Below, in pieces: positions 1 to 33,908 of a stretch of 33,908 nucleotides of DNA (within the stretch, counting starts at the first letter, position 1; each line of letters opens with the position of its first letter). The notes beneath the pieces were generated by a model. That model searched no databases. It was not told where the DNA came from and was given only the letters and a program-made list of their open reading frames with translations. The DNA is taken from contig JAVHLK010000047.1 in the NCBI GenBank assembly GCA_031082285.1, forward strand, positions 1-33,908, in the 5' to 3' direction. Position numbers and translations under genes: made by a program. The stretch is from Desulfomonilaceae bacterium. Lineage in GTDB: Bacteria; Desulfobacterota; Desulfomonilia; Desulfomonilales; Desulfomonilaceae.

Positions 1-291
1 TTTACCGAGGGCAGTCCCAACGTCATCAAGGAGGCCATGGCGTCCGGACTCCCCGTACTCGCCTCCACAGTCGGCGGCATCCCCGACCTGGTCACCCACG
101 GAGAGACGGGCCTGCTTTTTGAGCCGGGGGATGTGTCGGGCCTTCGAGAGTCTCTTGCCTTGCTTGTCACGGACAAATCCTTAAGGACGCGCATGGGAGT
201 AGCCGGTTCGGCGTTCGTGCGAACCGCCGGCCTGAACTGGGATGCAACCGCGGAAGACTTCGACCGGATCTTCAGCCGGATCCTTTCCTGA
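1..291 (+). CDS. Glycosyltransferase family 4/GT-B type, C-terminal fragment
   Basis: The reading frame is open from the first base, so the gene starts outside the window; only about the last 96 residues are visible. The piece begins FTEGSPNVIKEAMASGLPV and continues VGGIPDLV, GETGLLFEPGD. This is the C-terminal nucleotide-sugar binding signature of GT-B glycosyltransferases (GT4-like): the E in the EAMASG segment and the GG(I/V)P turn contact the donor nucleotide-sugar in that family. It ends with the usual amphipathic helix. Donor, acceptor and pathway (lipopolysaccharide, exopolysaccharide or another glycan) cannot be read from this piece. No downstream gene is coupled to it; the next gene starts 265 bases later behind its own promoter-like sequence. 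Confidence 0.85.
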   Translation, partial: FTEGSPNVIKEAMASGLPVLASTVGGIPDLVTHGETGLLFEPGDVSGLRESLALLVTDKSLRTRMGVAGSAFVRTAGLNWDATAEDFDRIFSRILS

Positions 292-423
292 GGACAGGAA
301 CCCGCGGACAGGTCCCCCGTGCCGTGCGATTGTCCCATCCCGTTCGAGCGCCGGCCTCATTGAAGTTCCCGCGGAAAATACGCCCCACATACCGGAACGA
401 ATGCCTCCCTGCGATATCTGTTC

Positions 424-452
424 TTGATTTCCGACACTCGTACTGTTAACGT
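424..452 (+). promoter_or_regulatory. Possible sigma70-type promoter
   Basis: TTGATT at 424-429 and TAACGT at 447-452 are separated by 17 bases, about 100 bases before the ligase-like gene at 557. The -10 box is a weak match, so this is tentative. Confidence 0.3.
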
Positions 453-556
453 TCTCTATCGACCAACCTTGCGATTCCATTGCCGACGTTCCAGTCAACC
501 GTTTGGATGATCCCAATTCCGAAACGCGCCGAACATCTTTGAATTTGGAGGAATAG

Positions 557-1831
557 ATGCACCACATGGAGAGAAATTCGGGGATTCTCAATCCTGAGGA
601 GACGTATTCCGCGGAAGAGCGCCGCAGCCGGCAGGAGGGATTTCTCAGGGATTTGGTTGCCGGGTCCTACGGGAGCAACACGCCGTTGAAGGCGGTCATG
701 GACGCAGCCGGTCTGAAGCCCGCGGATATCAGCTGCATTGAAGATCTTCAGAAAATCCCGGTAACCAAGAAAACCGATCTTGCTCGGGCCCAGAAGGCCA
801 ATCCTCCGTTCGGCGGCTTTCTCACAGTTCCGCCGTCTCAACTTCTCCGGATTCATCAGTCTCCGGGACCCATCTACGATCCGGTGGGCAGGGTCCCCGA
901 TTATTGGAAATGGAAAACGGCGCTGTATTCGGTGGGATTCAGGCCGGGAGACCTTGTGGTCAACACCTTCGCGTATCATCTCACTCCCGCCGGGCACATG
1001 TTCGAGGAGGGGATGTCGGAATTGGGCGGTACGGTCATTCCCACCGGCGTGGGCAACACGGATACCCAAGTGGAAATCATGAAGAATCTGCCGGTGACCG
1101 GGTACATCGGTACTCCCAGTTTCCTCATGGCCATTCTCAAGAAGGCGGAGTCCATGCAGGTGGACGTGAAGAAGGATTTCAGCCTGGAGGTTGCATTCCT
1201 GTTGGCTGAAATGCTCCCCGAGTCCATGAGGAAGCGTTTCCTGGACGATTACGGCATCACGGGCCGCCAGGCGTACGGAACCGCGGACGTCGGGTGCGTG
1301 TCGTACGAATGCCCTGAAACCAACGGCATGCACATTCACTATGACGCGATTGTTGAAATCGTGGATCCGGGGACCGGAAAGGCCCTTCCGAACGGCGAAC
1401 CCGGAGAGGTCGTCGTGACGCGGAACAATCAGATCTATCCGCTGGTGCGATTCGGTACCGGAGATCTTTCGAGTATCGAGGAAGGACTCTGTCCCTGCGG
1501 CCGCACCGCGCCGCGGTTGACGCGCATCATGGGACGCGTCGACCAGCTTACCAAGGTCAAGGGGATGTTCGTGCACCCAAGTCAGGTTCAGAAGGTCGTG
1601 GATTCACACCTGGAGATCGCCAAGGGAAGGCTGGTGGTCGACCGAGCAGGCGACCAGGACGTGATGACTCTGGAAGTGGAATTGAAAAGCCCGGCCGGGG
1701 AAGCCTTCATCGGGGGCGTGGAGCAGACCCTGCGCGATGCGGTCAAGCTGAAAGGATCCGTGAAAATAGTCGAAACAGGGACGATCAAGGAAGACGGCAA
1801 GATCATCGAAGACCTGAGAAAATGGGACTGA
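557..1831 (+). CDS. Phenylacetate-CoA ligase-like AMP-forming enzyme (PaaK family)
   Basis: A 424-residue member of the adenylate-forming superfamily closest in layout to phenylacetate-CoA ligases, which activate aryl or acyl acids as the acyl-AMP and then the CoA thioester in the cytoplasm. Visible landmarks are QAYGTAD (238-244), the VRFGTGD motif (298-303) with the ribose-binding Asp, GRVDQLTKVKGMFVHPSQ (326-343) at the hinge to the C-terminal domain, and a C-terminal IKEDGK. The length fits PaaK (about 430). A GGAGG at 547-551 sits five bases before the ATG. The oddity is the phosphate loop: where PaaK has a Ser/Thr/Gly-rich SSGTTGxP, this protein reads QSPGPIYDP (101-109). The substrate is unknown; an aromatic or short-chain acid is an inference from the family. 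It is not coupled to neighbours and ends next to a strong hairpin. Confidence 0.82.
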   Translation: MHHMERNSGILNPEETYSAEERRSRQEGFLRDLVAGSYGSNTPLKAVMDAAGLKPADISCIEDLQKIPVTKKTDLARAQKANPPFGGFLTVPPSQLLRIHQSPGPIYDPVGRVPDYWKWKTALYSVGFRPGDLVVNTFAYHLTPAGHMFEEGMSELGGTVIPTGVGNTDTQVEIMKNLPVTGYIGTPSFLMAILKKAESMQVDVKKDFSLEVAFLLAEMLPESMRKRFLDDYGITGRQAYGTADVGCVSYECPETNGMHIHYDAIVEIVDPGTGKALPNGEPGEVVVTRNNQIYPLVRFGTGDLSSIEEGLCPCGRTAPRLTRIMGRVDQLTKVKGMFVHPSQVQKVVDSHLEIAKGRLVVDRAGDQDVMTLEVELKSPAGEAFIGGVEQTLRDAVKLKGSVKIVETGTIKEDGKIIEDLRKWD

Positions 1832-1850
1832 TCGCCCGGGCAAGCCGAGC

Positions 1851-1879
1851 GGCGGGGACAACGAAAACACGTCCCCGCC
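1851..1879. terminator. Hairpin between convergent genes
   Basis: GGCGGGGAC (1851-1859) and GTCCCCGCC (1871-1879) form a perfect 9-bp stem with an A-rich 11-base loop, 19 bases after the ligase-like stop and facing the end of the minus-strand fmdB-like gene. There is no T tract, so if it terminates it does so atypically; it could serve both strands. Confidence 0.5.
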
Positions 1880-1940
1880 CGCATCGACCGCATTACGTGT
1901 CGGCCTGATTTTCGCAGCGGACCGCTGCGTGGAATCAGCC

Positions 1941-2141
1941 TCAGGAAAAGCCGCCGGTGGAGGTCGAGCCGCAGGAACCTGCAATACTCCTCTCTATGCC
2001 TGAACATGAGAAGACGGAGAATTCCTTTCTCGTCTCATTGCTCCCGCACGAGGGACACTCCACCCGATCGCTTTCCGACGTGAAGACCAGCCTCTCGAAT
2101 TCTTTTCCACACGAGGAGCACACGTATTCAAAAATCGGCAT
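1941..2141 (-). CDS. FmdB family zinc-ribbon protein (copy 1)
   Basis: A 66-residue protein beginning MPIFEYVCSSCGKEFE with a second knuckle VECPSCGS, i.e. two CxxC pairs forming the small zinc ribbon of the FmdB/CxxC_CxxC_SSSS family. The start is fixed by the conserved MPxYEY-type N-terminus. The tail GSCGSTSTGGFS is Ser/Gly-rich as usual for the family. The precise function is not established; the first-named member was associated with a formamidase regulon, and many copies accompany redox or metal genes. It begins nine bases after the stop of the HesB-like selenoprotein on the same strand, so the two are very likely one transcript. A second copy lies at 23664-23933. Confidence 0.85.
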   Translation of the reverse strand: MPIFEYVCSSCGKEFERLVFTSESDRVECPSCGSNETRKEFSVFSCSGIERSIAGSCGSTSTGGFS

Positions 2142-2150
2142 GACTACCCC

Positions 2151-2441
2151 CTAACAACTGCAACCCTGGGCCGAAACACCGTCCAGTTCCGCTATGGGCC
2201 CAAACAGGGAGTTCTTGATCGTCAATCCGCCGGAATCCTTAATGACCTTGTGAGCGAAGGGATCGACCACCAAGGACAGTCCCTCCAGTTGAAAGGTCTC
2301 GTCCCCTTCTCGAGGCTCGTCCAGAGCCAGGCCCATACTGGGACCGCCTCAGCCGTAGCCTCCGAAGAAGACTCGCAGCGCCTGATTGTCTGCTACCTTA
2401 TCCTTGAAATAGTCTTGACTTTCCTGATCGATGGTGAACAT
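2151..2441 (-). CDS. HesB/IscA-like selenoprotein with in-frame UGA (Sec31)
   Basis: Reading from ATG at 2441 through a TGA at 2351-2349 gives a 96-residue protein: MFTIDQESQDYFKDK, then LRVFFGGYG-U-GGPSMGLALDE, ending AQGCSC. The segment around the TGA matches the A-type Fe-S carrier/HesB fold, where IscA has SGCSGM; the UGA falls exactly at that conserved cysteine, and the terminal CSC supplies the second and third conserved cysteines (C94, C96). HesB-like proteins with selenocysteine here are an established bacterial selenoprotein family. The upstream half has a Shine-Dalgarno (AGAGGT, 6 bases before ATG) and a good promoter, and a stem-loop follows the UGA directly. A conventional caller would report only 61 residues from Met36 (2336). 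Likely role: metal or Fe-S related thiol/selenol chemistry; substrate unknown. It is followed by an fmdB-like gene. Confidence 0.87.
2311..2351 (-). promoter_or_regulatory. Candidate bacterial SECIS element
   Basis: Starting with the UGA, UGAGGC (2351-2346) can pair with GCCUCG (2316-2311), and an inner stem GGUCC (2345-2341)/GGGCC (2334-2330; one U·G pair) closes a six-base loop CAGUAU. A hairpin immediately 3' of the UGA with a G near the start of a small apical loop is what SelB recognises in bacteria. The pairing was done by eye and not folded thermodynamically. Confidence 0.6.
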
Positions 2442-2484
2442 GCGATACCTCTTTGATTGTGATGATTCGAAATCCTTGGGTCGT

Positions 2485-2513
2485 ACAGTATTCATATATA
2501 GTCATATTGTCAA
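2485..2513 (-). promoter_or_regulatory. Promoter of the HesB-like selenoprotein/fmdB pair
   Basis: On the minus strand TTGACA (2513-2508) is followed after exactly 17 bases by TACTGT (2490-2485), about 45 bases before the ATG at 2441. The -35 is a perfect consensus and the surroundings are AT-rich. It supports the ATG at 2441 rather than the internal Met at 2336 as the real start. Confidence 0.65.
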
Positions 2514-2777
2514 GAGCAGCCGCGGACATGTCTCACTTCGCCGGGCAGAAACGAGAGCCGGGCGGACACGACCCTTGGGCTTCTCCGTCGCTGGTCGCCG
2601 CACCCGAACCGGCCGCGGCTCTATACGCACCCAATAGTCAAGAACACGAAGTTAACACGGAACACAATGCCAAGAGAAGAACTATCATTCGTAACGTCTT
2701 CATGGGATTTCTCACTCCATAAGTCAGATCATTCACAACGCGCAGCAGGACCACCATACGACATGCCCGATCAGGCC
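2514..2777. other. Intergenic stretch without a recognised gene
   Basis: Apart from the promoter noted at 2485-2513, I see no coding potential, RNA gene or strong hairpin here. A purine-rich piece near 2638-2680 vaguely resembles the AAGACACGAAG-type intergenic repeats seen in related genomes, but the match is too loose to call. Confidence 0.4.
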
Positions 2778-3353
2778 TCAAAACCATCGTTCAACGAATC
2801 TCTTGATTGCTTCCCAGTCCTCTCCAAGAGTCGGGGGACGCGCCTGTTTCTCACAATCGCACGGTGCCGGATTTGTCCTCGATGTCCGGTCGGCGGACCG
2901 AGGTGCTGCAGGTTTCGCGTCTTCGACCGGGCCGAGATAGGGCAGGGGAGCTCCTCCCGATCCGGCGAGCCGCTTGACGGTCTTCTCAAGGCCGGCCGAG
3001 ATTCGGTCTTCACCGATCAAGATGGTCTCGCCTACGAGTATCATCGGCACGCCGAACTTCTCGGTGGAATGAATCGCTTCCAGCCGCTCCATGAGATCGT
3101 AGTGAGCACGCACGTCAATGTCGAAGACCTTCACCTTCACCGGATATCGTCTCTTCAAGACATCAATCAACTGCTTGACGTCGTCGCACTTCGGGCAGGT
3201 TTTTGAGGAAAAGAACACCAGCCGGACCGTGTTTCTCTTGTTGCCTGCGTGCGCGTCCGTTATCATCCACCAGAACAACAATGCCGTCAATACCGCCAGA
3301 GCCGCAGCTGCCGGCCGGCTCCCCTTTTGCCTCGGAACAGAGGTCGCAATCAT
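2778..3353 (-). CDS. Membrane-anchored thioredoxin/glutaredoxin-fold protein
   Basis: 191 residues from an ATG that overlaps the stop of the upstream gene in an ATGA arrangement (3353-3350), so translation is coupled; a longer in-frame start upstream is rejected for that reason. Residues 14-36 form one hydrophobic segment (signal anchor or signal peptide, AHAG near its end), followed by a thioredoxin-like core: VRLVFFSSKTCPKC with the redox pair C53-C56, then FGVPMILVGE with the expected cis-proline. The CPKC motif is nearer glutaredoxin-like thiol oxidoreductases than classical thioredoxin (CGPC). A C-terminal extension of about 60 residues contains CDC and is of unknown role. It probably acts in the periplasm on protein disulfides; partner unknown. 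Confidence 0.7.
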   Translation of the reverse strand: MIATSVPRQKGSRPAAAALAVLTALLFWWMITDAHAGNKRNTVRLVFFSSKTCPKCDDVKQLIDVLKRRYPVKVKVFDIDVRAHYDLMERLEAIHSTEKFGVPMILVGETILIGEDRISAGLEKTVKRLAGSGGAPLPYLGPVEDAKPAAPRSADRTSRTNPAPCDCEKQARPPTLGEDWEAIKRFVERWF

Positions 3354-3700
3354 CCGCCCAGAAGCCTGATCTTTGTAGGGATGGGGTAATGCACGCGCAC
3401 GTTGCGATGGGTCCGAAAGCCGCAGGCTTCTCTCTGTATGAGGAGCCATCTCAGAGCGTCCTCCGCCTTGTCTATGAGAGCGTTATATTCACGGATGGAA
3501 TCGTTGACCAGTGCAACATCGGGTCGTTCCGACTCGGAAGATCCGTTCCCGTAGCACACGATGAGGTCCTGGGCGCGCTCGCGCGCCTGCGTCGCCTTGT
3601 CGAGCAGGTCCTCGAGTCGGAGTCCTGTACTTCCGAGGCCTTCGGCCATTTCCTTGACAATATCGATTTCGGTTTCCGAGGCGTCCCGGAACATTCCCAT
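3350..3700 (-). CDS. Hypothetical helical protein, coupled to thioredoxin-fold gene
   Basis: 116 residues, start at the ATG preceded by GGAGG with six bases of spacing (TGGAGGTTTGCC before ATG at 3700). A longer frame extends to 3820 but has no ribosome site there. The protein is mostly helical: MGMFRDASETEIDIVKEMAEGLG, an ERAQDLIVCYGNG segment, then an acidic/alanine helix and a basic C-terminus HRNVRVHYPIPTKIRLLGG. There is no signal peptide or membrane segment. I do not recognise the family. The four-base overlap with the downstream thioredoxin-fold gene implies co-expression and perhaps shared function, which is inference. Confidence 0.62.
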   Translation of the reverse strand: MGMFRDASETEIDIVKEMAEGLGSTGLRLEDLLDKATQARERAQDLIVCYGNGSSESERPDVALVNDSIREYNALIDKAEDALRWLLIQREACGFRTHRNVRVHYPIPTKIRLLGG

Positions 3701-3825
3701 GGCAAACCTCCACATGGGTTTGATAACATACGGTCCGAGCGAAGACAAGCCGCGTCGCGGTCGATTTCCTAGGGGTAAAAAGAATCGTATAACCGAAGAA
3801 TAAATGAATTTACTTAGCAATCTAC

Positions 3826-3854
3826 TTGACTTTTTAGATGTAAGCTAATATGTT
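3826..3854 (+). promoter_or_regulatory. Promoter of the secreted proline-rich protein
   Basis: TTGACT (3826-3831), a 17-base spacer, and TATGTT (3849-3854) in an AT-rich stretch. Transcription would start near 3861, downstream of the first in-frame ATG at 3857, which supports choosing the ATG at 3944 as translation start. Confidence 0.6.
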
Positions 3855-3943
3855 CAGTGCACTTTAGGCTACCGGTTTCCGGGAGATCTCGAGATCCTCC
3901 TGTGAACGAGCGAATCCTTACCCCCCCAGTGAGGAGGTCCCCC

Positions 3944-4759
3944 ATGTTTGGGAAGTTTTCTGTTTCTGCCTGGGTTGCAATATTGTCCGCGGCCCTGATT
4001 GCCGTTTGTTTGGCCGAGTCGCCCGGAGCAGCCTATAGGCTGTGCACGTTCAAGGGTACGGTTGTGGATCACGGATGGCGGTCCATGACGGTTAAATCCG
4101 GCGGACAGTGCGCGGAAGTCAATGTTGGTTGGAGGACCAAGTACGTTCCCAACAGGCGTCCTTGCCTGGGCGAGCGGGTCGCGGTAGATTTCATTCTTGA
4201 AGACGGCTACATGAAGGCGACCAAGGTTGTGAGCCTTTCTCCTCCCCCTCCCTCGGCGCAATGCTACCCGCCGCCTCCGCCGAGTTCCTCGGTGTGCCGG
4301 ACTGTCGGCGCGGAGGAGAGGGCGTACGATATCGGCGACTGTCCGAGACCCGACCCTATCTGTTCCCCGACGCCGCCTCCGCACGTAAGGGACCCGGCGT
4401 GGTCTCCGACGAGAAGACCGGCCGCACGTCCGGCACGCGTCAAGCCGACGCCTCCGAAAAAGATTGTCGCCAAACCGAAGCCTCCGGAACCGGAACCGGC
4501 TCCTCCGGCTCCGACGCCTACGCCGACGCCGTCTCCTCCCGAGAACACGCTGACCGGCGAGGTCGTGGCATCGTCTCCGAAATCACTGAATTTGAGAGTG
4601 ATGGAGGAGGGTCAGGCGGCAGAGATCGTCAGCATACGGGTGGGCCTCAAGACGAAATTCATACCGTTTCGCAGGCCGTCCGTCGGGGAAAAAGTCCAGG
4701 TGGAGTACCGTCAGGAAAACGGGGACAAGTTCGGGTACACGGTGAAGGTCATTCAATAA
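3944..4759 (+). CDS. Secreted protein with two repeated beta domains and Pro-rich linker
   Basis: 271 residues from ATG at 3944, preceded by GAGGAGGT (3931-3938). Residues 1-29 are a signal peptide. Two similar domains follow: one around 33-97 (FKGTVV...TKYVPNRRPCLGERVAVDF) and one at the C-terminus (LTGEVV...TKFIPFRRPSVGEKVQVEY). Between them lies a long proline-rich linker with SPPPPSAQ, PPPPPSSS and TPTPTPSPP runs and several cysteines. The shared pattern, G-x-V, a central strand, then T-K-(Y/F)-x-P-x-R-R-P-x-(L/V)-G-E, looks like a small beta barrel (OB- or DUF5666-like). The same domain occurs alone in the secreted protein at 14672-15013. Likely periplasmic or cell-surface; function unknown. 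It has its own promoter and ends near a strong terminator-like hairpin. Confidence 0.72.
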   Translation: MFGKFSVSAWVAILSAALIAVCLAESPGAAYRLCTFKGTVVDHGWRSMTVKSGGQCAEVNVGWRTKYVPNRRPCLGERVAVDFILEDGYMKATKVVSLSPPPPSAQCYPPPPPSSSVCRTVGAEERAYDIGDCPRPDPICSPTPPPHVRDPAWSPTRRPAARPARVKPTPPKKIVAKPKPPEPEPAPPAPTPTPTPSPPENTLTGEVVASSPKSLNLRVMEEGQAAEIVSIRVGLKTKFIPFRRPSVGEKVQVEYRQENGDKFGYTVKVIQ

Positions 4760-4815
4760 ACGGGCCGGGGCACGAGAGCGCAAGTGCCTCCGGATTGACG
4801 GTTGCAGGTACGATG

Positions 4816-4851
4816 TTCGAGGGACTCACCTCCTGGAAGTCCCTCGAATTT
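4816..4851 (+). terminator. Rho-independent terminator-like hairpin
   Basis: TTCGAGGGACT (4816-4826) pairs perfectly with AGTCCCTCGAA (4838-4848), an 11-bp stem with an 11-base loop, followed by TTTCGTTCG. It lies between the convergent genes ending at 4759 (+) and 4958 (-) and probably stops the plus-strand transcript. Confidence 0.72.
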
Positions 4852-4957
4852 CGTTCGTCCGGACTTCGGGAAGACTCTCGCGAAGCGCCCCTTCATCATC
4901 CACACAACGTCACGTCGGCGGTTCGCCGTACGTGAGCATATTACGTTGATCCTGTAC

Positions 4958-5485
4958 TTAGGAATCTTCTCCCAATCCGAGGTCGCGACGCACTCTCGTC
5001 AGGAAGGCGCCGTAGAGACCCTCCAATTCCGTTGCTTCATCCGAACTGGCCTGTTCGAACCCGACGAGGAAGTAGTAGACGGCACGGTCGAAAAAGAGCG
5101 CCGTCCTATTGTTCAGCGCGACGATCGACCGCACGTCGAAGGGCTGTCCGGCAAAATTGCTGTCCTGAAAAAACAACCATATGTGTCGCTTCAGGAGAAT
5201 CAAGGCCCTCACGATTTCGGAGAAGCTCAGTCTCTCTTCGCAGCAGCGTATGCCAAGGCGGACGTACTGGTCCGCCACCTCTTCCACGGCGGTACGCTTG
5301 TCGATATTCTTGGTAAATTCGGAGACAACGCTGTCGGCGAGGTCTTCGAGCATTTCTCGGCCCAGCTGATAGTGTGAGAGGATTTCTCGCTTATGAAAGG
5401 TGTCCTCGATGAACGCTTCTTTGATCTGCTCGTGAAAACGTTCGATAAATTTTGCGAATTCCAGTTCAAAGGTGCGTATCGCCAT
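4958..5485 (-). CDS. RsbRD N-terminal-like helical sensor protein, stand-alone
   Basis: 175 residues, start supported by GGGGAGG four to five bases before the ATG. The protein is all helical: FAKFIERFHEQIKEAFIEDTFHKREILSHYQLGREMLEDLADSVVSEF, then RLSFSEIVRALILLKRHIWLFFQDSNF, a four-helix pattern like the RsbRD N-terminal domain (RsbT co-antagonist/sensor N-terminus). In that family the domain is normally fused to STAS or kinase modules; here it stands alone and the C-terminal LTRVRRDLGLGED leaves no room for another domain. Stand-alone versions occur in sulfate reducers, sometimes near respiratory operons, but none is adjacent here. Cytosolic; ligand and partner unknown. A promoter and a 5'-UTR hairpin precede it. 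Confidence 0.6.
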   Translation of the reverse strand: MAIRTFELEFAKFIERFHEQIKEAFIEDTFHKREILSHYQLGREMLEDLADSVVSEFTKNIDKRTAVEEVADQYVRLGIRCCEERLSFSEIVRALILLKRHIWLFFQDSNFAGQPFDVRSIVALNNRTALFFDRAVYYFLVGFEQASSDEATELEGLYGAFLTRVRRDLGLGEDS

Positions 5486-5511
5486 GAATGCCTCCCCGAC
5501 TCACATAGACC

Positions 5512-5528
5512 GTGCGGTTCGTCCGCAC
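5512..5528 (-). other. 5'-UTR hairpin of the RsbRD-N-like gene
   Basis: GTGCGG (5512-5517) and CCGCAC (5523-5528) form a perfect 6-bp stem with a 5-base loop, between the promoter at 5572-5600 and the ribosome site of the minus-strand gene at 5485. It could affect leader stability or translation. Confidence 0.4.
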
Positions 5529-5571
5529 AGGTTTCCGTCGATCTTCTTGGGGTCACATACGGGCCATTTTC

Positions 5572-5600
5572 AGCCTAGCTTTGAAGGGCGCCGTTGTCAA
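5572..5600 (-). promoter_or_regulatory. Promoter of the RsbRD-N-like gene
   Basis: Minus strand TTGACA (5600-5595), 17-base spacer, TAGGCT (5577-5572). Perfect -35, moderate -10, giving a leader of about 80 bases. Confidence 0.55.
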
Positions 5601-5650
5601 CCTGACTCATCAGCCGATTGTGCCGACGCTCATGAGTCCGCGGGCATGAT

Positions 5651-5703
5651 GAGCTCGGCATGCCTGCAGCCGATTTCGGCCCCGGCGTTCTCATGCCGAG
5701 TTC
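5651..5703. repeat. Long inverted repeat after the radical SAM gene
   Basis: CTCGGCATG (5654-5662) and CATGCCGAG (5692-5700) pair perfectly and the stem can extend three positions outward (one G-T). The 29-base interior holds a second small stem GCCG/CGGC. It lies 26 bases after the stop of the minus-strand radical SAM gene, so a terminator or transcript-end stabiliser is plausible although there is no T run. Confidence 0.5.
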
Positions 5704-5728
5704 GCCCGTGCGGCCGTGCGTTTCCCCG

Positions 5729-6685
5729 TCAGTCCCAGAGGAACGGTTTTTCGAGCGCGAAGTCGGGGATTCCCACCTCAGAGGCATCCATGTCCTGAAT
5801 GAAGACGTTTTCGAACCCCATTTCCCACGCCACATTCATCGCGCCGTCGTACTCGTGCTCAAAGAGCCTTCGATTCAGTTCTGGGACGTCCGCGCTCCGG
5901 TGAAGAGGCGAATACTGGGACATGAGTGAGATGGTGACGGTGAGAGGGAGGCCGGCACGTATCCAAGCGAGCGTCGTTTCCGTGCCCGCAACCCCGTTCG
6001 GCAGCACGAGGAGCCTGAGAATCATCCCCCGGACGGCCGTCCCGCTGGTGTTTACCACGAGGTTGCCCACCTGAGCATGCATCCTGAGAACCGCGGCCCT
6101 GGCGATGTCCACGTAGTCTTCGGAGTCCGAACATCGTAAGGATTGCGTGGAGTCCGCGTACTTGAGGTCGGGAAGATACACGTCGACGATGCCTTCCAGC
6201 AGGTCGAGGGTTTCCGCTGTCTCGTATCCGTTGGTGTTGTACACCAGGGGGAGTTCAAGGCCTTGTTCCTTTGCCAGGGCCAGAGCTTCCAGCAACCCGG
6301 GCAAGTGGTGGGTAGGGGAGACGGGCTCCAGAACCGCACACCCTTGCCGCTGCAGCTCCATCATGTGCGTTGCAAGGACTTCCGGAGACATGAACGCGCC
6401 TATCAGCCCCCGGCTTATCTGGTGGTTTTGGCAGTACACGCATCGGAGGTTGCAGTGTGACAGGAAGATCGTACCCGCGCCGCGGCGACCGCAGATCGGC
6501 GGTTCCTCGCCAAAGTGGGGTATCACGGCCGCGACCCTCGGAATCGGACCGGCTCCGCAATAGCCCCGATCCCCCGCAGCCCTGTCCACACCACACATGC
6601 GGGGGCACAATCGGCACGGTGAGGAAAGCCTCCGTGCCTCGCGTGCGCGCTCCCGAATCTCGTTCGCTCCCATATTCGCGTTCAT
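5729..6685 (-). CDS. Radical SAM protein, PflX/PFL-activating-enzyme-like
   Basis: 318 residues. The core motif HCNLRCVYCQNHQIS (CxxxCxxC) binds the SAM-coordinating 4Fe-4S cluster. It is preceded by an extra N-terminal cysteine set CRLCPRMCGVDRAAGDRGYCG, the arrangement seen in COG1313/PflX-like proteins, which are related to pyruvate formate-lyase activating enzymes. LEPVSPTHHLPG and LPLVYNTNGYE follow the barrel pattern of that group, and the protein ends FVQDMDASEVGIPDFALEK-like after FIQ. Its substrate is not established; a glycyl-radical partner would be expected for a true activase, and none is in the window. The start could be the first ATG (6685) or Met5; neither has a strong ribosome site (GAAGAGAAG just upstream). 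Confidence 0.83.
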   Translation of the reverse strand: MNANMGANEIRERAREARRLSSPCRLCPRMCGVDRAAGDRGYCGAGPIPRVAAVIPHFGEEPPICGRRGAGTIFLSHCNLRCVYCQNHQISRGLIGAFMSPEVLATHMMELQRQGCAVLEPVSPTHHLPGLLEALALAKEQGLELPLVYNTNGYETAETLDLLEGIVDVYLPDLKYADSTQSLRCSDSEDYVDIARAAVLRMHAQVGNLVVNTSGTAVRGMILRLLVLPNGVAGTETTLAWIRAGLPLTVTISLMSQYSPLHRSADVPELNRRLFEHEYDGAMNVAWEMGFENVFIQDMDASEVGIPDFALEKPFLWD

Positions 6686-7178
6686 CTTCTCTTCAGATTA
6701 GCACCAATTTGCCCGGGCGCACAACGAGGAGATTGGTGCCTTCGCCACGGCGGTTGCGCGGTGAAGGAAACGACGGCAAGAAAAAGCATCTTGATCGCGA
6801 AGGAGCCTCTGGGTTACATTCTGCGCGGTAACCATTCGCTCTCGCGGGGAAAGAATTCAACGAGCAGTGTGTGAGTGCGATCAAGGCCGATCGCTCTCGT
6901 TGATTCGACTGCGTGGAGAGAGATTTCTTCACGGCTTCGCTCATCGCAACCGCGTAGTGTCGCGGGCAGGTGAATTGATATTTTGCGGATGGTGCACGTA
7001 CTCAGGGGACCGAATCATGTGGGCCTGCGGTAGCGACGAGCCGGGGACCGGTTGCTCGGCTTATAGGTTGTGCTCCGAGTCGGACCGACGGTACGAGTGA
7101 ACAGCCGCTCGGCCTCGCGGTGCCCTTGTTCCCCAAGCAGGTATGGATCATACCGGAGTCGTCCAAAGGAACCGATCA
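6686..7178. other. Intergenic region upstream of proS with several stem-loops
   Basis: No gene is supported. I see an inverted pair GCACCAAT (6701-6708)/ATTGGTGC (6732-6739), an 8-bp hairpin CCTTCGCC/GGTGAAGG with one G-T at about 6738-6766, and GCGATC-AAGGCC-GATCGC at 6877-6894 whose stem continues after a mismatch. A T-box leader would be a natural thing to look for ahead of an aminoacyl-tRNA synthetase, but I do not see a convincing T-box sequence. No good -35/-10 pair is visible for proS. Confidence 0.4.
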
Positions 7179-8900
7179 ATGAAAATGTCGAAACTCTTCG
7201 CTCCAACCTTGAAAGAGAACCCCGCGGATGCGGAAGTGATCAGCCACAAGCTCATGTTGCGGGCAGGCATGATTCGGAAACTTACCTCGGGGGTATACTC
7301 GTATCTACCGCTGGGATATCGTTCGTTGAGGAAAGTGGAGCAGATCATCCGGGAAGAGATGGATGCCGCGGGCGCTCAGGAAGTCTTTCTCCCCGCGGTG
7401 CAGCCGTCGGAACTGTGGAAGGAATCGGGTCGATGGGAGGTGTACGGGCCGGAGCTCCTCCGATTCAAGGACAGGCACGACCGTGAGTGCTGCTTCGGCC
7501 CGACTCATGAGGAAGTGATCACCGACCTGGTACGACGTGACGTACGTTCCTACCGGGACCTGCCGTTGAACCTCTACCAGATACAAACGAAGTTTCGCGA
7601 CGAAATGCGTCCACGATTCGGCCTCATGCGCGGCAGGGAATTCATCATGAAGGACGCGTACAGCTTCGATGCCACGGAGGACGGAGCTGAGGCGGCCTAC
7701 AAGAAAATGTGGGACGCATACGGCAGGATATTCAGTCGTTGCGGTTTGCTCTTTCGACCGGTGGAAGCGGATTCTGGCCCTATCGGAGGAAGCTTCTCTC
7801 ATGAATTCATGGTGCCGGCCGCCACGGGGGAAGACATGATCGTTTCTTGCGATACCTGCGATTACGCGGCGAACATGGAGAAGGCCGAAATACGTCCCTG
7901 CGACCCTTCCGATCACAAGGTGCCGGGAACACGGAAGAAGGTGGCCACTCCGGGCATGACCTCAATCGAACAGGTCTCGGAGTACCTCAAGGTTGCACCG
8001 GAAACCCTGATCAAGACCCTGATCGTGAGAACCGAGGCCGGATCGGTCGCGGTCCTGCTCCGGGGAGATCATGAACTGAACGAGGTGAAGGTCAGGAATT
8101 TACTTAGGGTGGCGGATTTGGAACTCGCCGACGAGTGGACCATTGAAGAGGTCACGGGCGGGCCGTTGGGATTCTCGGGTCCCATAGGGCTCAAGGCGGA
8201 CACGGTGATCGCAGACCAGGCGATTCGGGGCCTCACCTCGGTTGTTGTCGGGGGAAACGAAGCCGACGTGCACATCATGGACGTGAATCCAAACACGGAC
8301 TTCAGGGTGGACCGTTATGGCGATTTGAGGTGCGCGGTCCAGGGGGATCCCTGTCCGCGGTGCCACGGTACACTGAGGCTCGACAGGGGGATAGAAGTCG
8401 GTCACGTGTTCAAGCTGGGCGTCAAATACTCAACGGCCATGGACGCGACGTTCCTCGACTCGGACGGAGCCGAGAAGCACATGATCATGGGATGCTACGG
8501 CATAGGCGTAAGCCGGACCATTGCCGCGGCCATCGAACAGAATCACGACGACGACGGAATCATTTTTCCTCCTCCCATAGCCCCCTTCTCGGCAATCGTG
8601 ACTCCGGTGGGGGCCAGGGACACGGAAATCGAAGAAACCGCGGAACGCGTGTACCGCGACCTGTGGGCCCAAGGAATTGACGCGCTGCTTGACGATCGCG
8701 ACGAGAGGCCGGGCGTGAAGTTCAAGGATGCCGACCTGATCGGCGTTCCGTTCCGGATAACGGTCGGCAAGAAAGCGTTGGCTCAGGGGAAGGTGGAACT
8801 CAGAGACAGACAAACCAGGGAAACGGAATTAATCGAGGTGTCGGAAATTGTCGCCGAGGTAAGAAGGAGCCTGGAAAACTGGAAGCCCATCCCGAGATGA
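7179..8900 (+). CDS. proS: Proline-tRNA ligase (bacterial type)
   Basis: Charges tRNA-Pro in the cytoplasm. The 573-residue protein matches bacterial class IIa ProRS from MKMSKLFAPTLKENPADAEVISHKLMLRAGMIRKL onward; AAAGGA eight bases before ATG 7179 supports this start over an in-frame ATG at 7143. Class II motif 2 is visible as FRDEMRPRFGLMRGREFIMKD-type sequence and motif 3 as GCYGIGVSRTIAAAIEQ. Between them lies the INS editing domain (YbaK-like, about residues 220-390), which hydrolyses Ala-tRNA-Pro, and the protein ends with the anticodon-binding domain. All core regions appear present; nothing suggests damage. It stands alone, converging on the Gly/Tyr-rich gene. Confidence 0.96.
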   Translation: MKMSKLFAPTLKENPADAEVISHKLMLRAGMIRKLTSGVYSYLPLGYRSLRKVEQIIREEMDAAGAQEVFLPAVQPSELWKESGRWEVYGPELLRFKDRHDRECCFGPTHEEVITDLVRRDVRSYRDLPLNLYQIQTKFRDEMRPRFGLMRGREFIMKDAYSFDATEDGAEAAYKKMWDAYGRIFSRCGLLFRPVEADSGPIGGSFSHEFMVPAATGEDMIVSCDTCDYAANMEKAEIRPCDPSDHKVPGTRKKVATPGMTSIEQVSEYLKVAPETLIKTLIVRTEAGSVAVLLRGDHELNEVKVRNLLRVADLELADEWTIEEVTGGPLGFSGPIGLKADTVIADQAIRGLTSVVVGGNEADVHIMDVNPNTDFRVDRYGDLRCAVQGDPCPRCHGTLRLDRGIEVGHVFKLGVKYSTAMDATFLDSDGAEKHMIMGCYGIGVSRTIAAAIEQNHDDDGIIFPPPIAPFSAIVTPVGARDTEIEETAERVYRDLWAQGIDALLDDRDERPGVKFKDADLIGVPFRITVGKKALAQGKVELRDRQTRETELIEVSEIVAEVRRSLENWKPIPR

Positions 8901-9134
8901 ATCGACGCGGTTGATTCTCCGGCCTGCCAAGGGTAGTGCGTGTCGTCCACGGCATGAGGCGGCGTGAGCGGCTTCGCCCGATTCCAATCATCCTTGGGTT
9001 GCGCCTCGGAGGTGAGGCGGAAAGACCGTTCAGAGGGCAACCAACCTGGGGGAGTCCGCCGTCTCCCGGACTCGGCGCGGGCCTCTCACGGTCGAGCCGG
9101 CCCGTCGGTGAGTGCCGTTCGATCCCGAGCCGGG

Positions 9135-9455
9135 TTACTGACCACCGTAATAGTAGTGGTATGGGTTGCCTGAAAAGTTCTGTCCGACGGCGTTCTGTTG
9201 TCCCTGCATGTACCCGCCGGAACCGTATCCGTAGTAGGCATGACCGCCGTGACCGTAGCCGTATCCGTATCCGTAATATGGGTACCGATATCCGTACGGA
9301 TTGAAGTAGTTTGGAGGTTCGGGCGTGGGCGACCACTGATTCGGATAGTGGCTCATAGGCGCGGACCACTTGATCGGGTCATCGGCCCACGCTGCTGCAC
9401 AGACAAGAAGTATGGCTGAAATGCCGGCCATTGTTGCGACCACGCGGCTTCTCAT
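9135..9455 (-). CDS. Small secreted Gly/Tyr/Pro-rich protein
   Basis: 106 residues from the ATG at 9455, chosen because GAGGAGGT (9468-9461) lies six bases upstream; an ATG at 9470 overlaps that ribosome site. MRSRVVATMAGISAILLVCAAAWA is a clear signal peptide with cleavage after AWA. The mature part is low-complexity: PNYFNPYGYRYPYYG, then alternating GYGYGYGHGG and a tail YHYYYGGQ. There are no cysteines in the mature region. Such Gly/Tyr repeats suggest a disordered or adhesive surface or periplasmic protein; histidines and tyrosines could bind metals, but this is a guess. I do not recognise a family. Its own promoter lies just upstream. Confidence 0.62.
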   Translation of the reverse strand: MRSRVVATMAGISAILLVCAAAWADDPIKWSAPMSHYPNQWSPTPEPPNYFNPYGYRYPYYGYGYGYGHGGHAYYGYGSGGYMQGQQNAVGQNFSGNPYHYYYGGQ

Positions 9456-9476
9456 GGAAGACCTCCTCATAACATC

Positions 9477-9504
9477 ATTCTCACGCGGCAGTACACGTTG
9501 TCAA
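9477..9504 (-). promoter_or_regulatory. Promoter of the Gly/Tyr-rich protein gene
   Basis: Minus strand TTGACA (9504-9499), 16-base spacer, GAGAAT (9482-9477). Transcription would begin close to 9470, leaving a short leader holding the strong GAGGAGG ribosome site. Confidence 0.5.
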
Positions 9505-9875
9505 ATAGTCGTTCCATCAGGATACCGCATATGGCGCGGATGTTCAACCACAATTCACCACTACTTCCTACGTGATACCGACGATTCTCTAAGAAACACC
9601 TTATGGAAAGGAAGGGACGGCGTGCTGAAAGAGACTTGCACGGCCTCCGGCAACTCCGCGGCCGTCGAGCGACATTGCGGAATTCCGCTCGCCGGAGGGC
9701 ACGCGCCCGGCCCCTTTCGGCAGGGTGATCCCCCGTGGCCGCTCGAACCACGGCCTCAGGACGCTCGTCGTTTCTCTCGCCCTCGGGCTCCCGAACGACA
9801 AAAATAGAGAAAAGACAAGATCCGAACCCGCGGCCTGTTGCATGCGGCAGGGAGAGTTGGTATGAATCGAGGTTC
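9505..9875. other. Region between divergent genes, no gene recognised
   Basis: The frame of the SGNH/TPR gene is open back to 9735, but the first part has no ribosome site and reads like noncoding DNA, so I place it outside the gene. A hairpin CCGTGG (9733-9738)/CCACGG (9748-9753) lies in what would be the leader. No clear promoter for the plus-strand gene was found. Confidence 0.4.
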
Positions 9876-12128
9876 ATGAGTCGTTCAAGAAAACGCAAGA
9901 AACCGTTGGGAAAGAAACCGCGCGTCGGTGCCGGCATGATCGGCCCGCGATCCGGAAGCAAGGCGGATGGAGAGGCTCGTCGCTCCACGTTAAAGGACGT
10001 GCTTCTCGGTATCGCGGTGAGCCTTCTCATCCTTGGTCTGCTGGAAGGCGGACTCAGGATTTCAGGCCTGCCTTCCGTAGATGCCTCCGAGGACCCGTAC
10101 GTCGGGTTTTCCCGTATCAAACCGCTCTATCAAGTGCACGAGGGAGTCGCGTCGACCGCGCCCGACAAGATCAAGTACTTCAATCAGGTATCTTTTAAGG
10201 CCCGGAAGCCTCTAAAGACGTTCAGAGTCTTCGCTTTTGGGGGGTCCACCACCTACGGCCGACCCTTCGACGGCAGGACCTCTTTCTCCCGATGGCTGCA
10301 GGACCTTCTCAATGCGATGGATCCGGGAACCTCGTTCGAGGTAATCAACGCGGGAGGGATCTCCTACGCGTCTTACCGTATCGTGCCGCTCATCAAGGAA
10401 ACTCTTCGGTACGAGCCCGATCTTGTGGTCATCTATACGGGCCACAATGAGTTTCTCGAACGCCGCACGTACGAGGGACTGTTTTCCCAGGGGGCCGGGC
10501 TCGTCACGGTCCGTTCAGTCCTCGAAAAGCTGCGCCTCTACCAGGTCTTGAAGCTCGGGATCGAACCTCTGTTGCCCGCGGCATTGACGGATGACGGGAG
10601 TAAGTCCGACGAGGTCTCACCGAAGGGAGACGCGGGGGGCACGTCGTCCCGACGCTCGTCCCGGCCGAATAAGTCTATTCTCAAAGATGAAGTCACCGCG
10701 ATCCTTGACCGGAGCGCGGGCCTGGATCGTTATCACCGCGACGAAGAGTTCTCCCGAGGCGTGATCCAACATTTCGCCCACAACTTGGAGACAATGATTC
10801 GTGTATGCAGGAAGGCCGGCGTTCCGGTGATCCTGATTGAACCCTCCTCCAACCTGAAGGACTTCTCACCGTTCAAGTCCGAACACAGAAAAGACCTCAC
10901 GGTTCGTGAGAAGTCCGCGCTTGATGGAAAGATTGCACAGGCCGTGGATCTCGTGAAGCGGGGCGACTACGAAGCGGGCCTTGCCGGCCTCAATGAGGCG
11001 ATCGAACAGGATCCTCAGTATGCGGAGACGTACTATTGGCGGGGCAAGGCCATGCTGGGCATGGGCAAGTACGAGAAGGCACGCGACGACTTCGTCAAGG
11101 CAAGAGACCTCGACGTGTGCCCGTTGAGGTGCATAACCCCACTGAAAGAAACGATGAGAGAAGTCTCCGGGCGGGAACGGGTTCCGCTTATCCGTTCGTA
11201 CCAAGCGCTTGCCGACCGGATCAAGAGCAACGGAGACGCGTCGGGCATCCCGGGAAACGAGAGTTTCATGGACCACGTACACCCCACGGTGGAGGGTCAT
11301 CAACTGCTGGCCGAGTTGATCGCAGGTGAGATGATCCGGGGAAAAATGGCGCAGCCCGCGCGTCATCTCTCCCGAGAGGAAATGGACGCACTCTACGACA
11401 AGGGCATGAAGGGACTCGATACGCGATTCTTCGCGACCAAGGACCTGAATCTCGCGAAGGTCCTCAGATGGGCGGGCAAGAAGGACGAGTCTCGACGGGT
11501 CCTGCTCAGAACCAAGGAACAGTTGGGCGATAATCCGGAAGTCCATAAGATGCTCGGAAGCTTCCTGCTGGAAGACGGACGGTACGAGGAAGCGATTGAA
11601 GCGTACAAGAAATCGGTGAAGCTTTCCGGAAACGATCCGCTGTTGAAGTACTCGTTGGCCAACGCCTATTACAAGGCCGGGCTGCGGTCGGAAGCGCAAG
11701 AGATCTACGAGAATCTTTTGGAGAGCGATCAACCGATGCCCGAGGCGAGCGCGAATCTCGCGACGATACATCTGGAACAAGGCCGGGTCGATCGAGCACT
11801 GGTCGCCCTGAGGGAGGCGCTCGCAAGAACTCCCGATGCAGAGTCGCTCTTCAGCCCGTATGCGTTGGCCTTGGCCATTTCCGGAGAGCCGGCGGAGGCC
11901 ATACCATGGATGGTGAGGGCGGTTGAGGCGGAACCGGGCGATCCGGGCCTCCTGTACAACCTTGCCGGGATGTATGCTCTTTCCGGAAGTCCCCAGGACG
12001 CTTTGCGGACCCTGGATCAAGCCGTGGACAAAGGGTACGCGGGGGCCGACAAGATGGTACAAGACCCCATCTTTTCGTCCATAAGGGATCTCCCCGAGTT
12101 CGCGAGGATCGTGGGCCGTATTCGGTGA
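9876..12128 (+). CDS. Membrane-anchored SGNH hydrolase-like protein with TPR repeats
   Basis: 750 residues from ATG 9876 (GAGG four bases upstream; the open frame to 9735 is not used). A basic N-terminus MSRSRKRKKPLGKK is followed by one transmembrane helix (about 40-60, LLGIAVSLLILGLLEGGL), so the bulk should be periplasmic. The SGNH/GDSL-like domain shows block I FAFGGSTTYG with Ser124, block III YTGHNEF with Asn191, and block V MDHVHP with Asp466 and His469, i.e. a complete catalytic set. Between blocks III and V is a TPR unit (about 355-425, QDPQYAETYYWRGKAMLGMGKYEKARDDF). After block V come at least four more TPR-like repeats to the C-terminus. Likely an acyl- or acetyl-esterase or transferase acting on envelope polymers; substrate unknown. 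Confidence 0.78.
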   Translation: MSRSRKRKKPLGKKPRVGAGMIGPRSGSKADGEARRSTLKDVLLGIAVSLLILGLLEGGLRISGLPSVDASEDPYVGFSRIKPLYQVHEGVASTAPDKIKYFNQVSFKARKPLKTFRVFAFGGSTTYGRPFDGRTSFSRWLQDLLNAMDPGTSFEVINAGGISYASYRIVPLIKETLRYEPDLVVIYTGHNEFLERRTYEGLFSQGAGLVTVRSVLEKLRLYQVLKLGIEPLLPAALTDDGSKSDEVSPKGDAGGTSSRRSSRPNKSILKDEVTAILDRSAGLDRYHRDEEFSRGVIQHFAHNLETMIRVCRKAGVPVILIEPSSNLKDFSPFKSEHRKDLTVREKSALDGKIAQAVDLVKRGDYEAGLAGLNEAIEQDPQYAETYYWRGKAMLGMGKYEKARDDFVKARDLDVCPLRCITPLKETMREVSGRERVPLIRSYQALADRIKSNGDASGIPGNESFMDHVHPTVEGHQLLAELIAGEMIRGKMAQPARHLSREEMDALYDKGMKGLDTRFFATKDLNLAKVLRWAGKKDESRRVLLRTKEQLGDNPEVHKMLGSFLLEDGRYEEAIEAYKKSVKLSGNDPLLKYSLANAYYKAGLRSEAQEIYENLLESDQPMPEASANLATIHLEQGRVDRALVALREALARTPDAESLFSPYALALAISGEPAEAIPWMVRAVEAEPGDPGLLYNLAGMYALSGSPQDALRTLDQAVDKGYAGADKMVQDPIFSSIRDLPEFARIVGRIR

Positions 12129-12170
12129 AAATCTTTCCTGCATGCCGCATCCCGAGGGCCGGAAATATTC

Positions 12171-12199
12171 TTGATTCCCCTGTTTTTTCTGTGGTAAAT
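12171..12199 (+). promoter_or_regulatory. Promoter of nfnAB
   Basis: TTGATT (12171-12176), 17-base spacer with a T run, GTAAAT (12194-12199; or TAAATT with 18). It lies about 95 bases before nfnA in a clearly AT-rich patch, leaving a long leader. Confidence 0.5.
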
Positions 12200-12294
12200 T
12201 GTTTATTTGTGATTTTTCAGTACGGTCCTTCGTTTCAATCCATACAGCATTAGGAAAAAGTCACAGTTTTTCAAAGCCCTAGGAGGTTGGGTCC

Positions 12295-13155
12295 ATGTTC
12301 GAAATCCTGGAAAAAGAGCGGATTGGCCCTGGAGTCAACAGGGCGGTTATTTCCGCTCCAGCAGTTGCTCGGGCTCACAAGCCCGGGCAGTTCATCATTT
12401 TGAGATGCCACCAAGACGGTGAAAGAATTCCGCTTACAGTCGCAGACAAAGACGTTGACAAGGGAACCATCACACTGGTTTGGCAAGAAGTCGGAGTAAC
12501 CACGTACTACATGGGAACCATGTGCCCGGGCGACAGCCTGATCGACGTGGTCGGTCCGTTGGGGACGCCCACCCACATAGAGAACTTCGGCACCGTTGTG
12601 TGTGTGGGCGGAGGAATCGGTGTTGCGCCGTTGTATCCCATCACGAAGGGTATGTATGAAGCGGGCAACCATGTTATCAGCATCCTCGGCGCCCGTACCG
12701 AAGGTCTGCTCATCATGACGGAAGACCTGAAGAAGGTGAGCACTGAGCAACTGATCGCCACGGACGACGGCTCCTTTGGAATTCACGGTTTCGTTACTCA
12801 GGTTCTGCAGGGTCTTATCGACAAGGGGACCAAGATCGATCTCGTGGTCGCCATCGGCCCCGTTCCCATGATGAAGGCCGTGGTGAACGTCACCAGACCT
12901 GCCGCGCTTCCCACAGTGGTGAGTCTGAACCCCATCATGGTCGACGGCACCGGGATGTGCGGTGCGTGTCGCGTGGAAGTGAATGGTGAAACCAAGTTCG
13001 GGTGCGTCGACGGGCCTGAATTCGACGGATTCGCGGTCGATTTCGATCTGCTCACCAAGCGGCTTGCCATGTACAAGGGCCCTGAACTCGTGGCGCTGAA
13101 CAAGTTCCGTGAAACACCTCGAGGGTGTGAATGCACGTTTCCGGAGGGGATGTAA
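12295..13155 (+). CDS. nfnA: NADH-dependent ferredoxin:NADP+ oxidoreductase subunit A (NfnA/SudB)
   Basis: The 286-residue small subunit of the electron-bifurcating transhydrogenase NfnAB, which couples ferredoxin and NADH oxidation to NADP+ reduction (reversibly) in anaerobes; also annotated as sulfide dehydrogenase or ferredoxin-NADP reductase alpha. It shows the ferredoxin-reductase fold: an FAD barrel (RIPLTVADKD), the nucleotide-binding VVCVGGGIGVAPLYP (102-116), and a C-terminal 2Fe-2S site with C222, C225 and C237 in MCGACRVEV and KFGCVDGPEFDGF. An AGGAGG at 12281-12286 precedes the ATG. The TAA stop shares its last base with the ATG of nfnB (TAATG), so the two are translationally coupled. 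Confidence 0.93.
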   Translation: MFEILEKERIGPGVNRAVISAPAVARAHKPGQFIILRCHQDGERIPLTVADKDVDKGTITLVWQEVGVTTYYMGTMCPGDSLIDVVGPLGTPTHIENFGTVVCVGGGIGVAPLYPITKGMYEAGNHVISILGARTEGLLIMTEDLKKVSTEQLIATDDGSFGIHGFVTQVLQGLIDKGTKIDLVVAIGPVPMMKAVVNVTRPAALPTVVSLNPIMVDGTGMCGACRVEVNGETKFGCVDGPEFDGFAVDFDLLTKRLAMYKGPELVALNKFRETPRGCECTFPEGM

Positions 13156-14591
13156 TGAGTGAACAAGAAGAAAAAAAGGCGGTGAAACCCAAGAAGCCCA
13201 AGATTCCCAGGCAGAAGATGCCGGAACAGGACCCCATCGAGCGTGCCCATAACTTCTATGAAGTGGCTCTGGGTTATGACAACGACCTTGCCCTGTTGGA
13301 AGCGAGCCGCTGCCTGAAATGCAAGAAGCCGTACTGCATATCCGGGTGCCCGGTGGAAGTCGATATACCGGATTTCCTTGAAATGGTGAAGGCAGGCGAC
13401 CTGATCGGCGCCGCGTGGAAAGTCAAAGAAAAGAACAGCCTTCCGAGGATAGCCGGCAGAGTATGTCCTCAGGAGAGCCAGTGCGAAGCCAAGTGCGTGC
13501 TGAACAAGAAAGGCAAGGGCGAGCCCTGCGCGATAGGCCGTCTCGAGCGGTATGTTACGGACTGGGCCGCGGTGCACGGCGAAGGCAAGATGCCGCAACT
13601 TCCCAAACCCACCGGTTTGAAGGTCGGCGTGGTAGGTTCGGGCCCGGCGGGATTGACGCTTGCCGGAGCGTTGATAAAAAAAGGAGTTGCCGTCACGGTA
13701 TTTGAAGCCTTGCACGAACTGGGCGGAGTGCTGGTCTACGGAATCCCGGAATTCCGTCTTCCCAAGGCGATCGTCCGTGCCGAGGTCGATGAATTGCGAC
13801 AGCTCGGTGTCGAATTCAAGACCAACTGGGTCGTGGGCCGGACACAGACTGTCGATGAGTTGCTCGAGAAAGAGAAGTACGACGGAGTGTTCATCGGTAC
13901 CGGCGCGGGAGCGCCGTTGTTCCTGAAGATCCCGGGTGAGAATCTGAACGGTGTCTATTCGGCCAATGAGTTCCTCACACGAGCCAACCTGATGAAGGCG
14001 TACCTGTTCCCCCAGGCCGACACTCCGATCGCCAAGGGCAGGAGAGTGGTGGTCTTCGGCGGAGGCAACGTGGCAATGGACTCGGCCAGGACCGCTCTCA
14101 GACTGGGCGCGGAAGAAGTCACCATCGTGTACCGACGTACCATGGACGAACTTCCCGCGAGAGCCGAGGAAGTACACCACGCGGTGGAGGAAGGGATACG
14201 GTTCGAACTGCTGGCCGCGCCGCTGGAGATCATCGGAAACGAGGCCGGCTGGGCCGTTGGTGTGCATTGTCAGAAAATGCAATTGGGAGAGCCGGATGCT
14301 TCGGGCAGACGACGACCGGTACCCATCCCGGGAGAGACCTTCAACATAGAATGCGACACGGCCATCGTATCCATAGGCAACGCTGCCAATCCACTGGTTC
14401 CCAGCACCACGATAGGGCTCGAGACGAACAAGTGGGGCAACATCGTTGCAGACCCGGAATCGGGAAAGACGTCCAAGGATCGAGTCTGGGCCGGCGGCGA
14501 CATCGTCACGGGTGCTGCCACGGTGATTCTGGCAATGGGAGCGGGACGCAAGTCCGCTCTTGCAATGATGGATACATTCGGCATAGGCTGA
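13155..14591 (+). CDS. nfnB: NADPH-dependent glutamate synthase-like subunit B of NfnAB
   Basis: 478 residues from ATG 13155, with GGAGGGG upstream and overlap with nfnA; an in-frame ATG at 13131 lies inside nfnA and is rejected. The N-terminal domain carries eight cysteines for two 4Fe-4S clusters: C53, C56, C61, C65 (CLKCKKPYCISGC) and C104, C110, C114, C125. The FAD Rossmann motif is GVVGSGPAGL (about 158-167), and a second Rossmann site VVVFGGGNVAMDSARTALRLGA binds NADPH. The C-terminal WAGGDIVTGAATVILAMGAG closes the flavin site as in glutamate-synthase small subunits. Without the GOGAT large subunit nearby and fused operonically to nfnA, the NfnB assignment is secure. In the family this subunit holds the bifurcating FAD. 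Confidence 0.93.
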   Translation: MSEQEEKKAVKPKKPKIPRQKMPEQDPIERAHNFYEVALGYDNDLALLEASRCLKCKKPYCISGCPVEVDIPDFLEMVKAGDLIGAAWKVKEKNSLPRIAGRVCPQESQCEAKCVLNKKGKGEPCAIGRLERYVTDWAAVHGEGKMPQLPKPTGLKVGVVGSGPAGLTLAGALIKKGVAVTVFEALHELGGVLVYGIPEFRLPKAIVRAEVDELRQLGVEFKTNWVVGRTQTVDELLEKEKYDGVFIGTGAGAPLFLKIPGENLNGVYSANEFLTRANLMKAYLFPQADTPIAKGRRVVVFGGGNVAMDSARTALRLGAEEVTIVYRRTMDELPARAEEVHHAVEEGIRFELLAAPLEIIGNEAGWAVGVHCQKMQLGEPDASGRRRPVPIPGETFNIECDTAIVSIGNAANPLVPSTTIGLETNKWGNIVADPESGKTSKDRVWAGGDIVTGAATVILAMGAGRKSALAMMDTFGIG

Positions 14592-14604
14592 AAACCGTGT
14601 AACC

Positions 14605-14650
14605 GATTGCGAGTCCCCGGTCGTGAGAGTCAATTCCGGGGGCTCGAATC
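14605..14650 (+). terminator. Hairpin after nfnB
   Basis: A 15-bp imperfect stem: GATTGCGAGTCCCCGG (14605-14620) with CCGGGGGCTCGAATC (14636-14650), one G-T pair and a one-base bulge, followed by CCTTTC. It starts 13 bases after the nfnB stop and is a likely transcription end. Confidence 0.58.
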
Positions 14651-14671
14651 CCTTTCAGTGAGTAACGTTCA

Positions 14672-15013
14672 GTGAACCGACCATGGTGCGTGACGGTTGC
14701 CGTCCTCCTTCTTGCAGTCATCCTTCAGATGCCTGGGGCGCGGTCGTATGCCGCACCCATTCAGCGAATGCAGGGTGTAATCTCGGAAGTGGGAGAGGGC
14801 TATCTCCTGGTCGATCCCGATGACCGTTCCGGCACGCGAAAGTTCATTCTCCGATGGAAGGCCCGCTTCACGCCTCCCAAGCTCCCCATCAAAGGGGATC
14901 GAGTTCTGATCCTGTACAAGGACAAGGACCAGGGTTCCGTGATCTACGGGGTGAACTATTTGGTCGGTCCTCGCAATCAAGGGAAGACCGGAGACGTCGA
15001 GGATCACGAGTGA
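14672..15013 (+). CDS. Small secreted single-domain protein, paralogue of 3944-4759 domains
   Basis: 113 residues starting at a GTG (14672); no strong ribosome site, so the start is less sure. Residues 1-27 are a signal peptide (VTVAVLLLAVILQMPGARSYA). The mature part MQGVISEVGEGYLLVDP...KFILRWKARFTPPKLPIKGDRVLILY...VIYGVNYL follows the same pattern as each half of the protein at 3944-4759: G-x-(V/I), a central strand, (K/R)-x-(R/K)-F-x-P, then a basic turn and G-(D/E)-(R/K)-V. The C-terminus is short and acidic. Probably a periplasmic beta-barrel domain of unknown role. It lies between the nfnB terminator and a small membrane protein gene. Confidence 0.6.
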   Translation: MNRPWCVTVAVLLLAVILQMPGARSYAAPIQRMQGVISEVGEGYLLVDPDDRSGTRKFILRWKARFTPPKLPIKGDRVLILYKDKDQGSVIYGVNYLVGPRNQGKTGDVEDHE

Positions 15014-15097
15014 GACTGAGGTCGTCCCGTCTCTGGTCTGGTCGGCAACGCCGCGTACCATGCGAGCGGCGGAGAAGCCGGCGACCCCTCACACATC

Positions 15098-15120
15098 GTC
15101 GGCCCTTGTGTTCGGCCGAC
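15098..15120 (+). other. Hairpin upstream of small membrane protein gene
   Basis: GTCGGCC (15098-15104) and GGCCGAC (15114-15120), a 7-bp perfect stem with a 9-base loop ending 16 bases before the ATG at 15137. It might end the preceding transcript or hold back the next; there is no T tract. Confidence 0.4.
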
Positions 15121-15136
15121 ATAAGGTAGTTTCCCC

Positions 15137-15442
15137 ATGGACTTTGCCGTTGTCCTCAAGGCCGGTTTTATGGGATTCGCCCTTTCCTTGGGCGTGCTGT
15201 TGCTCGTCTTTTATGTCGCGGGAATTGTGTTGAAGACTTCCGACAAATACTTTCTACGTGTGTTTATTCTTGCCTGCATCGTCTCCTTCATAGCAGTTTA
15301 TGCATATCTCCATTACAAGATCCGTGTCTCGGTCGTCGAACAGGCTCAATTTTTTCTCGTCGGATGCATCGGCGGCTGGCTTGGCGGTATCTTGTTCGGC
15401 GCGACCAACTTGCGTAAGTTCTTCAAGCGGACCCTGCGATAG
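15137..15442 (+). CDS. Small integral membrane protein, function unknown
   Basis: 101 residues, with AAGGTAG upstream of the ATG. Three hydrophobic helices are visible: about 8-32 (GFMGFALSLGVLLLVFYVAGIVL), 41-59 (RVFILACIVSFIAVYAYLH) and 72-91 (FFLVGCIGGWLGGILFGA), ending in the basic tail NLRKFFKRTLR, which predicts a cytoplasmic C-terminus. The third helix is glycine-rich. No catalytic motif or recognised family. The gene stands alone. Confidence 0.55.
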   Translation: MDFAVVLKAGFMGFALSLGVLLLVFYVAGIVLKTSDKYFLRVFILACIVSFIAVYAYLHYKIRVSVVEQAQFFLVGCIGGWLGGILFGATNLRKFFKRTLR

Positions 15443-15641
15443 CGTATTGCGACGAGAGCGTGTGTTTCGTTTTCGATTTCCTCTCAATGACTCATTCTCT
15501 CTCTCCAATCAGGTTGGCCGGTATGCTACGATAGGTATGGGAGCGTTCCCTCGCAAGGGCTCGGTCCGGTTTCGTCAAAGCGGCTGAATTATTATCAGGC
15601 CTGCGGGAAATGATTACTTTCCGGAAGAAAGGAGAAGTCCC

Positions 15642-15893
15642 ATGCAAACGATTCAATCGGGAGACCGGGTAGTCGGCGTCACGGCGGATGGAGAGACCAT
15701 CGAAGTCTATACGGTGGCAAAGGTATTGGCGGACGCAGTGCAGGTTGAGGGCACCTCGGGGAGGCTCTCCAAGGCCGGGTTGCGGGTCTACGAAGAAAAC
15801 GCCGTGAACAAGATCGCGGAGAAGGAGAATCAGCTCAAAGTTCTCAAGCGAGAGATCAGAAGGCTCTACGAATCGCTGAGCCCGGTGGCGTGA
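15642..15893 (+). CDS. Small conserved-looking cytosolic protein, function unknown
   Basis: 83 residues with a very good ribosome site (AAAGGAG seven bases before ATG). The first half looks like a small beta domain with a GDRV turn (IQSGDRVVGVTADGETIEVYTVAKV), and the second half is a charged coiled-coil helix (AVNKIAEKENQLKVLKREIRRLYESL). There are no cysteines and no signal peptide. I do not recognise it. The ribosome site and codon pattern make it likely to be real. It is followed by a GC-rich hairpin shared with the convergent nagZ. Confidence 0.58.
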   Translation: MQTIQSGDRVVGVTADGETIEVYTVAKVLADAVQVEGTSGRLSKAGLRVYEENAVNKIAEKENQLKVLKREIRRLYESLSPVA

Positions 15894-15933
15894 TCGCTGG
15901 TGCACGCAGCACCGACACGTTCGGAAGCGCCCG

Positions 15934-15963
15934 GCATCCCGCGCAGAACGCGGGACGGGATGC
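15934..15963. terminator. Two alternative hairpins between convergent genes
   Basis: GCATCCCG (15934-15941) pairs with CGGGATGC (15956-15963), and overlapping it CCCGCG (15938-15943) pairs with CGCGGG (15949-15954). The two stems exclude each other. Located between the plus-strand small gene (ends 15893) and minus-strand nagZ (ends 16012); probably a two-way terminator without a T run. Confidence 0.5.
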
Positions 15964-16011
15964 TGCCGAGCTCGTGCAGGAATGCGCGACCGTACTTGCG
16001 CAACAGTGAAC

Positions 16012-17064
16012 CTAGATGCCGAAGTAGTCCCTGACGTCGGCCGGGTCGGCGGGCTTCAAGGAGCCTTTGTACGCGGTCTTGAGCGAATGAATCCTGCTCA
16101 GGGACCCTTGAATCCCGGACTCGGAAACCTCTCGGGTCTTCACCGCCCGAACAAGCTCATCCCGTGCTGCGAGCGCTTTCTCCGGGGATCGGCAGATCAG
16201 GAGTACATCCACCCCGGCTCTTACGGCCATCAGCGCACAATCTTCCGTCGAGAAACGCTTCGCAACCGCTCCCATGTCCAAGTCGTCGGTGATCACCAAT
16301 CCATTGTACAACATTGATTGTCGAAGGATGCCTGTGACGATCTTGTGCGACAGGGTGGCCGGGTACACGGGATCGATGGCGCGGTAAAGAATGTGCGCGG
16401 TCATCAGCATCTCCACGTTGTTCGCGACCGCGCTGCGAAAAGGAATGAGATCGAGCTGCTCCAAGGACTCAACAGGGCGCTCGTCCACCGGCAGATCCAC
16501 GTGAGAATCCACCGTTGTTCCGCCGTGACCCGGAAAGTGCTTACCGCAGGGGATCACCCCGCCGGCCCGCATGACGTCCGTCACGATGTTCCCCAAGCGG
16601 GAGACGGTATGCGGATCGAAGCCGTACGACCGGTCGCCGATCACTGAGGATTCCGGGTTGTCCCTCTGTCCGAGGACATCGAGGACAGGAACGAAGTCCA
16701 GGTTGAAGCCGGCGAGACGGATTTCGTGAGAAGTCACACGTGCAAATTCCCGGACCGTATCCTCGGGGTCCGCGGTCCGGGCCAGGCTCAGGGCGGGCGG
16801 GAAGGGCCTGAAAGGATCCGTCAGGCGTCGCACTCGACCTCCTTCCTGGTCCACTCCAATGAACAGCCCCTGAGAATGCTTCCTCAACGCGTGCCGCTGA
16901 AGAGCGTGGGTCAGTTCCGCGGTCTGCACGGGATGCTCGATGTTTCTCGAGAAAAGTATCACTCCGCAGGGATTCAGATCGTCCATCAGGTCTCGAAGCT
17001 CCGCCGAGAAGCTCGTCCCCGAGAACCCGACCATGAAGAGGCTTCCGATTTCAGCCGGATCCAT
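16012..17064 (-). CDS. nagZ: Beta-N-acetylhexosaminidase, GH3 family (NagZ-like)
   Basis: About 350 residues from ATG 17064 (AGAGAGA five bases upstream); the frame stays open to 17226, but the extra N-terminus does not resemble the family. NagZ removes terminal GlcNAc from anhydromuropeptides in peptidoglycan recycling. Visible motifs are GVDQEGGRVRRL (70-81), KHFPGHGGTTVDSHVDLP (175-192) with the Asp186/His188 dyad that serves as general acid-base in this family, and VITDDLDMGAV with the nucleophile Asp (260 or 261). Length matches single-domain NagZ (330-380). There is no signal peptide, consistent with a cytosolic enzyme. An inverted-repeat element lies between this gene and resC upstream. 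Confidence 0.9.
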   Translation of the reverse strand: MDPAEIGSLFMVGFSGTSFSAELRDLMDDLNPCGVILFSRNIEHPVQTAELTHALQRHALRKHSQGLFIGVDQEGGRVRRLTDPFRPFPPALSLARTADPEDTVREFARVTSHEIRLAGFNLDFVPVLDVLGQRDNPESSVIGDRSYGFDPHTVSRLGNIVTDVMRAGGVIPCGKHFPGHGGTTVDSHVDLPVDERPVESLEQLDLIPFRSAVANNVEMLMTAHILYRAIDPVYPATLSHKIVTGILRQSMLYNGLVITDDLDMGAVAKRFSTEDCALMAVRAGVDVLLICRSPEKALAARDELVRAVKTREVSESGIQGSLSRIHSLKTAYKGSLKPADPADVRDYFGI

Positions 17065-17224
17065 TATTCTCTCTTTCTCTTTATCAACGACCCTCATGTC
17101 GCTTGGCGGTATTGGAGACATGAAAGGTCGTTCGTCGGCCCCGGTTACCGCGGCCGATCCAAGTATGCGATTGCATGGATACCGCGCCGTGACTTTGGAC
17201 TCTTCGCCGGCCCCGCCCCGGTTC

Positions 17225-17381
17225 ATACCAATGGGATTTCAAGCGAGCAACACAGGCTCGATATGTCTGCCGAGGTTTGCGGCGGACCTCCTCCGCTTCG
17301 GACGGCAAGACCCGACTTCGCTCCGGAGATCCGCCACAAACCGCACTCCATGAGGTCACGTTCTTGAACGCACATTGGTAT
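17225..17381 (-). repeat. Nested inverted-repeat element between resC and nagZ
   Basis: Outer arms ATACCAATG (17225-17233) and CATTGGTAT (17373-17381) enclose inner arms at 17274-17291 and 17325-17342. The inner arms match over 16 of 18 positions. Both mismatches are C opposite A on the plus strand, which become G-U pairs in minus-strand RNA, so that RNA has an unbroken 18-bp stem. The 33-base loop holds a mini-stem TCCG/CGGA. It fills the 329-base gap after the resC stop and may be a MITE-like element, a REP-like transcript end or a structured RNA. Confidence 0.6.
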
Positions 17382-17393
17382 CACTCGTCATCA

Positions 17394-18212
17394 CTAAAAG
17401 TAACTGTGGAGACCTGGCAGATAGTTCACGCCGAAGTAGGTGAAAAGCACGGCTGCGAAGCCGACCAGGGACAGAACCGCGGTTCTGTGCCCTTTCCAGT
17501 CCCTCGCCAGCCGGGCATGGAGGAATGCCGAATAGACCATCCAGGTGATCAGAGACCAGGTTTCCTTCGGGTCCCATGACCAATAACTTCCCCACGCGTA
17601 GTCGGCCCATGCCGCGCCCGTAATAATGCCGACGGTGAGCAGGGGATAACCGACCAGTACTGCACGATACGTGATTTCATCCAGGAGTTCGGGGGTGGGA
17701 AGGTATTTGCCGTGCGCGTCGAATGCTTTCACGACCAAGTAGAGTAGTGCGGCTATGAACGAGACCGTGAATCCCGCGTACCCGAGAAAGCAGGTCACCA
17801 CGTGAATAACCAACCAATTGGATTGAAGGGCCGGTATGAGGGGCTTAATTTCCCGGTCCAAGAAAAACGTGTAACCCATGGTCACCAGGACGAGTGGGAG
17901 CCCGATCAGGATTACGGAGTCGACGCGGTAACGGAGCCTCACAATGATAAGTGCCAGTGCGATGGACCAAGAGAAGAATATCAGGGACTCGTAGAGGTTC
18001 GACAGCGGGGCGCGACCGATGCCCATCTGATAGGATTCAATCCACCTCAAGCCAATGGCGGCAGTGCTCAGACCCCACACGATTACAAGCATGCCCAGCA
18101 TGGCCCGGCGGGCCGCGGATTGGGGAGGAGTTGCCGTGCAGACCAACAGATAGCCAAACCAGCAGGCCAAGTACAAGAAGACTACGTAAGTTGTCAGAGC
18201 CGAGCTAGTCAT
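17394..18212 (-). CDS. resC: Cytochrome c biogenesis protein ResC/CcsA
   Basis: 272 residues from ATG 18212, with GGAAGG four bases upstream. A heme-handling membrane protein of System II cytochrome c maturation, which with ResB moves heme across the membrane and attaches it to apocytochromes in the periplasm. It has about eight hydrophobic helices and the tryptophan-rich WWD-type heme motif WGSYWSWDPKETWSLITW (about 218-235), with conserved histidines flanking it (VIHVVTCFLGYAG upstream, FLHARL and LPGLHSYF downstream). Length is near that of compact CcsA proteins. It follows resB by 55 bases on the same strand; together they form the usual two-gene unit. Confidence 0.92.
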   Translation of the reverse strand: MTSSALTTYVVFLYLACWFGYLLVCTATPPQSAARRAMLGMLVIVWGLSTAAIGLRWIESYQMGIGRAPLSNLYESLIFFSWSIALALIIVRLRYRVDSVILIGLPLVLVTMGYTFFLDREIKPLIPALQSNWLVIHVVTCFLGYAGFTVSFIAALLYLVVKAFDAHGKYLPTPELLDEITYRAVLVGYPLLTVGIITGAAWADYAWGSYWSWDPKETWSLITWMVYSAFLHARLARDWKGHRTAVLSLVGFAAVLFTYFGVNYLPGLHSYF

Positions 18213-18267
18213 GAAACCTTCCAATAGATGGTGATGATCCGATCGTCGTGGGGATGAGGCCGGGGTG

Positions 18268-19617
18268 TCACGATTTTTCGAGGCTCCCTCGAACTTCATT
18301 CTCGATCGTTTCGCGAAATTCTGCGCGATTCCTGCGGCTTCGGCCGGATATCACAATTGTCGTCTTCCCCGCTTCGGACGTCAGGCTTGCAGTGACGCTC
18401 CGGAGATTCGTGAAGAGGGTGAGACAGAAGCCGATGACCAACAGACCGCACCCGAACCAGACGATGTTGGTTCCCGGATCGTATCCGATCTGAAGACCGG
18501 TCGTGTAGAGGGGTTCATAGTTCCCAAACGTGATCTTCACGCCGTCCAGCTGCAGCGCCGCGGAGTCGTCTCGGAAGACGGAGGCACGCTTCGGGGCCTC
18601 TCCGGTCTTAACAACGTTCAGGTCCGCGCCGGGTCCCCGCGTTGTGGATCCCGGGTCCACGCTGTGGATCCCGATGGTATAGTCGGTTCCCGGCAATCGA
18701 GCCGATTCGGGAGGGCGAACAACGAGTTCCGCGGTCTTGCCTTGTTCGTCGACCACCCGTAAGGTCACCAGTTTGACCCCGATCAATTGGTAATTAGCCT
18801 GGTAAAGAGATATTCCTTCATAGGTGAGAGGCTGGTTAACCAGAATGGAGCCCTCGGCAACCTGTTCCCCGTTCTTGAGAAGCCTGACGTCACTCCGGTA
18901 TTCCTTGGGTTGCCCGGTCGGGTAGCGTTTCAGGGTGAACTTGTCCACGGCAATGCTGAAGGGGAGCGTGTCCGCGTCGCCCGACGGGTATCGCACGAAA
19001 TCTTGTCCGGCCTCACCTTCCTCAATGACGATGTTGCCGCGCACCCCATAGAACAGTCCCACGACTCCGCCAAGCAGGATCGCGATGATCGCCGCGTGAA
19101 TCAGAGGAAACGCAAGCAGGAAGACTCGGTGCCGCACCCATATCAGGATTGTTGACTTCGCGTCTTCAACTACCGACGGAGACGAGCCCATAAGCTTACC
19201 GAGGACCGGCGCCAGTATGGCTCTCACCTGGTCCTTCGGTCTGGCGTCACTGAGAGTGAACCGGATCGTGCCTTTTTTCCCGACCCCCTTCCACTCACCG
19301 GGTATGCGGGGCAACCGTTGAAGCAGACATCCCAGGAGATTGCCCGTGAGAAGCAGGAGGAGCAAAATGAACCACCAGCTGCGGTACACGTTGTGAAGAT
19401 CCAGAATTACGACCAATCGGTAGTAGAAGGGAGAAGCGACCCGTCGAAATTGATCGAGGTCCACATTCTGGGGGATTATGGTTCCGAAAATGGACGCCAC
19501 GGCGAGCACACACAGAACTACAATCGTGGTGCGCACCGACGTGAAGATGCTTGTTACTTCAGAGAATATGGAGTCTTGGTTTCGATCGCCGATATCTGCG
19601 CTCTTGGAGCCCGTCAT
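18268..19617 (-). CDS. resB: Cytochrome c biogenesis protein ResB/Ccs1
   Basis: 449 residues from ATG 19617 (GGAGAG eight bases upstream); a TTG twelve codons earlier is less likely. It is the partner of ResC in System II. Helices near 29-50 (TTIVVLCVLAVASIFGTIIPQ), 80-102 (WWFILLLLLLTGNLLGCLL) and 163-187 precede a large periplasmic domain (YPTGQPKEYRSDVRLLKNGEQVAEGSILVNQPLTYEGISLYQANY), the hallmark of ResB, and a final helix NIVWFGCGLLVIGFCLTLF returns to the membrane. The order resB-resC is the canonical one. The presence of this system implies multiple c-type cytochromes, as expected in sulfate reducers; none is encoded in the window. Confidence 0.92.
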   Translation of the reverse strand: MTGSKSADIGDRNQDSIFSEVTSIFTSVRTTIVVLCVLAVASIFGTIIPQNVDLDQFRRVASPFYYRLVVILDLHNVYRSWWFILLLLLLTGNLLGCLLQRLPRIPGEWKGVGKKGTIRFTLSDARPKDQVRAILAPVLGKLMGSSPSVVEDAKSTILIWVRHRVFLLAFPLIHAAIIAILLGGVVGLFYGVRGNIVIEEGEAGQDFVRYPSGDADTLPFSIAVDKFTLKRYPTGQPKEYRSDVRLLKNGEQVAEGSILVNQPLTYEGISLYQANYQLIGVKLVTLRVVDEQGKTAELVVRPPESARLPGTDYTIGIHSVDPGSTTRGPGADLNVVKTGEAPKRASVFRDDSAALQLDGVKITFGNYEPLYTTGLQIGYDPGTNIVWFGCGLLVIGFCLTLFTNLRSVTASLTSEAGKTTIVISGRSRRNRAEFRETIENEVRGSLEKS

Positions 19618-19733
19618 GGGTTGTACTCTCCACGGCCGATTTTGTGAAGGCAAGCTTTACTCGTGCATTGCACTCAATTGGGTCTTCAACCGCCGACGGC
19701 GCCGGTACACGCATTCGGCCCGGAGACCAGGCC

Positions 19734-19764
19734 TCGGTCCGGCAGGATGTTGCCGGCGGACCGA
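19734..19764. other. Strong hairpin upstream of resB
   Basis: TCGGT+CCGGCA (19734-19744) pairs with TGCCGG (19751-19756) and ACCGA (19760-19764), an 11-bp stem with a three-base bulge and a six-base loop. An alternative 8-bp register TCGGTCCG/CGGACCGA also exists. It sits 117 bases before the resB start in the 268-base gap after the unknown gene; either a terminator of that gene or a leader structure of resB. Confidence 0.45.
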
Positions 19765-19885
19765 ATGATAATTCTTCGGCACAGAAGGGCGGTTCCGGCA
19801 ATGCCTACGACAAAAAATTCGAGTTTACACCATGTCGGTCGGGAATTCAATAACGCGGTTTTGCGCGGATTCGGGGGCTTGAATG

Positions 19886-20329
19886 CTACGCGTCGGAATT
19901 GGCAATCGCATAGTCACTGATGAAGTCCCCCAAGAATTTGCTCACGGATTCGCCCACTCGAGCATGAAGATTCTCCGCTCCCGCGAATCCCACCGACCCA
20001 ATCTCCCAGGTTGCGGAACTGGTGACAAGCGTCGGTTCGCGACGGAGGCTGACCTCCTGTTTCAACTGGAGATCCAGCGAAAAGAAATAACCTGTGGGAT
20101 ACTTGAGCGTGTTGACGCTCACGTAGAGCCACGGTCTTCCTGATGTCTCTCGCCATTCCCCATGAGGTATGACGGGTATGTCCGCGTCTCCCAGCTGCCG
20201 CTCGATCGTGCTCTGAAGTTCGGCCACGTTCAGACCTGCCGCCTCCGCATCTTCTCTGACGTTTTCGACGATCACCATGACTCCCGGCAATCCTCGGAGG
20301 GTTATCCGCGTGTATTCTCTCAAATCCAT
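19886..20329 (-). CDS. Conserved hypothetical protein, apparently without signal peptide
   Basis: 147 residues; GGGAGG nine bases before ATG, and an in-frame TAG two codons upstream fixes the N-terminus. The sequence LRGLPGVMVIVENVREDAEAAGLNVAELQSTIERQL, then GRPWLYVSVNTLK, FSLDLQLKQEVSL and SATWEIGSVGFAG resembles a family of mostly secreted hypothetical proteins in which an alpha/beta N-terminal half is followed by beta strands. My recollection of that family is not tied to a named domain, so no function is given. Unlike those I recall, this copy begins directly in the conserved part (MDLREYTRITLRGL) and lacks an obvious signal peptide. It lies after the mutase terminator and is probably transcribed separately. 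Confidence 0.6.
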   Translation of the reverse strand: MDLREYTRITLRGLPGVMVIVENVREDAEAAGLNVAELQSTIERQLGDADIPVIPHGEWRETSGRPWLYVSVNTLKYPTGYFFSLDLQLKQEVSLRREPTLVTSSATWEIGSVGFAGAENLHARVGESVSKFLGDFISDYAIANSDA

Positions 20330-20375
20330 AGTCTAGAGCCTCCCGCCCCTCTTTCTTGATTCTTAGACGGCCGTG

Positions 20376-20406
20376 AAAAAAACAAAACCCGGGACGGTCC
20401 CGGGTT
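20376..20406 (-). terminator. Rho-independent terminator of the methylmalonyl-CoA mutase gene
   Basis: On the minus strand AACCCGGG (20406-20399), loop ACCGT, CCCGGGTT (20393-20386), then TTGTTTTTTT. It starts 31 bases after the mutase stop and is the clearest intrinsic terminator in the window. Confidence 0.88.
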
Positions 20407-20436
20407 CCGTCTACATCATGTCGTGCGACCGCTGCG

Positions 20437-22098
20437 TCAACATTGAGAAGCGTGGGTATACTCCCCAAAGACTTGTCGAAGGACGCCGCAAATTTCTCCC
20501 AGAGTCACTCTCTTTTTCACGGCATCAAGGATGGGGGGCATGAGGTTGTCCGTTCCCTCGGCCGCCTTCCGGAGATCCGCCAACGCCGAATCGACTGCGG
20601 AAGACTCTCGGTCCGAGCGAATCTTCTGCAATTTCTTCATCTGAGCATCTCTCACGGCGGGGTTCACCCTCAGCAGGCCGGTCGGCAGCTTCTCCTGCAC
20701 TTGGAATCGGTTCACTCCCACGATGACCTGTTCCCCGGCCTCGAAGGCCTTCTGGAACCGATACGCGGAATCCTGAATTTCTTCTTCTATGAACCCGCAC
20801 TCCACGGCTCTCACTGCCCCGCCCATGTCGTCGATCCGTTTGATGTAGTCGAGAGCCTTGGACTCAATTTCATTGGTAAGCGCCTCGATGTAATACGATC
20901 CGGCCAAGGGATCCACGGTGTCCGCGGCACCGGTCTCGTGCGCGATAATCTGCTGCGTCCGAAGTGCAATCTGGACCGATTCTTGAGAGGGAAGGGCAAG
21001 GGCCTCATCCCGTGAATTGGTGTGCAAGGACTGCGTACCGCCCAGTATTGCGGAAAGTGCCTGAAACGCGACTCGAACCACATTGTTGTCGGGCTGTTGT
21101 GCGGTGAGGGTACATCCCGCGGTCTGGGTGTGAAAACGGAGCATCATTGCCTTGGGATTCGTCGCTCCGAAACGTTCTTTCATGATTCGTGCCCACATTC
21201 GCCGGGCGGCCCTGAACTTGGCCACTTCCTCGAGGAAATCCTGATGGGAATTGAAGAAGAAGCTGAGCCTCGCTCCAAAGCTGTTTACATCCAAACCGGC
21301 ATCGATGGCCGCTTGAACGTACGCGATCCCGTTGGCAAGCGTGAACGCGACTTCCTGAACGGCCGTGGAACCGGCCTCACGGATATGGTACCCGCTGATG
21401 CTGATCGTGTTCCATTGAGGAACGTGCCGGTTGCAAAAAGCGAAAAGGTCGGTGATGATTCTCATCGATGGAACCGGCGGAAAGATGTACGTGCCTCTCG
21501 CGGGGTACTCTTTGAGAATGTCGTTCTGGATGGTTCCACGTAACTTGGAGACGTCCGCTCCCTGCCGCTCGGCCACGGCAAGGTACATGGCCAGAAGGAT
21601 TGCCGCGGGGGAGTTGATCGTCATCGACGTACTGACTGCCGACAAGTCGATGCCGTCGAACAGTTGGGCCAGATCCTCGATGGTATCGATGGCGACCCCG
21701 ACTTTGCCGACCTCGCCGGCGGCCAGCTCGTGATCGGAGTCATAGCCGATCTGCGTGGGCAAATCAAATGCCACGGACAGTCCCGTCTGTCCTTGTTCGA
21801 TCAAGTATTTGAACCGCTTATTCGTTTCTTCCGCGCTTCCGAAGCCCGCGTACTGTCGCATGGTCCACAGCCGGCCTCGATACATGGTAGGTTGAACCCC
21901 GCGGACAAAGGGGTACGAGCCCGGCGTCCCCAAATCCTCGTCAAGGTTGAAGTCACCCATGTCCCACGGCCAATAGGCTCGCTTGATGGGGATTTCGGAA
22001 ACCGTGGAGAAATTCTTCTTGCGTTCGGGATGCTTCGAGAGTTTCTCCTCGACTCCACTGTTCCACTTATCTACCGTCTCTTTGAAGTTGTCCGACAC
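20437..22098 (-). CDS. Methylmalonyl-CoA mutase, large (catalytic) subunit
   Basis: Catalyses the B12-dependent interconversion of (R)-methylmalonyl-CoA and succinyl-CoA. 553 residues from a GTG at 22098 with GGGAGG six bases upstream, the normal length of the substrate-binding barrel when the cobalamin domain is a separate protein. [19 protein letters not shown] has the active-site Tyr73, [21 protein letters not shown] has Arg201, which contacts the CoA-carboxylate in methylmalonyl mutases (isobutyryl-type enzymes have Gln here), and [12 protein letters not shown] has His238. These residues argue for methylmalonyl-CoA rather than isobutyryl- or 2-hydroxyisobutyryl-CoA. The B12-binding small subunit is not in the window. 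On the same strand upstream are a biotin carrier and the epimerase, spaced by 390-510 bases. Confidence 0.93.
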
Positions 22099-22612
22099 GT
22101 TTCACCTCCCATGGTAACCGGAAAAGAAGAAAACCGAATTCTGCACGAAAAAAGGCCGGTGCGCAATCGTCGCCCCCAATTAGGGGACCTTGTGCTCCGT
22201 CGGAAACGCGGCATGCCGGCGACACTCATTGCTTAGAAGGCACGACGAAGGATAAAGGCCGTCAGTCGGCGTGATCGACGCGCCGCCGCGTCGCGGGTCG
22301 ACGGAGGACGACACGGCGCCGTTCCCTGAGCGCCGGACAGGGCAGTCACCTCGCGGGGCCCCGACGTGTCGCTCCGAGAAAGTCTGTCCCCGGCAGAGGG
22401 CGGTCGCGGGAATGGGCGTACATGCGAGAGACGTTGCAGAGACCTTGCAAAGGCAGGTTGAAATCGATCTTATGCCTTCAATCGGCAATGAGATCGGGCT
22501 CGCGTGTCAAAGAACACGACTCGACTCGACGGTCGGTCTCCATGCCGCCGGCGAAATCCGGTTTGAGCGAGTCTCCATGGAGCCTACCGTCAAGCTCCAT
22601 GGGACGGAAACA
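22099..22612. other. Intergenic region between biotin carrier and mutase genes
   Basis: No gene supported on either strand: the open frames lack ribosome sites and recognisable sequence. A hairpin near the biotin-carrier end is listed separately (22575-22602). CCCCAATTAGGGG near 22173-22185 is a short palindromic sequence that might be a protein site upstream of the mutase. No convincing -35/-10 pair for the mutase was found. Confidence 0.4.
22575..22602 (-). terminator. Hairpin after the biotin-carrier gene
   Basis: CCATGGAGC (22575-22583) and GCTCCATGG (22594-22602) form a perfect 9-bp stem with a 10-base loop, 10 bases after the carrier stop on the minus strand. There is no T run. Confidence 0.55.
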
Positions 22613-22825
22613 CTATTCAATGACCAGGAGAACGTCGCCGACCTGGTAGGACTTACCCACCGAGGCTTTCACTTCCTTGACCGTTCCTGAAGCCTCTGCC
22701 ACTACCGGCAGTTCCATCTTCATGGCTTCGATGATGACCACTTCCGCATCTTCCTGAACCGCGTCGCCAACTGCCACCTTTACGTCGATCACTTTACCGT
22801 TCATGGGCATGACCACGTCAGCCAT
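22613..22825 (-). CDS. Biotin carboxyl carrier protein (biotinyl domain)
   Basis: 70 residues consisting only of a biotinyl/lipoyl domain: MADVVMPMNGKVIDVKVAVGD, VIIEAMKMELPV with the biotin-accepting Lys36 between two methionines, and VGKSYQVGDVLLVIE. The EAMKM motif identifies biotin rather than lipoate. GGAGG eight bases before ATG 22825 fixes the start; the open frame extends further but without family resemblance. The carrier would be the gamma/delta-type subunit of a decarboxylase, carboxylase or transcarboxylase acting on methylmalonyl-, propionyl- or oxaloacetate-type substrates. Its position next to the epimerase and mutase favours methylmalonyl-CoA:propionyl-CoA chemistry. No carboxyltransferase subunit is present in the window. 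Confidence 0.88.
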   Translation of the reverse strand: MADVVMPMNGKVIDVKVAVGDAVQEDAEVVIIEAMKMELPVVAEASGTVKEVKASVGKSYQVGDVLLVIE

Positions 22826-23214
22826 ATCTCGATCCTCCTCACGCTTATTTAACGAAACATACGCCCGCTCGTCTAACGACAAGCCCCGGCCGATCACGTC
22901 ACCGCGGCCCACCGTGTGAGCCGGAGACTTCACTGAACTAGTACCATGCTCTTTCGTCCGGAGGACACGGGAAGGTCGCGTACAGGAGCCTTTCGCCGCT
23001 CCGCTTACGCGTCGCAGGCAGGTATCGTCTTGGCACTTTTTTGCCGCGGCCAACGGCACTCGAGTGTGTCACTCTCTTTGAAAGCGCATCCGTATGAAAT
23101 AATCCCGCCCCGATCCGATCCGGCGGGCTTCCCCAGGGGAAGGAACAACCGATCCGTCGTTTATCGAGGCCAAGGCAGGTCGACGATGCTCCGACACGGA
23201 CCGGTGCTCGACGT
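22826..23214. other. Gap between epimerase and biotin-carrier genes
   Basis: No gene, RNA gene or strong hairpin recognised. The minus-strand frame of the carrier remains open through part of it, without similarity or a ribosome site. A promoter for the carrier could lie here but no good consensus was seen. Confidence 0.35.
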
Positions 23215-23628
23215 CTACCCGTGTATTTCCGCAGTCGGCTGAACCAACTCCATCAGAATGCCCGGACCGGCTTTGGGATGAATGAACGCGATTGTCATGC
23301 CGTGAGCCCCTTCACGTGGGGTCTCATCGAGCAGCCGGACCCCCTTTTCCTTGAGTTCGGCCACGGCCTGGTGAATGTCGTCCACCTCAAATGCGATATG
23401 ATGAATCCCTTCACCATTCTTATCGAGGAATTTACGAATCGCGGATGATCCCGATACGTCCTGGAGCAGTTCTATGGAGCTGTCGCCCACAGGAAGGAAT
23501 CCTATCTTCATGCCCTGATAATCCTCGGTGTGAGTCAGTTCCAGAGGAAGCCCTCCTGTAAAGAACTTCAAGGCCGAATCCAAGTCGTTCACGGCCACAC
23601 CGAGATGGGCGATTCTCTTTATTTTCAT
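23215..23628 (-). CDS. mce: Methylmalonyl-CoA epimerase (VOC family)
   Basis: Interconverts (S)- and (R)-methylmalonyl-CoA between the biotin-dependent carboxylation/transcarboxylation step and the B12 mutase. 137 residues, the family length, with two beta-alpha-beta-beta-beta modules of the vicinal-oxygen-chelate fold: KRIAHLGVAV with metal ligand His8, SSIELLQ with Glu53, GEGIHHIAFEVDD with His76/His77, and GILMELVQP with Glu127. The C-terminal HPKAGPG(I/V)LMELVQ is characteristic. GGAG lies nine bases before the ATG. It is the first gene of the methylmalonyl module on this strand, separated by gaps from carrier and mutase, so single-operon transcription is not certain. Confidence 0.93.
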   Translation of the reverse strand: MKIKRIAHLGVAVNDLDSALKFFTGGLPLELTHTEDYQGMKIGFLPVGDSSIELLQDVSGSSAIRKFLDKNGEGIHHIAFEVDDIHQAVAELKEKGVRLLDETPREGAHGMTIAFIHPKAGPGILMELVQPTAEIHG

Positions 23629-23663
23629 GGAAACCCGCTCCGTCAGCCCATATCAGGACTCGA

Positions 23664-23933
23664 TCAGGAGTCCGTCGATGAGGTGGAAGGTGCCGGCTTG
23701 CTTTCGGAACCGGATTCCGTTTTTTTCGGAGGCGTATGTCCGGAGCAACCGTCCTTTCTCGCGTAGTCGGTAACGTACCAGCCGGTGCCCTTGAGAACAA
23801 AAGTGGACTGCGAGATCAAACGGTGGGATCGTCCTCCACAATCGGGGCAGTGATCCACGGGCGGGTCGGCGAATTTCTGCCATTCTTCAAATTCCCTGCC
23901 GCAGTTCTCGCACAAATATTCATAGATCGGCAT
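23664..23933 (-). CDS. FmdB family zinc-ribbon protein (copy 2)
   Basis: 89 residues from ATG 23933 (AAGGAGG nine bases upstream), starting with the family hallmark [21 protein letters not shown], followed by HCPDCGG, giving two CxxC pairs, and [18 protein letters not shown], the FKGxGWYxTDY segment shared by longer FmdB proteins. The tail is Ser/Pro/Lys-rich. The stop of the zincin gene lies two bases upstream of its ATG, so the two are translationally coupled. Compared with copy 1 at 1941-2141 it keeps the FKGxGWY segment that copy 1 lacks. Function is not defined for the family. Confidence 0.88.
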
Positions 23934-23935
23934 TT

Positions 23936-24487
23936 TCAGCAACCTCCTTGGGAGCTTGAGATATCTAAGGATCCGGTATCGGAGTAGTCTCCGCACTTGT
24001 AGAGATCGAGAACGTGATTCGTATTGGTGACCCCCGACAGTATTTCGGACGTCATCTCGTGAACCGCAAGCTCCTCCGCTTCCCGGTCTTCAGCGGAGGC
24101 AAAGAAGTCCACACCATGTTCGCCGAAGCGGACGATATGCGTCAGTTCATGAGTCAGGACAAAGAGCCCAAGCGTCCACAAGTCCGGGCATCCCGACCTG
24201 AGCAAGGCCAACAGGATGTTCGGATCGTGAAGGACGATGCCGTATCTGTCCTTGTGCGGACGACTCCCGGACAAATCTCTTCGGGACCTAAAGCGGACCA
24301 CGTTTGCAAAAGCGTTCGGGTTACATAGAGAGTAGTTGACTTCCTTGAGCGTAAAAATACCGTAAGGATTACGCCTCCAAAGATCGTCCGCGAGACCGAA
24401 ATAGCGTTGAGTCAGTCCTTCGGCGAGAAAAGCCGCTCTCTGGATGACCCCGCGATCGGATTTAGTAAAGTAACCCAGTGAGCCCAT
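23936..24487 (-). CDS. Zincin-like metallopeptidase of unknown specificity
   Basis: 183 residues. The motif [18 protein letters not shown] holds a classical HExxH zinc site (HELTH), and the following acidic helix [18 protein letters not shown] could give the third ligand. Upstream are [22 protein letters not shown] and an N-terminal helix. There is no signal peptide or membrane segment, so it should act in the cytoplasm. The C-terminal tail [10 protein letters not shown] is polar and ends in cysteine. The ribosome site is weak. It lies 10 bases after the bS22-like gene and 2 bases before the FmdB gene, so the three are probably one transcript. The catalytic assignment is from the motif only; I do not recognise the family by name. 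Confidence 0.72.
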
Positions 24488-24497
24488 GGCGTGCCAA

Positions 24498-24587
24498 CTA
24501 CTTGTTCTTGTGACGCTGTTTGGCGCGAAGCTTCTTGTGTTTGTGCTTGCGCATCTTCTTTCTTCTCTTTTTAACGATACTCCCCAT
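24498..24587 (-). CDS. bS22/AURKAIP1-COX24-like small ribosomal protein
   Basis: A 29-residue, extremely basic protein: MGSIVKKRRKKMRKHKHKKL and then RAKQRHKNK. It closely resembles the bS22 family (AURKAIP1/COX24 domain), whose mycobacterial member begins MGSVIKKRRKRM and sits in the small ribosomal subunit. GGAGAGG a few bases before ATG 24587 fixes the start; the open frame upstream to 24698 has no such resemblance. Genes this short are usually missed. It is the first gene before a zincin and an FmdB zinc-ribbon gene and has a possible promoter at 24733-24763. Confidence 0.82.
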   Translation of the reverse strand: MGSIVKKRRKKMRKHKHKKLRAKQRHKNK

Positions 24588-24732
24588 TAAGACCTCTCCA
24601 ACGACTGTGAAGTTCACGAGCTTACCACGATCGAGGACCCCTGTCAACAAGGCGTCGTCGATTCGCGGCAAGGCGATCGGTGAATTTATCTCGCTCATGA
24701 AGTCCCTCGCATCAGCGACGGACTTCCACCGG

Positions 24733-24763
24733 TATATATGGTGTTCCCGGAAGGTTTTGTCAA
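24733..24763 (-). promoter_or_regulatory. Candidate promoter of the bS22-like gene cluster
   Basis: Minus strand TTGACA (24763-24758) followed after 17-19 bases by the alternating sequence CATATATA (24740-24733), which offers several -10 registers. About 145 bases upstream of the bS22-like ATG. Confidence 0.45.
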
Positions 24764-24957
24764 GCGGCCTCCTCAGTGGTTCCGACTACCTTTCCCTTTC
24801 GTGCCGCCGAACCGCGGAGAAGGGCAGACGGTTGCAGGCGGCACCAGATGGACGAAGGAGGCGCGAGCGTGCCGGCAGACTCCCTGGGAATTCGAGGGCT
24901 TTTCGGGTGAGCGGGGTGCAACCCGACAAAACTGAAGAGTAGATGTCGGCAATTATC
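24764..24957. other. Spacer between divergent bS22-like and Rrf2 promoters
   Basis: Together with the two promoters this forms a 449-base gap without a gene (24588-25036). I see no coding sequence or strong stem in it. Confidence 0.35.
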
Positions 24958-24986
24958 TTGACATTACCGGTAAAGTAAAATATAAA
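24958..24986 (+). promoter_or_regulatory. Promoter of the rrf2-cysK operon
   Basis: TTGACA (24958-24963), exactly 17 bases, TATAAA (24981-24986): near-consensus sigma70 promoter with start near 24993 and a leader of about 45 bases. Confidence 0.82.
24964..24973 (+). promoter_or_regulatory. Candidate Rrf2 operator (palindrome in the promoter spacer)
   Basis: TTACCGGTAA is a perfect 10-base palindrome beginning right after the -35 box. Its location in the spacer of the regulator's own promoter fits autorepression. Looser half-site-like sequences, CGGTAA and TGGTAA, occur between the regulator and the cysteine synthase gene (about 25507-25518). Confidence 0.55.
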
Positions 24987-25036
24987 CGACATGTGATATT
25001 CTTCATGACCGGGACGTCTTTTTTTGGGGAAACTGC

Positions 25037-25504
25037 ATGCGCATTACTACAACAAGCCGATACGGGGTTCGAGCCCTTTTTGACGTGGCTTACCACGGAG
25101 GCGGACAACCAACTCAGATCAAGGATATTTCTCGGCGGCAGAAGATCTCGCAGAGATACCTTGAACAGATCTTCAACAAGCTGCTGAAGGCCGGCCTTCT
25201 CAAGAGCCGCAGGGGCCCCAGGGGGGGCTATATGCTCGCGCGGGATCCGTCGGAGATCTCCATCGGGGACATCATCTACGCTGCCCAAGGCCCCATTGTG
25301 CCGGTGCGCTGCCTCGCGGAAGAAGAGTGCACGAAAGAGGAATGCGACATCTTCGAAGGCTGCATCACGCGGCACGTATGGAAAGAGACCCAGCGACTTC
25401 TGGTAGATTACTACAGTTCGGTGTCCATCGGGGATCTCTGTGCGCTCGCCCGGAAGGAAGGCGTTTCAAGAGACTTGGACCACAAGTACATGTACTTTAT
25501 CTAG
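25037..25504 (+). CDS. Rrf2 family transcriptional regulator with Cys cluster
   Basis: 155 residues, the family length. The N-terminal winged helix MRITTTSRYGVRALFDVAYH, ISRRQKISQRYLEQIFNKLLKAGLLKSRRGPRGGYMLAR is a textbook Rrf2 DNA-binding domain. Downstream come C92, C98, C103 and C109 plus His113 (RCLAEEECTKEECDIFEGCITRHVW); this resembles the Fe-S ligand region of IscR/NsrR-type members and differs from Cys-less CymR. It therefore may sense Fe-S status, thiols or sulfur supply. The gene is directly followed (21 bases) by a cysteine synthase homologue, suggesting that it controls cysteine supply and its own expression through the palindrome in its promoter. The effector is inferred, not shown. 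Confidence 0.88.
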   Translation: MRITTTSRYGVRALFDVAYHGGGQPTQIKDISRRQKISQRYLEQIFNKLLKAGLLKSRRGPRGGYMLARDPSEISIGDIIYAAQGPIVPVRCLAEEECTKEECDIFEGCITRHVWKETQRLLVDYYSSVSIGDLCALARKEGVSRDLDHKYMYFI

Positions 25505-25525
25505 AACGGTAATGGTAAACCTCTC

Positions 25526-26437
25526 ATGAAGCATGGGGATACTTTATTGGGCTGCATCGGACGAACTCCACTGGTTAAGTTGAGATTTCCGGATGCTCAA
25601 GGCGGCGCGCAAGTATGGTGCAAGCTTGAATTCATGAATCCCGGGGGATCGCTCAAGGATAGGATGTGCCTGGCTATCGTCGAGTCGATGGAAGAGACGG
25701 AGCGACTCCGTCCGGGCGACACCCTAGTGGAAGCTTCGTGCGGGAACACCGCGCTCAGCTTGGCAATGATAGCTGCGGCACGAGGCTATGGCCTCAAACT
25801 TGTGATGCCCGACACCGTCAACCCGGAGCGGAAACGTCTTCTCGAGTCTTTCGGCGCGAAGATTATCCTGACTCAGTCTTCCAACGGTATGCGGGGCGCG
25901 GTGAATCGCGCGCATGAGATACATGAGTCTTCGGAGCGAACCTTCACGATCAACCAGTTCGAGAATCCGGCAAATCCCGAGACGCACAGGCGAACCACGG
26001 CAATGGAGATACTCGAACGATTGGGACGAGCGCCGGACGTGTTCGTGGCGGGAGTGGGCACCGGGGGCACGATAACCGGTGTGGGCGAGGTTCTCAAAGC
26101 GAGAAATCCCTCGGTCCGGATCGTGGCGGTAGAACCTGCCGATTCCCCCATTCTTTCGGGCGGTAATCCGGGTCCTCACATGATCCCGGGAATTGGTGCC
26201 GGGTTCATTCCCAACGTGTTGAATACGGAAATCATCGATGAAGTCGCAGACGTCGAGTTTTCCGACGCGGTGGAAACCGTCAAGGTCATGGCCGAGAAGG
26301 AAGGAATATTCTCGGGATTGTCTTCGGGAGCCGCGATGTACGCGGCGCTTCGCCAGGCCGAGCGACTGACGCCCGACAAGGTAGTCGTGACGGTGGCATA
26401 CGATGCCGGTGAGCGATACACGTGTTTCGGACCGTGA
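25526..26437 (+). CDS. Cysteine synthase family PLP enzyme (CysK/CysM-like)
   Basis: 303 residues, length of O-acetylserine sulfhydrylases, which make cysteine from an activated serine and sulfide. KLEFMNPGGSLKDRM contains the PLP Schiff-base Lys44, GVGTGGTITGVG the phosphate-binding loop, and SSGAAMYAAL the C-terminal pocket. The substrate loop, TSGNTG in CysK, CysM and CBS, is ASCGNTA here (70-76), so Thr-Ser become Ser71-Cys72 and the last Gly becomes Ala. That could alter the amino-acid substrate (acetylserine, phosphoserine or other). The ribosome site is weak, and expression probably relies on the upstream Rrf2 transcript. Cystathionine beta-synthase or a diaminopropionate-type synthase are alternatives I cannot exclude. 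Confidence 0.83.
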   Translation: MKHGDTLLGCIGRTPLVKLRFPDAQGGAQVWCKLEFMNPGGSLKDRMCLAIVESMEETERLRPGDTLVEASCGNTALSLAMIAAARGYGLKLVMPDTVNPERKRLLESFGAKIILTQSSNGMRGAVNRAHEIHESSERTFTINQFENPANPETHRRTTAMEILERLGRAPDVFVAGVGTGGTITGVGEVLKARNPSVRIVAVEPADSPILSGGNPGPHMIPGIGAGFIPNVLNTEIIDEVADVEFSDAVETVKVMAEKEGIFSGLSSGAAMYAALRQAERLTPDKVVVTVAYDAGERYTCFGP

Positions 26438-26756
26438 GGCTCGTCCGCGAATCACATTCCCGTACAGCCGCGGCTGTCTGATGAAATTGATACGTGAATA
26501 CGGCATTTCCGGCCGTACGGGAAAAACCACGTATCCGGGCGGCAATCCACCACGTGGGCAGGCGTCCGGCCGGTCGCTCCCCACGGGAGCCTCAGCCCAC
26601 AAATAATCTGCGTGCGCCTCAAGACCGGCGAAACACTACATATCTTCACATTCCCAGCGTGTACTGGTATCACTACTCATGTCGACTTTCTTGCCCGGGG
26701 CCGGCTCAGGCGACGTACGACCGGCAGGGACAAGTCTGTCATCTGGAGGTATCCGT
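26438..26756. other. Structured intergenic region after the cysteine synthase gene
   Basis: No gene, but several stems: the 14-base palindrome ACAGCCGCGGCTGT (26464-26477); a nested hairpin with outer arms TACGTG (26491-26496)/CACGTA (26528-26533) and inner arms TACGGC (26499-26504)/GCCGTA (26512-26517); and GCTCCC-CAC-GGGAGC (26576-26590). TGGTATCACT at 26665-26674 is identical to bases at the right end of the inverted repeat at 17376-17385. The FG-GAP gene's GGAGGT ribosome site is at the end. Confidence 0.5.
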
Positions 26757-27932
26757 ATGAACGTGTTTCGCACAATTGCTTTCTTCCTCATTGCAGGCGG
26801 CCTCGCTGCCGCGGCGACCGTGAGCTTCGGGATGGAGGGGCGATCGGCGGATTCGTCGCACGCCGTCGAACCCGGCAAGGTCTGGAGGAGCGAGGAATTG
26901 GACATGCTCGCCATCGGGATGGCCGTGGGCGACGTTGACGGAGACGGGAAGAACGAAATAGTGGTGATCGATCCATCCCGCGTGTACGTGTACCGTCCCG
27001 TCTCGGGGCGATTGGATCTGCTCGCGGAATATTCCTCCGGCAACCTGGAACTCAAATGCGTGGATGTGGCCAAGATACGAAAGCAAGGACCGGCGCGGAT
27101 TTACGTGACGGCACAGAATAGGGGAACCGTCGAGTCTTTCGTGCTCGAGTACAGAAACGGCGCACTGGATCCCGTGATACGGGGGATACCGTACTTTCTC
27201 AGGGTCATCGTCTATCCGACGCATGGTCCGATACTCCTGGGGCAGAAAAAGGGCCTTCGAAAAATGTATGAAGGCCCGGTGTATCGACTCGACGACAAGG
27301 GAGACGCTCTCGATGCGCAGGGACGGTTCGGCATCCCGCTGAAGATCCCCATATTCGGATTTGCCGTCGGGGACTTCGTCGGCAACCACAAACCCTTGAT
27401 CGCCGTATACGACAGATACGACCACTTGCGCATCTACACGCCGGCGGGGAAAAGGCTCTATGTGACTCGAGAATACTACGGAGGCTCCGACGTAATCCTC
27501 CGCTGGGCCGGGCCGGAGAAGCAGCACGGCTCGGCGGGGATGGACGATGACAATGAAGTGGTCTTCTTTCGTCCGCGCATCGTTTCTTTGGATCTTGACG
27601 GCAACGGAGTGTACGAGATTCTTGCGTCAAAACACCATTCCAAGACCATGCGGATGATGAGCCGCACCAAGATGCTGGAGGAAGGGCAGGTGGTGGGCCT
27701 CCTCTGGAATGGCGATGTCCTGGAGGACCTCTGGTCGACCCCGAAAATACAAGGAATGGTCACCGATTTCGCCGTAGACACGTTGCCGGGTTTCAGCGGG
27801 CGCCGCTTGATCACGTTGGAAAGAATGAAGACCGACTGGCTGGCGTTTCTCCGGTCCAAGAGCCGGCTGAGGGCCTATGATCTGGACAAGATCATCGGCG
27901 AGGGCAAGGAAGGGGGCGGTCGGGAGGAGTGA
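26757..27932 (+). CDS. Secreted FG-GAP/VCBS-type repeat protein
   Basis: 391 residues from ATG 26757 with GGAGGT six bases upstream; an upstream in-frame ATG lacks a ribosome site. MNVFRTIAFFLIAGGLAAAATVSFG is a signal peptide. Calcium-loop-like acidic motifs typical of FG-GAP/VCBS beta-propeller repeats occur at GDVDGDGKNEIVV (about 54-66) and LDLDGNGVYEIL (about 284-295), with weaker repeats between (FAVGDFVGNHKPLIAVYDR). Such proteins form propellers in the periplasm or outer surface; none of the motifs indicates catalysis. The C-terminus is basic/acidic and lacks an anchor. No coupled neighbour; it converges on the orphan antitoxin fragment. The exact role is unknown. Confidence 0.7.
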   Translation: MNVFRTIAFFLIAGGLAAAATVSFGMEGRSADSSHAVEPGKVWRSEELDMLAIGMAVGDVDGDGKNEIVVIDPSRVYVYRPVSGRLDLLAEYSSGNLELKCVDVAKIRKQGPARIYVTAQNRGTVESFVLEYRNGALDPVIRGIPYFLRVIVYPTHGPILLGQKKGLRKMYEGPVYRLDDKGDALDAQGRFGIPLKIPIFGFAVGDFVGNHKPLIAVYDRYDHLRIYTPAGKRLYVTREYYGGSDVILRWAGPEKQHGSAGMDDDNEVVFFRPRIVSLDLDGNGVYEILASKHHSKTMRMMSRTKMLEEGQVVGLLWNGDVLEDLWSTPKIQGMVTDFAVDTLPGFSGRRLITLERMKTDWLAFLRSKSRLRAYDLDKIIGEGKEGGGREE

Positions 27933-28000
27933 CGGTCGGTAAGCAAGAGATTTTCTTGGGATCCGCACACTGTTTCTGGAAATCCTTCCGTATCTTCTTG

Positions 28001-28189
28001 TCAACCCCGTTCCCTCGAATCCTGAATTGCTTCGAGTATCTCATCTCGGGTCAGACGCTTGCCCAACCCGGGAACATCGAATGGGGAGCGGCGAGGCCGG
28101 CCGGACTTGGGGACAATGGCATACATGTCTCCTTTGCGCCGCCGAATAATGACCTCTTCGGTCCTCGACTCCTCAAGGATCCGAGCCAA
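28001..28189 (-). pseudogene. Orphan antitoxin-like fragment (N-terminus missing)
   Basis: The minus-strand frame LARILEESRTEEVIIRRRKGD, then MYAIVPKSGRPRRSPFDVPGLGKRLTRDEILEAIQDSRERG resembles small antitoxins of the prevent-host-death/SHOCT-free type, in which a beta-strand core is followed by a SPFDV(P/K)G...T-E-I-(L/V) C-terminal toxin-binding tail. The only available start is a TTG at 28189 and an in-frame TGA lies seven codons upstream, so about 10 N-terminal residues of the usual beta strand are lost or replaced by SLQQ. No toxin is adjacent. It could be a short functional protein from TTG, but no ribosome site supports this. Assignment by general resemblance only. Confidence 0.45.
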
Positions 28190-28303
28190 TTGTTGTAGCG
28201 AACCGAATCCTCATGAGCACTGAATCATCCCGGGGTCACGAGACAGCAATGAGATATGTGACGAGAACTTCATTGGAATATGCTCAAATTTATCATCTTG
28301 ACT

Positions 28304-28326
28304 AATCTGATTGTGGTCGTCAGATT
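28304..28326 (+). promoter_or_regulatory. Inverted repeat operator/promoter of mqsRA
   Basis: AATCTGA (28304-28310) and TCAGATT (28320-28326) are perfect inverted arms separated by nine bases and end five bases before the mqsR ATG. A TTGACT (28298-28303) precedes with a 17-base spacer to a weak -10 inside the right arm. Placement suits autorepression by the antitoxin (MqsA does this in E. coli). Confidence 0.55.
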
Positions 28327-28331
28327 CCATT

Positions 28332-28640
28332 ATGGAGAAGCGGAAACCCCATTACGACTTGGCCAAGGTGCAGGAAGTGATCAGTGATCCGGAGAGCCGT
28401 CCATTTACTATTGCGGCATTGGATGGAGGGCTCTCTATGGGATTGAAAGATGACGAGATGCGGAAGGTGATTTTGGACCTCTCTCTCAAGAATTTCCACA
28501 AATCCATGACCACGTACGCGGACAGCTAGGTTTAGCAGGACGTTTATCCTGGCGTAACACCGGATGGAGATGCGGTATACATCAAAATGACACTGTATCC
28601 GGACGGCCGTCCGCCCATCATTCAGTTCAAAGCAAAGTGA
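28332..28640 (+). pseudogene. mqsR: MqsR toxin gene interrupted by two in-frame amber codons
   Basis: MqsR is a ribosome-independent mRNA interferase cutting mainly at GCU. The frame MEKRKPHYDLAKVQEVISD, then LSLKNFHKSMTTYADS matches MqsR from its first residues (E. coli MEKRTPHTRL and SESDFYKSMTTYSD), then TAG (28527-28529), Val, TAG (28533-28535), and QDVYPGVTPDGDAVYIKMTLY, ending IQFKAK-stop. E. coli has a tryptophan just before QDVY, so the second TAG is a TGG-to-TAG change. The frame is otherwise complete at 102 codons versus 98. A product ending at the first TAG would be 65 residues and lack the region holding Gln68 and Tyr81 of the E. coli active site. Most likely an inactivated toxin. 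Confidence 0.82.
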
Positions 28641-28649
28641 GGTGAGACT

Positions 28650-29042
28650 ATGCAATGTCCGTCCTGCGGTTATCCTGAAATGGATGAGAAGACAATAGAC
28701 AAAACCCTTTCCTACGGCGGTCGTTCGAGAACTCTCAAAGGAATGAAAGGTGAATTCTGTCCGAGATGTGGTGATGGAGTGTGGGATGCGAAGAGCTACC
28801 GGCGATTTACCAAGGCACAGGCGGATTTGGTCGATGCCGCAAGAAACACTGTGGGCGCGTGTACTCCAGGTCGGTCTCAAAAAGGCGTCCCTGCCAAATG
28901 TGCACTTGGCGCGGTCGTGCCTTGTGGTATAATCTGCTCAGGGCACGTACATCCCTGGTTCCCCCGGGCAATGGTCGTGCGTCTCGATCTCTTGATATGG
29001 ATCGCCGGATTCCTCTGCCGAGAGGACGGCCTATTTTGCTGA
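28650..29042 (+). CDS. mqsA: MqsA-like antitoxin with intact zinc domain and lost HTH
   Basis: The first 65 residues match MqsA: MQCPSCG...GEFCPRCGDGVW with zinc ligands at C3, C6, C37 and C40, exactly the E. coli positions; this domain binds MqsR. GAGGTGA lies four bases before the ATG, nine bases after the mqsR stop. Beyond LVDAARN the frame no longer resembles the XRE-type helix-turn-helix of MqsA and ends in CREDGLFC. A different frame near 29010-29080 reads PILLKRVLDWVTEV, like the C-terminal end of MqsA (LLRVLDKHPELLNE). A frameshifted, decayed DNA-binding half is therefore likely. The zinc domain may still be made. Confidence 0.68.
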   Translation: MQCPSCGYPEMDEKTIDKTLSYGGRSRTLKGMKGEFCPRCGDGVWDAKSYRRFTKAQADLVDAARNTVGACTPGRSQKGVPAKCALGAVVPCGIICSGHVHPWFPRAMVVRLDLLIWIAGFLCREDGLFC

Positions 29043-29174
29043 AGCGTGTGTTGGACTGGGTGACAGAAGTAAGCCTTAGTGCTCTGTTTCCCAAATATGG
29101 TCGCGGAAGAAATGTGCGGCCGTACTTCTGTATCAGTGTACTTAGGTTGCTTTCTGAGCCAATCGGAGAAGAAA

Positions 29175-29399
29175 ATGACACAGGTGGACATCCTGCAGGC
29201 AAAAAAACGTTTCTTGGAACTTGTCGAACGAGCCGCCGCCGGAGAAGAAGTGATCATTTCAAAGGACGAGAAGCCACTCGTGAAGTTGGGGCCGGTTGTC
29301 TCTCAGAAAGGGCGGCGCAGGTTCGGGAGCGCCAAGGGCTTGATCACTATACCAAGAGAGTTCGATGACCCGCTCGAGGACTTCAAGGAGTACACGTAA
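29175..29399 (+). CDS. Phd/YefM-type antitoxin
   Basis: 74 residues from ATG 29175 with GGAG six bases upstream. MTQVDILQAKKRFLELVERAAAGEEVIISKDEKPLVKLGPV is the Phd fold (DNA-binding dimer), and GLITIPREFDDPLEDFKEYT is the toxin-binding tail, with the common FDDPLEDF motif. It neutralises the PIN toxin encoded next and should repress the operon. Its stop TAA shares the last base with the toxin ATG (TAATG). Confidence 0.92.
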   Translation: MTQVDILQAKKRFLELVERAAAGEEVIISKDEKPLVKLGPVVSQKGRRRFGSAKGLITIPREFDDPLEDFKEYT

Positions 29400-29833
29400 T
29401 GCGCCTCCTGCTCGACACCCACAGCTTCCTTTGGTTCATCGGCGGAAATGAACAGCTCCCACAGGCTGCTCGCGAGATTATTATCCGCATGGACAACGAG
29501 GTGTTGTTAAGCATAGCGAGCTTGTGGGAAATTGCGATCAAGACGAGCTTGGGTAGACTCATCCTGGGCAGGCCCTTTGAAGAATTGATCCCTGAACAAA
29601 TCATCCTCAATGAAATAGGAATACTACCTATTGGCCTGGATGACTTGAGCACGGTAATCAAACTCCCATTCCATCACCGTGACCCCTTCGATCGACTGAT
29701 AATTGCTCAAGCAATGACAAAAGGGCTTCCCATCATGGGCAACGACGCACAGTTTGCCAGGTATCCGGTTGAGTTGGTCTGGCACAGCCATAAGCCTTTC
29801 ATAAATGAAAAGAACTGGGGAGAGACGAGGTGA
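29399..29833 (+). CDS. PIN-domain toxin, VapC family
   Basis: 144 residues, coupled to the antitoxin by TAATG. A PIN-domain RNase with the acidic site D6 (MRLLLDTHSFLW), E44 (IASLWEIAIK), D95/D98 (HHRDPFDRL) and D116 (MGNDAQF), all present, so the toxin looks intact. Its RNA target is unknown (VapC enzymes cut tRNA or rRNA). Members of this subgroup typically end soon after the YPVELVW segment; here 16 further residues (HSHKPFINEKNWGETR) follow, perhaps a late stop-codon loss. It is the only complete toxin-antitoxin pair in the window. Confidence 0.92.
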   Translation: MRLLLDTHSFLWFIGGNEQLPQAAREIIIRMDNEVLLSIASLWEIAIKTSLGRLILGRPFEELIPEQIILNEIGILPIGLDDLSTVIKLPFHHRDPFDRLIIAQAMTKGLPIMGNDAQFARYPVELVWHSHKPFINEKNWGETR

Positions 29834-30264
29834 GCACTCCGGTTGATGCCATTGATACCGGATTAGGAGCATCAGCGTTACCGAGGAAGATACATGTGAT
29901 CCACTCCAGTCCCGTTGTGTCCGAAGAGCCTGTGCCTTCATCCGCATCCTCGCAATCGGCATCTGAACGATCCCGCAGGTACCACGCGTCCTCCAGTTCT
30001 TCAACAAGTGTTTCAACTGGAGTCTAAGAATCTCGGCAATCATTCAGTGTCTTACCAAACAATGTTCTTCCCTTGGTATCTTTGTGCCGTCGCTGTTCGC
30101 TTCTTGTCCCTCGAATCGGCGAGTTACGCCGGGGTACAACCACTCCATCCGACCTTGCAAAAATGAATTCATGTGGTAGCTTCTCCGTGCACGGTCGGCT
30201 CAGGCACACTCGGCTGGGCGGCACTAATGTATGAGTAGACAATTGACTCAGGAAGGAGACGACA
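29834..30264. other. Intergenic region downstream of the toxin-antitoxin pair
   Basis: No credible gene. The minus-strand sequence at about 30065-30095 reads like GCACAAAGATACCAAGGGA, similar to ACCACAAAGACACAAAGG-type intergenic repeats; a related sequence lies at about 33056-33078. The GGAAGGAG ribosome site for the next gene is at the end. Low confidence beyond that. Confidence 0.35.
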
Positions 30265-30726
30265 ATGAGAAACCTGGTACTATTGACGGCATTAATTGCG
30301 GCCCTCATCGCTGTGGTTCCCGGGCCGATTATGGCCTCGGATGCGGATAAAGGGTCTGCTGATACCGACAAAGGGTCTGCCGAGGCAGTGAAGAAAGAGG
30401 CCCAGGAAACCCTGGAAGCTGCCAAGAAGTTCGCCGAGGAGCAGAAACAGGACTACCAGCAGAAAATTGAGCAGGAACTCGATGCACTGTCCGGCCGTAT
30501 CGAACAATTGAAAGAAAAAGCACGCTCCGCTCAGGGTGATGCGTTGACAAGATTGAACCAGGGGATTGCCGGTCTTGAAAAAAGGAAAGCAGATGCCCAA
30601 GGGAAGCTGAATGAGATGAAGACCGCCGGCGCAGAAGCATGGGTGAAACTCAGATCGGGCTTGGAGAGTGCGGTCAATGAATTGCGGAACGCGTTCGAGG
30701 GGCTTGCCGGGGAAGACAAGAAATGA
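30265..30726 (+). CDS. Periplasmic coiled-coil protein, function unknown
   Basis: 153 residues with GGAAGGAG six bases before the ATG. MRNLVLLTALIAALIAVVPGPIMA is a signal peptide. A short tandem repeat DADKGSAD/TDKGSAE (about 26-39) is followed by a long charged helix with heptad spacing (VKKEAQETLEAAKKFAEEQKQDYQQKIEQELDALSGRIEQLKEK...), ending in AFEGLAGEDKK. There are no cysteines. Looks like a periplasmic coiled coil of unknown role. The next gene, priA, starts 35 bases later, but functional linkage is not implied. Confidence 0.65.
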   Translation: MRNLVLLTALIAALIAVVPGPIMASDADKGSADTDKGSAEAVKKEAQETLEAAKKFAEEQKQDYQQKIEQELDALSGRIEQLKEKARSAQGDALTRLNQGIAGLEKRKADAQGKLNEMKTAGAEAWVKLRSGLESAVNELRNAFEGLAGEDKK

Positions 30727-30761
30727 TTTCGGAATCAGAGGTCGACGGAAATCCCTGACCA

Positions 30762-32999
30762 ATGAGCGATCCGCGGGAATTCATAGACGTCTCGATACCG
30801 CTTCCTCTGGATGGACCCTTTACCTACCGGGTACCTGAGGGTCTTCGAGAGCGTGTCGAGATCGGTCGGCGGGTCCTCGCTCCGTTTCGGAACAAGATCC
30901 GCGCGGGATTCATCGTGGGCTTCGGCTCCCCGGAAGCCGGCGTGGACGAGATTCGTGAAGTAACGGACATTCCCGATGAAGACCCGTATCTCACACCCAC
31001 GCTCTGGCAATTCCTTCGGTGGATGTCGTCATACTATCTGATACCCACCGGGTTAGTGCTGAAAACCGCACTCCCCCCCGGCTCGGATAGACGATCCAAA
31101 CCCTGGGCCATTCTCACCCCGGAGGGCAGGCGTTGGTTCGGCGGGATGGGAGACGACCGCGGACTCACTCTCCCGAACAAGTTGGTCCGTTCCGGCGTCA
31201 TGCCGCGAAAAGACCTGGCGGACGCCATCGGGGAGGGCGGAGTTCAGAAAGCCCTTTCTAAGGGCTGGATTCTCTTCGAGGAGAGGATCGCTCGGCCGAG
31301 GACGAGTCTCCGCAAGAGAGAACTCCCGGAACTGCTCAATCCGGTGGGCACGCGGTCTGCCGACCAGGAAGACGTCCCCGAACCGACTCCCCATCAAAAG
31401 GCCGCATACGAGCAGATCAAGGAAGCGGTTGATTCCGGCGGATTCAAACCGTTTCTCCTGTTCGGCGTCACCGGTTCGGGAAAGACGGAAGTTTACTTGC
31501 GAGCGATCACGGAGGTGCTCGCGCACGGCAAGCGAGCCCTCGTATTGGTGCCCGAGATTGCACTCACCCCACAGTCGGCCCGACGGTTCCTCAGACGGCT
31601 TGGAGGGGGGTTGGCGCTCTTTCACAGCGGTCTCACTCCGGCTCAGAGGCTCGATGAGTGGCGGAGGATACGAGCCGGCAAGGTGAATGTGGTCATTGGC
31701 GCTCGGTCGGGGATCTTTGTGCCCCTTGAGAACTTGGGGCTCGTCATCGTGGATGAAGAGCACGACCCCTCTTACAAGCAGGAAGACAGCTGTCCATACA
31801 ATGCCAGGGATATGGCGTTGGCTCGTGGCAAACTGGAGGGTGCGTGCGTGATTCTGGGGAGCGCCACTCCGTCGTTCGAGACGTACGTGAACGCGCGTCG
31901 CGGAAAGATCACTCGCCTGGATCTTCCAAAGCGTCATCATGGAGGCGGTTTGCCGACCGTACAAGTGGTCGATCTCAAGGAGAACCGGGACGCACTGAGA
32001 AATGCGTATCTCACGCCCACCCTGCTCACGGAAGTGGAGGAGGCCCTTGCGCGAAAAGAACAGGTGGTGCTCTTCCTCAATCGCAGGGGATTTGACACGT
32101 TCGCTCAGTGTCGTTCCTGCGGACACGTCTTCAAGTGTCCCAACTGCGATATCAGCTTGACTCACCACAGGAACGCTCGACATCTCCTGTGCCACCTTTG
32201 CGGATTCTCCAGGGCCTCGCCCCCGTTGTGTCCCGCGTGCGCCGGCGAGAAGCTTTTTTTCGGAGGGGTGGGCACGCAAAAGGTCGAAGAGATGCTGGCC
32301 AAACAGTTCCCCGAGGCTCGGATCGCGCGTCTCGACCGGGACGTCGTCCGACGCCGCGACGAACTGGAGAAAATCTTAGAGAAGTTCCGCAACAAGGAAA
32401 TCGACATCCTTACCGGGACGCAGATGATCGTCAAGGGGCATGACTTCCCGGGGATCGGACTCGTAGGAGTGCTCTGCGGGGACCTGTCGCTGCACTTTCC
32501 CGACTTCAGGGCCGCGGAACGGACATTCCAAATGCTTACCCAGGTTGCCGGTCGGACGGGTCGAGCCTCGGACTCGGGAAAGGTGATCCTCCAGACGTTC
32601 GATCCCGATAACGAAGCGATCCGCTTTGCCGCGGTTCATGAGTTTGAGGGCTTCTTCGAGAATGAATCCATCCCGCGCAAAGAACTGCTCTATCCCCCGT
32701 TCGGCCATCTGATTCTCGTGCGGGTCGAAGGCGCCGATGAGAAGAAAGTGGAGAACAAGGCCGTCCGAATAGGACGGGCCGCACGTCTGCTCAAAGGGGC
32801 ATCGCGGGATGTGATGATTCTGGGACCTGCTCCATCGCCCAGGAAGAAAGCCGTCGGACGTTACCGGTGGCAGGTTCTCTTCAAGTCCGCGGAGCGAAAT
32901 CCCGTGCGGGCCCTGGTCCGCGCGCTCATGGAGGAGGGCCTGTTCAAGGGGAGCGGACTGAAAGTCATCGTCGACGTGGATCCCATCGATTTGATGTGA
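30762..32999 (+). CDS. priA: Primosomal protein N' (replication restart helicase PriA)
   Basis: 745 residues, normal for PriA, the DNA helicase that reloads the replisome at collapsed forks. N-terminal 3'-DNA-end binding and winged-helix domains (to about 200) precede the Walker A GVTGSGKTEVY (K241, T242) and the DEEH box VIVDEEHDPSY (331-334). The zinc-binding insertion CRSCGHVFKCPNCD...LCHLCG...CPACAG carries eight cysteines from C450 to C493. Helicase motifs continue (LTGTQMIVKGHDF, QVAGRTGRA). The C-terminal domain ends with DVDPIDLM. The ribosome site is weak, but the start matches family N-termini. No sign of damage. The following region holds an AAGACACAAAG-like stretch. Confidence 0.96.
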   Translation: MSDPREFIDVSIPLPLDGPFTYRVPEGLRERVEIGRRVLAPFRNKIRAGFIVGFGSPEAGVDEIREVTDIPDEDPYLTPTLWQFLRWMSSYYLIPTGLVLKTALPPGSDRRSKPWAILTPEGRRWFGGMGDDRGLTLPNKLVRSGVMPRKDLADAIGEGGVQKALSKGWILFEERIARPRTSLRKRELPELLNPVGTRSADQEDVPEPTPHQKAAYEQIKEAVDSGGFKPFLLFGVTGSGKTEVYLRAITEVLAHGKRALVLVPEIALTPQSARRFLRRLGGGLALFHSGLTPAQRLDEWRRIRAGKVNVVIGARSGIFVPLENLGLVIVDEEHDPSYKQEDSCPYNARDMALARGKLEGACVILGSATPSFETYVNARRGKITRLDLPKRHHGGGLPTVQVVDLKENRDALRNAYLTPTLLTEVEEALARKEQVVLFLNRRGFDTFAQCRSCGHVFKCPNCDISLTHHRNARHLLCHLCGFSRASPPLCPACAGEKLFFGGVGTQKVEEMLAKQFPEARIARLDRDVVRRRDELEKILEKFRNKEIDILTGTQMIVKGHDFPGIGLVGVLCGDLSLHFPDFRAAERTFQMLTQVAGRTGRASDSGKVILQTFDPDNEAIRFAAVHEFEGFFENESIPRKELLYPPFGHLILVRVEGADEKKVENKAVRIGRAARLLKGASRDVMILGPAPSPRKKAVGRYRWQVLFKSAERNPVRALVRALMEEGLFKGSGLKVIVDVDPIDLM

Positions 33000-33055
33000 G
33001 AGGTCAACCACGCGGCGAGCAGCGGGTCGATCATGTTCCGTGGGCCTTGGCCTGA

Positions 33056-33078
33056 GCCTTTGTGTCTTTGTGGTTCAT
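33056..33078 (-). repeat. Possible member of a simple intergenic repeat family
   Basis: Minus strand reads ACCACAAAGACACAAAGG here; a looser relative lies at about 30065-30095. Such sequences recur between genes in many related genomes, as I recall, but only two loosely matching copies are visible here. Confidence 0.3.
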
Positions 33079-33200
33079 GCCTCCTTCTTCCTCGTGATCG
33101 TTTCCGTCGCTCCTATGAGGGCACGGTTACGGAAACACTTTGCAACAATGGCAAAAGCGAGTAATATATGAAGAATGGGCAAACGGAGGACGGAGGACCT

Positions 33201-33635
33201 ATGGACAAAATGAAATTGATCGTATTCACCACGGCAGGACTGCTTCTGGTGGTGGGCCTGATCCTCTCTTGGGCCGTTTATCAACAGAAGGACGTTGCCG
33301 AGCAGGTCGGCCATTTAAAGAGTTTCACCGACGAGAATTTTGAGAAAGAGGTGGTCCAGGCATCGATGAAGCTCCCCGTGCTCATCGACTTCTACGCGGA
33401 GTGGTGCTTTCCGTGCAAGATGCTTGATCCCGTGCTCGCGGAGGTGGCTGCGGAATTCAAAGACCAGGCCGTCATCGGGAAGCTCGATACGGACAAGAAC
33501 CTGATAGCCCGCCGATTCGGGGTCAGCAAGATCCCCGCTCTGTTCCTGATCAAAGACGGAGAGATCAAGAACGCCTTCTACGGCGTGGTGCCGAAAGAGA
33601 CCATCGTTCGAGCGCTGAATGAGTTCGGGTCGTGA
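33201..33635 (+). CDS. Membrane-anchored thioredoxin
   Basis: 144 residues from ATG 33201 with GGAGG four bases upstream; an earlier in-frame ATG (33168) has no ribosome site. One N-terminal hydrophobic helix (about 5-26, KLIVFTTAGLLLVVGLILSWAVY) is followed by a thioredoxin fold: VLIDFYAEWCFPCKMLDPVLAEV with the redox site WCFPC instead of WCGPC, then FGVSKIPALFLIKDG with cis-proline and a C-terminal helix. N-in topology puts the catalytic domain in the periplasm. The CFPC site is atypical and could shift the redox potential. Candidate reductant for apocytochrome cysteines (System II needs a ResA/CcsX-like protein), by inference. The yqeB start follows by seven bases. Confidence 0.82.
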   Translation: MDKMKLIVFTTAGLLLVVGLILSWAVYQQKDVAEQVGHLKSFTDENFEKEVVQASMKLPVLIDFYAEWCFPCKMLDPVLAEVAAEFKDQAVIGKLDTDKNLIARRFGVSKIPALFLIKDGEIKNAFYGVVPKETIVRALNEFGS

Positions 33636-33641
33636 CCCCAC

Positions 33642-33908
33642 ATGCAGCGTTTCATACCCACGCGATTATCCGATCTGACAATCATCATACGAGGTGCGGG
33701 AGAGATGGCCTCCGGGACCGCGTTGCGCCTTCACCGGTCCGGTTTCGTCAAACTTCTCCTGACCGATATTGAGAACCCGCTTGCAGTAAGGCGAATGGTG
33801 AGCTTTTGTGAGGCGTTGCATCACGACACGTGGACCGTTGAGGGGGTTCGTGCAGTCAAGATTGATTCTCCGGAGGACGCGCCCCGCTGCTGGAAGGATC
33901 GAGTTGTT
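33642..33908 (+). CDS. yqeB: YqeB/EF2563 family selenium-dependent molybdenum hydroxylase maturation protein (partial)
   Basis: The frame from ATG 33642 runs off the window; 89 residues are visible. LTIIIRGAGEMASGTALRLHRSGF is an NAD-like Rossmann opening and is followed by LLTDIENPLAVRRMVSFCEAL and WTVEGVRAVKIDSPEDA, which match the YqeB/EF2563 family, linked to maturation of molybdenum hydroxylases carrying labile selenium. In genomes that have it, it marks selenium use beyond selenocysteine. It begins seven bases after the thioredoxin stop and may share its transcript. Partner genes such as yqeC, mocA or selD would lie beyond the window. Confidence 0.85.
   Translation, partial: MQRFIPTRLSDLTIIIRGAGEMASGTALRLHRSGFVKLLLTDIENPLAVRRMVSFCEALHHDTWTVEGVRAVKIDSPEDAPRCWKDRVV

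Follow-up and report, generated by a model that had tools for sequence, protein, structure and literature searches.

IscA-like proteins, which include the A-type carriers of Fe-S clusters, have three conserved cysteines. HesB-like selenoproteins, in which the first of these positions is occupied by selenocysteine (Sec), had been catalogued by 2006 in hosts such as Syntrophobacter, Syntrophus, Desulfovibrio and Geobacter (PMC1794560), and in 2026 they were listed as TIGR01911, with the motif UxGP (PMC13188914). In Methanococcus maripaludis, mutagenesis and 75Se labelling are reported to have shown that MMJJ_08070 is a selenoprotein, and the same paper calls its function unclear (PMC11097638). 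The protein described here can be likened to MMJJ_08070 by description, as both are distant IscA relatives with a Sec residue (predicted here), although the latter is archaeal.

The window analysed here is a stretch of DNA of 33,908 nucleotides, and we conclude with near certainty that its gene at 2441-2151 on the reverse strand encodes a 96-residue HesB-like selenoprotein. The proposal, made in a sequence-only reading of the same DNA, that an in-frame UGA in this gene is decoded as Sec31 is supported by the reading frame, the conservation of the UGA, a downstream hairpin, the machinery of the host genome and the predicted fold. As in the described HesB-like selenoproteins (TIGR01911/NF038090), the predicted Sec stands at the first conserved Cys within UxGP (here UGGP), a putative bacterial SECIS element lies just after the UGA, and the hosts are anaerobes of the deltaproteobacterial type. 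In contrast to them, the clade to which this protein belongs shares no more than 26-37% identity with the other Sec-HesB proteins in the comparison, scores below both NCBIfam cut-offs, has a C-terminal half of the form VDPFALK...GGL.I...FGP.AEL...CSC, and has an FmdB-type zinc-ribbon gene after the selenoprotein gene. The kind of protein is therefore known; what appears to be new is a divergent clade in which the Sec-HesB gene sits between a glutaredoxin-like gene and an FmdB gene, in genomes where no canonical Cys A-type carrier was detected. No description of this clade and its conserved gene neighbours was found in the literature searched, and a search for Desulfomonile together with selenocysteine gave nothing relevant, only an unrelated match.

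A reading frame truncated by ordinary ORF calling

Direct reading of the sequence confirmed the frame that had been proposed: it opens with an ATG at 2441-2439 on the reverse strand, contains a single TGA at 2351-2349, and continues for 65 codons to a TAG at 2153-2151. The read-through product, MFTIDQESQDYFKDKVADNQALRVFFGGYG-U-GGPSMGLALDEP...QGCSC, has 96 residues counting Sec31, the stop codon TAG being included in the gene coordinates (2151..2441, reverse strand). The Shine-Dalgarno noticed before the ATG corresponds to a Shine-Dalgarno-like AAAGAGG at 2448..2454 (reverse strand), 6 nt upstream. The promoter that had been claimed for the gene fared less well: TTGACA at 2513-2508 is a perfect -35 hexamer, yet what follows at a spacing of 17 nt, TACTGT, is a poor -10 (3/6 match), and a promoter scan reported none, so that the promoter claim is weak.

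In the ORF list of the window the gene shows only as a 61-aa ORF at 2151..2336 (reverse strand) that starts at ATG 2336, which is exactly the truncated annotation that had been predicted. It is thus a clear example of a selenoprotein cut short by ordinary ORF calling.

Family assignment and predicted fold

The read-through protein matched the NCBIfam models NF038090 (IscA_HesB_Se; E 8e-13, residues 6-60) and TIGR01911 (HesB_rel_seleno; E 3.5e-10, residues 7-63). Both alignments cross the UGA, with A-type carrier sequence on either side of it, as had been noticed from the letters of the sequence. The scores fall short of the curated cut-offs (48.5 versus 85 for NF038090 and 40.4 versus 66.35 for TIGR01911), which are thresholds for naming and mark no biological trait. 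Three other scored family members also miss these cut-offs, as do Sec-HesB proteins from further families (among them L059, L062 and L064); because such scores are shared by four family members and by these relatives, we regard them as a sign of divergence and not of foreignness. Together with the truncation by ORF calling, scores under the naming thresholds make it likely that this protein will be overlooked across the whole bacterial family.

The UGA, codon 31 at 2349..2351 (reverse strand), falls where IscA-type proteins have their first conserved Cys: the predicted U31 aligns with Cys in the homologues L046 and L051. C94-S-C96 was read at the C-terminus, in agreement with the CSC first noticed there, and Sec31 in its loop would complete the three-ligand arrangement of A-type carriers. 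The UxGP motif appears as GYG-UGGP in the window and as UGGP or USGP throughout the family members; in one relative (L027 of genome G005) the predicted Sec-bearing peptide is GYG-U-GGPSMGLALDEPR. The terminal Cys pair varies across the clade (CSC, CGC or CC), and at one locus, L024, the protein has just one Cys at its end, which reads CSGA.

A prediction based on one sequence alone was of no use (pLDDT 38) and was superseded by an AlphaFold2 model built on a 53-row alignment (pLDDT 84). The strong PDB matches of this model are A-type carriers and their relatives (Z 8.5-11.4), namely E. coli IscA, SufA, [2Fe-2S]-bound IscA, HI1723, AQ_1857 and DsrR, with Z 9.7-11.4 for IscA, SufA and DsrR together. 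Against the IscA/SufA/ErpA group (PDB 1r94, 1s98, 2d2a, 1x0g) the predicted fold gives Z 9.7-10.8 over 82-90 aligned residues, which points to an A-type fold, and the conserved residue position is kept in the loop GGYG-U-GGP; the protein differs from this group in its predicted Sec in place of Cys, in an identity of only 18-21%, and in a terminal CSC instead of an ending of the CGCGxSF type. The top match is DsrR of Allochromatium vinosum (PDB 2k4z), which also has the A-type fold (Z 11.4, 93 residues, rmsd 3.0) at 18% identity, its Z being tied with that of IscA within 1; no dsr context was noticed beside the gene. By alignment, Sec31 would sit in the loop of the first conserved Cys, while the C-terminal CSC tail is of low confidence in the model. 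The comparison with HesB-like selenoproteins and IscA relatives, which the sequence-only reading had named as a check, thus speaks in its favour, and the IscA fold does so as well.

Conserved neighbours and the possible function

An FmdB-family zinc-ribbon gene of 66 aa lies at 1941..2141 on the reverse strand (TIGR02605, 59.7 bits against a cut-off of 31.3), its start 9 nt past the selenoprotein stop. A gene of this type is directly downstream in 17/17 family loci, whereas a scan of 39 other Sec-HesB genes showed none in that place. It is possible that the selenoprotein and the zinc-ribbon protein act together. Upstream, at 2778..3449 (reverse strand), is a glutaredoxin/thioredoxin-like gene with a CPKC motif (Pfam PF00462); by tblastn this neighbour is kept in 16 of the 17 family loci and was not found in L024. 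A hydrophobic N-terminal segment, read from its sequence, suggests that the glutaredoxin-like protein is exported or membrane-anchored. A phenylacetate-CoA-ligase-like gene at 557-1831 on the forward strand is convergent to the cluster, and is syntenic in at least 13/16 other loci.

We also searched for canonical A-type carriers with Cys. By TIGR00049 above its cut-off these were detected in 0/18 family genomes and in 8/14 control genomes, in a search that also missed the selenoprotein itself and that divergent carriers could escape. Weaker-scoring Cys relatives, in frames of 107-119 aa, occur in four genomes. The selenoprotein may therefore be the sole A-type carrier in most family genomes.

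In the mechanism that we favour, residue 31 would be Sec and would stand where A-type Fe-S carriers have the first Cys that binds the cluster. We lean towards a role in which Sec31 and the C-terminal CSC cysteines bind an Fe-S cluster or a metal, forming a selenolate/thiolate carrier. The main rival is that the protein is a thiol/selenol redox protein, with a selenenyl-sulfide between Sec31 and the C-terminal cysteines, and no Fe-S carrier. Many selenoproteins are indeed homologous to thiol oxidoreductases or have redox motifs (PMC13188914), the conserved neighbour is a glutaredoxin-like gene with CPKC, and the Fe-S carrier function of the family is so far putative. However, IscA-type carriers have the same ligand positions and the same fold as predicted here, and since the glutaredoxin-like protein is apparently exported, it is doubtful that it would partner a cytosolic carrier directly; we thus hold a pure redox role to be possible but rather unlikely.

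The carrier role can be extended to a stronger proposal, in which the cell has no A-type carrier besides the selenoprotein, and the latter works with the FmdB-type partner, so that Fe-S or metal delivery would depend on a selenolate ligand and on the supply of selenium. We put this forward only as a speculation that has a small chance of being correct. The clade nevertheless offers a concrete handle on whether selenolate can replace thiolate in an Fe-S carrier, owing to its fixed zinc-ribbon neighbour, the canonical Cys carrier that was not detected, and an apparent cultured member: relative G005 is presumably the cultured Desulfomonile tiedjei.

Conservation of the UGA and of the frame upstream

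We searched 60 related genomes, 18 of them from the same family (Desulfomonilaceae-like, the genome of the window included). The gene was found in 17 of these 18, the exception (G016) being an 82%-complete genome. All 17 homologues, 57-72% identical, have an in-frame TGA at the identical position and none has Cys there, and the protein sequence is kept on both sides of the UGA. This count and the family matches that span the UGA show that the frame is no product of chance. Many other genomes of the phylum share the same TGA. In the codons before the TGA, the family genes show abundant synonymous and little amino-acid change: for instance, an invariant Arg at -8 is written with six codons, and a Phe at -6 with TTC in eight genes and TTT in eight. 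This pattern indicates that the codons upstream of the TGA are under purifying selection. The sequence-only reading had staked its case on the upstream frame being conserved in close homologues, and the frame is kept in 17/17.

The 16 intact family members group together (100/99) in a tree built from 60 proteins, apart from the other Sec-HesB proteins; the tree has few columns and its deep forks lack support. In the remaining family homologue, L030 of genome G007, an additional TAG within the SECIS region, at about 1591-1626, breaks both the frame and the hairpin; gene decay or a sequencing error is the probable cause. In some related genomes, at L042 (G033:C172) and L035 (G027:C75), a Sec-HesB gene lies about 1 kb or less from a non-TGA homologue, and the two may be a pair of Sec and Cys isoforms.

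A candidate SECIS hairpin conserved with the UGA

Comparison of homologues, together with published limits, points to a bacterial SECIS hairpin at 2314..2328 on the reverse strand, with a 5-bp stem (GGCUC/GAGCC), a UGGAC loop, and 25 nt from the UGA to the loop. The limits given for such elements are an upper stem of 4-16 bp, a loop of 3-9 nt, a distance of 16-37 nt from the UGA, a G within the first two loop positions and an energy of at most -7.5 kcal/mol (PMC13188914); the hairpin of the window is inside all of them (5 bp, 5 nt, 25 nt, G second, -8.1 kcal/mol). The codons GCT, CTG and GAG, 22-33 nt after the UGA, show zero synonymous variation in 16 family genes (P about 4.5e-8, 1.3e-6 and 1.2e-8, respectively, from pooled codon use and with relatedness ignored), and with their flanking bases they form GGCUC-UGGAY-GAGCC. 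In ungapped counts uncorrected for relatedness, all five pairs are formed in 55/55 distinct UGA homologues across the phylum versus 0/5 Cys homologues; a match at 2124 in L025, with Cys, is spurious and lies outside the Cys set. The loop is UGGAY in 54 of the 55 UGA homologues and AGGAU in one. In three related genes (L076, L079 and L082) pair 23/33 has changed from C-G to U-A in a compensatory manner, GCT->GTT with GAG->GAA, probably in one event. The pattern UGA-N20-hairpin occurs a single time in the genome of the window, at the selenoprotein gene.

When the sequence of the window is folded alone (2311-2351), a competing structure beats the SECIS hairpin (z -0.64 versus shuffles). As the lone fold favours the competitor and its energy is ordinary against shuffled sequences, the case for the hairpin rests on comparison. 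Rfam at gathering thresholds gave no match in the window. Several family members also have a well-folding stem-loop nearer to the UGA, GGYCCC-AGYAU-GGGRCC; we rejected it as the SECIS core because it is variable in the wider set and its distance to the UGA is below the published 16-37 nt. A SECIS check on 2311-2351, suggested along with the original proposal, has thus yielded a hairpin within published limits and conserved together with the UGA.

These results bear on whether the TGA could be a real stop, in which case the gene would be a pseudogene, or a pair of neighbouring short ORFs, and translation would yield no more than the 61-aa downstream part. Such a stop would agree with the outcome of standard ORF calling, which yields this ORF alone, and the extra TAG of L030 shows that decay may occur in the clade. 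However, the TGA is shared by 17/17 family genomes and by many across the phylum, the upstream codons appear to be under purifying selection, and the hairpin is conserved only together with the TGA; that all three are kept across genera contradicts a pseudogene, and we consider a real stop highly improbable.

Selenocysteine machinery of the genome

The genome of the window (5.6 Mb, 99.9% complete) encodes the whole set of genes whose presence the Sec reading called for: selA (598.2 bits), selB (393.9), selD (366.4) and the tRNA-Sec selC (71.4), each above its curated threshold. The anticodon of the tRNA-Sec is TCA, and selA is present in 18/18 family genomes. SelB-dependent insertion of Sec at the UGA is very likely: SelB bound to the hairpin GGCUC-UGGAC-GAGCC would deliver Sec-tRNA-Sec to this codon. 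That the UGA is instead read as another amino acid (such as Trp), by a changed code or by suppression, has a next to negligible probability, for while the frame is open whatever the TGA means, the non-TGA homologues have Cys at the aligned residue, the Sec genes are complete and the hairpin goes together with the TGA. The selD gene of the same genome (L055, G000:C177:29715-30635) has one in-frame TGA, and its product is probably itself a selenoprotein.
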